Assembly (NCBI GenBank): GCA_001599915.1 | Contig: BCIG01000027.1 | Span: 248,001 to 312,000 of the forward strand | From: Symbiotaphrina buchneri | Taxonomy: Eukaryota > Ascomycota > Symbiotaphrinales > Symbiotaphrinaceae | Length of the DNA: 64,000 bases | Direction: 5' to 3' | Notes under the pieces: generated by a model | What the model was told of the DNA's origin: nothing | Seen by the model: the letters and a program-made list of their open reading frames with translations, nothing else | The model's database searches: none | Program-made: the position numbers and the translations under genes | Shown: piece by piece, positions 1 to 64,000 of the stretch | Layout of the letters: each line of letters begins with the position of its first letter | How positions within the stretch are numbered: position 1 is the first letter of the stretch

Positions 1-197
1 GTACGTTTTTATGATTACTACTCATACCTTATATATGTAGAACTACAAAGTCAATTATATACAGTACGCAATACTCATATGAGATAACTGCGAACGGAAT
101 ACTTGTACTTCCACCCTTCAAACGCGTGCGTTTGTTCCGCAGATCTCTTTCCACATACCTTTCCAGGGCCGGCCCGACGGAGAATTTCTTGATCCAG

Positions 198-1398
198 ATG
201 GCTGAGACGATGCGCGCGATTGGTGAGCCATTCTGTCCCGTCTACATTCTGTTGTCTTTCACATTCCAACTCTATAGCAGCGAATGGACGAGAGCTGACT
301 GTGATTGCCAGATATCAAGGGCGGAAAGGGCGGCATTGATGCGCTCTTCGTGAACAACATCCCCAAACCCGTTCCCCGAGGCGCTCAAGCTCTGGTTAAA
401 ATCAAGTGTTTCGGCCTTAATCGCATGGATCTGCTGCAGCGGGAAGGACAATACCCGCTACCTCCGCAAGCTGGGCCTATCATGGGAGTTGAGTTCTCTG
501 GGACAATCGAGGCTTTCGGGGAAGAAGCAGAGGAGGGCTTCCACATTGGAGATGCAGTGTTCGGGCTAGCATACGGAGGTACGGGCCGAACAGATCGAAA
601 CTGTGCATTGGCTCACGCAATGTCTTAGGCGCATATGCTGAGTATATCGCCGTCTCGTCTCATATGCTGATACACAAGCCGAAAGAACTGTCTTGGGAGG
701 AAGCGGCCGGCATACCTGAGGTGATTTCTATGATCGTATATTGCGCCTGAACTACGCTGATTGATACTGCTCAGACTTGGATAACTGCGCTGCAAGCGAT
801 GTATTTCGTTGGTGAGTTCGAGCAGGGAAAGTCCATTCTTTGGCACGCCGGTGCGTCGTCAGTTGCCATCGCAGGACAGCAGTTGTCAAAGGCAGATGGT
901 GCTTCAGCCATTTACGCTACTGCTGGCTCGCAGGACAAGGTCGACTTCTGCGTCAACACGCTTGGCGCAACAGCCGCCTTCAACTACAAGGAGCAAGACT
1001 GGTCAAAGGAGGTCTTAAAAGCAACCGACGGCAAAGGCGTCGACGTCATCATCGACTTCGTAGGTCAAAGCTATTTTCAGGGGAACCTCGACGCTGCAGC
1101 AAGGGACGGACGTATCGTCAATCTTGGCATGTTGAGTGGGACTAAGCTATCTGCCGGGGCCGATATCAGCGCTTTTGTTCGGAAGAGGTTGAGGTTCGAG
1201 GGTAGCAACCTGAGGGGGAGAGACGAGAAATATCAAGGCCGACTACGCGATTTATTGGAGAGCCACATGCCTAAATTCAAGGATGGCACATTCAAGGTGT
1301 TTGTCGAGAAGATATTTGCATTTGAGGAGATTCAGGAGGCGCATAGACTGATGGAGAGCAACAAAACCAAGGGCAAGATCATCTGTCGTGTGAATTAG
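198..1398 (+). CDS. NAD(P)H quinone oxidoreductase, PIG3/zeta-crystallin type
   Basis: Medium-chain dehydrogenase/reductase of the quinone oxidoreductase branch, expected to reduce quinones with NADPH. Four exons fit: 198-222, 312-578, 629-720 and 775-1398, giving 335 residues, a usual length for the family. The joins restore the N-terminal run MRAIDIKGGKGG and the segment reading PE-TWITALQA. The N-terminal GroES-like half holds the family's NRMDLLQREG motif, and the Rossmann half has HAGASSVAIAG where the nucleotide-binding glycine motif normally lies, slightly altered, followed by ATAGSQDKV. The C-terminus ends KGKIICRVN. There are no zinc-binding cysteine clusters, which fits a zinc-free member. 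An in-frame ATG at 126 would add 24 residues rich in Arg and Ser (MRLFRRSLSTYLSRAG) that look like a mitochondrial targeting signal, so the start is not settled. The family call is secure; substrate is inferred. Confidence 0.9.
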
Positions 1399-1774
1399 AT
1401 TGGAGGGCTCCCAATACAGGTGCAGGGTGGTGTGACTTGGTCACCGCTCATGGCTTGTAGCCCGGCGATGAATCTCCACTCCATAATGTGGATGGACCAA
1501 TGGTGGCCGAGAAGGTGAAGCCTTGAGATCCGAGCCTACGAAGTAGACCAGGCCGCTCAAGGAAAGCAATAATGACTCGAGATAAGACTAAGATTAAGAA
1601 TTAAGATAGCGATAGCGATAGCGATAGCGATAGCGCGAAAGCAGGCGAGATAAGGTAAAGAAATCTTGCGCTTGGACCTCGACCCTAGGAAATTTTCCAG
1701 TTCCGCACCGTAGATTTTCAGCCTCTCCTCCATCGCTGCCAGCTTAATCCCAACCACAGCACCGACAGTACGCC
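1399..1774. other. Intergenic, QOR 3' side and DBP3 promoter
   Basis: No gene seen. It contains a (GATAGC) microsatellite and just before the DBP3 start an AT-rich GAAATTTTCC palindrome-like run near 1688, which loosely resembles the AAAATTTT element found before yeast ribosome-biogenesis genes. That resemblance is weak. Confidence 0.5.
1605..1634. repeat. (GATAGC)5 hexanucleotide microsatellite
   Basis: Five perfect tandem GATAGC units, about 140 bp upstream of the DBP3 start codon. On the other strand it reads as GCTATC repeats. Confidence 0.9.
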
Positions 1775-3789
1775 ATGTCGAAGCGGGATCTGGACCAAGT
1801 CGACGGTCAATCTTCTGATTTTACCAAGCAGAAGAAACGGCGCGCCAATGACCCTACTACCCGCGGAGATGGCCTTGAGGGCAAACCACTCACTAAAGAG
1901 GAGAAGAGAGAATTGAAGAGGCAAAGGAAGGCCAGCAAGGCCAAAAAGGAAGAGCGTGCGGCCGTGGAGAAGATTGCTGAAACTAATGCCGGGGACAGTC
2001 CTTCTACGACAGTCCATCAACAGACTACGCCTGAGGGCAGCGACATTAGCAGCGCCAAAGCTTTGAGGAGGGCAGAGAAAGCCGCCAGGAAAGAGGCTAA
2101 GCGGCTGAAGAAAGAAACCTCAGAAGGAGGGAGATCCGCCAATTCCTTGAATGAGATGACGTCCCAGGAGACTGATCCTCCGGAGGTTCTGGCTGTAACC
2201 CCAGCTGAGACTACTAAGAATGTCGCATCTGGCTCCGTCGGTGGTTCTTCATATGTTCAGGACCGCGCTTTAACGGCTGCGCCCCAATCGGAGATTGACG
2301 CTTTCCTTTCTAAAAACCTCATTGCCATTACTGATCCGCTATCGGAAAAGCAAAAGCTTCGCCCCATCACGTCCTTTTCTTACCTCCCTTGGACGGACGA
2401 TTCTCAAAAGGCCCCTTTCAAGGCCTTCGGCTCACCGACCCCTATACAAGCCGCTTCATGGCCTTTCTTGCTCTCGGGACGTGATGTTGTGGGGGTTGCT
2501 GAAACTGGCTCTGGAAAGACACTAGCCTTCTCGCTCCCTTGTGTGAGACGTATTTCTGCTTCAAATACAAACAAAAAGACGAAAGGAGTTAAAGCTGTGA
2601 TCGTTTCACCCACAAGAGAACTGGCTTTACAAATTCACGAACAGGTGGTGAGGTTAGCTGAACCTGCAGGTTTGGGAACTGTCTGCGTCTATGGAGGTGT
2701 GCAGAAAGACGAGCAGCGAAAAGCGCTTCGAAATGCCAGCATCGTTGTCGGTACTCCTGGGAGGCTTAATGACTTGATTGATGAAGGCTCGGCGAATCTG
2801 AGCAGGGTTGAATATTTGGTCCTAGACGAGGCTGATCGGATGTTGGACAAAGGTGAGCCTTGCCGATGTAGATACCTAAGCTGTGCTTTTGGCTGATGCA
2901 ATCATAGGTTTTGAGGATGCCATAAAGAAGATAATCTCTAGCACACCGTCGAACGCCACTCGGCAGACCCTGATGTTTACCGCCACTTGGCCTCAATCCG
3001 TCCGAGAACTTGCTGCCACTTTCATGTCTAATCCTGTCCGGATAAACATCGGAGATAATCCCACAGGAGACCTCCGTGCAAACACTCGTATTTTCCAGAC
3101 TGTTGAAGTTGTCGATCCACGAGGCAAGGAGACTCGGCTGCTACAGTTGTTGAAACAGTATCAGAGTGGCAAGGACAAAGACGACCGGATCCTTGTCTTC
3201 TGTTTGTATAAGAAGGAAGCTACCCGGGTTGAGAACTTCATTCGGTCGAAGGGTTTTCGCGTAGCTGGTATCCACGGTGGCTTGTCGCAGCAGCAAAGAA
3301 TGGCCAGTCTTGATGCGTTCAAGACGGGCAAGGTGCCTCTGTTAGTCGCCACTGATGTTGCAGCAAGGGGTTTGGATATTCCCGCCGTCAAGGTGGTCAT
3401 CAATGTGACATTTCCTCTGACCGTCGAAGATTACGTCCATCGGATTGGGAGGTGAGTCGTCCTGCGCCTTCTCCTCCTTCTTTTCCAACAACCACTCTGA
3501 CAATTAACCTAGGACTGGTCGGGCTGGAAAGGAGGGCATAGCAATCACTTTGTTCACCGAGCATGACAAGGCTCAGTCAGGCGCGTAGGTTTTACGAGCT
3601 CCGTATCTGCCGAGTATTACTGATATTCTTAGTCTCATCAATGTCCTCAAAGCAGCTAATCAGCCTGTTCCCGAGGATCTACTGAAATTTGGCACCACCG
3701 TTAAGAAGAAGGGTCATGAAGCTTACGGCGCGTTCTATCGCGATACAGAAGATGCAAAGCCTGCTACCAAGATCAAGTTTGATGACTAG
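1775..3789 (+). CDS. DBP3: ATP-dependent RNA helicase DBP3 (DEAD box)
   Basis: Nucleolar DEAD-box helicase that in yeast helps process pre-60S rRNA. Exons 1775-2852, 2908-3451, 3513-3584 and 3633-3789 give 616 residues. The N-terminal 180 residues are Lys/Glu rich, as in Dbp3. All core motifs are visible: Q motif region [11 protein letters not shown], Walker A AETGSGKT (about 243-250), PTRELA, TPGR, DEAD (351-354), the TAT of motif III in FTATWP, and motif VI HRIGRTGR, which is restored only by splicing at 3451/3513. The run [19 protein letters not shown] is typical of the Dbp3 subgroup. The last exon ends in KIKFDD. The gene is convergent with RFT1, the two stops lying 29 bases apart. The function is taken from the family; the motifs are seen directly. 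Confidence 0.95.
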
Positions 3790-3818
3790 ATATCTGGCAT
3801 ACATTTTTATGGGTTGCA

Positions 3819-5678
3819 TTATTGTTCCTTTGGCCGCGGTGTTACTCGTCCACTTCTTAGAATTGTATAGCAGCGGATCATATAGTCCCTCTCGAACGTG
3901 ACACTGCATGGGAATCAGTAATGGCCGATATAGACGGGTTAATATGAACTCACATCAAGAGCACGAATGGAATGGCCAATGCTCCGATCTTCAGGAAATC
4001 CCAGAGTCCACCAGTGAATGACCGTTGCATTGCTCTTACCATCGCACCGGCAGCCACGCTGACACTGATGCTTCCAGTAGTAGGAACTATGTCCCTTAAA
4101 TCAACAGAGCCACCCCTTTTTGCCAGGTAGGTGCGAATAAAGTTCATGCTCCATATGATACGAAGTAACATATTAACCACGTTGGCCCAGACGAGACCTT
4201 CCGCACCAAGCTGAAGCACGCGTAGAAACACGTACCCCGCAACTGCGAAGCCCGTGGAGAAAGCGAACATCCATCCAGCCTGACGACGGAGCTGGGTGGT
4301 GTTTGCCACGGATGAAATGAAAGCTTCCGTCACGCCATTTATGGCGAGAAGTGGGATGTAATAGCAATAGGTTGAAAGAACGGTTACGGCACTTGTCGAT
4401 GACCATCTTTCGCCCGCAACGATCTTCAGAAGAAGTGGGGCCACCGTTGGCCCAAATGCGACAGCAAACAGAGAAACGAGCAAATAGAGGCGTAGGATAT
4501 CAGACAGTATCCTGCCTGCAGATTGAACCGATGATAGTTCCGGTTCCTCGGACCCGTGGGCAGCCAGTAACTTGCTAAATAGATTACGACTGCTTTCCTC
4601 GATCGGTTGAAATACCATTCGTGCTATGAGCCCGCCATAGTTGCCAGCAATAGCGTATGCGCCTTGCTCATGCAGGCTCGCCAGTGCGTTGATGAGCAGA
4701 GAGTCTCCATATGTGAGGACATGCTTTACCCCTGACTGGATGAAAACTGATGCTGCGAGAGCAAGGATGGGCTCCGAGAAACAAGAGAAGATGTAATGAG
4801 TGCCGCGTCTGGGAATATCAGCGATGTATGAAAGTCTGCTCTTGAAATCGTTCTCACCTCGAGAACAGGCGCCTGGGCTTCAACGTAAAACCCCCGGTTG
4901 AAGTGACCTTCCAAAGGCCGACGTAATAGACCAGCGCAAGGACAATGGCATAGCTCATCTGGCCGATGGCAAATGGGATAGGGCCTACATCCATGCCCCA
5001 CCGTGCAGCTTGAACAGCTGTGCCACAAGTCACGACGCATCTGGTGAAGGTTGCAGCTGCTTCAGCGAAGGCTCGCAATTTGTACAGCAAAAGATGCTGG
5101 ATTGTCAGGAAGCAAGGCTCAGTCAGAAGCTCCATGACAGCGGCGAGGCCATACAATTGCAGTGACTCCCGGAAATAAGACGTGTGGACGATGACGCCGT
5201 CCGATATGTAGTAGAGAGAACCAAAGCCGAAAGCAAAAGGGATGCCCAGTATGACTGCAATATACGAGACATTGACAACACTCTGCGTCTTTCCGCTGGC
5301 GCTGTCACCATCCAACCTTCCCGCCGAATCCGGCACCGCTGAGCTCGGCTTGTTCACATCTGGAGTACCAGCCAAGGGCGCATGCTGCCTTTGGGCCGCG
5401 ATACTGATGCTCTCTCGGGCAAAGTAGAGGACAGATATGGAATACAGTTCAAGCTGAGCGGAGATCCCCAGAAGCTCAGGTGAGAGATAGCGAAGAAGGA
5501 TCTGATTGAGTGCGAAAGTGAGGCCTCTCGAGCCAATCTGGAGCAATATCAGAAGGGTGGCCCCTTCGGCAGAAGCTGAGAGGAGCGGTCTCTGGTCCTC
5601 GGGGGGAGCACTCTGATCTGGCTTGGTGGGCTTCAACGGATCCCTGTGATTTTTGTCGCCCTCTTGCTTTCCCGTCAT
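3819..5678 (-). CDS. RFT1: RFT1-type ER lipid-linked oligosaccharide translocation protein
   Basis: Multi-pass ER membrane protein needed for the luminal supply of Man5GlcNAc2-PP-dolichol in N-glycosylation; whether Rft1 is itself the flippase is disputed. Exons on the minus strand are 5678-4858, 4808-3954 and 3903-3819, total 586 residues. The N-terminus is a hydrophilic Lys/Pro-rich leader of about 35 residues, followed by a dozen or so hydrophobic segments. Family signatures are LQIGSRGLTFALNQ at the first membrane segment, YFARESISIA, HVLTYGDSLLINALASL and GAYAIAGNYGGLIAR. Splicing at GTGAGT (3953-3948) replaces an immediate stop with a short tail, VTFERDYMIRCYTILR, which matches the usual charged C-terminus. 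The 5' side faces the repeat island, so its promoter lies within the roughly 590 bp left of it. Confidence 0.93.
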
Positions 5679-6267
5679 GTTTTCCTGTTAGATGCCCGAT
5701 TCCTACGTGATTGACAATACGGCAGATACTCTGCGATGTCGGTGATAGCACTAGCTTAATAGCAACATTTCTGAGTCTCCATCGGTCTAACGCGCATAAT
5801 AAGACTACCAGCTCGTTCGGTTGGATGAGTGGACAGTCATAACATGCAGTCCAAGGTCTGATGACCGAAGATTGAATGTGTTGCTCGCTAAAGAGCAATT
5901 GATGTTCTAGACACAACATTCAACAATATCCAAATAATACATTCAATTTCCCTCCCTGTCTGTCGCCTTGTTCCAGAAAGATCAACTCCCACGGCTTAAC
6001 CAGACATAACATGCAACTATGACGAACATCGTTCCTGTTTCTGACTCAACACCTCCCAAGACCGCCACTCAGCCGGCGTACTGTCTCCCTTTTGCTCTTG
6101 CCTACCGGTGGATTGATTGAAAACATCACATGCCCCAAGGGTCCTTTCTCACTATCAACTTATCAAGCAGTCTATCGGTCATTCTTTAAAATGAGATACT
6201 AGAAGTCTGGAATATGAAATCAATACCTTACATAAACAAACTCACAAATATATAATGTTGAGATCAT
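5679..6267. other. Intergenic, RFT1 promoter side
   Basis: About 590 bp of ordinary base composition with no supported gene. It holds the RFT1 upstream region and ends where the first repeat copy of the AT-rich island starts near 6268. Confidence 0.5.
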
Positions 6268-6495
6268 CGGACTTGTTGGTATGGTTTTTTGGTGTGGTTT
6301 ACCAACCTTAAGGCTTAAACTTACAAAGTTCATGAAAGTGGTAGGATATGGTATGGTGCTCGGATAAGGCATGAATAGTTAAATAACGATCCTGAGGACT
6401 AGGGAATTGCCTTACCAAAAGTTTAACCTAGCAACCAAGCTGTCAAGCAACCACACTTTATGTGGTGCTATCATCCTTTTCTTGCTGGATGCAAG
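6268..6495 (+). repeat. Fragment of the TTGTTGGTATGG repeat family at the island's left edge
   Basis: Begins ACTTGTTGGTATGG and continues with TTGGTGTGGTTTACCAACC, a motif also found at about 20.85 kb, 21.9 kb and 22.7 kb. It directly abuts the larger hAT-like copy. Both ends are poorly defined and no coding potential is visible. Confidence 0.6.
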
Positions 6496-6761
6496 CAGGC
6501 TTGCTGTTGGTATGGTATGTACCACTGAATATGAATATACCACACCGGTGCTAAATGTGGTCTGGTATGAAATTTTGGTACCAGTAGTACTTGGCCCTGA
6601 TACCATATTCTACCGGTGTTAAATATGGTATATACCAGATCACCAGATCAAAAAGATAAGATAAGAAAAAAATTTCTCTTGAAATTACTGTTTTTAGAAA
6701 GGGTATAAAGCTAGCACTTAGTAAGTTCTATGACTATATTTATAATAACAAGCTATATCTA

Positions 6762-7033
6762 ACAAGCCTGGTAACAAAATAGTCTAAACATTTTTAAAAG
6801 GCTTTTCTTATTTAAATTAAAAAGAAAACAAATTAGGTTACAAGTTAAAAAAACTGGAATATAGAATATAATAATGTATAATTAATCCATTAAATAATAA
6901 AGCATAGTAATTAAATAATAAATTTACTATAGCTACTTGGAAAATGATATAAAAGCACCCTAAGTTAGGTATACAGTTGATAATATAGGAAACTCTTGTT
7001 AAAGTATCTAAATTATTTTGTTACCAGGCTTGT
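6762..7033. mobile_element. 272-bp MITE with TA target duplication (Tc1/mariner-like)
   Basis: Ends are perfect inverted repeats starting ACAAGCCTGGTAACAAAAT on the left and mirrored at the right (GTTACCAGGCTTGT). The element is flanked by TA on both sides (6760-6761 and 7034-7035). Deleting it with one TA rebuilds CTATATCTAATTAGGT, which matches CTATACCTAATTGGGT in the intact copy near 22110. The TA duplication and short length point to a Tc1/mariner-type MITE. It has no coding capacity. Confidence 0.75.
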
Positions 7034-7045
7034 TAATTAGGTTTA

Positions 7046-7322
7046 TATTGGAATATAGTGATCATAGTGTCCTAAAAAGCTTAATGATGTTAAGGCTTTG
7101 CAAGGGATGCAGCTTTGTAGGTAGTATAGTTCTGCTATCATGTTAGCTTACCCTGTTTAAGGTAAACAGGCAAAAAGGTGCAAAGCTATATCATCAAAGA
7201 GGGAGTTATACCTGCAAGGTAAGGCTGTACTACCAAGGTGGCTAAAAGTGTAGACATATAACTAAAACATGTTTCCCATCTTAGATAGTAGTAAATCAAG
7301 CTGTATAACATACCTTTTAACA
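7046..7322 (+). repeat. Copia 5' LTR
   Basis: Direct repeat of 19544-19820, with shared landmarks such as CTTACCCTGTTTAAGGTAAA, ACATGTTTCCCA and GATAGTAGTAAATCAAGCTG. It ends in TAACA and is followed by GGTTATAAGCC, which resembles the initiator-tRNA primer site of many copia elements. The two LTRs differ at many sites, nearly all transitions. Confidence 0.85.
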
Positions 7323-10300
7323 GGTTATAAGCCTAGAACATAGTAAATAGATATCTAACATCTTTTACAGTCAAATGTTAAGGTTAACACTAGAAAGAAC
7401 TAGCTATATAATGGTTGATAAAGAATTCAATCAGCTATACTAATCAGCTAAAGATTTTACTTATTACAGGCTTCTGATTGGCTAAACAGTGATTAACAAA
7501 TACAGTAAATCAAAGAACTGGGTAATAGACCTTTTAACTTATTGCTAGATAGATACTAGACCATGGAAAGAAAGTTACAACATGTAATTAGCCCTATAGA
7601 AAAGCAGGCCAACCATATACCATTGTTATTATTACTAACCTTATAAGCTTGTAAAGTTCTTCTAACCATTGTTTATTTAGGTTAAAAAGGTTAAAAATAA
7701 CTGTTTTAGCTTTAGCTTTATCTTTATCTTTAAATCTATAGCTGTAAACAATTTTACACTAGTTAAGCTTTGATAACCTTTATCATTAATATCTACAAGG
7801 TATCCTTTTTAACCTTTATATTAATCTAAAACTAAAAAACTTCCTTTATATCCTTTAAGATATATAAAACCTTTATTATAACAAAAGGAAAGAAAGCTAT
7901 CTAGACATCCTAAAAGAATAGTCTATAAAGACTAAGTTATCATATTGTCCAGGAAATACTTTATCATGTTAAAAAACATCATTAACAACAGTTAAGCTAG
8001 AGTTTAAGCTTTTAACACTTTTAAATTCTTAGGTACTATTTAGACTTAAAACAGAAAGATTTAGATAACCATATATAACAACTATACCTAATCTATACAA
8101 CATTAGCAAAAGATTAACTATTATACCTGATAAGATAATAATTAATAATCTAACCTTAATGGCAGAAAAGAAAGTAATAAATATCAGTATTATAGGTATT
8201 TTCCTAACAACTATGCCAATGTTAAAAACTCTTAATAACTAGAGAAACTGGTATTAATTGATTAAAGATTACCTTATTTTAATTAGCTTTTAGATTAAGT
8301 TGATAAAAAGATATAAAAAGATGTTTTATAATATAACTTAGAAGAATAGATAGCTTAAAACCTGTATATTAATTAAAGATCACTTTAGCTATAATCTAAA
8401 ATCATTAGTTAAAGATATTTAAGATAATATCAAGAATATCTTTAAAAGACTTAAATAAGAATATAAGCCTTAAAGAAATAAAATATTCAATAAATTCTAC
8501 AAATAATAAATCAATCTTAAGCTTAATAACTTTAAGATAATTAACAAATATATTAAGAAGTTTTAAAAAGTTATATAAAAACTAGTTAAGTTTAACATAT
8601 AGATCTTTAAACTGATTTTTGTTTAATTCTACCTTAACAGTTTTAGTTTAATATTTAATATCTTCTATATAATATATAAATAAATTTATAAACTGGTTAA
8701 TAAAGATAGTAATAATAAGAAAACAATAACTTTAGATAATATAACATTTATAACCTTAACTAAAGAAAAAGATATAGCTATATAGAAAAACAATAAACAT
8801 ATAATAGCTATATTTACCAAAGATAACCTTATATTTTAAGAATAAAGATCTAATATAATTTAGACAATAAAACATTATAACTATTATAATCAAGATTATT
8901 ATAATAAAAACAACTGTTAAAACTTATATCTAAAGCTTATTCTAAAGAATAAGAACTATAGAAGGAAACAATAATAACAGGATAATAAAAGGAAAACAGA
9001 AAGTATTATTATAATCCTATTTAAAAAGGTAACCAAGAAAATGTAATTTATAGCTATTATAAAAACCATTAAAACATTGTTAGTATTAAGCTTGTAAGAT
9101 ATATATATTAAATAATAAATACTTATAATACTTTATCTGTTAGTAATTTATGTTTATATCCTTTTAAAAGCTTTTTAACAAGGTAATCAATAATATAAAA
9201 GGTATAACTGCCAGGTTTTTGGCAAAAGGATTGTTATATTATATTGTAAAAATAAAGAAGATAAATAGATTTATATATAATTCTTTAACATTCTTTTTAT
9301 CTTAGACCTTATAGCTAATCTTATATCTAAGATTCAATTAATTGATAGCTATAAAGACATTATATAAGTTTATAAAAAAGAAAGATCTATCTTTTATAAT
9401 AATATTAAATTTATAACAATAAACTATTTTAGCATCTTAATAATCAATATAACTATTATAACCATGATGATAATAGCTATCTAAAAGGATCTTATCTATC
9501 AGCTTTAGCATGATAAAATAAAATACCTTAAAAACTAAAGCTTATAGTAACTATAGAAAATATCAACAGGTATAAACTTAATAAAACCATTAAAACTTAT
9601 CTGTTAAACCTATATCAACAACAAGCTGTATATACAACTGTATAGAATGCTGATTAAGCTAAGATAGTATAAGAACAAGCTTGTATATAATAATATAATA
9701 AAGTCCTTTTAAAAAATATAATAGATTAAAGTATTTTATTATCTTTATAGATAACAAGATTAAAGTATCAAAGGTATACTTTATATAACAGAAGTCTTAA
9801 GTTAAAACTGTATTCTATATATATTATATATAAAAGGAATATAGATATTGTATTATATAATGTTTTTATATAAACTATAAAAGAAAGTATATTAATCAAT
9901 CATTATAAGATTAACTGGTAAAAGCAAGTATTTAGTAAAAGCTATCTATAGTTAAGAATCTATAGATAAACAGGAAAACAGAATGTTTAAACTGTATATT
10001 GTATAAGAAAATATACCTTATGCTAGTTGTATTAAGCCTTGAATAAGAATACTAGATAAAAATAGTTTATTATGTTAACTAGCTATAAAATTAAAGTTTT
10101 AAATGTATACTGTATATAATACCTTTTAAAACAAAGATAGATGTATAATCAGACCTTAACTATGTTTATATCTTTGATTTAATAGCTTATATGTTAAAAC
10201 AAGTTTAATAAAAGCTTAAAGATTAAAGTTTAAAATGCTGACTTTTAAAATATAAAAGAAGTTAAATCTATTGTTTCTTAGGCTTAGATGATTAAGTTTA

Positions 10301-11170
10301 TTAGAATGTTATCATTGTTTTTAATAAAGGCCTTTTATATTAAAGAAAAGACCTAAGCTAATTTAAATCTTATCTTGTTATAAAAAGAAAAGGATTAAAT
10401 ATATTAAGATATAATTTAGGATAACCTGATAATAATAATACAGATTATATAAACTATTTTATCTATAATATTAAAAGCAGTTATTCTGTTTATAATGCAA
10501 GAGATAACCCTTTTTTAAATTAAATACAAAGATAACCTGGAATTTAACTAGAAAGATCCTGTTTAATAAACTATAGTATATAAAGGATAAAGGCTTACAA
10601 TTAACCTAGGTAATTATCAGAAGTTAAAAGATACTTTTAATAAACATCTATAGCTATAGATCCTAGAATTTCTCTTTTTAATAAAAGTTTTTAATCTTAA
10701 ACTATATAAACCAAAGATTTATTAAAAGGTAATCTTAGATATCTATATTTATATAAAGTAAAAGCTTATAATAAACAAGAAAATAGACTTGTTAACAAAG
10801 AATCAAACTTAAAAGTTGATAAAACTGCTAAAAGGCTAAAAAGCCTTTTAAAACAAATAAATATACAAAATAAAATAAAAGCTTAATAATAAAGTAGTTA
10901 AATATAAAACTAAGTAAGTTATACAAGGATTTAAACAGGAGAAAAGCATTAACTATAATAAAACCTTTGTTTTAATTATAAACTAATAAGTTATAAGGCT
11001 TTCTTTATGATTATTGCCTATTATAACTAAAAGATTAAACAGATAGATATAAAAACTGTATTTTTATATAAAAAGATCAATAAGAAAATCCATATATAAT
11101 AATTTATTAATTATATAAATAAATAATATCTAGATAAAGCATATAAACTTATAAAAGCTTTATATAAACT

Positions 11171-11372
11171 TGTAAGGCTGGTATAATAAATTATGTTCTA
11201 AGTGCTTTGGTAGCTTTTATTTAGTTATTTAACCATGTTTTGATCCTAACCTTTAAGGGTCAATAATCAATCTTGACCTCTATCAATAGTTGCTATTATT
11301 AATATATACGTTTTACCTGTGTACAAGCTATTATTAACTATTTTTATGTAATCTAAGCTTATATCCTAATAA
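11171..11372 (+). repeat. Gypsy 5' LTR
   Basis: Direct repeat of 17976-18178 with the same order of landmarks (TTATTTAGTTATTTA, then GGTCA-TAATCA-TCTT, then ATCTAAGCTTATATC-like end). The copies differ at many sites, nearly all transitions, in line with RIP. Confidence 0.82.
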
Positions 11373-14300
11373 TTCTGATTGCTCTAATCCTTTCAAAAGG
11401 ATTGCCTGTTAAAAAGCAACCTATTTGTTTGTAAAGCATCCTTTATATAACTAAAAAGGCCAATAATAGGAAGAAGAAGACCTGTAACCTATAGGAATGT
11501 TTAATCAAACCCTTTTAAAGATTTATCTATCAGTTTAATAGACCTTTTACTGCAAAAAGATAAAACTTCAGGTAATCCAGGTCAAAACAATACTATAGAA
11601 CTGGATCTTATTAGTCTAACAGATGTAATGTCAATAAACTACACCTTTAACAACATTGAAATGTTTGATAAGGAAACTACAGCTGAAAAACATGCTAGAT
11701 TATGACAAATCTTAGAAGAATACTGTTAGCTTAATAAAATTAACTTAATAGAACAAGAACTTACAAAAGAGTTCTTTGTAAATAGTTTACAGGTTAAAAA
11801 CAAAGGACTTGGTTATAAAAGACCTTTATTTATTTTAGTTTTTATTACAAAGTAACAATGATTTTAACCTGTTTTAACTTTGACTTATTTAGTAAAAAAT
11901 CTCTAAGAACTCTATTGGTATAATATAGAATAAAAAGTATAATTTTTAATATATAAGACAATGTTAGATAAATAACATATAAACCTAATAGCTACTTTTT
12001 TATATGATAACATTTTAAATAAATAGAGCTAGATTTAAAATACTTATTAAATAATTACTTAAAATAAATATTACAATTGGTATACTTTGTTAATTAAAGA
12101 TCAGGGAAATTATAAGAACAATATAAGCTTGTTTATTAAGAATGCCTGATAATAACAAGGATAATCTATCTATGAATTCATATAATAGATTAAACTATAT
12201 AAAGAAAATTTATCAAAGGAACAAGACCTAGAATAATATACTTATACAATCTTTAATAGATTTTAACCAGAACTATATTAAAAGGTTATTAAAAACTTAT
12301 ATATAATATATATATAAGAAAAAGTAGTAATAGTTATACAATGTTTAAAAGAGCCATTAACAGATAAAAGAATACCTAGAAATAAATTCAACAAGAACAA
12401 AGCCTATTAAAACAACTATTCTTAGTTTTAATCAAGTTCTATACAAGGGAAATACAGCTTAAATACATATTTTCCCAGTAAAAACAACAAAGATAATAAA
12501 AAGTCAAATGATAAAAAGTTTAAAAGGAAGAAATTATACAACCTTATTAAGTTTTATACTAAGTATAATAAAAAAGAACATAGCCTAAATAAGTATTTTA
12601 ATAATTAAAAGGAATATACTTAGATAAAAGTAAAAAACATAAAGATCAACTTATAACTGTTATAATGAATTTTAGCTATCTTAACCTAAAGAAAATAGAA
12701 AAACAGTATTATATAACACTGTATATCAACATGATAAACAAAAGCATAAAGCCTGTAAAACACAAGGTCTTTTCCTTGACAAATACAAGATTAGAGAAAA
12801 ACTTTATAAACCAATAATAGGTTTTAAAATACAAGTTATATATAAATGATAAACAGGTATAAAACTAAGCTATTAATAGCTATTTAGTTTTTATATACAA
12901 GAGATATAAAATTAAATTTATAGATATTAACTATATAAAAAAACCCAGGTTATAAAACATAGTTTTTAAAATATTAACATTTTAAAATTTAATATAATCC
13001 TTGGGAAGTTATAGTAATTAAAAAAGAATATTCTTCTTTAGCCTTTAACAGATAGTTAAATATTTGGATTAAATGATTAATTTGATAATAAGTTTAATAA
13101 GAACCTAAATACTAAAGATTTCTTTAAAGAAGTTAAACAAAAAGAAAAATAAACCTATATTACATGGTTAACATCAAAGATATATAAAGAAAACAAAGGA
13201 TTAACCTTATTTACAATGATAACAAAGGAACTAATACCTTTAAAAGAGTATAAAAACTATAAAATGTATTCTTAACAAAGAAGGCTGTTATTTTACCAAG
13301 TACTATAGATGTTATACATGTAATTAACATAGAAAAAGGTATAAAGTTACTATATAGACTTATATACTCTTTATTAGAAAAAGAGCTTAAAGTACTATAT
13401 AACTATCTGATTACAAACTTGGAAAAGAAGTAGATTAAACGGTTAAAATCGCCTATAAAAGCTTTTATCCTTTTTACTATAAAGAAAGATAAAAACCTAT
13501 ATCTATATATTGATTACCATATGTTTAATAAGATCATTATTAAAAACAGATACCTTTTACCTTTAATAAGAAAGACTTTAAACTGGTTAGTTAAAACAAA
13601 AATGTTTATTAAACTAGATCTTTATAATATATATCATTGTATTCAAATCAAGCTAGGAAATAAGTAGAAAACTGTGTTTTATATACATTATAACTATTAT
13701 AAGTATATAGTTATATCTTTTAATCTAATCAACATTCTTATAACCTTTTAAGCTTATATTAACAAAGTTTTAAAAAGACTTATTAATATTATCTATGTAA
13801 TCTATTTAGACAATATCCTAATCTTTAGTAAAGATCTAAAAGAATATAAAAAGCATGTAAAATTAATGTTAAACTAGCTATAATCTGTAGAACTTTATAT
13901 AAAGCTTTCTAAGTACAAGTTCTTTATAGATTAGATTAAATTCTTAAGGTTTATCATAGGAACTACAGATGTTATAATAGATCTGCATAAGGTTGTTATC
14001 ATTCAAGAATAAGAATATTCCAAAAGCTATTATAATATCTAAATCTTCTTAGGATTTATTAATTTCTACTAGCGATTTATACATTGTTATTTAGCAATAA
14101 TAGCTTTTATAACTGATCTATTAAAAGGTATATAAAAAGGACAGAAATCTAGCCAGTTCCAATGGCTAAAGGCTGTAAAGAAGGCATTTTACAAGCTATA
14201 AGCATGCTTTTTAAATGTATTAATATTATAGCATTTTAATCTTAACCTAAAGATCAAGATAAAGATAAATGTATTAGGTTTTAGGATAAATACAATACTA

Positions 14301-17300
14301 TTACAATTAATTAACAGGGTATAGCATCTGATTGTATTCTACTTAAAAAAAACAAACTCACATGAAAAAAACTATAAAACCTATAATACTAAGCTATTAA
14401 CAATAATAAAAGCCTTTTATAAATAATGTTATTATCTAAAAGGATTATAGTATCCTATAAAGGTACTATATAACTATAATAACCTAAAGTATTTTATAGA
14501 TATAAAGGTATTAAACAGATATCAAATATAATAAACAGAAAGGTTAACTGTTTTTAATTTTCAAATTATATATAAGAAAAACAAAGTTAATCCAGCTAAT
14601 AAATCATTATAACAACCTGATTACAACAATAAAGAACTAAAAGATAAACTTCTATTCTTAATTATATAATAAAAGCTAAAATAGGAAAGCTTACTATTTG
14701 ATCATTAGCAAAGCATATAAAAAATATCATTAAAGGAATCATTGTTAATAGTAAGCCTTATTATTTTAAACTCAAAAAGAGAACTAATCTAACAAAAGCT
14801 AAATAGATCAATATATCTGTACAAAGTATACAAAGAACAAGATATATACAATATAAACTTTAACAAGAAACAGGCTATAAACCTTGTTTTTATAATAACC
14901 CAATCAGTAATAAGGGAAATCATCAAAGACTAGTTATCCTACAAGGATATCTTAGACTTTTTTACTGTTTATCTTTAAGCTTTATAAGCCAGGGATACCT
15001 GAATAATATAGAAGAAATAAAAAGAGTTCTTTAAAGGTATTATACCAAAGGGCCAATACAAAGGTAAATAGTATAAAGATCTTATAAAGCTTGTACATTA
15101 TAACAACAAGGTTTATATTTTTAATAACCTAGCTATAAGACAAGAGATTTTAAAATTTAACTATGATAACCTATAGATAAAAGATTATTTTAAAGCTAAA
15201 CATACTATAGAAACAATATATCAGTATTATTAATAATTAGGTATAATGCAAAAGGTTATTAAGTATGTAGTAAAATATAATATCTGTCAATATATAAAAG
15301 CTTTAAGATATAAACTATATAAAAAGCTAGTATCTTTATTATAACCTGAAAAACCATGGTAAGATATTATTATAGACTTTATTACAGGGTTTCTATCTGT
15401 ATTATATATAAAGAAAGCATATAATATAATTTTGGTTATAATAGATCAATACTTTAAGATAACTAGATATATTCCTTGCAATAAGGATATAGATGCATTA
15501 AAACTTGTTAAACTCTTATTTACAAAAGTAATCAATAGTTTTAAACCAAGAAAGCTTATTTATCTTTATTTAATAGACTACCTTTTGTAGCTATATAGGT
15601 ACAAGATGTAAACTTAACATAATCTACTATCTATAGATAGATAAATAGATTAAATGGCAAAACCAGATGTTAGAAGTTTACTTAAAATATTATATAAACT
15701 ATAAACAGGATAATTAGATGAAATTACTCTTTAATGCTAAGTTTGTATACAACAATAATATATATGCTACTATAGGAAAAACACCTTTTAAGCTTTGTTA
15801 CTGTTTTATACCTATGTTATACTTAAACTTAAACCTTGAGAATAAGGTTTAAAAAAGAAAAAAAGCCTTAAATACAAGGGAAATAACTAAAAAATTAAAA
15901 CAAACCAGTTCTAGAAGATATAAAAGAAGATCTATGATACTATAGAGAAATTCTATAACAAAAAGCATAAATAAAGGTTTTATGTCTTTAGAGATTTAGT
16001 ATGTTTGATTATATAGTATATAAGCCTGTAAAAACTAAATAAAAAGCTGGTTAAATTCTTTATAAGACCTTTCAAAGTTAAAAAGGCTATAAGTCCTAAT
16101 GTATATAAGCTAAAGCTATTAAAATTGTATTAATAGCTATATACTATCTTCTATATATCCTTGTTTAAACTGTATAAAGTTTAACAAGGAGAAAAACCTT
16201 TAAAGCCAACATTATTAAATAAAGAAAAGGAATAAAAAGTAGAAAAAATGCTGGATAAAGAAGTTAAACATAGTAAACACAGGTTTCTTATTAAATAGGT
16301 AAGATAGATTGTAGTTTATAACTTTTAAAAACCAAAAAAGTTTTTAGAACATGCTAAAGAAAAGATTACAAAGTTCTATAAATGTTATATAGGTATAAAG
16401 CTACAGGACTAAGGATAAGATTATACAGGGAAAAAGGTTATAATCAAAAAACCTTAAAGATAGTTTAAAAGACAAAGAATCTAAGTATAAATAAATATAA
16501 ACCTAAAGATATCTAAATCAAACTATAGAACAGGTAATATACAACTATAAAACAATCTTTATACAGTATTATCCTAAATGTTATATTAGGTTAAAGTAAT
16601 TTTTTTAAAACTAAAAGGTGCATTTAACAGCTTTAACAACTTTATTAAGTTAAATAAGATTATAAAAGATAATTTGTTGTTAATCTTATCTTTTTATACA
16701 ACCTTATCCCAGGACTTTACCTTTATATTATTTTAAAACCATGTTAATATTATATAGAACAGAAGGAAAGTAGATATACTATAAGGTAATAAATATTAAT
16801 TTCCTGGTACAAGACCTGGAGAATTGTAGCTAAAAGAACATTTATAGAATTTAAAACAATAAAAAAGAAGCTATAAGAACTAGATTTCTAAGATATATGT
16901 TAAAAGAAGAATAAAGCTGTTTTTTCAACTGGTACTATAGTATTAACATAGCTTGTCCTTTAAAACAGTATATTAGCTATATTATATATATATATTCTTT
17001 GTTTACCTTGTTGATATTTATATAATAATAATAAAAAAGAGTATACAGGTTAAAGATAACATTGTGTAAAAGGCTAAAACCTATTAGGTTAGCTAGGGTG
17101 ATTATAGGGAAAAAACAAGAGAAACATTTACAATAAGATAATTATGATTGTTTTTAGTATAATAGGTATACTTATGTATTAAGCCTTTTATATAACAATC
17201 CTTAAAATTCTTTAAAGGCTTTTAAATGTTTATTAGATATAATATTGATATTATTCATAGTGTTTCTAGATTACATGTTTCTTAACATAAAATGCTGATT

Positions 17301-17975
17301 TAGGTAGTTTATACAAGTTACATCTAAAGGGATACTGGTTAGTATTAATAAAAAGTACAATAGGTACAGTTATATCAGGTACAGGAGTAGATATAGTTAA
17401 GGTAGTTAAAAAATGCTGGTAAACAGCAAGAAAAAAGCTTATATATTGCAAGAGATATACAAGAAAAAAACAGATAGAAAGCTGTTGTAAAAAGCAAAAA
17501 AGAAATAGTATTTGGCTATAGAAAGGTTATAAGTCTAAAAGGAAATAGGCTGTTTAAATACTATATCTAGGTAATATACATAATCTGTTATTATAAAGCT
17601 ATATATCTATAAAGGATATACTCTGGCTAATTATATCTTACTGTTTAACAATAATAATACCTTATATAAATATCTAATCATATAACCTTATAGTATAAGA
17701 CTCTTTTGTATATATACAGCGTGCTATAAGCATATAAAGTACAAAAACCATATATTATAGTTACTTATACCCTTAATGTAGTATTAAAGAGGTATTTGCC
17801 TAAACTTGATTTAGTTTTGTTTTATTGTTTAGCAAAACTACCTGGCCAGGTCCTAAGTTGCAATATAGACCTTATAGCTATGTGTTCTGTATACAGAAAT
17901 AGCACTATGCAATATATCTTTAAAGATGATATACTATAAGGATCTAAGGATAAATCTCTTAAAAAAGGAAGCAAT

Positions 17976-18178
17976 TATAAGGCTGGTACAATAGATTATG
18001 CCTTAAGTGCTTTAATAGCTCTTATTTAGTTATTTAGCCATGTTCTAATCTTAATCTTTAAAGGTCAGTAATCAGTCTTAACCTTTATCAGTAATTGCTA
18101 TCATTAACATATATACTTTACCTGTATACAAACTGTTACTAGCTATCTTTTTATACAATCTAAACTTACATCTTAACA
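17976..18178 (+). repeat. Gypsy 3' LTR
   Basis: Partner of 11171-11372. The right edge near TAACA is where recognisable copia reverse transcriptase sequence resumes, which fixes the boundary to within a few bases. Confidence 0.82.
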
Positions 18179-18639
18179 AGATTAAAACAGTTATTATAGA
18201 TATAATATAACATATTAACTATATTTTTAAAAAAAGATAAGATTTAAACCTTTATTAACTGATTTTAATATTTTTATTAGTTATAAAATACATATAATAA
18301 TTATTATCTATATTGATAACCATTTAATTATCAGTTTTTCTATATTATATATTTGTTAATTAGAATAAAAACTAAATAAACAGTTTAAAATAACAGATTT
18401 AAAACTTTATTAATACTACCTTAGTATAATAATCATTTATAATAGATAAAATCAAACTATTATCTTTAATCAAGTTGTTTATATATAAAAGATCTTTAAA
18501 GATTTAAATATATAGCATTTTAAGTTAAGTATAATGTTAATAAATCTTAATATATAACTTATATCATCTAATAAGGATTATTAAACAAGTAATCAATTTA
18601 AAGTTATATATTAATCAATAATAAGCTTATTGGTAGGAA

Positions 18640-18870
18640 CTTATGGATTTATGGTGATGGTGTTGATTGAGAAAGCTATCTAGCTAAGGTACAGAGCTTA
18701 TAAGTGAATGCTAACTATAAGCGAGGTCACGAGGTAGCGACTGGCTGACTAGCTAGTAGCAAGCAGTCACTGAGTAGCGCCCATATGCCGTGTCACTTAT
18801 TTATATGTACTATACTAGGTATTTAACTAGATATTATCTTTTTTATCTTAATAGTTAATTAATACTTGTT
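18640..18870. repeat. GC-richer segment of unknown origin inside the copia reverse transcriptase/RNase H region
   Basis: About 230 bp that is visibly richer in G and C than everything around it (for example GCGAGGTCACGAGGTAGCGA). It replaces or interrupts the copia coding region. It contains a TGTTGATTGAG start typical of LTR ends, so a solo LTR or fragment of a further element is possible. No clear target duplication was found. Its low RIP level suggests it arrived later than its host or exists in one copy. Confidence 0.5.
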
Positions 18871-19543
18871 AAGCTCTATATCAGCATATTGGATAGCTGT
18901 ACAATATATCCTATAATACTTTAAAAGAATAATTAACTTTTGCCTTATATTCTAAAAAAAGCTTTAAGGTCTAGTTAGATATACAAACTTTAACTGAAAA
19001 GGTAACCTTGATACCTAATATTTAATAACAGGCTATATGTTTAATGTAAAGAATAAAACAATTAGCTGGTTTTTAAAAAAACAACCTATAGTTACAGTAT
19101 CATCTTATAAGGTAGAATATATAGCATAAATACAGGTTACAAAAGAAGCTATCTAGCTGTAATGTTTATTGATAAAGCTAAATAACAAGAACAGTATATA
19201 GCTTTTAACTATTATACTGTATAATGATAATTAAAAAATGATTGTCCTTATCTAGAACCTTTAGTTCCATGTATATACTAAGTATATTAATATCTAATAT
19301 TACTCTGTACAAGAAAAGGTGTTAAGTAAAAAGATAAACCTATACTATATACCTATAGAGGATCAGGTTGTAGATAGCCTTATTAAACCATTAAGTAAAG
19401 ATAAGTTCTTTAAGTTTCAAAACAGTCTAAGAGTTAAAAAGTACTAGATAACTCCTAGGTATACTCTTTTCAGGTTTTCCTTATGAAGGTTTTCCTTGTT
19501 TTTAACAAGATGCATGATTAACCAACGCTGGATCAAATAAGAG

Positions 19544-19820
19544 TGTTAGAATATAACGATTATAGCATCTTGGAAAGCTTGATGGTGTTAAGGCTCTGTA
19601 AGAAATACGGTTTTATAGGTGGTATGGTTTTGTTATTATGCTGGCTTACCCTGTTTAAGGTAAACAGGCAGGAAGGTATAAAGCCGTACCACCAAAGGGG
19701 AAGCTATACCTGCAAGACAGGGCTATACTACCAAGGTGGCTAGGAATACAGGCATATAGCTAGAACATGTTTCCCACCTCAGATAGTAGTAAATCAAGCT
19801 GTACAGCATACCTTTCAACA
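19544..19820 (+). repeat. Copia 3' LTR
   Basis: Starts TGTTAGAATATAACG and ends CAACA, followed by the target duplication GTTTA. It keeps more C and G than the 5' copy (for example GGCTTACCC and GCCGTACCACC), so the two LTRs have decayed unequally. Confidence 0.85.
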
Positions 19821-20199
19821 GTTTAATGGTACAAGGTAGCTTGTATTGGTGTATATTAGTTTGTATTAGTATGTTTCACTATTTATTAGTGCTTATAAAT
19901 ACAAGGTCAGCTAGACCCAAAGAGAAAGGTTAGTTAGAATATGATTGTATATTGTATAATCTCATATTCTAACTGACCTCTGATAAAGTTTAAAACTCAA
20001 GCTCTTTTAACATCTTCAACATGTTGTTATCATGTAGTTCTTGACCATTGTAAGACTTAAAAGTTAGAAATAGGAAATCTGATTTTAAATTTTCAAAAGG
20101 GTATTATCTAGTAGTAAATTTGTTATATAATAGTGTTTTTATTATTCTAAAAAGGTTGATTATTTACCAAGATAAAATTAAAGTTGTTTACTAGATGCT

Positions 20200-20630
20200 T
20201 GTTAAAATAGTAAATGATAATAAGTGTTACTATCCTGGAAAGCTCTAGAAACCATGGTAAGGTGTAAATATAGAACATGACAAAAAGCCAGAAGCCTATA
20301 AAAATCCATGGAAGCCTATAAAAGTTTCTAGAAGCCTATGGAAATTCCTGGAAGTTTCTAGAACAATCAATATGTTTTGTAATCAGCAGATGACCAAGCA
20401 TTTGTAAACATTACAAAGCATTGGTAATCAACAGATTACAAAGCATTGGTAATCAATAGATTACCAAACATGCTAGAATATTCCAGCTGTAAAAATTGTC
20501 TCCCATTTATGTCTATAAAAGGGACATAAAACCCCTAGGTAGATAGAAAGCAATTCAATCAGGATTCACACCTGTTTCTGCATTTTTACCGTTCCAAGCT
20601 GTATTTCTTTTGCTATTATACCTTTTTACA
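20200..20630 (+). mobile_element. Solo LTR, family L1s, plus orientation
   Basis: A 431-bp LTR starting TGTTAAAATAG and ending CCTTTTTACA. Flanks are ATGCT and GTGCT, a 5-bp target duplication with one transition. Inside are tandem units around TTCTAGAAGCCTATGG and TTTGTAATCAGCAGATT, then a TATAAAAGGG promoter-like box near 20515. Removing it rejoins hAT-like copy A (TTTACTAGATGCT to TAGTAAGCAG). The internal region of this retroelement is not present in the window. Confidence 0.8.
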
Positions 20631-20803
20631 GTGCTTAGTAAGCAGTTTTAGTAATACACAATGAATACTTAGTGGTAGTATTTGTATTTATAACTAGTGG
20701 TATCTGGTACTAGGGGTTTAAACTACTATATACAGTCAAATTTCTTGGCGGACAAGCTTAAAAGGTTAAAATACCATATTATACCATATCAACAACAAGC
20801 TTG

Positions 20804-22734
20804 AATGTAAATATATTGTAGCCTATAGGCTTGTTGTTAGTATGGTATTTACCAGTTGGTGTAGTTTACCAACCTAGTACTAACTACAGGTTGGTGTGCA
20901 CACCTGAATCCTAATATTAGAAAACCAGTTGATTTGGTTTAAGGTTTTTTTCTGGGTTGGTAAATTGGTAAAAACCAAACATAACCAAATTATAACGTGG
21001 GAAAATTGTTTCTCCAGGGTTATTTGATAAAATGATTAAAATCTGACAAGATAAATATAATAGATAAGAGCAAATAAAAGTTAAACCCTTGTTTTATTTT
21101 AATAAATGATTAACCTTTTAAATTCTAATATAACAAAAAATTATTTATATAATTTTTTAAGTATTTTTAAAATCTGATTAAATATTATTTTCTTAACTAT
21201 AATTTTAAATTATTAGATTTAAGTTTATAAAGGTTAAAATATAATATAATAATAACTTATAAATGCTATCATGTGGAATTTGATAACAACTTAATTAAAA
21301 TATAACTATAAATTTTATTCTATAATCATATTTCAAATTTAACTAACATGTCTTTTTAAGTTTTTATATTTAACTTATTTTACAAGTTATATTTATAATA
21401 TTAACAATTAATAAAACATATTAATATAAATTAATATAAGTTAATATCAACTAATATTTATAATAATAATATAGATCAATGTAAATCATTTTGTAGATTA
21501 AATCTAATTAAATATAATGTTATTTTTATAAATAGATAAAACTTACCAAGTTTTAATTCTATATTCTTTCTTTAAAATGATAATTTTAACTAGAAAAACT
21601 TATGATATTATTTGTGTTTAAATGAAAGAAACTAAGAATTAGTAGTTTCTACTAAAAGTTTTTAAGAAATTGAATTAAATTATAAGTTTTAATAATTTAA
21701 TACTAAGAAGTTAAACCCTGAATTAAATAAACCATATTAATAACAAACAAGCTTGTTGTTAGTATGGTATATACTACTAGTTATATTATACCGGTGTTAA
21801 TTATGGTTTGGTACCAATTTTTGGTACCATTAGTACTTAATCATGATAGCATATTTTACCCAGGCTCAGGCTTGCCGTTGGTGTGGTTTGGTTTGGTTTT
21901 TAGCCTCCTCAAACCCAATCACCAAGACCCACGGGTTGGTGTGGTTTTTCAAAAATTTTACCAAAAACCACCGGTTTTTGGTTCGGTTTTTAACCAATAA
22001 CCGAATGACATCATAAGAATTTCCGGCCGGAATTACCGTTTTTGGAAGGGGTATAGAACTAGAGCTCGGTAAGTTCCGTTTGTCTATTTATAATATTACA
22101 CTATACCTAATTGGGTTTAGTTTACAAGGTGGCTTGCATTAGTGTGCATTAGTGTACATTAGTGTACATTAGTGTGTATTAATCTGTTTTACCAATTGTT
22201 AGTGCTTATAAATACAAGGTAAGCTAGGTAAAAAGAGGCAGGTCGGTTAGAATACGATCGTATTTCGTATTTCCCTGAATTCTAACCAAGCTGCTATCCC
22301 AAGTTTTTTTTGTACTTCCAGCTTGCTGCTATCCTATACTTTCTGGCCACTGTAGAACCTAGGGCTAGGGTTACAGGTAGACAATAGTGATATCTCAACT
22401 ATTCCTAATCGGATTTTAAAATTTTAAAAAGGGGATTATTCAGCAATAAATTTGTTATACAACGGTGTTTTTATTATTTTAAAAGGTTGATTATTCATAG
22501 AGATAAAATTAAGGTTTCGTTTAAAATACTTACTAAGCGTTTATCTCATCAGATAGTATCAGAAAAATATTTTTCCTAGTTGTAATCTGGTTTTTATTTG
22601 ATTTTTACCAACCGGAGAAAAAAAATGTTATACCAACCCACACTTAGCACCGGTTTGATAAGGCTTGTCACTGGTATAGTGTTTACCAATCGGTATGGTT
22701 TACCAACAAAGTACATACTGTTAAGAAGACTTGT
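20804..22734 (+). repeat. Degenerate hAT-like copies, mixed subfamilies
   Basis: Starts with GGCTTGTTGTTAGTATGG at 20828, only about 25 bp after copy A ends. The stretch 20980-21740 is featureless AT-rich sequence. At 21747 another CTTGTTGTTAGTATGG head begins; at 21860-22010 there are GGTTTTTGG/CCAAAAACC inverted runs, and 22030-22230 carries the family's GGGTATAGAACTAG and 10-bp ATTAGTGTAC tandem units. A 43-bp hairpin lies at 22245-22287. The tail near 22600-22730 has TTACCAACC motifs. Exact copy limits are uncertain and no coding region is visible. Confidence 0.55.
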
Positions 22735-23212
22735 TGTTGGTATAGTGTAGTATGGTATTTTAACCTTTTAAGCTTGCCTGCCAAGAAACTTGACTATATA
22801 TAGTAGTTCTGACCCCTAGTACCAGATACCACTAGTTATAAATATGAATACTACCACCAGGTATTCATTGTACATTATTTATACTAAGCGTTTAGTAAAC
22901 AACTTTAAGCGAAACCTAATTTTATCTTGGTGAATAATCAACATTTTAATATAAAAACAAGGTTGTATAGCAAATTCTTTGCTGAATAATACCCTTTTTG
23001 AAAATTTAAAATCTGATTAGGAATGGTTGAGATATTATTATTTTCCTGCTATAACCCTAGTTTTAAGTCCTACAGTGGCCAGGAACTATGTGATAACAAC
23101 TGTTGAAGGTGCTGAAAAAGCTTGAGGTCTGAACTTTATCAGAGGTCAGTTAGAATACAAGATTATACAAAATATGATCGTATTCTAACTAACCTACCTC
23201 TTTGGGTTTAGT
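22735..23212 (-). mobile_element. hAT-like element, copy B, right part only
   Basis: Reads, on the minus strand, as the right half of copy A: the hairpin GGTCAGTTAGAATA...TATTCTAACTAACC (23144-23194), the TATCTGGTACTAGGGG box, the AAGCTTAAAAGG box and the terminal CAACAACAAG. Its inner side stops at CTTTGGGTTTAGT, exactly where copy C begins, so copy C seems to have landed in it. No coding region. Confidence 0.6.
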
Positions 23213-24035
23213 CAGGCTTGCTGTTGGTATGGTATAGTATGGTATTTGGACCTTTTAAGCTTGTCCACCAAGAAACTTGAATATGTATGGTAGTTCAGAC
23301 CCCTAGTACCAGATACCACTAGTTATGAATACAATTACTACTGCTAAGTATTCATGTTAAACCTTGACTAAACAAATTTAAGCAAAATCTAATTTTATAT
23401 CAGTGAATAATCAGCCTTTAAAAATAATAAGAACATGGTTGTATAACGAATTCTTTGCTGAGTAATACCCTTTTTGAAAATCCAAAATCCAATTAGGAAT
23501 GGTTGAGATAACATTATTTTCTATATATGATAGCTAAGAAACTATAGGATAGCAACAATCTAAAAGCTCTGAAAGGACTTGGGTCAGTAGTTCGCTGCCA
23601 GCTCGGTTAGAATACAAGATTTTATGAAATACAAACGATTTACAACCAACTTGTCTATTTGGACCTAGCTTACCTTGTATTTATAAGCACTAACAATTAG
23701 TGAAACATACTAATACAAGCTAATACACACTAATACACACTAATACACACTAATACAAGCCACCTTGTAAACTAAACCCAATTAGGTATAGTGTATGTTG
23801 ACAAATCCATAAACGGAACTTACCCAGGTCTAGTTCTATACCCCTTCCAAAAATAGCATTTACAAAAGAAAAAATTTCTTTGATCTGGTGATCTGGTATA
23901 TACCACATTTAGCGCCGGTAGAATATGGTATCATGACTAAGTATCACTGGTACTAAAATTTGATACCAGACCACATTTAGCGTCAGTGTGGTATACTTGT
24001 ATTCGGTGGTATATACCATACCAGCGACAAGCTTG
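23213..24035 (-). mobile_element. hAT-like element, copy C, near full length
   Basis: About 823 bp, starting CAGGCTTGCTGTTGGTATGG and ending with the inverted form CCAGCGACAAGCTTG. This is the least interrupted copy in the window and serves as the reference for the family: terminal inverted repeat, TATCTGGTACTAGGGG box, central hairpin region, TATAAGCAC box, 10-bp ACACACTAAT tandem units (about 23720-23758), GGGGTATAGAACTAG box and the paired TGGTATATACCAC palindromes. Target duplication not clear. No transposase. Confidence 0.65.
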
Positions 24036-24681
24036 ATCTGGTGATCTGGTATATACCACATTTAGTACCGGTAGAATATGATATCATGACTGAGTACCAT
24101 TGGTATGTGAAAAGGTATAATAGCAAAAGGAATATAGCTTGGAGCAGTGTGAATGTAGAAGCAGGTGTGAATGCTGATTAAATTGCTTGTTATCTACCTG
24201 GGGGTTTTATGCCTTTTTTATAGATATGAATAGGAGATAATTTTTACAGCTGGAATGTTCTAGCATGCTTTGTAATGTTTACAAATGCTTGGTAATCTGT
24301 TGATTACAAATGCTTGGTTATCTGCTGATTACCAATGCTTTGTAATGCTTACAAATGCTTGGTCATCTGCTGATTACAAAGCATATTGAATGTTCTAGAA
24401 ACTTCCAGGAATTTCTATAGGCTTCTAGAAACTTCTATGGGCTTCCATGGGTTTCCATGGGCTTTCATGGGCTTCTATGGGTTTCCATGGGTTTCCATGG
24501 ACTTCTGGCTTTTTACCATTCTCTATATTCATGCCCTACTGTGGTTTCTAGAGCTTTCCAGGATAGTAGCGCTTGTTATCGCTTACTATTTTAACATGGT
24601 ACTAAAACTTGGTACCAGATCATATTTAACACATGTAGTATATTTATATTTCATGGTATATACTATATCAACAACAAGCCT
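24036..24681 (-). repeat. hAT-like head fragment, split by a solo LTR
   Basis: Left part 24036-24105 carries ATCTGGTGATCTGGTATATA and the TACCGGTAGAATATG box; the right part 24602-24681 continues with ACTAAAACTTGGTACCAG and the terminal CAACAACAAGCC. The solo LTR 24106-24596 sits between them. Confidence 0.65.
24106..24596 (-). mobile_element. Solo LTR, family L1s, minus orientation
   Basis: A 491-bp LTR, inverted relative to 20200-20630, with perfect 5-bp target duplications TGGTA (24101-24105 and 24597-24601). It shares the order of landmarks with the first copy: CTATTATACC-type end, TTCACAC box, TCTATAAAA box, TAATCTGTTGATTAC repeats, and GGGTTTCCAT/GAAACTTC tandem units. It is 60 bp longer, mainly through more tandem units in 24420-24520. 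Apparent open frames there are only these repeats. Confidence 0.82.
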
Positions 24682-25500
24682 ACATAGTACATACAATAAA
24701 GCTCTTAAAACATATATAAACTATGTTAGATATGTTCTAAACTAGATAGATAACTTTAAAACCCTTAATTATGTAAAATTTTACATGATAACCCTTAATC
24801 ATATAAACTTAGTTGTAAACAATATTCCTTCTATAAACATGTTACATATAGTTTGTCAAACAAGTTATATACTTATAACCATGGTATAACTATAGTATAT
24901 ATTAATTTATATTAATATTATATTACACCAATATTAAATATGGTAATACTAAATCTACCAGATTAAAAAGATAAGATAAGAATTCTTTTCCTGGAATTAT
25001 TATCTTTGATGTGGTATATACAACATTTAAGACCGGTAGAACATGGTATCATGACTAAGTATCACTGGTACCAGATATTGGTACCAGACTGTATTTAGTG
25101 TTGGTATGATATATTTATAACTATTGATAGATACCATACCACTTGTGAACCTGTTGGTAATATATGAATGTATGCTTGATAATACTTGATAGTAGTATTC
25201 GTATTCATATCTACTAATATTTGGTATTAGGGTGACCCTAATAGGGTCTGAAGTACCATATCTATTCAGTTTTGGCCGTTGAGATTAAAATTTCAAAATA
25301 CCATACCACATTCTACCACTTGTAACTTTGTAAGTCTGGTGTTGCATGATAAAATGTACTTGTTGGTAGTGTTCATATCCATATTCATATTCACCTAGTA
25401 TCTGCTACTAGGGCTTGAATTACCATATCCATTCAAGTTTCTTGGCGGTTGAGTTTAAAGGTTGAAATACCACGCCACATTCTACCATTTGTAGGCCTGG
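24682..25500 (+). repeat. Fragments of the hAT-like family at the island's right edge
   Basis: 24682-24995 is AT-rich without recognised parts. 24996-25140 is a minus-strand head fragment (GATACC/GGTACC boxes and ACCATACCAC). 25165-25345 and 25350-25500 are two tandem plus-strand copies of the right-end segment, each with the GGTATTAGGG or TGCTACTAGGG box, the TTGGCCGTTGAG or TTGGCGGTTGAG box and the ATACCA-CCACATTCTACCA end. Gene DNA resumes directly after. Confidence 0.6.
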
Positions 25501-25646
25501 CCACACAGACACCATCCATGACTTACTTGTATGGTTATTTACAGGTATCTGCCCGTCCTGCATCTACAACCACGCCTGACTATTTGCTAGCGCTGTTGTC
25601 ATTTAACAAAAGCCGGACTACATCTGCTTTTGATCCCCGCTGTGAT

Positions 25647-26791
25647 CTAAAAGAAGGGAGGCAAGGTGAAAGGATACCCCCCATTCTTGATGCGGAAAAC
25701 ATGCAGCAGAAAGCTGTACGTTCCCAGCAACACTAAAGACCATATGAACACGGCAATCTGCTGTCTTCTTGGCTCAGCAATGCGCGGAACCTTCACTGCT
25801 AGATTGATAGCAGCGAAGGAGAGGATTCCATCTATCTTTGTTAGCGTTGAACAAATATTCGAGGAGATGACCTACAGATTCCAGCCACGATCTGAGACTC
25901 TAACCCAAATTGATTTTGGAAACCACCGGAAAAGTAGCTGATGCCGCCTCTGCCGTCTCCAACAACGTAGGGTACTTGCCTGATGTGGTTGAACATGTGC
26001 CCACTCGTGAATAAGAGAACAGCAACCAAGCTAATGGCCGCCCAAACATTCCGGTTCTGGATGATTGGGAGTATAAACGGTGAGGCAACGCTGAACAGTG
26101 TGATTATACCAAGGATGGCGGTAGTCATGGCAATAATGCGTACGTAATTCACAGGGCGTACAACTGCAGGTTTGGGACCATCCCCAATGTGTCGCGACAT
26201 CCAGCCGTGGATTTGCTCGGCAGATTGAGGTCTGTCAGAGGTTAGCGGGCGCACTCGAAAGGCACAGATCTCGGATTGCCACACACCCTGAATTGAAATC
26301 ATAACGAAGAGGTTGACCGTCGAGTTTCGCATGAGGTCCCACAGTTGGTGGATAGAGAAAAAGGATCGGAGCAGTTTGTAGCATGAGCTGAACGACAGTC
26401 AATTCAAAGCCCCAGTCCGACTATCACGTCTTCGATTGGATACCTTCTGGAAAGTGCCCTTGCCGTTCTCAAAATCAAGAGTGCCATAAATGACCCTGGA
26501 TAGCCCCGCCCGATCCCCCTTTACCCAGCTCTTAGCCAACAATTCCCATTCCGGTTGGAAATCCCGGCACATCTGGCATCCATATTTGGCTTCGAGGGCG
26601 GTAAACAAAACGGCTACGGTGTGGTTCCTTGGTAGGGTAGTCAATTGATCGAAAGAGGCGTCGTTGAGCTTCAGCGGAGCTGAGGAGATCTGTTTCTTGT
26701 GATAGGTTCCGAAGACGTCGGTCGCTGGAGATTTGGCCGCAAGCGCAGCTAGAGGAATGGCGAGGAGGGTGACGGTGGTGAGAAGCTTCAT
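25647..26791 (-). CDS. OST3: Oligosaccharyltransferase subunit OST3/OST6
   Basis: Subunit of the ER oligosaccharyltransferase that transfers the glycan to Asn in N-glycosylation; its thioredoxin-like luminal domain holds client cysteines. Exons on the minus strand: 26791-26444, 26387-26287, 26231-25876 and 25831-25647, giving 329 residues, the usual size. It has a signal peptide (MKLLTTVTLLAIPLAALA), a thioredoxin-like domain with the active-site pair CQMC (72 and 75), then GGISYFSGGFQNQFG and four C-terminal membrane segments. The last splice joins IVAGI-YGILSFAAINLA and the protein ends FTLPPFF. The start at 26791 was chosen because it gives the signal peptide directly. Its 3' end borders the repeat island. 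Family call is secure; OST3 rather than OST6 follows from filamentous fungi generally having one such gene. Confidence 0.94.
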
Positions 26792-27252
26792 CTTCGCAGT
26801 TTGCCCAGATCCTCTTCCCAGTAACTGCTTGGGTAGATATCCGATGTCGTGACTGGCGACAGCATGGACACGTAAGATGTATGTGTCCAAAGAAGGGCCA
26901 GCGTTTGCTTTAATTGAACAGCTAACAGCTTGTAAGCTTGGGGTACGAAGGTACGACAAGATGAGTACGGTACGATAACCTGAGATACCTTACGGTACCG
27001 TACCCTGTATTACGTACGGTATCACTATTGGAACACAATCGTCGCGCTAAGCATCACCACGGCCTTGGCGGCCCCCTCCTTTCGGCTGCAGCTGTTTGTT
27101 TATGTCTCGCGCCCGCCGCTCTCGCTCTTGAACAACCCATCATTTCCCCATATGCCTCGAATTATTGTATCATTACACATCCACCTACCCATACCAGAGA
27201 GCGGAGGACGGAGCGATTGAATTCATTCCTTGGTATATGTCACACTTCAAGT
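26792..27252. other. Shared upstream region of OST3 and the coiled-coil gene
   Basis: A 461-bp divergent intergenic region. Around 26940-27025 it is dense in the GGTACG/CGTACC and GGTACC motifs that recur in most intergenic regions of the window. No gene seen. Confidence 0.5.
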
Positions 27253-28966
27253 ATGGGTGCAGTAACTGAAGACGGTCACTTAATGCTGGACGAAGAGGTA
27301 CATTGTTACGGTCAATTCATATCTTCCGCCTCCTGACAACGCGTCTCTAGCAGTCATCCAGGACAAAGTCTCTTGAGCTTGCATACGAAAAATGCCTCCA
27401 CGATGTGCGCATCATCTGTGAAGAGGAGAAAGCACGCCAGTTGCGCCTCCGTGTTCTTCTCTTGGAAGATGAGAATGATGATCTCCACGAACAACTGGCG
27501 CAAGAGGATGATCGCATAGACGTCCTGGAGAACGATGTGGAAGAAGCGCAACAACGTATTTCAGTACTCGATGCAGATCTCCATGCGGCAAATAGTGAAT
27601 TGCGCATGAAGAATCGGGAAGTGGAAGCGTTGAAGGTGATAAGCGCCGTTTCGAGAACTCGTGTTCAACAACTAATACTCTATAGGCCGAGCTTGATTCT
27701 CTCCAGGATGTCTCAATGGGATCAACAAAACTCCTGACAGAGAAGCTCAGCTTAACACGCGAACTATCACAATTGAAGCCGGAATTGGAGCATTTGCGAG
27801 CTCAGGCAGCCTCGAATCAAACACTGCTGTCTGAGAAGCTGTCACTTCAGCGGCAACTGAGTACACTTCAGGTAGAGTTAGAAACAGAGAAGAGGGCATC
27901 CACTAGGGCCCTTGCAAGGGGCGGAAAAGATGAAGAGCGTGAGTCGCAGCTGGAGCGTGACCTGGAGACCTCGCGAAAGGAACTCGCCAAAGAGAAGAGG
28001 GAGAAGGAGAGAATGGAGAAAGAAGCAAAGAAAGCAATGGCAGACTGGGAAGCGAAGAAGGCCATACTCGAAAGCAAACTAGAAGCTTTCCGAACAAAGT
28101 TACGCGGTACTAAAGATTTGCTGAAAGAAAGCCAAGCAGAGCTACAGCAGGTGCGAGCAGCAGTAACGTCAACGAGGGAGGATAATACAGGAAAAAATCC
28201 TCGGAAACGGACAACTTCTCAAGCGGATATATATGGAACCGTTGGGACACCTGGGGCGGATGCGTCGCATTCGAGGCCAATACAGAGGGTGGCTCCTGGA
28301 GAGAAATCGACATTTTCCATCACACCATTCTTGAACCGAACTGCCAGTATTGCACCAGAAAGTCCTCCAAGGGACAGTGATGAAGATCAAGCGGAGAGTG
28401 CTGCACAGCAATCTCAAGTCGAAGCCCCGGCCTCTGCTCAAGGACCTAGCGCAGAGCCTGAATCCGCCGCTGCTGTCGTCGGAGCCAAGATGGCGATAGG
28501 CAAGGCTGCTGCAGCAAGAACAGGTGTTCTAACGACTTCAAAGCCAAGCAAAGCCAACGGGAAAGCCCGCGCAAATCCGAAGCGGGTAGCTCTTCCACCA
28601 CTGGAGAAGGTAATGGAAGAGGACGAGAATACACAGCCGGCAGAATCGGTAGAACATGCGGTCAAACCAAAGCAAATTAAAAGGATAGGGAATAAACCGC
28701 TTACGATATTTTCCATGGACGAAGACCCCGAGCCGAAACTGAAGAAGCGAAAACTCCTTGGGGGCGGCCCGGGCAAGACCCTTTTTGATGAAGAGGACGA
28801 GGGTGCTCCCAAACCCTCAGTAAGGGGTATATTTGCGAAAGGGAAGAAACTCAGCGCATTGGGAGGTACAGGATCCTCAAAAGGTGTATTTGGAGCAGCA
28901 CCCAAAGTCAGCGGGTTTGGGGAGTTTTCTCCGTTGAAGAAAGACAGGAAGGCCATGGCTGCTTGA
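27253..28966 (+). CDS. Conserved-looking coiled-coil protein of unknown function
   Basis: Exons 27253-27297, 27351-27635 and 27686-28966 give 536 residues. Residues about 15-300 are almost wholly heptad-rich coiled coil (for example LLLEDENDDLHEQLAQEDDR, then KLLTEKLSLTRELSQLKPEL). The remainder is low-complexity and basic, with Ser/Pro/Ala-rich stretches and short motifs: TIFSMDEDPE, KKRKLLGGGPGKTLFDEEDE and, near the end, GEFSPLKKDRKAM, where SPLK is a possible cyclin-dependent kinase site and KLKKRK a possible nuclear signal. The pattern suits a nuclear or spindle-associated scaffold, but I do not recognise a named family, so no symbol is given. The first intron is placed by GTACAT..CTCTAG, which joins the short first exon in frame with the coiled coil. 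Confidence 0.8.
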
Positions 28967-29379
28967 TCATTATGATCCAGAAGAGTGCGTTGTGATTTCT
29001 TTGCTGGGCTACCCGTTTGTTTGATGAGGTGGGCTTCCATTGCGGAGCCAGGCGCTTGGAGCCTTATGCTTTTCTAATGGCAGAAACGGACCCTTCAGTT
29101 GTCGTGTAATCTAGAGCGGGTCTGATCGTAATGGACAAGGTTGGCAGCACTACAAGCATGCTCAAGACATAAGGTAGATTGCTGTTCTTGTAATACCACA
29201 CAATCTGATAATCTTCAACCTTCAAGATGCGTGTTGTGCTCGTGGAGCGCCTTGAATGACGCCTGGCCCAGATGTCGGTTAGAAAAGGGAAACGGTCCGA
29301 AGCTGGCTTGGCATGCGCATCGATCTTGGACCGACTGTCGCTCCTCTGGTCCAGCTCTTCAAAGCACTTCTTGATATTC
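28967..29379. other. Intergenic, coiled-coil gene to MRM2
   Basis: 413 bp containing the 3' region of one gene and the promoter of the next. No coding region supported. Confidence 0.5.
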
Positions 29380-30677
29380 ATGCTGTCACGACATGTTTTC
29401 AGGAGGCTTATTGACAGCATTCTCCATGATGCTACGACATCTGTTCTCTCGGGAGGTGTCAAGGCCGCTCGCCCGTTACCGAACAATGGACATATGAAGC
29501 TGCGTAGAGATGCTTCATCGTCGTCGAAACAATGGCAGAGCCGACAGCAAAAGGACCGATTTGCGAAGGAAGCAAAGGTGCAGGGCTTGAAGAGCCGTGC
29601 TGCTTTCAAACTGCTGGAGGTGGGTCAAGCCGTGGCAGGCCTTGGAGTTGTCCTAACTCAAATAGATCAACGCCAAATACAAAATCTTTAAAAAAGGGCA
29701 AACCGTGGTGGACCTGGTACGGGCTCAGGACGACATGACCTCTTGCCTCGCTAACATCTTCATCAAGGGATATGCCCCCGGCTCTTGGTCTCAGGTCGGT
29801 CGATCAGTCTCTGTACCGTGGCTCAAGAGGGACTGAAGTACGCAGGTTGCTGTAGATCGGACCTCTCCCGACGGGCGTGTCATAGGTATCGATATCATCC
29901 CTGCCCAACCCCCGAAGGGTGTATCCACCATTCAAGGCAACTTCCTCTCCCCTGAAGTCCAAGCAGAAGTCAAAAGATTCGTTCGAGATCCAAACCGAGG
30001 CCGCTTGCGGCGACAGGGCATTTTTTCTTCCTCGGAACCAGGAGGTGGGGAAGTTACGGAGCAGGAGTTCGAAGAGAGTGAAAAGGGATACGTCGACTTT
30101 GAGAAAGGTGCTCTCCTGGAGTCCACGGATACGGCTCAAAAAGTCGATGACCTGGCGCGGTTGAGTCGAAAGGGAAAGGAAGAAGCAGAAGGCCGCGTGG
30201 TAGATGTCGTCTTAAGTGACATGTCCGCACCCTGGGATCAAACCACCGGATTTTGGAAGAAGAGTCTGAGTGACCCTTACTTTAGGATGATGAACACGAG
30301 CGGCATTAGTTTTAGGGATCATGCTGGCAGCATGGTGAGGCCTTCCTATCCTTGTAGGGGCCATCATGTGTTACTGATCCAGCACCCAGGACCTCTGCCT
30401 TGCGGCCCTAAAATTCTCTTTCGAAACGCTACGAGCTAATGGCCACTTCGTCTGCAAGTTCTACCAGGGCGCAGAAGACAAGTTGCTCGAGCTACGGCTC
30501 AAAAGGCTGTTCAAGTCGGTCCACCGGGAGAAGCCAGAGTCTTCCCGAAGCGTAGGTTTGCCTTATAAGACCAGTGAAGCCTCGATTGACCTTGCCTAGG
30601 AGTCAAAAGAGGCATTTTTCGTAGCTTTACGGAGGAAAGAGGATGTGGACGAGAAGACTGTCTTCTTTGATCAATGA
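29380..30677 (+). CDS. MRM2: Mitochondrial rRNA 2'-O-methyltransferase MRM2 (FtsJ family)
   Basis: FtsJ/RrmJ-type SAM-dependent methyltransferase; the yeast and human orthologues methylate a uridine in the mitochondrial large rRNA. Six exons: 29380-29619, 29666-29716, 29768-29794 (27 bp), 29846-30334, 30390-30551 and 30600-30677, total 348 residues. The start gives an Arg-rich presequence (MLSRHVFRRLIDSIL). Family features in order: LKSRAAFKLLE with the first catalytic lysine region, motif I VVDLGYAPGSWSQVA (about 93-107), which is assembled from three exons, GVSTIQGNF, DMSAPWDQTTG with the catalytic aspartate, and FVCKFYQGAE with the catalytic lysine. The insert at about residues 150-220 is larger than in bacterial RrmJ, as is common in fungi. 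Convergent with ATG7. Confidence 0.93.
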
Positions 30678-30969
30678 TGATATCGTCACTAGGACGGTAC
30701 TGTCCCGCTGTAATCGCAACTACGCCGAGCATGATGTGTCAAGGTATCTCAAAAGACATTAGCGCCTTGGATCCTGTGATCAATGCCTGTTGCGCCGGAC
30801 GCCGTTATCCTGCCACAGAATCTTCGAGATGTCCCTTCCCAAGTATCCTGAATCCAATAATGCACCTGTGAAGATTCAAAATGCCTGCATGCACAAACAG
30901 GCACGAGTCTCGATCATTCAAACCCCACCGGAAGTGCTCAGGGGTACGGCGAAAAGAGAACAGATGTGA

Positions 30970-33433
30970 TCAGATCAGTTCTCCTTCTCCTTCCTCCGCC
31001 TCCGCCTGCTCGTCTTCCTCCCATTCAATGTCATCCTCGGCAGCTTCTGCTGCTCTTTGCACCTGTTGTTTTCGTGAGAGACAGCTCACTTGTAGATCGG
31101 AGCCACTTACCTCTGCCAGACCGCTCAATTCCTCCACATATCCCTTTTCATTTAATGCTCTCTTGACAAATTCGAAGCCTTCCTGTCGGTAAGCAGCCAA
31201 TACCTTTCCGGAACAGGCGCTACAGCAGTCATAGCTCTTCCCTTTCACGATCATATTTTGGAAATTGAACAAGAAACCGCGTATCTGATGTGGGAGTATG
31301 CCCAGAGGATGTTCTCCCCTGTCATCATGGGCCGAACTGGCTCCCGGAGCGGCAGCTCCTAGGGGATGCTGAAGAATAGACACAAAAATTTCAACCAAGG
31401 TTGCCGATGCAATTGCAGCGATACCGGGGCGAGTGACTGTGCATTGCTGATCGAGCGTCTGATCTTTGACGGACTGAGACGAGATTCAGTATTTATGACG
31501 GTCACAGAAAGACGGCAATGATAACTTACATCGGCAGGGGCAACGACATCATTGCAGAAGTAGCAGCCGAGTTCCTCACCTCCGGCCGGACCAGGGATGA
31601 TCCCATGCCTCATTGCCAAATACGTATCGAAACCTAAAGCAGCATTCAGGACAACCTTGCCCGCAGCCTTTCCCATGACAGTGGGCAGCCATCGGCTTTC
31701 CCGAGTATCCATCAGTAGGAAAATGGCATCGTGCTTATCGATGAGAACTTGGAGCAACTCGAAATCGGATTTGACCTTTTCTTCGTCCGTAATCGGATGG
31801 CCTGCCATTGGTACTGACATAACGAAGCCTGTGGAATCAACGCCCGGATATATCTCTCCGAGAGCCTCTGCAGCACGGTAGGCCTTCTTGGCACCCCCAT
31901 CAAGGCAGTCGTTGAAGTTGAATAGAGGTTGTCTGACAGGATTTGAGAACGAGACAGTCCCGTTATCGACGAATGTAATTTTGCGCACACCCCAGCCCTA
32001 TAACGTGTATTTAGGTTTGAAACTCGACCAACAGCTGCGTGGCTGACAGGACTTACGAGAAGGTTACGTGCCACATAGCTCCCGAGAGTACCTGCACCGA
32101 GTAGCAGGCACTTGGTGTTTTTGATCTTTTCGAGGTCAAGGTTCGGGGCTATCCGCCATCTCATCAATTTAAGGTTCAGATCGACCGACTGATCAGCAAG
32201 ACTGGAGTGTTTGATCAGCATCTGCCTCTCGGGGCCGGCCAATAATCACATACCGCGTAGGATCAAGGTACTCTGATAGACTCGCGGTACGGCTGGACAG
32301 TTTCCCGTCCCTGTTCCGCTCCCACCCCGTCACTTTAGGCATGCTAGCAGTTTGATTACCAGCAGGGGATTCAGTGGCCGGCTGCCGTTTCTCTGTCTGC
32401 AGGTCGAGGATGATGCTCCTTGCTTCGTCGCGTCGAGATTGAATGTCTCTATAGCACAGAATGCGAACCTGGTCAAGTTTCCAACGGTGTTGGATAAGTG
32501 CTAGAAGATTTCTTAACATCCATCCAGGGTTTTTTGGATAGGTCGAGGGATCTGCAAATGCCACAAAACGGTCCTCGGGAGGGACATCGTCGAAGAAGCC
32601 TGTCTCGTAGCTTGCTAAAGATGAGACTTCCCAGTGATAATCGAGGTCGCTGTTGTACGGAGTGCCGGGGGTTACCGGATCCGCGTGCTCTTCGTCTCCG
32701 GCAGGCTGATGGTCTTCGTTGTGCGACTCTAGATATGCTCTCCTGATCTTCTTGGCTAAGAAGAACCCGTGCTGCCGTGCATCTACGCTGTACCGCCAGG
32801 TTTGCACTCTGTCCACGAGGTTTGTGGTTTCCCGACCGGTGAGATGGATGGGTTCGCTCCCGTTTGCCGGAGTCCATGAGGGAGTGGAATGCAGAGCCGG
32901 AAAGGCGAACCAGTAGGTGAATTTGTATTTCTTCAGATCGGCAAAAGAAATGACTGAGAAGGATGCAAGCAATGAAGGGCACGAGTAGATGGTACCATCA
33001 TTTATGGCTTCCCATATCTATCAAAGGACTTAGCTCCTGAGCTGCGACGGATGGCAACAGTACCGACGATTCTGCCAGCGCGCTGCAACACCGCGGCTTT
33101 ATCGAGGTTCTTGTATTCCTCTATTGTGTTGAAATTCCTGATGATGCCTTCGGCACGACAATATCCGCTGGGCACTCTGGTTTGTTGGGATGGGGTCAGC
33201 GGCAAGTTTGACTGGCAAGTGCAGGGGAGAGGGAATGCGGACTCATCGCTCCTCAGGGCATTGCCATGAACCTGCATGCGACAGGAAGATTCGGGGGGAT
33301 CCGTAGGGCGCACTTCATACAGGCCGAGAATCTTTCTGGCCGAGTCATCGAGCTTGTCATGGTTGATCTTATGCGAAGCAAGGGCTGTGTAGAAGGGGAG
33401 CTCAATGTCCGAAGCAAATGGAGCGAACTGCAT
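30970..33433 (-). CDS. ATG7: Autophagy E1-like activating enzyme ATG7
   Basis: E1-like enzyme that activates Atg8 and Atg12 for autophagosome formation. Seven exons on the minus strand: 33433-33243, 33176-33068, 33017-32254, 32201-32057, 31997-31530, 31473-31111 and 31062-30970, total 710 residues. Two introns (33177-33242, 31063-31110) are multiples of three without stops, so the unspliced frame stays open; removing them restores the family pattern [13 protein letters not shown] and GLAE-VQRAAE. Landmarks are [14 protein letters not shown] at the N-terminus, HGNAL, the adenylation glycine motif [45 protein letters not shown] and the catalytic cysteine Cys570 in [10 protein letters not shown]. 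The C-terminal tail is acidic ([13 protein letters not shown]). The upstream region has a long CTT tract on this strand. Confidence 0.95.
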
Positions 33434-34373
33434 AGCTTCTGGCGGCGCACTCCACTCACTGCGGGAGCGCCTGCACGTTTCCTAACGAGCAAAGACCCGA
33501 GCTGAATTTGGACAACAACGGATGAGAACAGCAAGGCAGAGGAAGGGAATCAGAAAGTAGGTGAGGACGGAGAAGAAGAAGAAGAAGAAGAAGAAGAAGA
33601 AGAAGAGGCAGAGGAGTCAGCTGCAGTTACAAAGAGTGATTCGCCTAGAAGGTCGTGGTTCGCGGACGACTGGACGTGCGTGTGGAGAGAGATGCGCTGC
33701 ACCGTCAAGGGCCGGGAAGGGGGGGGAAGATCAGACCTATGAAGTAGCGTGGGGATCTTAGTACCTTATGTAAGATAGTGTAAGGTAACGGGTACAGCGA
33801 GGCGAAGCTGATTGCCTTTATTGCTGACCGTAACAGTACCCGCGCAAGGGGCTCAGGGAGGTACCTTACTCGGCTTTGTAGCCATGACAGCATCAGCTCG
33901 GGCTTCCCTTTTGTCGTCGAGCCGTAAACACCACAGGTTTTAGGTAAAGGCACGTTGTAGCGACCTGACCGGTAGGCACTGCTTATTCCCTTATACGGCA
34001 CCTTAAGTTGAGATATATTATGTAGACCTGTTACGGTACAAAAGCATCAGGGTGGAAGATTAAGATACTTTTGCACTTCATACACCCAATTGCCTTGATA
34101 AGGTATTCGTATCTAAATTATTCCTTTAGCGCAACACGTCCCCCATGATCCGCGTCGCGTGTCCCATGCAAGCCTTCAAGGTCACACATCCACCGTCCAC
34201 TGATCACCCGGGGGCACTTACATCATATTCGTATTATTTGCTCGTCGCAGCGTACCACTGGACCGGACAGGACGTCGTCACTCTTTCCCTCCTGTCTGAG
34301 CCTGCCGTTGTGTCGTGCTTCCCGGCTGTTCGTCTGGCCCGGGTTCAGGCAAGTCAAGCCTTCAAAAGCCAGG
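33434..34373. other. Intergenic between ATG7 and DCD1
   Basis: Divergent region of 940 bp. It contains the (AGA) microsatellite near the ATG7 start and between 33760 and 34020 many copies of the GTACCTTA/TAAGGTA motif. No gene is supported. Confidence 0.5.
33571..33607. repeat. (AGA)12 trinucleotide microsatellite
   Basis: Uninterrupted AGA repeat about 140 bp upstream of the ATG7 start. On the ATG7 strand it is a CTT pyrimidine tract, probably in the promoter or 5' leader. Confidence 0.9.
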
Positions 34374-35713
34374 ATGTTCATAGGCTTGTGCGGTGGTTCG
34401 CCCACCCGTGCCCTCGTTCAATTCCTGTGCTGATCTAGGATCTCAAAAGGTATATGCGCGGGGAAGCATTCCGTAGCTGAATTCTTGGTAAAGAATCATG
34501 GCTTCAATCGTCTGCACCTCACTAGACCAAAACACACCAATGTCCTTAGAATGTCAGCTGCCGATACCGAGCTGGCCGTGACTGTCGACAGTAAAGAACA
34601 CCATGTGGACGATCAGCGTACATTCGAGACTGCCGAGCAGCTCCTGGATTTCGTCACAACACACTGGCAAGGCCACTGGGTGACCACGGATATATGGGAT
34701 GAAGCAGCCCTTGAAGTGCTCTTACACCGGCCTTTCTTCATACTGGTGAGCATCGATGCACCCATCAGTGTCCGATGGCATCGTTTCAAGCAAAGGTGCG
34801 TAAAGCTCAGCATTCGAACTGTGCATGGGGGCGCTTATTGTCTGCGACGGATAGATGCCAGAGGGATTCTCAACCAGCCCCTACCTTGGAAGAGTTCGTC
34901 ATTCGCAACGATGCACATCTTTACGACCCTACGCTAGGCCTTGCGCGTTTAATAGGTCGAGCACAAATGCGCCTGTTGAATTCTAGTTCGTCGTTATCAT
35001 CCCTCTACGAATCGTTGCGCACTCTTGATCTCTCGAATGAGCAGCGACTGCGTCCCAGCTGGGACGAGTATTTTATGCAGCTCGCATCCTTGGCAGCACA
35101 AAGAAGTAATTGCATGCGCAGACGTGTTGGGTGTGTTCTGGTGAGGGAGAAGAGAGTGATCAGTACGGGCTACAACGGGACACCTAGGAACCTGAAGAAT
35201 TGCGGCGAGGGCGGATGTAAGAAATTGTGACACCATCATCCATATTCTCTGACTGGGCATAGGTCCGAGGTGCAACGGTGGCCATGGAGGGGGCGCAGCA
35301 CTTTCGACTTGCCTGTGCATACACGCGGAAGAGAACGCTCTCCTAGAAGCGGGCAGGGAGAGGATAAGAGAAGGGGCCATCCTGTATTGTAATACGTGAG
35401 TCAACCCCATTGAGAGGACCAAGTCTGGGCTTACATATTATGTGAAGCTGTCCTTGTTTGACCTGCAGTATCAAGATCACCCAGGTAGGCATATCGGAAG
35501 TAGTCTATAGCCAGGGCTATTATATGGACACTGAGGTACTTTGACCACTCGAGCTTGAGATGCTTGCTAACTCCAGTAGACTGCTGCGGTCTTCAAGCAA
35601 GGAGGGGTCAAATTACGCCAATTCTCCCCAGTAAGTCCCGGACCAGTCTCGAGGACCTTTTTTTACTTACATATGGTCAGCCGATCAATGGACTGGTTGA
35701 CTTGATAGGCTAG
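34374..35713 (+). CDS. DCD1: Deoxycytidylate (dCMP) deaminase DCD1
   Basis: Zinc enzyme that deaminates dCMP to dUMP for dTMP synthesis. Seven exons: 34374-34392 (19 bp), 34450-34795, 34855-35216, 35263-35395, 35448-35535, 35580-35630 and 35681-35713, giving 343 residues. The tiny first exon supplies MFIGLCG, which completes a P-loop-like ICAGKHSVAEFL, the start of the kinase-like N-terminal part found in fungal Dcd1. The C-terminal half is the CDA fold: YFMQLASLAAQRSNC, RRVGCVLVREKRVISTGYNG, GGCPRCN, the catalytic HAEENALLEAG and the second zinc motif CPCLTCSIKI. Each junction was chosen to keep these motifs. The dCMP role is from the family; Ser/Ala-rich spacer sequence lies between the two halves. 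Confidence 0.93.
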
Positions 35714-36518
35714 GACGACAGGCGATGGACTTCTCTGGCATTCGCGGCCATGCTTCCACCAGGCCAAGACATACCTTACGAGGTCGGCTTCCAAAGCTTT
35801 GTGTGTGAAGCGGATAGAGAGTGATCCTTGTCACTGCTATAGAGGCGGATTTTCTATCCGCCTTCTCAAGATTTGGCGGTTGAGAACGATTGGATGGAAA
35901 GGCGCACGCCCTAAGGGCATGGACGGCGGCGTGCTGTAAATCTGTACACGGCCGTGCATCAAGCAAATATTGCACAGATGGCTGATTCAGGCTCGGAGAT
36001 ATCTGAGAGGTGCCAATGCTTTGTGCAGATCTACAAGGAAAGCGGCTGAAGCCTTCCAGGATTTGTAGTGATACAGATTGACATTTTCAGCTCACTATTA
36101 ACCTTGGGATAGAAAAAGTGACAAGCACGCCGTGTATTCTTCTTCTACCTTAGAATATCCGTCTCGGAGTCTTGCCTTCAATAATGAGTCTCCACGCTTC
36201 TGACCCCTGAACACTCGATTATCAATTATATTTATTGGCGGTAGGTCCCACGTACCTTACGTACAACTTGAGTAACTGTACGAATACTCTACGAAGAATG
36301 TAGCGTCTGGGCAAAAGCTCGGACCTTATAGGGGTCAAGATACCCTACCTTAGCTTAACCGCCATCACAATAACAATCTAGCGCGGGGCCATGATCTGCT
36401 TCCACGAAATTATGACTCGGAGTAACTTAATCGCCTTTATCTTTTGTTGTCACACCTCCTACATGACGTGACTGGATCATGAGCAGATCACTGTCCCCCC
36501 GATAGAACTGCCTCCAAT
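35714..36518. other. Intergenic, DCD1 to HIS7
   Basis: 805 bp, no gene supported. A TGACTCG at 36413-36419, about 105 bp before the HIS7 start, is one base from the Gcn4/CpcA site TGACTCA expected before amino-acid biosynthesis genes. GTACCTTACGTAC near 36254 belongs to the recurring palindromic motif. Confidence 0.45.
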
Positions 36519-38289
36519 ATGCCTACAGTCCATCTGCTGGACTACGTTGCCGGTAACGTGCGCTCATTGGTCAACGCGATAGAGAAAGTCGGTTACGATG
36601 TGGAATGGATCAAGGAGCCTGACGATGTTGCAAACGCAGAGGTCCGTATAGTCGACTGAGCTGATAGTCTTCGCACATATTGATGAGGCCCTTAGAGATT
36701 AATCTTACCCGGCGTTGGCCACTTTGGGTACTGTCTGTCCCAGTTCGCCGCTGGCGACTTCACCGAGCCAATATGCGCCCACATTCGGGCCGGGAAGCCA
36801 TTCATGGGGATCTGTGTGGGGTTACAGGCATTATTCGAGGGTTCAGAAGAGAACCCGGCTGTTCCAGGATTTGGCATCATTCCCGGTCGACTAACACGTT
36901 TTGATGATTCCAAGAAAAGCGTACCGCACATTGGTTGGAACTCAGCCAACACATCAGGACCTGGGGACGGCGGTAGGAAATCTATTTACGGTCTTCGCCC
37001 TACGAGCAAATACTATTATGTTCATTCATATGCCGTCCCATATCGCGAAGGCGAATTGGAATCCCAAGGCTGGTCAGTTGCCACAGCAAGGTACGGGGAC
37101 GAGGAGTTTGTGGGCGCTATCGCAAAGGAGAACATCTTGGCAACGCAATTCCATCCAGAAAAAAGTGGCGTCGCCGGGCTTCGCGTGCTCAAGGCTTTCC
37201 TTGATGGACGATTTTCAGAAGTGTTAGCGTTTACACCATCTGTGGCAGAGACGAGAGAGGGACTGACTCGCAGAGTGATTGCTTGTTTGGATGTTCGAAC
37301 GAACGACGCCGGAGATCTGGTTGTAACCAAGGGCGACCAGTATGATGTTCGAGAGAAAGATGGGGTCAAAAGCGGTGGTCAGGTCCGGAACTTAGGAAAG
37401 CCCGTTGACTTGGCGCGAAGATACTATGAGCAAGGAGCAGACGAAGTAACATTCCTGAACATCACATCATTCAGAAACTGCCCTCTTGCAGATACACCCA
37501 TGCTGGAGATTTTGAAACGGACGTCAGAAACCGTTTTTGTCCCGTTGACCATTGGTGGAGGGATCCGTGACACCGTCGACACCGATGGCACAAAGGTCTC
37601 GGCCCTAGACGTCGCGACGATGTATTTCAAGTCAGGGGCTGATAAAGTCAGCATTGGTTCCGACGCGGTCATAGCGACAGAAGAGTTCTACGCCGCTGGC
37701 ATGAAGCTCTCTGGGAAAACGGCAATAGAGACCATTTCAGCCGCATATGGAAATCAGGCGGTCGTGGTCAGTGTTGACCCAAAGCGAGTCTACGTCTCAA
37801 GTCCGAAGGAGACACAACACCATACCATCCAGACGAGATATCCAGGTCCAAAAGGGGAGGAGTACTGCTGGTATCAGTGCACCATAAAAGGTGGTCGGGA
37901 AGGAAGGGATGTCGACGTGTGCCAGCTAGTGAAAGCGGTAGAGGCCATGGGGGCTGGTGAGATTCTACTGAACTGCATAGACAAGGACGGAACCAATAGC
38001 GGATTCGATTTGGAATTGATCAACGACGTAAAGCGCTCGATAACGATACCAGTCATTGCATCAAGTGGCGCAGGGAATCCGGACCATTTCCGAGAAGTCT
38101 TCGTGGAGACACCGACAGATGCCGCCCTCGGCGCTGGAATTGTGAGTGACTCAGTGCTAGGATTCTATCACCTGGCTTCAGCTGCTGATCTTGCCCCAGT
38201 TCCATCGCAACGAGTACACAGTTCAGCAGGTGAAGGAGTACCTGCAGGAAAAGGGCCTGTTGGTCAGACGATTTGAGGCTGAGATATGA
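36519..38289 (+). CDS. HIS7: Imidazole glycerol phosphate synthase HIS7 (HisH-HisF fusion)
   Basis: Histidine pathway step 5 and link to purine synthesis: the glutaminase half frees ammonia that the synthase half uses to make imidazole glycerol phosphate and AICAR. Exons 36519-36641, 36696-38141 and 38200-38289 give 552 residues, the same length as yeast His7. The glutaminase half has LPGVGHFG, the nucleophile Cys in [12 protein letters not shown] and the HPE of ATQFHPEKS. The HisF barrel has [16 protein letters not shown], the phosphate-binding [26 protein letters not shown] and ASSGAGN. The last intron is needed: unspliced the end reads as nonsense, spliced it gives the expected [19 protein letters not shown] tail. 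A near-consensus Gcn4 site upstream is noted separately. Confidence 0.96.
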
Positions 38290-39712
38290 GCCAGCTACAT
38301 GTGTTGGAACACGGGAGCGAAGAGGGAAGGATGTGATCCTAGGGGAATATGTTGTAGGTGCCTCAGGAAGGTTACCATATGTTGATATAAGCCAGCATAA
38401 GGTACCTTAGTTTAGCGTGGAAATCCTCAGGCATAAAGTGACAACAATCCGAATTCACTCTGATAATTATGCTATCCTTATTCATCATTAATATTGTGGC
38501 CCCTTCACGGTCCTTACGAGTAGAAGCACTCACTGNNNNNNNNNNNNNNNNNNNNNNNNNNNNNNNNNNNNNNNNNNNNNNNNNNNNNNNNNNNNNNNNN
38601 NNNNNNNNNNNNNNNNNNNNNNNNNNNNNNNNNNNNNNNNNNNNNNNNNNNNNNNNNNNNNNNNNNNNNNNNNNNNNNNNNNNNNNNNNNNNNNNCCTTC
38701 ACGGTCCTTACGAGTAGAAGCACTCACTGTGACCGTGCGCCACTGAACCATTGACAAAGGTACAACTGCGAGAATGGAAGGGTCATTGCATGGCCGCTTA
38801 CTAATTAACACTCAGTCTCGCCTAACTTCCGTACCCAACGCGGCTCGGCGGCGCTCGGCGGCTCGGTGGTCACGGATACTTCAACCTTCCCACTTGTTCT
38901 CTCTTCTCTCTTCCCTACACCCCATCTACATCCATCAGTAAACCGCCCACCTCATCATTCTCATCATCCGGAGCCGTCGTTCCATCATCAGCAACACCTT
39001 CTCGCTGTCAGGAAACTTCTGCTTTCTCTTCAAAAGGTGTAGGAGTCCTGCTTCGGCTGCCGTCACTTGTGTCCGAGACCTCCGCCCTGTTGCTTTGCGA
39101 CCGGTCGCCGAGTGACATAACCTTCATCTTCTTCTGAAGCGTGACTCGCGGCCGGACCTCTTTCAGGTGGTGGATTCTCGCTGAATGGGATCTGTGTAGC
39201 TTACAGGGACAAAGATCTTGCGTCTCACACTGTTGACAGAGTTGGACTTCTGACTGGGTGGATTGCACCAGGATATCAGCCTGTCTCATAAATCAGAGTC
39301 GTCTTCTTTTCCTGCAAACTCAGTATTGCCAGCCCTCCTGTATTCAGATTTTTGTTGGCCCATCACTTTTCAGTTGGTCAGGTCTATTGAGGCCGGTTTG
39401 AATGAAAGAAAAATCATCAGTTTTCACACCCTACTAAAGAGACTGCTCTCTGAACAACCTGTCTGTAAAGGACAAAGCCTTATTGCTGTTCTCAGCTTCC
39501 ATATCTTGACCTGCAGACCGCACTGCCAAGGTGTCAGAGCACTCGGCGTCCGGTTCAGATCACCCAAGGTGACATCACCAACAACCTACAGCATCCACAG
39601 GCCTCATCGCAGGGAGGTGTACAGTCCAAAGGGATCCGACCATTTTTCGCCCTGTACCCGATCGAAGTGGCCGTCTGCGTTGGCGTGGTAATCTAACCCT
39701 TCACTCTCCAGC
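38290..39712. other. Intergenic with assembly gap, HIS7 to MPE1
   Basis: About 1.4 kb. It contains the N gap, a GC-rich run with three GCTCGGCGG-like units near 38845-38875 and a pyrimidine-rich stretch from 38880 to 38960 that looks like a 5' leader. Open frames on either strand at 39008-39690 show no recognised domain and may belong to the MPE1 leader. I do not call a gene. Confidence 0.45.
38536..38695. other. Assembly gap (160 N) between two copies of one 34-bp sequence
   Basis: Unknown bases. The 34 bases before the gap (38502-38535, starting CCTTCACGGT) are identical to the 34 after it (38696-38729). This suggests two contig ends that overlap and were not merged, or a collapsed direct repeat. 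Confidence 0.97.
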
Positions 39713-41794
39713 ATGTCTTCTTCCGTATTTTTCAAATTCAAATCCCAAAAGGAACCTTCGCGCGTCACGTTCGATGGCACCGGCATATCGGTCTTTGAAT
39801 TGAAACGATCTATTATCGAGATAAATCGCCTAGGCGACGGTTCAGACTTCGACCTGGCAGTGTACAACGAAGATACGAATGAAGGTAGGTCTATGCATTG
39901 GAAACCCTTTGTCTGGGTTACGCTCCGTGCTAATGCGCAGCATAGAGTACGATGATGATACCACAATTATCCCCCGCTCGACGTCGGTCATCGCACGTAG
40001 ATTACCTCCTGCCAAAGCTGGGAGGGGGAGTGCAGCACGATATGTCTCCGGAAAGATGCCGGTAAATGCTCGGAATTCTTCCCGCGTGGAGAACCCGGTA
40101 TCCAAACCCGCTGTTCAAGGGAAGGCCTCCTCGACATCCACTGGGTTATCGGAGATGAATGGAGCTCAAACCGAGGAGGAAAAGATTGCTGCTATGTTCA
40201 AGGCCGGAGCAGACCAATGGGAACAGCAACAGCAGGAGATGGCTCAGTATGTCGACCCCCAGCTGTACTCATGGTAAATGCAATCGCTAACTGATCTTAA
40301 CTAGCGCAACACCGGTGCATAGAAGTGGACCTTTTAAAGGCAAACCTGCAAACGTTCCAGACCATCCTCCGCCTCCCGGTTATATCTGTTATCGCTGCGG
40401 GGAGAAAGGTATTTCACCATCTTCGCTATGTCTTATCAGTAGATGCTAACGTATATGCTCCGCCAGGACATTGGATTCAAGTCTGCCCAACCAATGACGA
40501 TCCGAATTTCGATGGTCGTCCTCGTGTCAAACGTACCACTGGTATACCTCGGTCGTTTCTAAAGACTGTAGAAAGGCCAGCGGCGCTTTCTGGCGATGGA
40601 GCAACGGAGGATGTTCGTCAACCGTCTGGAGTGATGGTGAACGCTGAAGGCGAGTTTGTTGTAGCCGAACCAGATAAAGCATCATGGGAGCAGTATCAAG
40701 CCAAAACCAAGTTGTCTGCCGCTGCTCAAGCCGCAGCTGCAACGGGCAACAAAGAGCTGCAAGATCGAGGTCTTGAATGCCCGCTTGACAAGCGCATGTT
40801 TGTAGATCCCGTGAAGACGCCATGCTGTGGGACGACCTACTGCAATGACTGCATCACCAACGCTCTCATTGACAGCGACCTAATATGTCCCGAATGTCAG
40901 ACTGAAGGTGTGCTGATTGACAACCTTATTCCGGATGAAGACGCTATCGCCAAAACCAAAGCTTACATGGAGGAGAAGGAAGCTCAGAAACGTGAGAAAG
41001 AGCAGGAAAAGCCAAAAAGCCCATCAACAAGTGCTGGGCATGCCAACAGCACCGTGACACAAGAGAAATCAAAATCCGCTTCACCAACGCCGCCTTCTGC
41101 TACGCCAGTCACAGCAAGTTCTGGTCCAGCGGCTGCTGATCCAAGTTCAAAAAAGCGTTCCGCCGATGAAGAACTCGAGAACAAACATATCCCGGCCGGG
41201 CCGGCGGCGATGCAGAAGCAGAAGTCCGCCCAGCAGGAGGGTTCGAAGACGAACAGCCAACCTAGCAACACAGCTCCTCCAACGAACGGGTTACCAAACA
41301 ACATGGGCTTCAATCCGCAGGACATGTTTGGAAATATGTTCCCCGCTGGCGGCATGAACCCGATGGATTTCCAGGCTGCCAACAATTGGATGAGCATGGC
41401 TGGCGGGATGGGTCCTATGGGAGGCCCGATGGGGATGAACCCGAACATGATGATGGGGATGCCACCGGCTGGCTTCTGGGGCCCCGGATGGGGCAATCAA
41501 GGCGGGAGAGGATTTTCCCAAATGCCCAACGGGATGTACGGTGGCTTCCCGAGTGGCATGATGCCCAATGGGTTCAACAATCCAACGATGAATGGGATGG
41601 GCATGGCGGCAGGCATGGCGCAGCCGATGACCAACGGAGCGAGCATAGGCAACTTCCCGAATCAGCAGAAAACGGTGTTTGGCGAGACGCTTCCCAGCGA
41701 AGAAGACACGGCCTACTTCCGGAAGCCGGTCAATCCTCAGCGGCATCAGTCCAGGCAACGTAGGGTCAGGCCCAGTGATTACAGGGAGTTGTGA
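39713..41794 (+). CDS. MPE1: MPE1, DWNN/zinc-knuckle/RING subunit of the cleavage and polyadenylation factor
   Basis: Subunit of the nuclear cleavage and polyadenylation factor; yeast Mpe1 and human RBBP6 are its relatives. Exons 39713-39884, 39946-40246, 40305-40408 and 40467-41794 give 634 residues. The first 75 or so residues form the ubiquitin-like DWNN domain (FFKFKSQKEPSRVTFDGTGI). A CCHC knuckle, CYRCGEKGHWIQVC, spans the third intron. A U-box/RING-like module follows at about 296-336: CPLDKRMFVDPVKTPCCG, then CNDCI and CPEC. The C-terminal 250 residues are low complexity: first Lys/Glu, then Ser/Pro, then Met/Gly/Asn/Pro-rich (GGMGPMGGPMGMNPNM). The gene is one of two 3'-end-processing genes in the window (see HRP1). 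Confidence 0.94.
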
Positions 41795-42806
41795 GTGATG
41801 GCCAATGTGTTTTTTTTCTTCAGGCTTGCATGATTGGCGAAGCATAGCGTAGGAGTTTGGTTACTCGGGAACTCCGGCCAGGAGCTTCATGGTTCCCGCG
41901 GGTTCTGGGGAAACTGGGAGTTTGTTCTTCCGGGCCTGATTGATTATTGGAGTTGCAGGTGTTTACAGCGGCATCAGCTCCCTTACCTACTTAGGTAGTT
42001 GCCTCGCATCTTGAGGTACGGAATAGGTCATCGTCGGCATTCTTGATCTTTTCTTGTCCGTGCAAAGAGCAGTTGATAAAGAGAAGAGAAATGAAAACAG
42101 AAACACCTCTTTCCAAGCTCCAAGGATGATGACAACGTGCATTGTGCAAAAGTAAAGCAAGATTATCGGCGCCTATCCTCTATCATCGTGATTCGAATCG
42201 TTTGATCATAATTGTTACAGCCCCTTTGTTTTCCTGTTTACCTTACGACACCGGGGCCTACCTACTCGTATGGAGGTATCATTGTTCTTATGGCAAGGTG
42301 GAAAGGTACCTTGGCTAAGGTACCTTGTGGGAAGTACGAATAGGTCTTAGCTGACCGGTTAGTCCAGAATCTTCCTCCAGTTGTACACCGTGTACTAGTG
42401 TAGCTTTGTACGAAGTATTCGTAACTTTGAGCCATCTCCACCAATAAGATTCACGATCAGCGTCCAGTGCCCAATCCCCACCCAACCGCTAAATCCCTTC
42501 GCTCGTCCGCTCTTCTTCTCGTCCTCTTCCCTCCTCTTCACCACCCAACCTGCCTTATCACACAGTACAACACTCACAACTCAACGTTATTCGGACTCCG
42601 TACTTCCTTTGCTATCGATCCGTCATTCTCCACACTCGAACCTCATTATCCGCGGCCGTACTCATCAAGCACTCAACTTAATCGCTCCGGGATCATCCAT
42701 CCACTCCGCCTTTCGCTAATCAGGCTTATTCGGGTCATTTCCCGCGCGACTTTCACCGCTTCGATATCGAATCCTCCAAAGACCGCAGCTGTGGCATCTC
42801 TGCTCA
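41795..42806. other. Intergenic, MPE1 to antizyme
   Basis: About 1 kb with no independent gene. Near 42300-42330 there are two AAGGTACCTTG-type palindromes. From 42467 an open frame of 119 codons runs to 42826, overlapping the antizyme start by 20 bases in another frame; it is Ser/Leu/Pro-rich without a known domain and could be a long upstream frame in the leader. Confidence 0.45.
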
Positions 42807-43734
42807 ATGGCGAAACTATCCGGTAGTAGTAGTAGGATGAGTAGTAGGAATCAACAACTCGAAGCCGCTGCTCGCCCCAACATCCTCGCCAGCTGCTATG
42901 TCGTCCGATCTGACACCGGGGCCCTGAAGGGTTTCCACTACTCCACTACCGGGGCCGGGGGTAAGTCTAATCAATCAACGGCGCCTGAACGCGCCCCTTC
43001 TCCATCGTCTGATGACGCTAACGGTGTCCTATAGGGGCCCAGTGGCGTTCCTGAGGTCAGCTCGGGAATACCTTCACCCCCGCAGAGTCCCCCCCTCGCC
43101 GCCTACACCGTCGGGCAAGAGCTCTCCTATGCCGGGAAGAGCCGGGCGCGTAGAGGGGGGGCTGCGTACACCATCCGGGAAGAATGTGAGAGATTCTTCT
43201 GCGATATACTGAAGGCAGCTTTCTTTGGTTTAGAAGGAAAGCCGCTGAGGAAGGCATCGCTAGCGATGGGTGCGCATCATCACTCTCCGCCGGAAGAGTT
43301 TGACGACTCGACCGAAGGAGAAGTGCGCGATTGGATCGAGCTTTGGGATTATGTCGGGGACCTGAGGTTCAGAGGGTTCGTCGCCGGTGAGGACGACCAG
43401 AAGACGCTGTTCGTTTTCTTCGATAGATCTGTCCTGGGGAAGGACCTCAAGCAAGGGTATGTCCCTGTCTCCCATTGGAAGCAGATCTCCAATGACGTCC
43501 ACTTGTCTAACTGAGAATCCTAGGCTCATGGCGCTGATCGAGCTTGCCTCGCACCCGGCCTTGGATTGCTGCCGGCTGGTAGCATGCCTCGACCGGACCT
43601 TCCCCTCGGAAGATCTTAAAGGTCTGATGAAAGATCTGGGCTGGATCGGCTTTGAACTTACCACCTTGGAACCTTGGGGAAGCCCTAAAGATGTCGTCAG
43701 TCCGAGGTGGCTCTTTTTGAGCATGGACGTGTAG
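42807..43734 (+). CDS. OAZ1: Ornithine decarboxylase antizyme, decoded by +1 ribosomal frameshift
   Basis: Protein that binds ornithine decarboxylase, sends it to the proteasome and limits polyamine uptake. Exons 42807-42960, 43035-43456 and 43524-43734. The first frame encodes about 57 residues and ends, after the first intron, in Trp-Arg-Ser-stop (TGG CGT TCC TGA, 43043-43054). Skipping the single T at 43052 opens the second frame, which continues to 43734; the total is 786 bases, exactly 262 codons (261 residues). The second frame has the antizyme fold: WIELWDYVGDLRFRGFV, TLFVFFDRS, GLMALIELA, CCRLVACLDRT and DLGWIGFELTTLEPW, ending WLFLSMDV. The site type TGG-NNN-TCC-TGA matches the animal site TGG-TGC-TCC-TGA. 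Polyamine-stimulated shifting is known for the family and inferred here. A conventional caller would miss or split this gene. Confidence 0.9.
43043..43054 (+). promoter_or_regulatory. Programmed +1 frameshift site of antizyme
   Basis: TGG CGT TCC TGA lies 8 bases into exon 2. The first frame, entering with one base from exon 1, reads GGG GCC CAG TGG CGT TCC TGA. Shifting +1 at TCC gives TCC-(T)-GAG-GTC-AGC and stays open. The TCC-TGA pair is the classic antizyme shift site; the slow stop codon and polyamines promote the shift. The following 25 bases (GGTCAGCTCGGGAATACC and on) could form RNA structure, which I did not model. Confidence 0.88.
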
Positions 43735-44648
43735 TCTTTCGGTGCCTCGCGTCTTGCGAGACGCTACATGGCACCATTTTCGGATCCGTACATACCGCAT
43801 ATCTGTTTGTCTCTTGGTGATGGTGGTCCGCCTTGTTTTGAGTTGGTCCCTTTCTTTGACTATTGGTCTGGCAGCCTCGTCCACTGTGTATGGCGGGGGA
43901 AAACCTTCTTGTTGACGCAAGTTCTGTTGTTCGCTGGATTGGCCTGCAAATAGTCATTTGGATGGTCCTATAGGTTCATTGGACCTGGGTCGTGGGCCCA
44001 TTTGTACGTAGGGAAGAAGGTGTCCTGTATCCAGAATCGGCGCAACTGTAATAATTTCAAGTCCATCGTGCCGATGTATATTATCTAGCCTTCGGGCAGA
44101 TATGTGCGCTTCCAACAGGGCATTTGCATTAGCTCCTTCAGTCTTGTATAACCCTACACGAACCTCGCTGGGGCGAGGCTGTACTTCACGGGTGTCTTCA
44201 TAGATGCCTAGGTACCTAGACAACAGTAGCTTCGTACGAATGATGGGTTTTATTGGCTGATAATAAGACTGCTAGCCTCCGTCTTGTCGCCGTCCCGTCT
44301 CCCCGCCGGTCAGCCGACAGCCGGAAGAGAGGGAGCGAGCATCTAGATGTCCACTAGATGCCCAAAGCTCCCCAGCAAGACAACACACCACTCGGCACAA
44401 CCCTGTGATTACCAACTCTCACTCCGTCTTGCCCTCTTACTTCGTTTTCCGTTCCTATCTCACTATCACCCTGACTCCCATCCTTTCTTCTGGAACGCCT
44501 TGCGTTCACCAGATATCCTCTCTAAGTCTACTTTGTCCGAGCTTCCCGCGGTACAAAGGGCGGGGCACTTCGCCCCTGCTATTCTACAGCGAAGTCTTCT
44601 TCTCTTCACACGCGACAGGGCCCGGAAAGAGGCAAACAATCGGAGAAG
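43735..44648. other. Intergenic, antizyme to yippee-like gene
   Basis: About 900 bp. The part before 44649 is pyrimidine-rich and open in several frames (44347-45015 and others), but these lack domains and overlap the real gene. A CCTAGGTACCTAG palindrome lies near 44209. Confidence 0.45.
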
Positions 44649-45416
44649 ATGGTCTTCAACGGTCGCCAGAAATCGCCCCTGCTCTTTCCAATCTACCTTC
44701 TTCCGCCCGTTCCCTTTCGTCGCAGGAGCTCGTCTGCCCAATCCGCCAGTGAAGCGTCTACCACCTCTCCTTCATCACCCCCCACATCACCCTCATACTT
44801 GTCTTCACATACCTCTCGCATTCGTTGCTCACGATGTGCCGCCGACCTCTGCTTCACCGACCAAATCATCAGCAAGGGTTTCACTGGTCGCCATGGGCGT
44901 GCCTATCTTGTGTCCCCAGAGCCCAACACATCTGCTGCCTTGCGTTTACCGAATGTCAACACATCTTCAACTATTCCGAACACCCACACCCACAAAGCTG
45001 TGCCCCGTCAGCTAGTGACCGGTGCGCATACAGTTAGCGATGTCAGCTGTTCCTTGTGCGGCAGCGTCCTGGGCTGGAAATACATCTCCGCCGAGGAGGA
45101 GAGTCAGCGGTACAAAGTGGGCAAGTACATCCTGGAGACGAGAAGGATCAGTACCAGCTCTTGCTGGGAACGCGACGAGGAATGTGATAGCCCTCCGGTA
45201 CACGAATTACCTTCAACATACTCAAGGACTGGAGCCCTCCGATGGGCCGAAGACGCGGTTGAATTCGACAGTCAAGATGAAGATGAGTGCGAAGATCTCT
45301 TTGCTGGTATATGGAGTCCTGCGCTCGCCACCAAGCGGCGGCGTGGCCGGCGGTTCTCTCGAGGGACTGCCTCAAGTTACACCTCTCACAGGGTGAGCGG
45401 CGAGGACAGCATCTAG
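44649..45416 (+). CDS. Yippee-like zinc-binding protein
   Basis: Single exon, 255 residues. The central part is a yippee domain, a zinc fold related to Mis18 and cereblon: two CxxC pairs (CSRCAADLCF and CSLCGSVLGW), KGFTGRHGRAYLV, VTGAHTVSDVSC, and GWKYISAEEESQRYKVGKYI. The N-terminus is Arg/Ser-rich and the C-terminus adds about 90 residues of acidic then Arg-rich sequence (DSQDEDECEDLFAG, KRRRGRRFSRG), longer than animal yippee proteins but usual in fungi. Yeast Moh1 is a distant relative. The molecular role is not known. The start at 44649 gives MVFNGRQKSPLLFPIYLLP, a plausible conserved N-terminus. Confidence 0.85.
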   Translation: MVFNGRQKSPLLFPIYLLPPVPFRRRSSSAQSASEASTTSPSSPPTSPSYLSSHTSRIRCSRCAADLCFTDQIISKGFTGRHGRAYLVSPEPNTSAALRLPNVNTSSTIPNTHTHKAVPRQLVTGAHTVSDVSCSLCGSVLGWKYISAEEESQRYKVGKYILETRRISTSSCWERDEECDSPPVHELPSTYSRTGALRWAEDAVEFDSQDEDECEDLFAGIWSPALATKRRRGRRFSRGTASSYTSHRVSGEDSI

Positions 45417-45776
45417 CTTCGAGATGGGAGATATTGCTGCAGCCGATGAGATACGACGCACTATTTTACGACGGAATGGTCATCACGATGGCTGGCGATA
45501 TGGACAAATTGCATGGTGCTGGTAAGCTACATAAGGGGTTGCTTGGGTTGCTAATGATTTCGGTGCATCGGTCTTTCAATGCTGGGGATTAATTACGGTA
45601 GATGAGGCGAGTCCGATCCTCAGGCGATACCCCGTTGATGCTCAAAGATGCGACTACTCGATTTAAGCTCTGCGTTTTGAGAACATAATGACAATGCTGT
45701 TCGCCCATGGCCGTCGTTCACCGTATGCTGCGCTATGCTTACGAATTAATGCCGATGCCCGGCCCAAACTACCGGA
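45417..45776. other. Intergenic between two convergent genes
   Basis: 360 bp between the stop codons of the yippee-like gene and the unknown gene on the other strand. Nothing supported within it. Confidence 0.5.
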
Positions 45777-46379
45777 TCAGATGCATTTCCAGCTGCTTTT
45801 GCCCCCCGAGTTCGAATGGTTGCGGCCATGCCTGACATGCAACTTGTCTTCTACCTTGTGGACAACCTTCTTCAACGTCCCCTCGTGGACTTCCTCCAGG
45901 TCATCATCACTCCCTGCTTGACCGGTTGCAACAGCATCGTTTCCGTAATTAGGGGCTGCCTCCTCTCCGTTGGAGATGTCCACGGGCCCCTCCTTGCTTG
46001 CTGGCCGTCGATGGAGGAAGTGCGGCACATGGTAGACATGGTCGTGCAACCGCTCCCGTCTCCGCCCCTCATCGACGAAGGATGCATCCAGGACCGGCTC
46101 TTTGCCCGTTGGATTGCCGAAGCTGTCCGCAGCTAGGATTGCTTCAGGGTGAGGTAGGGTCGTATTTCTGTCTGCCAACACGAAGCAGTAGTGGGGTCAG
46201 CTTAGTTCCGAGGGCCTGGCCGAGGAGCTGGCCGACAGCAACATTTGCGTGGCCAGGCTGTAGACGCACGTACCTTCTGAAAGTGGTTCAGGAAAGCCGG
46301 TATCCCGCTTCGGCTTCTTTGGTTTCTCCGTCTCTTCTACAGGCGGTTGGACCGCGGCGTTGCCGGTGCTGGTTGGCAT
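45777..46379 (-). CDS. Small protein of unknown function, two exons
   Basis: Minus-strand exons 46379-46274 and 46171-45777 give 166 residues. The N-terminus is MPTSTGNAAVQPP then VEETEKPKKPKRD; the join gives PLSE-DRNTTLPHPEAILAA. Further along are FGNPTGKEPVLDASFVDEG, a His-rich stretch HDHVYHVPHFLHRRP and a Lys/His-rich C-terminus ending WKCI. I recognise no domain, membrane segment or signal peptide; it looks mostly disordered. Support comes from a good GTACGT donor, a CAG acceptor and exact frame continuity across a 102-base intron. It could be a spurious model. Confidence 0.5.
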
Positions 46380-47321
46380 CTTGTTGGGAATTCTGGAGCC
46401 GAGCAATGAAGATATTGATATCAGATATGCGGGCGCTGAAGCCGATCGGACAGAGCAAAGTCGTTACTGTCAATTAAGGGCAGAATGCAAGCGCTGGATG
46501 GTGTGTACAGCCGCGGCCCGCGCAGTTGTTTAGGATGATGTTAGGCAGGGTTGTTTGTGGATTATGCCGAGCGGCTATAATGTACAAATTACCATGTCCG
46601 AGTAGGCAGAAGGAAGCTCTGTTGCCCAGCAGCTGCCAACCCAAAGCGAGAGGGGAAGACTGCCAGAGTCACGGCTGCCTCGGGAAAAAGGTCCAGATTG
46701 CAGAGTAACTGATCGAATTCATGGAAGCCATGCACGGCCCCGCAGCCATACGTAAGGGACGCATACCAAGCTTTGATCAGCTGCCTGCTAGTGAAAGCTT
46801 GACCTTCCCGCCGCTTCACCAGATACAGTAATTATTCCTGTGGTTTCCCCAGTCATTCAAGACTCATCCCTTTCGTACTCTACGAAGAAAATATAGCACA
46901 CAGCAAGCAATGATTTGCTCGCTGGAGATGCCCCACTACCTCAGACTCTAGAACGATTTGATTCGGCGGCCCGCGCAGAAACGAATGCTCCTAATTGCTA
47001 TCTGTATCTGCTGACTCCAGATGGGCCACTCAGACATCGATCTACGGGAAAATGCAAACAAAATCCACCAGCTAAGTAGTAGCTACAAAATAAAACGCAA
47101 GTGATCGAATGATGAATTGACAACGGACACGCATGACCCAGCATGGCAGGGCCCTTGCGCTGGCCTCTGCTTCCGTCCAGAAAGCCAACATGAGCCCCCC
47201 AGTGATTATAACATGTATGTAGCAATAATACCAAACCCACAAGCGCCATGCCAACAGATAGCCGCGGTCGCGTCCCTCATTGCGCCCAGGCGTGAGAAAG
47301 GGCTTTTTAGAAGGCGACCCC
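46380..47321. other. Intergenic, unknown gene to FLC channel
   Basis: About 940 bp: upstream region of the small unknown gene and 3' side of the FLC gene. Scattered short frames only. Confidence 0.5.
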
Positions 47322-49627
47322 TCATTTGAACTCCATCATAGGCAAAGTCGGTTGTCGGCCGAGGGAAGGCAACCCCAGATGGCCGTTCTCAGGACTGACG
47401 CTCCGGCCGTGACCATACCCCATTGGTGCTGCGGAACTCACAAGTCCTATTCGGTCCTGGGAATTAGCGCCGGGGCCATTAGACCGAACTCTAGCAGGTG
47501 CCCATCGCCCGTGCTTTGGGGCTTCGGAGACACTGGGAGTCTTCTCTGGGTCGATCAATAACGAGTTACGAGCATCAAGTGGTGTCAGGTCATCAAAATC
47601 TCGAAGTTTTTCTGCACGTCGATCAGCATTTGCATCTATGACAGTCTTTGAGGATACTTACCAGCCTGCTTGCGCCGCCGCAGATGAGGGTTTTCTTTGC
47701 AGAGCACGATGAGTGCATTGATGGCAATCAATATGGCTAGAATTCCGGTCAGGGCGGATTGCACGGCGATCAAAACTATCCCTGTGATAGTCTTGGTGCT
47801 CTGAGAGATGCCCAATTGGTCCACAAACACGAGGATGCAGACGACGGACAGCACTCGAACCACCTGAATGACGATGTTGATCCAGTTCCCTGCTTTGGTG
47901 GCATATGGTCGGTTCCAGATAAGGAGAAGGAACATCAACGACTCGAGGATCAGTTGTCCACCGGTCTGGAAGAGGCCATGGCCGTCGCCACCAGCGATGA
48001 CACAGCCCTTTGCGAACATGTAGATGATGGAAGGGATAAAGATCCACCAAAGGTCCTTCTTGTATTGGTCGTAGAAAAGGCTGTATCTCCGCCAGGTCAC
48101 TTCATCCTCATAGAGCAACGATGCATCGCCTTGCATCTTCCGGTACTTGTGTGCCAGCTGCCAGATGCGGAAAGTGAACCCAAACAAGATTGCCGTGAAG
48201 ACCCCGAGCGTGACACCTGCGAGGACCTTGGCCGCCCATGAATCACCGTTCGTGAACTGATACACACAATACATGGTCCAAATGCCATAGAGCGTGAGTA
48301 TCAAGTTCGTAATGGTGCGAGCCAGTAGGCCCCAGTAACGCTTGCGGAACCCGGTCAGCTTTTTGGGGAATGAGCCAAAGAGGGCCCATGTCTCTAATAT
48401 GACCTTGAACAACAGGATGCCGACGGTGATGGAAGCGACAATAATCGCAAACACCAGCAGGACGGTCATGAAGGTATTCGCCTGAGGGATGGTGAGTTCT
48501 TCGACGAACGCTTGAATTCCTTGAACGACATGCATCACGGTGCCATTGTCGTCGCTGCTTGTGCTGTTGACTGTGGTGCTGGTAGCTGTAGCCCCGCTCT
48601 GGCCAGGCACTGCCACTTCCGTCCCATTGATTGATGTAGATATGTCGCGGACACCCAGAGCGTGGCGGTACCAAGAAGCCAAACCTCGTCTCTTCAAAGT
48701 TGTAGGCGACGATGAGCTGGTCGTGTTCGCATAGACGAGGGTAGCATTTTTTAAATAGTCGTAGCTGTCATCGGTGATATTGCCCCCAGTGGTCGCCCTG
48801 AAGTTGTCGATAGACGTTTGGACGCCGGACCAGGGGACCAATAGACCACTGAAAGCAAAGTTCTGCGTGAAGCTCCGGTAGACAGAGGGATAGTTCACCG
48901 AGAGCATGCCACTCATTGCTATCGACTGGAAGAAACCGAAGGTTTGCCCAAAGCTTGGACTGGGTGCCACAGTGCCGGCCGCCGCACCACCAGCTGACAG
49001 TCCAGAAAGGACCAAGGAGCTGCCAGCTATACCGGCTGCGACGTAGGACAAAGCGGGGACCGCAAGCGTCTTGCCATTACTAAAATCCGCAGATACGCAG
49101 GAAAGTTTGTCTCCACTGTCTGCAGCCAGGAGCTCAATGACCACTTCACCTTCCAGGTTGGGTATCGAGAACGCAATGGAAGGTATCATGCTGGCATATT
49201 GTGCTGGAATGGACTCGGATCCTTGAGCAGCAAAATTACCGGCAGGCACTGCATTCAGTTTCAAGTCAGCCACCAACGAGTCAACTTGTCGTGGACATTC
49301 GAACTTACGTGGACAAAGTTCTGGCACCAACGTATCCAGTTCACAAGGATCGAAAGCTTTGGAGTACACCTGTTTGCCGTAGACGCTCACCGTCAATGAA
49401 GCGGTAACGTTCTGGACCTCCTGGCTGGTGCCAGAAACGTCGAACACGACAGTGCTGTCGGATCGGTTATACTGTACATCCACATTCTGGACTGTAACTG
49501 TAGGGTTATCTATACAGGCCGAAAAGCCTGTGCTGGTAAGTAGATCCGAACTCAGGACTCTGGCCGGCAGAGTCGTGAGCCAGATACAGGCCACGAGCGA
49601 GATATAAAAAGAGCGTGATGATCCCAT
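47322..49627 (-). CDS. FLC/TRP-like membrane protein (ML-like domain plus TRP channel domain)
   Basis: Fungal FLC family (yeast Flc1-3, fission yeast Pkd2), membrane proteins tied to calcium handling, cell-wall upkeep and haem/FAD import in the ER or plasma membrane. Minus-strand exons 49627-47662 and 47611-47322 give 751 residues. A signal peptide (about 1-27) precedes a luminal ML-like domain (about 28-170) with paired cysteines (FSACIDNPTV, FDPCELDTLVPELCP, FECP). After a Ser/Thr-rich linker come about nine membrane segments with family motifs: PSVYRSFTQNFAFSGL, FKVILETWALFG, YDQYKKDLWW and LLIWNRPYATKAGNW. The C-terminal tail, joined by the intron, is cytosolic and rich in Ser/Pro/Gly (SVSEAPKHGRWAPARVRSNG). 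Which of the FLC paralogues it matches cannot be said. Confidence 0.9.
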
Positions 49628-51023
49628 TGTGCCGGACCGCTACGTGGTGCACTTCCCCCTTTCCACCCTTGGTAGCTGTCTCCCACTTCCGAGCTGTAGC
49701 TGGCGTGTATCTTCCAACGAATTCAATACATTTGAAAAAATGTTTTTATAGTGTCTGTCTCCTGTTGGACGGCGGGGGTTATAACGATTGAGTGGTTGAT
49801 GATAGCCAGATGAATGTTGGACGACGGCGGAGAGATGTACCAGAGATGGGTATAAGACAAGATGCTGAGACAAAAAAAGAGTGGAACGCTTTGCTGCAAC
49901 GCTATATGCTTTGACTGATGCTGTAGAGAGTGAAATGCCGGAGTTACGTAGATATGATAATAGGGACTGTATGCGGACGGGATGAGCAAAGCCAGTAAAA
50001 GGAACGATGGAGGTTGTGAACTGGAAAGCTGGAAGGAAGGAAGGAAATGAGGGAGAGCGTAGAGCTGCAGGGATGGTGGTTTTAGACCAAAGGAGAGACG
50101 AGACAAGATGAACATGAAGCGGCGAAGCCAGGGACTCGACGAATTAGGAGTTACGGATGAGCACCTTCCATTACCATTATTGGCCAAGACAGGGGGTATG
50201 AGACAGGGGTTCAAGCTCTAGTACAAGCGGAGGAGTAGCTACGAAGTAACCCATACGCGCAAGTCCACTTTGACTTTTACCCTTTACCCTTAGTTATTGT
50301 TCTTATCCTCGTTTCGTACCTTGGATAGTCTCTTCTGAGTCCTGACAGTTGCGCCATTACTTCAAAATAATATGAGATGAGGACGTAGGTCGAAGGTCGT
50401 CGCCGCCTGGGATTCTGTCCAAAGGGAGCTGGAGCTGGAAACTCGTATCGCTGCTGTAAGTGCTACCCCGTAGCGCCTCCAAAAGAGCAACAGACAGCCA
50501 ATAAACGGTCACCCGTAGTTGCAAGCCACCCGCCGTCCCTGACACTACTATCCCTTGTACCCACAACCGATTACGACTAGGTACTGTAGGTACTCGTACT
50601 TCACTCCTTAGCTAAGGTACCCGTAGCTGCATTTGATCCAGTACGGTAAACGGGTATGGTACTCATCCCCGGAGCTACGACGACTCGTCGCAGCTCGAAT
50701 GTTGTGGTCCTTCTGGTTCGAGCATTGCACACGACTCTCAATGTAGAGGACTAGTAGTAGTATCCATATCTCGCCTTCCTTTTTGACATGTACAACTGCT
50801 TCCACAAAGCGAATGCTACCGGTGCCGCCATTTCCGTGTTCAGTTTTCTTCAACATCATCGTCATGATATCCTTGCTTCTAGCAACAGATATGGAATTCA
50901 CATTAATCGTGGACAGGATAGGAAGTTATATGCTGATATCGTCATAACCACTGCTGGACCACCCCATGCCAAAAGCATTGCCTAAACTCTTCAAACTCCA
51001 GCCAAGCCTCAGAAAGAAAACAC
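49628..51023. other. Intergenic, FLC upstream and DPB2 3' side
   Basis: About 1.4 kb. It includes ACTAGGTACTGTAGGTACTCG and TTAGCTAAGGTACCCG near 50575-50620, further examples of the recurring GGTAC motif. No coding region supported. Confidence 0.45.
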
Positions 51024-53495
51024 TTAGAACACCGACTCCCTGACCTTGCCCTTCCGGATGTTGATATCGTACTCAACCCATCTCGCTACCGACCTCCTTC
51101 CCGCCGGCACAAATTGTCCCGGATTCATCACATGGCATCCTTCGTACGTCACCGTGAAGGCCGGGGCGTCGACGTCCGCCAGTACCATGGCCGTTGGCAG
51201 CGGATACAGTTGCAAAGCATTTGCATAATCCCACAGAACCGGGCGCGTCGATAGCGGGAACGGAGATAGATATCCTTGGTCCAAGATCGTCTTGACAAGC
51301 TTGCGTGCGGTGCGGACGTCGTTAGAAAGCATACCTGCCTCACCATCGGCGCCGGTATTAGGCTGCTGGGATTCAGCTTCTTGCACTTCTGCGTCAACCT
51401 CCATTACAGGTCCATTTCGGTCAGGCATTTCGCCGTCCGCCGTCTCCGGCTCGTTGTTGGCTCCTGACATGACGATGTCTTCCTCCACTGCTTCCGTTGT
51501 GTCTGGCTTCGACTGATTGAACCGAACCGCATTCCGACGCAGCCTGCCCAGGACATCGTCGCGGAACAGGACCAACTCATGTATTGGGCCGAAGAGGCTG
51601 AGTCGTGATGGGTTGGTTGTCCATATAGCTTCACCGGTGGGTTTCCTCCCTGTGGCTCTTTCTGCTTCAGCTTGCGCTACCGCAAACGCCCGCTTTATCC
51701 GGGAGGTGAAAAGTTCAGGAACCCCTTTGCGGGGAATTGCTGTAGCCGCTCCCGCAGAAAATGCCGACGCCCAAGGGTCATTGTCGCCGGGAACGAAGAT
51801 GAAACTCGAATTTTGTAGCAGGGAAGGATAGTCGGAGAGGACCGCCGCCAACGAATCGAAGTATTCTTTATATTCGATGCTACCGCCGCTGCCACCGCCT
51901 GCCATGACTGCATGTCGTACAAAGTTGCCCAGGAATACGAAGGCCATTGGCGTGCTTGCTTCGGATTCTACCGCATAGGTACCGAGGACTTTCCGGAGCG
52001 CTTCCAATATTTTCGGCCGATCCAGGTTGACCTCCCCTATGATGACAATTCGAGCCCGTCCTTCCTCCGTATCCTCGTTCGCGGCTTTGGCTAGGATCCT
52101 CTGCTCCATCCTCCGCATCCTGGACCCCATGGCGCGCTCGCTGCCTACCCCCAGAAAGTCGACCCACCCAAAACCTCCGCCTGCTGGTAGAGACGAGTCT
52201 GTGGCGGAGCCTTTGATGCCTAGGGAGGCCTCTCTGCGTTCACAAGGCGGTCCGCCAATGGAAAAAGCGATGAATTTCCCGCCTATTGTGCCGCCCACTC
52301 CACCGGTTTCACCCAGTCCTCCTCCATTCGAACTATAATCTTCTTCGTAAATTCCGTCAACCAAGACAATCATCCCTGGTGTGAACCAAGCGCCATCTTC
52401 AGGCACATCCTTAGCGTGTTGTAGATCGAGTGAAATGCTACCGGTCAAGTCGGTTAGGGCGAGCTTTCCGGTTGGTGACATGATGAGCATTGCCAGCAAA
52501 AGGTGACTACTTCCACTGCGGCCCAGTAGATTGGCAATTGGAGTCAGCTTGTATGACTGCTGGGAGATGGGTATGTTAGAATCTGCTCGTTGCAATGTCC
52601 TTTTCTTCATGCCGAACGTAGGTGTCTGAAATGCCTCGTTCCGAAGTAGACGTTGATGTACGAGGTTATAACGATTCCTAAACAGATGAGTTGTATGAGC
52701 TGCCGGAGAGAAGAGAGAGCGTGGCAAGGTGGACCTTGATATGTCATTAGCATTCGCTCAACAGAGGGTCCAAGGTATCGTTCACTTTTCGAAATGCTTT
52801 TTTGCAACATTGTATACAAGCCTTGGCTGCTCGAATCCCCCGATCATGGTAAGCCACCTTCTGGGATCCAATCCCTCCTCTCGCTCGTCATCGTCATCGA
52901 CATCCAGGGAGGATATGCCCAAGCTTGTCTGACTATCCTCCCGCCCCAGCAGTCCAGGCCTGCCCCGGACATCATTCGGCAACACGGTTCCAGCGTCACT
53001 GTCCAGGGCAAAACTGGATTGCCTGCTAAGGTTCCGGGATTGCACCACTCGCCCGCCGACCATGCAGCCCTCTATGTTCTTCAAGATGTGTGCTAGGTCG
53101 TCACCCTCGCCAGCGACGATGACTCCACCGCCATTCTTCTTCCACATCCTCGCCGCCTCTTCCAATACCTTTTCCGCAAGGCCTTCCTCTCTCCATCCTG
53201 ATCCGCAGTGCCTGCCTATAAAGCTAGCCAGCGCCTGAAGTGCCGAAGATGTTAGGGTAAGATTGTGTTTCTTTGTGAACACCCGGAATGCGACTGGTCG
53301 GAGCGTCGGTGGAGGTAGTAGGACAGGGAGGACGGTAGAATTGGAAGCATGGTGTGTAGTCGTTGGGCTTTTGACAGGGTGTACTGGAGTGCCAAAAGCA
53401 GGGGAAGAGGATGGTATCGGATTCGAAGGTGCAGAAGTCAGGTTGGGTTGGAATATGGGCGCAGTACGCGCATGCGCTTGATTTTGTCGGCTCAT
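51024..53495 (-). CDS. DPB2: DNA polymerase epsilon subunit B, DPB2
   Basis: Second-largest subunit of the leading-strand polymerase; links Pol2 to GINS. Minus-strand exons 53495-52786 and 52734-51024 give 806 residues. The N-terminus is Pro/Ser/Thr-rich, followed by a helical domain (FTKKHNLTLTSSALQALASF) like the family's N-terminal domain. The C-terminal half has the OB-fold (ANLLGRSGSSHLLLAMLIMS, LTGSISLDL) and the inactive calcineurin-like phosphoesterase fold: RIVIIGEVNLDRPKILEAL, AFVFLGNF, SSFIFVPGDNDPW. A Gly/Ser-rich insert and an acidic insert (about 560-620) are lineage extras. The protein ends DINIRKGKVRESVF. It is divergent from the NASP gene with 468 bp between starts. Confidence 0.94.
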
Positions 53496-53963
53496 AATAA
53501 GTGCTGGTCGACCAAGAGAGAGAAAGGTTCAATTGCACGGGTCAATTGTTAGATCGACCTCATTGCATCTTCATGTTTGGCGGCGGTTTATCTCCCATGT
53601 AAATTGTTGTACATGCACGGGGTAGCATCTCAAATGGCCCGTCACGCTTGGAGTTGGTGGACGCGCCCTGGCGCCTCGGCACGCGTTCGGTCACAGCGCG
53701 TGTGCAGGCCTGCGCACGACGTACAGAGACAACGAGTGGGTTTGGCCTCCAGACTCAGTTCAAAAATATCCTTCCATCTCCCACTCTGTTCAACTTGCGC
53801 CCGGACGGCTTTCACCAAGACTTTCCTCTTCCTGGTCCGCAGCGTCACAGATCCACGATATACTCCGTAATTGGCTTGTCGCAAGTTGACGCAGAACCCA
53901 TCTGGACCACTCAGGCTGAAATCCAAGGCTTCTTAGCTCTCAGCAGACCCGAGGGCCTTTGCG
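53496..53963. promoter_or_regulatory. Shared DPB2/NASP promoter region with an MCB-like box
   Basis: 468 bp between two divergent start codons. ACGCGT, the MluI cell-cycle box bound by MBF (Mbp1/Swi6) at G1/S genes, lies at 53681-53686. Two related GC-rich cores are nearby: GGACGCGCCC at about 53659 and CAGCGCGTGTG at about 53695. Open frames across this region lack domains. The binding role is inferred. Confidence 0.55.
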
Positions 53964-55441
53964 ATGACGGAAGTTACAACTGCCCCAGCTGCCAGTGACC
54001 AGCAGACGCAGCTCGCCGAGCTCTGCGCTCAGGCTACCTTGCAGTATTCCATCAAGAATTATGCTGCCGCTGCCGAGCTCTACGCGCAAGCTACAGAACT
54101 GCAGGCCCTCATCAACGGCGAATTAGCCACCCAGAACGCAGATCTACTATATCAGTACGGGAGGTGCTTATATCACGTCGGAGTGAGCAAAAGCGACGTG
54201 CTAGGCGGCAGGGTTGCTGGGGAACAGGACGCAGACAAAGGCGAGAAACCAGTGAAGAAGGCGGGGGGAAGTTCAAAGACAGCGGCGGACCAGACTACAA
54301 ACGGGGAAGACCGTATCGCAGAGGAGGTGGTCACACGAGCTGTTGAAGAGAAGGACAGCATCGATGCAGAGAAGGAGAAGGAGGCCGTGGCGAACAAGCC
54401 ATACTTCCAGTTCACCGGGGACGAGAATTTCGATGACTCTGAGGATGAAGAGGGCGAGGGAGAAGAGGCCGGAGCTGAAGAGGAGGAGGTGCAAGAAGAT
54501 GACTTTGCCAATGCCTACGAAGCGCTTGATCTCGCACGGGTACTATTTGAGAGGAGGATTGAGGAGCTACAAGGAGAGGATAAAGGGAAAGGGAAGATTG
54601 GAGAAGAGTCGGATCAAGTGAGACAACTCAAGGAGCGCCTGGCGGACACACGTGATCTACAGGCGGAGATATCTTTAGAGAACGAACAGTTTCCAAACGC
54701 AGTCACGGACTTCAAAGCTGCCTTGGTACTGAAGCAAGGATTGTTCCCGAAGGAATCAAGCCTCATCGCGGAAGCGCATTACAAGCTGTCGCTAGCACTA
54801 GAATTTGCGTCGGTCACTACACAAAAGACGGAGGATGGCCAGCCCGATGACAGCAAGGACGCCACAGTCGATGAGGCCATGCGGGAAGAAGCGGCCAAGG
54901 AGATGGAGGCGGCGATACAAAGTTGCAAGCTGCGGGTCAAGCAAGAAGAGTCGCAACTGGCCTCAGGAGACTCCAAGGAAGGCAATGACAAGAAGAAGAA
55001 GGTCACGCAGGAAAGCATAGACGACGTCAAGGAAATGATTGCAGATATGGAACAGCGGGTAAGTCCTGCTCGCCAAACTAAAAGGAGAAGCTGTTGACCC
55101 CAATCCAGCTCGTCGAGTTACGGAAAGCCCCCATGTCAGTCGCGGGTGCAACTGGACCTGCGGGTGCACCCGATGGTACAGATCCTTTGAGCGGCATTCT
55201 AGGCTCCATTCTGGGCGAGTCGCCGGCTGCACAGAAAGCCCGGATCGAGGAAGCAACCAAGACGGCCAACGACCTGACCGGGCTCGTCCGAAAGAAGAAG
55301 CCTGCTGCGGACGAGAAGCACGCAGCGACAGACCTGCCGCGTGAGAACGGCGTGAACGGACAGGCGCAGGGTAAGCGCAAGGTGGAGGTCATGGACGAAG
55401 GAGAGGATGTCCGGCTGGGCAAAAAGTCCAGGGCCGAGTAG
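53964..55441 (+). CDS. NASP-family histone chaperone (SHNi-TPR; Sim3/Hif1 type)
   Basis: Nuclear chaperone for histone H3-H4, including CENP-A in fission yeast (Sim3). Exons 53964-55058 and 55109-55441 give 475 residues. First TPR-like helices at about 18-75 (LCAQATLQYSIKNYAAAAEL, YQYGRCLYHVG) are split from the next by a charged insert with an acidic run at about 157-180 (DDSEDEEGEGEEAG, EEEEVQEDD), as in NASP. The SHNi-TPR motif lies at about 240-285 (LENEQFPNAVTDFKAALVLK, YKLSLALEFA). A coiled-coil-like segment and a C-terminal basic tail with KRKVEV and GKKSRAE, a likely nuclear signal, follow. Splicing at CAGCGG|GTAAGT joins MEQR-LVELRK, the family's usual order. Confidence 0.92.
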
Positions 55442-55833
55442 TGGAGAATCGTGACCAGAAAACTAGGAGAATGTTTCTCATCAAGGGTTGAGGCGCACTG
55501 GCGTTTCGGGGACATAGGTTCTGGCATCAGGACGGCTTACTACCACTTAGATCTAATGGCCCTTTCCTGAATAGCTAGGGAGAGAGGCCCGGCGTTGGAG
55601 ATGGCGCGGCCAAAGAATGCAAATACATCTAATTCATTATGAGGCCAAAAAGAAAAGGCGTCTTGGGTCTCAATCTGGCTCCCCAGTGGCCCATTGGTAT
55701 CTTGAAAATTATCATGAATCTGAACCTGCAAAAAATATCTGACATAATCAAGCATCAGAGCCCCAAACTCCGTCTATATAGCCCAAGCACTAAATTGTAA
55801 GACATGAATAACAACGGAATGGTTCTGACCACT
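55442..55833. other. Intergenic between convergent NASP and GH128 genes
   Basis: 392 bp between the two stop codons. No gene supported. Confidence 0.5.
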
Positions 55834-56788
55834 TTATAGTATGATGCAGAGGGATATCGTCGCCACCAACACCGACCAGCCAGCGAACATAACACCGCGA
55901 GCAGGCGCGGCGCTCTTAATAACGATATTGCGGCCCATGTACCATTGGCCAAGCTGGGTCAGCGTCCCGGTGTTGGTGAGGAAGGCTGCATTCGCGCCGA
56001 CGTTCGAGACATTGGCGCGGAAGGCACCAAAATACGAGTAATGCGTGATGTTGCTGGTGAGGGACAAGGTCAGTATCATCTCAACGTTATAACCGCGTCA
56101 GAACTCACTCATTGCCTTCCATATAGTCTATCGTTTGATTAAAGAACGCCTCGGTATCAGCCAGCGTCTGGTCCGGGTATCCATACTCGGTCACCCAGAC
56201 AGACATGTTGGGATACGTGTTCTGCACTTGCTCCAGGTGGGAGACAAAACCCTCGTAATTGCCGTACCAGTGGACGGGGATGAAGTCGGCCGAGCAGTTT
56301 CCATTGCATGCGGTGAAGAATTCTTGCAGCCAGGTCCAACCCGAATAGCCGCCCGTCACTGCCGGGGCTCCTAGCTTGATGCCTTGTTGTGCCAGAGGGG
56401 CAATCTCTCGCACCCATGTCTGGGCGGCGAGGGTCGGGTCCACGTTGCTGCCTCCACTGTCGACACCGTCGGGCTCATTGAAGCTCAGCACATAGCTAAT
56501 ATTGAAACCTTCTTGATTCTGCGCCTGGACGGTGCTCACGAAGGATGTGTCCGAGGTGCTGGGGGGCGCGCCCCAGAGCATGGGCACGAACTGGAAGCTG
56601 CTGTTGTCTGAATACTGCACCGACGGGGTGGCGCCGTAGTTGTAGTACCAAGACAGGTCGCCTTCCTCCCAGATCCTGTAGTCGTTCGGGAAATCCGAAT
56701 CGGGGACAAAGACGAGTCCTCGTTTGGAAGAGGCGGCGGCTAGGCCGATGAGCGCCGCAGCCGCACTGTAGAGAGAGATCGGGCCCAT
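55834..56788 (-). CDS. GH128 glycoside hydrolase (beta-1,3-glucanase), likely GPI-anchored
   Basis: Secreted cell-wall glucanase of the Asl1-like/GH128 family. Minus-strand exons 56788-56109 and 56053-55834 give 299 residues. A signal peptide (about 1-20, MGPISLYSAAAALIGLAAAS) is followed by KRGLVF, typical of the mature start. The barrel's catalytic pair is Glu105 in SFNEPD and Glu201 in WVTEYGYP. Other family marks are YNYGATPS, FVPMLWG, GGSNVDPTLAAQTW, LGAPAVTGGYSG and FIPVHWYG. The second exon gives YSYFGAFR and ends in a hydrophobic tail after a small-residue stretch (SAAPARGVMFAGWSVL), suggesting a GPI anchor. Substrate from family; anchor inferred. Confidence 0.92.
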
Positions 56789-58201
56789 TTGTTTGATGGC
56801 GTGATCGATCAGGGGCTTTGTCGCCAGCAATTTATGCAACGAAAAGAACAGTACCCTAGGAAGAGCCGACGGGCTCACTGAACAGACACGACGCAAACAC
56901 AGAGATGTCTCTCCATCTATCAATCAATGACGGGCAGGCGTTGGATACTGTTTGGTTTGCTGTCGGTGTACAGGATGGAGGAAGGGAAAACGAAGGAAGA
57001 AAAAAAGGAAGAGAAAAGGTCCGGTCCAGGGTGTTTGCAGGAACAAAATGAGCTGAGAGTAGGGTGCGAGGCAAGCAAGGCTGTGTGTACGGAGTGTTTT
57101 CGTGGTGTGGGTGCATTCGAGGGTCCAGACTGACAGGCACGCACACCCTACACCGAGGGAATCATGACATGTCGCACAAGAGCACAAGCTTGTTCCGGAC
57201 GGAGAAGGACGAGCCATGGCCCACCAGCTCGTTTCCACGGTTTCGTCGGTGCTTTGCCTGAACCATCGACGGCAAACACACCGGAGATTCCATCTGGACT
57301 GCGTCTGGTATGTGTCCGGTACTTGGAGTATGCGCTTGGTGGAGACAACAACTCGCCGGAGTGGGCATAGTGGCCATGATGGGCGGGTGCCAAGTCGTGA
57401 TAAGCATTTTGAGCCATCCGACGAAAATGGGGGTTTAGGGTAAGTGCGATAAATGCCAGGTAAAGTTGGGACGCCTGAAGTAGAAAGTGGTAAGGTGAGG
57501 ATTGGCACTGGGTGTCTGGAACTTCTTCTAACTTTCGCACTTCCTTCGTCCCTTTCCCTTTCCGTTTCCCGTTTCCGTTTCCGCTCGGCTCATTCCTCCC
57601 TAAATCCTAAATACCCCCTACAGTACCGCCAAGAACCGCACGTGGAGAGCCGGTAAGCAAGCCAGCGAACCAGGGCAGACAATGCCGATACCGAAGCCAC
57701 CACCACTCCACGAACGACACTGTACAGGCCACTGAGGGCGCAATGCACAGGGCAATCTACAGTCCGGGCTATACTTTGACCCCGGATGTGGCGCACGAGA
57801 CTAGCAATAAGAAGGGAATCATAGAGAAGAGAGAGCAAAAATTCTCCGCAGATAGGTTGGCCAGTGGCACTAGAGCACTTTCAGATTTCTTTTTTTGGAC
57901 TATGGTACAGCGCATGAGGTCCAGATCAGCATCCGAAGCTATGAAATCCTCTTACCCATGAGGCATATGTGTGGAGAAAAACCAGGACAAACGCAGAGGG
58001 AAGAAAACCGAGAGATCGGCCTCCAGACTCCCACCAACGGCCAGGACCTAGACCTAGCCCTAGCCAGACAATGGACCGCTCAAAGCAAAGCCAATGATTG
58101 ACCTGCGCCCAAAACGAAGATTGGAGCCAAGCAAAGAAAGGAGAGGGCAATCGAAAGAGATATTAATAATTATTGAGAGGCCCGGACCAAGATACCGGAT
58201 G
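56789..58201. other. Intergenic, GH128 upstream to HRP1 3' end
   Basis: About 1.4 kb. It includes the pyrimidine tract TTTCCCTTTCCGTTTCCCG near 57555 and the weak coding candidate at 57148-57417. Long overlapping frames on both strands are otherwise without domains. Confidence 0.4.
57148..57417 (-). CDS. Weak candidate for a small gene or first exon
   Basis: 89 codons on the minus strand starting MAQNAYHDLAPAHHGHYAHS and continuing with GELLSPPSAYSKYRTHTRRS. The composition (Tyr, His, Ser, Pro) and a GTGGGC donor after KRAG (near 57216) look protein-like, but no second exon or known domain was found. It could equally be leader sequence of a neighbouring transcript. Confidence 0.2.
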   Translation of the reverse strand: MAQNAYHDLAPAHHGHYAHSGELLSPPSAYSKYRTHTRRSPDGISGVFAVDGSGKAPTKPWKRAGGPWLVLLRPEQACALVRHVMIPSV

Positions 58202-61200
58202 CTAGCGCCTCCCATATGGATGGAACCCAACATGACCGCCTCTGCCGCCTCCCCTGTAATTCGCCCCAGGTTTACCGGCGTTCTTAGGTCCCGTCGGCGC
58301 ATTCGCAGGCGGGGCGCTCTGTGGGTTAGGGGTCACTCGGTTCTGTTGTGGCGTGGCCCCTCGTCCCGCTGCAGCCCCTTGTCCCGGAGACATCTGCCGC
58401 CCATACCCGCCGCCCGGTACGCTGCCGCCGCGAGGGCCCGTTGGGATGTTGGGCTGTGGCACGTCGTCGTACATGCCCTCCCACGATGTCGGGCCGCCTT
58501 GTCCATAGCCCTGCTGGAAGCCGCCCGCTTGTCCTGATCGCCGTGCTTGCTGTTCCTCGTATTTCCGCTGCTCGAACATTTGCTGCTCGTATGCATTGTA
58601 ACCCGGTCTAGCAGCCGCACCGCCAGCGCCAGCGCCAGCACCGCCGCCGACATTAGCGACTCCTCCCCCTCCATTGCCCATGGCTCCGCCCATGGCTCCG
58701 CCCATGCCTCCACCCATGCCTCCACCCATGCCTCCGCCCATGCCTGCCCCTCCAAAGGCCGCTGGACCTTGCTGCTGCATTTGCTGCTGCATTTGCATTT
58801 GTTGCTGCATCTGCTGCATCATTGCTGGGTTCATGGCTTGGGGCCCAGGGCTCGGGGAATTGGCCGTCGGCGAACCAGCCTGTTGCATGTTCGGTCCGCC
58901 TTGGCCTCGACCCATGGCTTGCATCATTGCCATCTGCTGCATCATCGCCGGGTTCATACCTCCCATACCTCCCATACCGCCCATCATGCCCCCGGCCTGA
59001 AGATTTTGTTGCATCATCTGGAAGTACTGCTGCATTCTTGCCCAATACTGCGCTAACATCTGAGGGCTCATGCCGTTGTAATTGTTCTGAGCGGCCTGTT
59101 GATTCTGGCCGTTGTTTTGGCTGTCGTTCTGATCATCACGTCCTGTATCTTTGCCGCGCCGTCCAAACTTTCGGTCTCCGCGGTCGTCGTCATCACGGAC
59201 GTTGCCCCGAGGCTGAGCTTTCTTCACTTCAATTGGTTTGCCGTGGATTTCCAAAGGTCGTCCAAGTGTAGCTTCCACAGCAGCTTCGCTGTCAAACGTC
59301 ACAAAGCCAAAGCCTCTGGGTCTGCCAGTATCTTTGTCCATCATCAGTGTCGCGTCAACAACACGGCCGAACTGCATGAAGAATTCTTTGAACTCTTGTT
59401 CGCTTGCCTCCTGACTGACGCCGCCAACGAATATCTTGCTCGTCTTTTCTTGTTCATCACGTGGAATTGCCCGCTTCGGATCAATCTTAGAACTTGGTGA
59501 GCTTTTGTACTGGATGAAAGATGAAGATGGGTTGCGAGAGTGTGAGAAAGAAGCACGAGAAGTCGAATGAGAAATCCTTACTATTTTGCCGTCGAGATAG
59601 TGCTCCTTGACCATGACAATGTTCACACACTTTGGATCTTTGAAAGTGAGGAAGCCAAAGCCACGGGAGCGTCCAGTAGCACCATCTCGCATAACCGTAC
59701 ATTCGGCCACCTCACCGAACTGGGAGAAATAATTCTTTAACGACTCTTATAGAAGATCAGGTCAGTCACAGTTTATGGAGGTCAATAAGCTGCATGCTTA
59801 CGATCGGTGGTATCCCAGTTCAACCCGCCAATAAACATCTTCCTGCGATATCACACGTATATAGTTAGCTAGCTGATCTACCTCACCCTAAGACCAAAAC
59901 AGCGCAATTTCAGGAACAATGCATCACAAGTGCGACAGTGAAAAGTTCTGACGAGACAACCGTCGTGCTCTACCGCGGTCACCAAGAATGCGAACTCCTC
60001 GCGCGGGCAGGGCAGAGCCATGGGTCCTGTCCCGGGCATTGCTAGAGTGGCACCGACATCCGCCCGCTCAACAGCCAGAGGATCATATCCATCAAATATT
60101 GATCCTTGCATGCATGTAGCCACCCTGGCGGGACGATAAGCCGGCATTTGGACACCAATAGTGCAGCATACATCTCAGAAGTTGCCATACGTCCGACCGG
60201 TGCATATGTTTCCCGAGGTATGGACGAATGGGTTCCTCAGGATTTGCGGCGGGTAGCAGATGAGCCGCACGCAAACCTGGGAAAAGATAATCAAGTCTCG
60301 CGTGATTCGTACTGTTTTCTAAGCTGCTCCAAGCTAGATATTGATGCTGTAGCCCTGTTTCTGAGTGGCGCGAGCTCTGCTAATCTGTGATGCCGTCTTC
60401 TAAGATATTATCTGTCCAGACTAAGCTATGTAGAGTAGCATGTCTATCGTCGGAGTCGCGGTCGTCGTGTCACGGTGAAGGTACCAGTCCTGAATAGCTC
60501 CCAGCTTGCGTCTCTGACTATGGCCCGTGCAATCTCCACTCCCTTCAGTGAGAGACCGAGCACACTATTTCGACCCGCCTTCAGATTCACAAGCGTGGCT
60601 TTTACGACGCTTGCCAAGGCATCACCAGGACCACGCACAACTCCGGAGTCTTACATAGCTCCATCGGCCCCTAGGATGGCGACCAGAGGTGCGCTGTACT
60701 ACACCCCGCATTTGCAAAATGATACCTCTTGCCCCAACCATTGTGAGATGACCGTGGCTGAGAGTACCACCTCAACCCGTAATATAACGCGGCACCATCC
60801 CGGTCACCCTTGGTCTTAGACCGAGGTGATCGCAACAATTATACAACCGGACTGATTACACTCCACCGAGAACATAGGATGCAACAGAAAGAATAACGAG
60901 CATTGTGGATGCTGCAGAATTGCACATCCACAATTGAAAAAAAATCTAGAATCGCGGAAAGAAAAGCGGACTCACCCATCTTCTTTGATCCCTGGACCAT
61001 GTGCAGGCCTGTGTCCATAATCCCCAGCATTATCTTGACCCGCTTGTTGCTCATGGCCGTCCCAGCCGCCACTGTTTTCTCCATTTCCTAGCATCTGCTG
61101 CGATGCCTCTGATGTCTGGAAATGCTGCTCTGGGACGTCCACAGCACCGTTATGCTCGGGTTGTACTTCTTCCGAAGCTACTTGGGGTTGTGGCTCCAGA

Positions 61201-61422
61201 TCATATTGTGGCTCGTTTGGTACCTCCGCAGGGCTCACGATCGTCCGCACAGGTTCTGCGGACTTGGCTGCATTTTCGTCGGCATCGTAACTGTATGAGG
61301 TGAGCCCCAGATTATGGAAGACGGGTTGATGCCGCGTGTAAAGCAAGACATGTATGTAGATGCTTAGGGTGTACGTACAGATCAGCGAAGAGATCTTCCT
61401 CGAGGTCCTCCGGTTCGGTCAT
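58202..61422 (-). CDS. HRP1: HRP1/Nab4-type hnRNP, two RRMs, mRNA 3'-end processing
   Basis: Shuttling RNA-binding protein; yeast Hrp1 is cleavage factor IB and binds the UA-rich efficiency element. Minus-strand exons 61422-61379, 61290-60976, 59842-59802, 59745-59582 and 59485-58202 give 615 residues. The N-terminus is acidic (MTEPEDLEEDLFADLYDADE) and Gln/Glu-rich. RRM1 starts at KMFIGGLNWDTTD with RNP1 RGFGFLTF; RRM2 has KIFVGGVS and RGFGFVTF. The rest is Met/Gln/Gly/Asn-rich and prion-like, with tandem GGMGGG units, ending FHPYGRR. The second intron is 1133 bases, far longer than the others in the window, yet its ends (GTGAGT, CGCAG) and frame fit exactly. The fourth intron is a multiple of three without stops. 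Confidence 0.92.
59843..60975 (-). other. 1133-base intron of HRP1
   Basis: Joins GIKEDG to KMFIGGLN at the start of RRM1. Normal base composition, no repeat-family parts, no recognised exon on either strand. Frames such as 60444-60638 (minus) and 60475-60819 (plus) lack domains. Confidence 0.75.
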
Positions 61423-61938
61423 CGTGCTGAGCGACGGAAAGCTCAGTCGGAGAAATGATGTAAACAGTAGTCACCCTCTTCAGTTAGTCCAGACAACCAC
61501 GCAAGGCCTACGGCTATGGCAGCGATGGCGTCCCGCAGGTAATGATTGATTGACTGAATGTGTTGGTGTTGATGAAGAGGTGCTGAGAGGTTGACGACCA
61601 GTAGTGGAACTACTGCAAGCCGAGTATTGCCCGCTTAGTCACGTAGCTTTGGGCGGTTCAGTGGTGAAGGTAAGGTAAGGTAAGGCAGGTACCTGACGTA
61701 CGGAATACTTTACTTAGCCCCGTAAGGTACCTTTGGCGAGCATGGGGTACGAGTACTGGTCACAGGCTCAGATGCGCAGCAGCAGATGTCCCACCTAACA
61801 CCCCACAACAACAACGTCAACAGTACAGCAAGGGCAAGAGGAGTGTCTAGGAGCTCCAAACCGAAAGCGAAGCTGTGGGCAATGTCGTGTCAAACAGAGG
61901 AGAGCCGAGTAATTTCCGCGCTTTGAGCGTACGCAAAC
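61423..61938. other. Shared upstream region of HRP1 and the Rab GAP gene
   Basis: 516 bp between divergent starts. It contains four GGTAA units at 61669-61688 followed by CAGGTACCTGACGTACGG and TAAGGTACCTTTGG, the densest cluster of the recurring GGTACC palindrome in the window. Confidence 0.5.
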
Positions 61939-64000
61939 ATGAGCTCCAAAAAGAATCCAGTCCAGGTGAGTGGCCTCCTGCGCAAGCAGTGGCGGGACGC
62001 TGATGTCGTTCTTGATGTAGGAAATGGCCCAGGTTGGTTCGTACCACTGCACAAATCCCATTACCCCTCTACAAAGGGCTCTGCACGTTCAGTCCATGCG
62101 TTGCATCGCTCTATTGTACCAAGAATGCTAATTGACTTCTCTTGATCTCAGAGCGCTCACAGTATGTACTTTCAGCTTTCGCTCCCAGTCTCCAAAGAGG
62201 CTGGAGAGATCACTCTTGACCTGACCAAATGTTAGCAGATCTGCCTCTCCTTTCTGGCGCAGCCGGCCCTCAAATAGCCGCCGTGAATCTTCCAAGAGCT
62301 ATGATCCGAACACTGTCGTCGGCGCAGCTTATTCCCATGCGGACATGCTGAAGTTGGACTCTCTGTGAGCGGATGCGCCCAGTCTCGGAGAGTAAATCAG
62401 CTAATACTCTGCATTAGATCACTCTCCTCTGGCAGCTCCAGACCCCGTACACCGCCCTCAAGCTCGTACAATCATCGCACTTCGTCGACGCCACCCTCTG
62501 CAGGATTTGGTTCAAAGTCTAGTGCACCCCGGGCTTCACCTCCTAAAGGAGAACAACCGCCTTTCGTTTCGACGATATCTGAGGATTGGGACTTCGATGA
62601 TGACAACCAAGTCCCCGAAGCTTACAATTTTGACGATGAGGATGAGGATGAGTTCGGTCTACCCAGCTTGGCCAGCATGAAACGGAAAGAGAAGAGGTCA
62701 CAGTTAGGAAAGGGCGATGGCTTCGGTGGCGGTCTAAAGCCCTATCCAAGCCTACGAGTCAATGCTGGTTCAGAGGCAGTACCTTCCCTTCGTCGCCAGA
62801 ACAGCTCCGACATTGCCTTTGAAAGGGGACCCCCAAGCTATCCTACGACCAAGAAGAGTGAGAGCAAGATCCTGCGACCTCAATATCAAGACATACTGAA
62901 AGGTGAACATGCTTTTAATGGCTCTCTGGCTCTCATCTTTGCTGACTGCTAGCAAGATCCGGCAAATACCCTACACCTGATCAACTATCCAACCATACCC
63001 TCAAATGCTTCACCGAAGGAAGTAGAAGCTCATTCGTCGCGCATTACACGTATCAACAAGTTCAAGCGGATACTTCAAGCAAGCACCATCAACATATCAG
63101 AACTAAGGGATTCATCGTGGTCAGGGATACCGGAGGAAGTACGGGCAATATCCTGGCAATTACTTCTTGGCTATCTGCCCACAAGCAGTGAAAGACGGGT
63201 AGCCACCTTAGAGCGCAAGAGGAAAGAGTATCTAGATGGTGTCCGCCAGGCTTTTGAACGCGGTACCGCAGGGCACCAGGGCTCTGTTACTACGGGTGTA
63301 ACAGGAGTGCCATCAGCGCCCTCAACAAGCACGGGGAGAGGGAGAGGCCTTGACGAGGCTATTTGGCATCAGATCAGCATTGATGTACCACGCACCAATC
63401 CACACCTGGAATTATACGGCTACGAAGCCACTCAACGTTCTTTGGAGCGTATTCTCTATGTCTGGGCCATCCGGCATCCCGCTAGCGGCTACGTGCAAGG
63501 TATCAATGATCTTGTGACGCCTTTCTGGCAGGTCTTTCTGGGCAGTTACATAACGGATCCGGATATAGAATATGGGATGGACCCGGGTCAGCTCCCCAAA
63601 TCTGTGCTCGATGCTGTAGAAGCGGATGCTTTCTGGTGTTTAACAAAACTCCTCGATGGCATACAGGACAATTACATCTTCGCGCAACCGGGCATTCAGC
63701 GGCAAGTTTCAGCACTACGAGATTTGACGACGCGGATTGATGGAGGGCTAGCGAAACATCTGGAGAATGAAGGTGTAGAATTCATACAGTTCAGCTTTCG
63801 CTGGATGAATTGCCTCCTCATGAGGGAAATCAGTGTGAAGAACACCATTCGGATGTGGGACACATATATGGTAAGCGCCTTACGGGTATGAAATGGGGTG
63901 AATACTTACTGATGTGTCCGTCAGGCCGAGGAACATGGATTTTCGGAATTTCATCTCTACGTATGTGCGGCTTTCCTCGTGAAATGGTCAGACCAGTTAG
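61939..64000 (+). CDS. GYP1: TBC-domain Rab GTPase-activating protein, Gyp1 type (runs off the window)
   Basis: GAP for Golgi/endosomal Rabs such as Ypt1. Exons seen: 61939-61965 (MSSKKNPVQ), about 62236/62239-62364, 62418-62902, 62957-63870 and 63925 onward to the window end. A small exon of about 8 bases near 62161-62168 is needed to keep the frame between the first and third and is uncertain. The N-terminal part is Ser/Pro/Arg-rich with an acidic WDFDDDN patch. The TBC domain follows: WSGIPEEVRAISWQLLLGYL, the catalytic arginine finger in IDVPRTNP, the glutamine finger in GYVQGINDL, FWCLTKLLDGIQDNYIFAQP, and FSFRWMNCLLMRE. The TBC call is secure; the subgroup rests on the order of these motifs. 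Confidence 0.88.

Follow-up and report, generated by a model that had tools for sequence, protein, structure and literature searches.

A predicted antizyme gene in a filamentous ascomycete, with a putative UCC_UGA +1 frameshift site brought into context by removal of an intron

The analyzed window, a stretch of 64,000 nt (positions 248001-312000 of contig C27) from a genome of 23.4 Mb, carries a predicted three-exon antizyme gene, the features of which are collected in Table 1. Within the segment 42807-49639, an ORF with a Yippee/Mis18 domain (44526-45413) lies beyond the antizyme gene, as does an ORF for a TRP-type channel on the opposite strand. The locus tags of the antizyme and the channel are 2 apart in Pleopsidium and Sarea, 7 in Cirrosporium, 8 in Coniosporium, and 18 in Trizodia, which suggests an old shared gene order; no such proximity was observed in Aulographum, where the two genes are on contigs that differ in length. 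Elsewhere in the window, an AT-rich block of about 19 kb (6251-25500) contains no open frame of 150 codons. The GC content is 0.21-0.30 over positions 8001-24000 versus 0.52 over 28001-64000, with corresponding TpA/ApT ratios of 1.24-1.37 versus 0.69 and (CpA+TpG)/(ApC+GpT) ratios of 0.72-0.88 versus 1.27. The high TpA/ApT ratio of the block fits repeat-induced point mutation.

Table 1. Predicted features of the antizyme locus, in window coordinates
Feature	Coordinates	Length	Strand	Basis or remarks
Exon 1 (start codon and the larger part of ORF1, the first antizyme frame)	42807-42960	154 nt	+	sequence
Putative intron 1, phase 1	42961-43034	74 nt	+	GTAAGT...CTATAG; branch-like CTAAC at 43018
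Exon 2 (remainder of ORF1, putative shift site, beginning of ORF2)	43035-43456	422 nt	+	sequence
Module A-like 5' element G UGG CGU	43042-43048		+	sequence compared with excerpts of PMC4505036
Putative +1 frameshift site TCC_TGA, T43052 predicted to be skipped	43049-43054		+	sequence; UCC_UGA according to excerpts of PMC5009743
Initial segment of ORF2 (residues 58-191 plus two bases of codon 192)	43053-43456		+	first part of the PF02100 match
Putative intron 2	43457-43523	67 nt	+	GTATGT...CTAG; CTAAC at 43507
Exon 3 (remainder of ORF2 with the C-terminal portion of the antizyme domain)	43524-43734	211 nt	+	stop TAG at 43732-43734

The first frame starts with the ATG at 42807 and is preceded by an in-frame stop codon (TAA at 42717). 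Since the nearest upstream ATG in any of the frames is at 42290, the start of ORF1 would be the first AUG of the transcript, provided that the leader does not exceed about 500 nt. Both GT-AG introns, which we infer from sequence signals and homology, have good donors and TAG acceptors. In intron 1, the CTAAC motif is located 12 nt before the end of the acceptor, and the intron itself ends 17 nt before the base that would be skipped. After splicing, the first frame comprises 57 codons, is translated as MAKLSGSSSRMSSRNQQLEAAARPNILASCYVVRSDTGALKGFHYSTTGAGGAQWRS, and ends in TGG CGT TCC TGA, with the TGA at 43052-43054; the context of the shift site is thus assembled only once intron 1 is removed. 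Skipping of T43052 opens a frame that begins with GAG, is translated from EVSSGIPSPPQSPPLAAY onward, and remains open to the terminal TAG, and the two frames united via the skipped base encode a protein of 261 residues. A search of both strands of the window found a single occurrence of TGGNNNTCCTGA, and GTGGCGTTCCTGAGGT occurs once in the whole genome (reversed control, 0). The preliminary description of the locus had given the coordinates of intron 1, the TGG CGT TCC TGA ending, and the extent of the second frame to 43734 correctly to the base, and it had noted the second intron. Its exon sum of 786 after subtraction of one base is likewise accurate, whereas the argument it drew from divisibility by three against a chance arrangement is circular, since the start, the stop, and the junctions were chosen to keep the frame open.

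A chance arrangement is instead ruled out by homology, as judged from the match to the antizyme profile and from relatives that span both frames. The preliminary description had proposed that the second frame be compared with the antizyme family, and in a profile search the 261-residue protein matches PF02100 (ODC_AZ) at E 3.4e-42, with a score of 143.4 bits where the curated cut-off is 24.2. The match covers residues 149-261 and profile positions 2-114 of 114, is encoded entirely by the second frame, and includes no internal stop. A profile search of the 23.4 Mb genome gave two PF02100 matches, both of them exons of the gene at 42807-43734, which is the single antizyme found there, and no match was obtained in the named control genomes (0/14). 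For ORF1 alone, no Pfam match was found. Nevertheless, its peptide is conserved outside the Pfam domain: residues A28, S29, and Y31 are each retained in at least 90% of an alignment of 32 sequences, composed of the window antizyme and 31 sequences drawn from the 120 listed relatives.

Of the 900 candidates in the protein search with the antizyme, 285 reached E <= 0.001, and PF02100 was detected in each of the best 120 of them (120/120). The top named organisms among the matches listed were Vezdaea, Xylographa, and Geoglossum (49-51% identity, with 92-100% of the query covered), all belonging to Pezizomycotina; the remaining named relatives among the matches listed are presumably Pezizomycotina as well. 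The window antizyme itself was absent among the matches listed (best identity 57%), and the same was observed for its neighbour gene (best 67%). A literature search returned, among the matches listed, no paper title on an antizyme of Pezizomycotina. We are highly confident that the locus is the ornithine decarboxylase (ODC) antizyme gene of a filamentous ascomycete, assigned to Pezizomycotina by its relatives, the product of which would be made by a +1 shift at UCC_UGA and would act on ODC, with the shift, the polyamine control, and the action on ODC attributed by family membership. The reading of the preliminary description, an antizyme with a +1 shift site whose context is split by intron 1, is borne out by the gene structure, the PF02100 match, and the relatives.

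The animal antizyme site reads UGG UGC UCC UGA, and we take the Trp-X-Ser-stop form in the window to equal it. In the window, the bases up to the stop are G UGG CGU UCC UGA, and UCC_UGA is described as the shift site of most antizymes in the excerpts of PMC5009743. Immediately upstream, the sequence resembles module A, an element of six to seven nucleotides that abuts the shift site (excerpts of PMC4505036). In Coprinopsis, the first base of module A is a G at the third position of codon -4 and codon -2 is CGU, and the G and CGU of the window agree with both. A UGG codon is also named for module A in the same text, the wording of which ('5' adjacent codon') is ambiguous; on one reading, in which the named UGG is codon -3, the UGG of the window would complete the seven nucleotides of module A. 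The antizyme of Coprinopsis cinerea and other Agaricomycetes is thus similar to the window gene in its +1 shift at UGA, which in the window gene is predicted, and in the G and CGU of module A, whereas Agaricomycetes have UUU as the shift codon in place of UCC; a nascent-peptide signal and a 3' double stem-loop are further described for the Agaricomycete gene (excerpts of PMC4505036). A 3' RNA stimulator was sought in the window gene by folding 120 nt from the shift site, and the resulting fold was not exceptional in comparison with shuffled sequences (z -1.45; 17 of 200 shuffles were as good). Over positions 43044-43072, the predicted fold includes a hairpin of nine pairs, formed by GUUCCUGAG and CUCGGGAAU, which encloses the shift site. 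Given the PF02100 match, the Pezizomycotina relatives, the UCC_UGA site, and the module A-like bases, the gene is regarded as that of a canonical antizyme, which would be expected to be made via programmed +1 frameshifting.

The proteins of some relatives bear a probable trace of the shift site. When the second frame is read upstream through the site, TGG-NNN-NCC-TGA-G appears as x-G-x-P-E, and we therefore searched the relatives for xGx?[ED]V directly before the proline block of ORF2. This imprint was found in 45 of the 120 listed relatives (best 120 of 285), a count from a biased set, as solely models extended upstream can display it. Among the others, 25/120 are without the anchor, and 50/120 have the anchor without the pattern, which in most cases is explained by a model join or start located past the shift site. 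The open position of the imprint is occupied by Pro in 42 cases and by Phe in three (n=45), as NCC-TGA or NTT-TGA would give. Over all 120 proteins, the region after residue 160 contains the pattern nine times, twice with Pro. Since third bases are invisible in proteins, these residues are an imprint of the site and not proof of TCC. A narrower pattern had given 43/120, all with Pro; it was blind to models reading GGGFEV and was superseded by the open pattern. The sequence GGGFEV is found at the shift in P0037, P0042, and P0113 (Myriangium, Aureobasidium, and one metagenome protein), which suggests UUU_UGA instead of UCC_UGA in some lineages.

In comparison with other Pezizomycotina antizymes at the protein level, the conserved ORF1 peptide, the PSPPxSPPLA start of ORF2, and the antizyme domain are the same; ordinary sequence divergence is the sole difference seen, and the listed models of these relatives are devoid of the shift junction. 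The preliminary description had expected gene callers to split such a gene or to drop it. In fact, 93 of the 120 listed relatives unite the ORF1 motif [FLMIVY]H[YF][CS][ST] and the domain in one model (97/120 contain this motif or AS[CA]Y), so that the prediction of splitting or loss is partly wrong, but none of the 120 matched the patterns devised for the true junction. The pattern W.[SFP][EDG]V over the whole protein and the pattern W.[SFPT][EDG][VA] over the first 130 residues were each found in 0/120, although both would miss a true junction lacking Trp at codon -3. The looser W..[ED] within 120 residues was present in two of the 120, in both cases as WNGE located elsewhere. The joins differ from model to model, e.g., ...TTGAGG-AECPPLA, ...TTGAAG-LPSPP, or intron-like runs before GPSGIPEV, and these differences are most simply explained by software that removes the shift site with an invented or extended intron. 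With the true junction pattern in none of the 120 listed models, public fungal antizyme proteins are probably often wrong at this point. A search for standalone ORF1 proteins gave one candidate with one match, P0241 (72 aa), which leaves the antizyme sequence where the window gene has intron 1. Instead of reaching the shift stop, the protein appears to continue into intronic sequence, and this point of departure suggests a shared intron 1.

The varying joins also bear on the possibility that the full protein is obtained by alternative splicing, another intron joining ORF1 to ORF2 without any shift. The two frames would be joined, with no conserved residue lost, by an intron of 78 nt that runs from GTCTAA at 42965 to the CAG at 43042, and the deposited models of relatives join the frames as if by such introns. 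However, the donor at 42965 is weak and located four bases after the strong donor GTAAGT, which together with CTATAG and the CTAAC motif forms a far better intron than any of the alternatives. Joining GTAAGT to the acceptors at 43119, 43155, or 43182 also keeps the frame open, but all three are AAG or GAG and all remove conserved residues of ORF2. On paper, the frames could also be joined by numerous further single introns, most of which have GC or weak GT donors. Moreover, if the full protein arose by splicing, UCC_UGA would be kept for nothing, and joins that vary between relatives are expected of software forcing a frame. Taken together, we consider this explanation very unlikely.

Retention of intron 1 is less probable still, its likelihood being close to nil. 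The length of the intron (74 nt, equal to 2 modulo 3) puts ORF1 in the frame of ORF2, and the unspliced reading proceeds from ORF1 through the intron into GPSGVPEVSSGIPSPP in that frame; however, the last three bases of the intron are TAG. As the acceptor itself forms this in-frame stop, the product of retention would end after 75 residues, and retention as a source of the full protein is ruled out, barring readthrough of the TAG. A decayed gene or a sequencing error, i.e., a one-base insertion in a single frame, is extremely improbable, since nothing beyond the existence of two frames points to it, whereas the site is the standard shift motif of the family, relatives carry its imprint, both frames are conserved, and the domain is free of internal stops.

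Under the preferred reading, a +1 shift at UCC_UGA in the spliced transcript, the closeness of the end of intron 1 to the skipped base and the length of the intron modulo three raise the idea that splicing and frameshifting might be coupled. In some conditions, other splice sites (e.g., 42965 to 43042) would yield an antizyme escaping polyamine control, and retention would yield a dead-end peptide of 75 residues. We regard such coupling as very unlikely.

The presumed target of the antizyme is encoded in the same genome. One PF02784 match was found for the ODC gene (E 2.1e-77, profile search), with human ODC as the best solved match of its product (E 1e-99), and spermidine-synthase-type matches are also present. 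With mammalian antizyme 1 (1zo0, 4zgy, 4zgz, and 5bwa), the likeness consists in shift-based synthesis, which for the window gene is predicted, whereas sequence similarity is low and several ODC-contact residues differ. A search of solved structures with the window antizyme as a single sequence gave no match up to E 1; a profile of the 32 fungal-type sequences reaches the four mammalian structures weakly (E 0.075-0.27), with the equivalent of K153 kept. In human AZ1, K153 is an ODC contact according to excerpts of PMC4595762, and the AZ1 numbering used here was obtained by fitting the letters named in that source to the printed chain. By this numbering, the equivalents of AZ1 K153 and K178 are K190 and R216, each conserved in all 32 aligned sequences, and the equivalent of E165 is H202. 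On the ODC side, four of the eight residues named for AZ1 interface I in the human enzyme are the same (P113, D134, L166, and F170), whereas Q116, Q119, V137, and R144 are replaced by T, Y, D, and Q, respectively; this comparison covers interface I, with positions assigned from the match to the 461-residue chain. A change of human ODC residue 137 to Asp is among those reported to weaken binding (excerpts of PMC4595762). As judged from these substitutions, the fungal antizyme-ODC interface has probably drifted on both sides.

In the antizyme family, ribosomes mostly stop at the UGA, polyamines raise the +1 shift, and the protein binds monomers of ODC for delivery to the proteasome (excerpts of PMC4505036 and PMC5009743). 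By analogy, after removal of both introns, ribosomes translating the window gene would read 57 codons and meet UCC_UGA, where the majority of them would be expected to terminate. A fraction, expected to grow with the polyamine level, would skip the U of the UGA and continue in the +1 frame, yielding the 261-residue antizyme. The latter would bind ODC monomers and target them to the proteasome, which would complete a negative feedback loop. Being of a known kind, the gene offers little surprise, and it represents a clean ascomycete example of this feedback gene, with a 5' frameshift element that resembles that of basidiomycetes though the shift codon differs.
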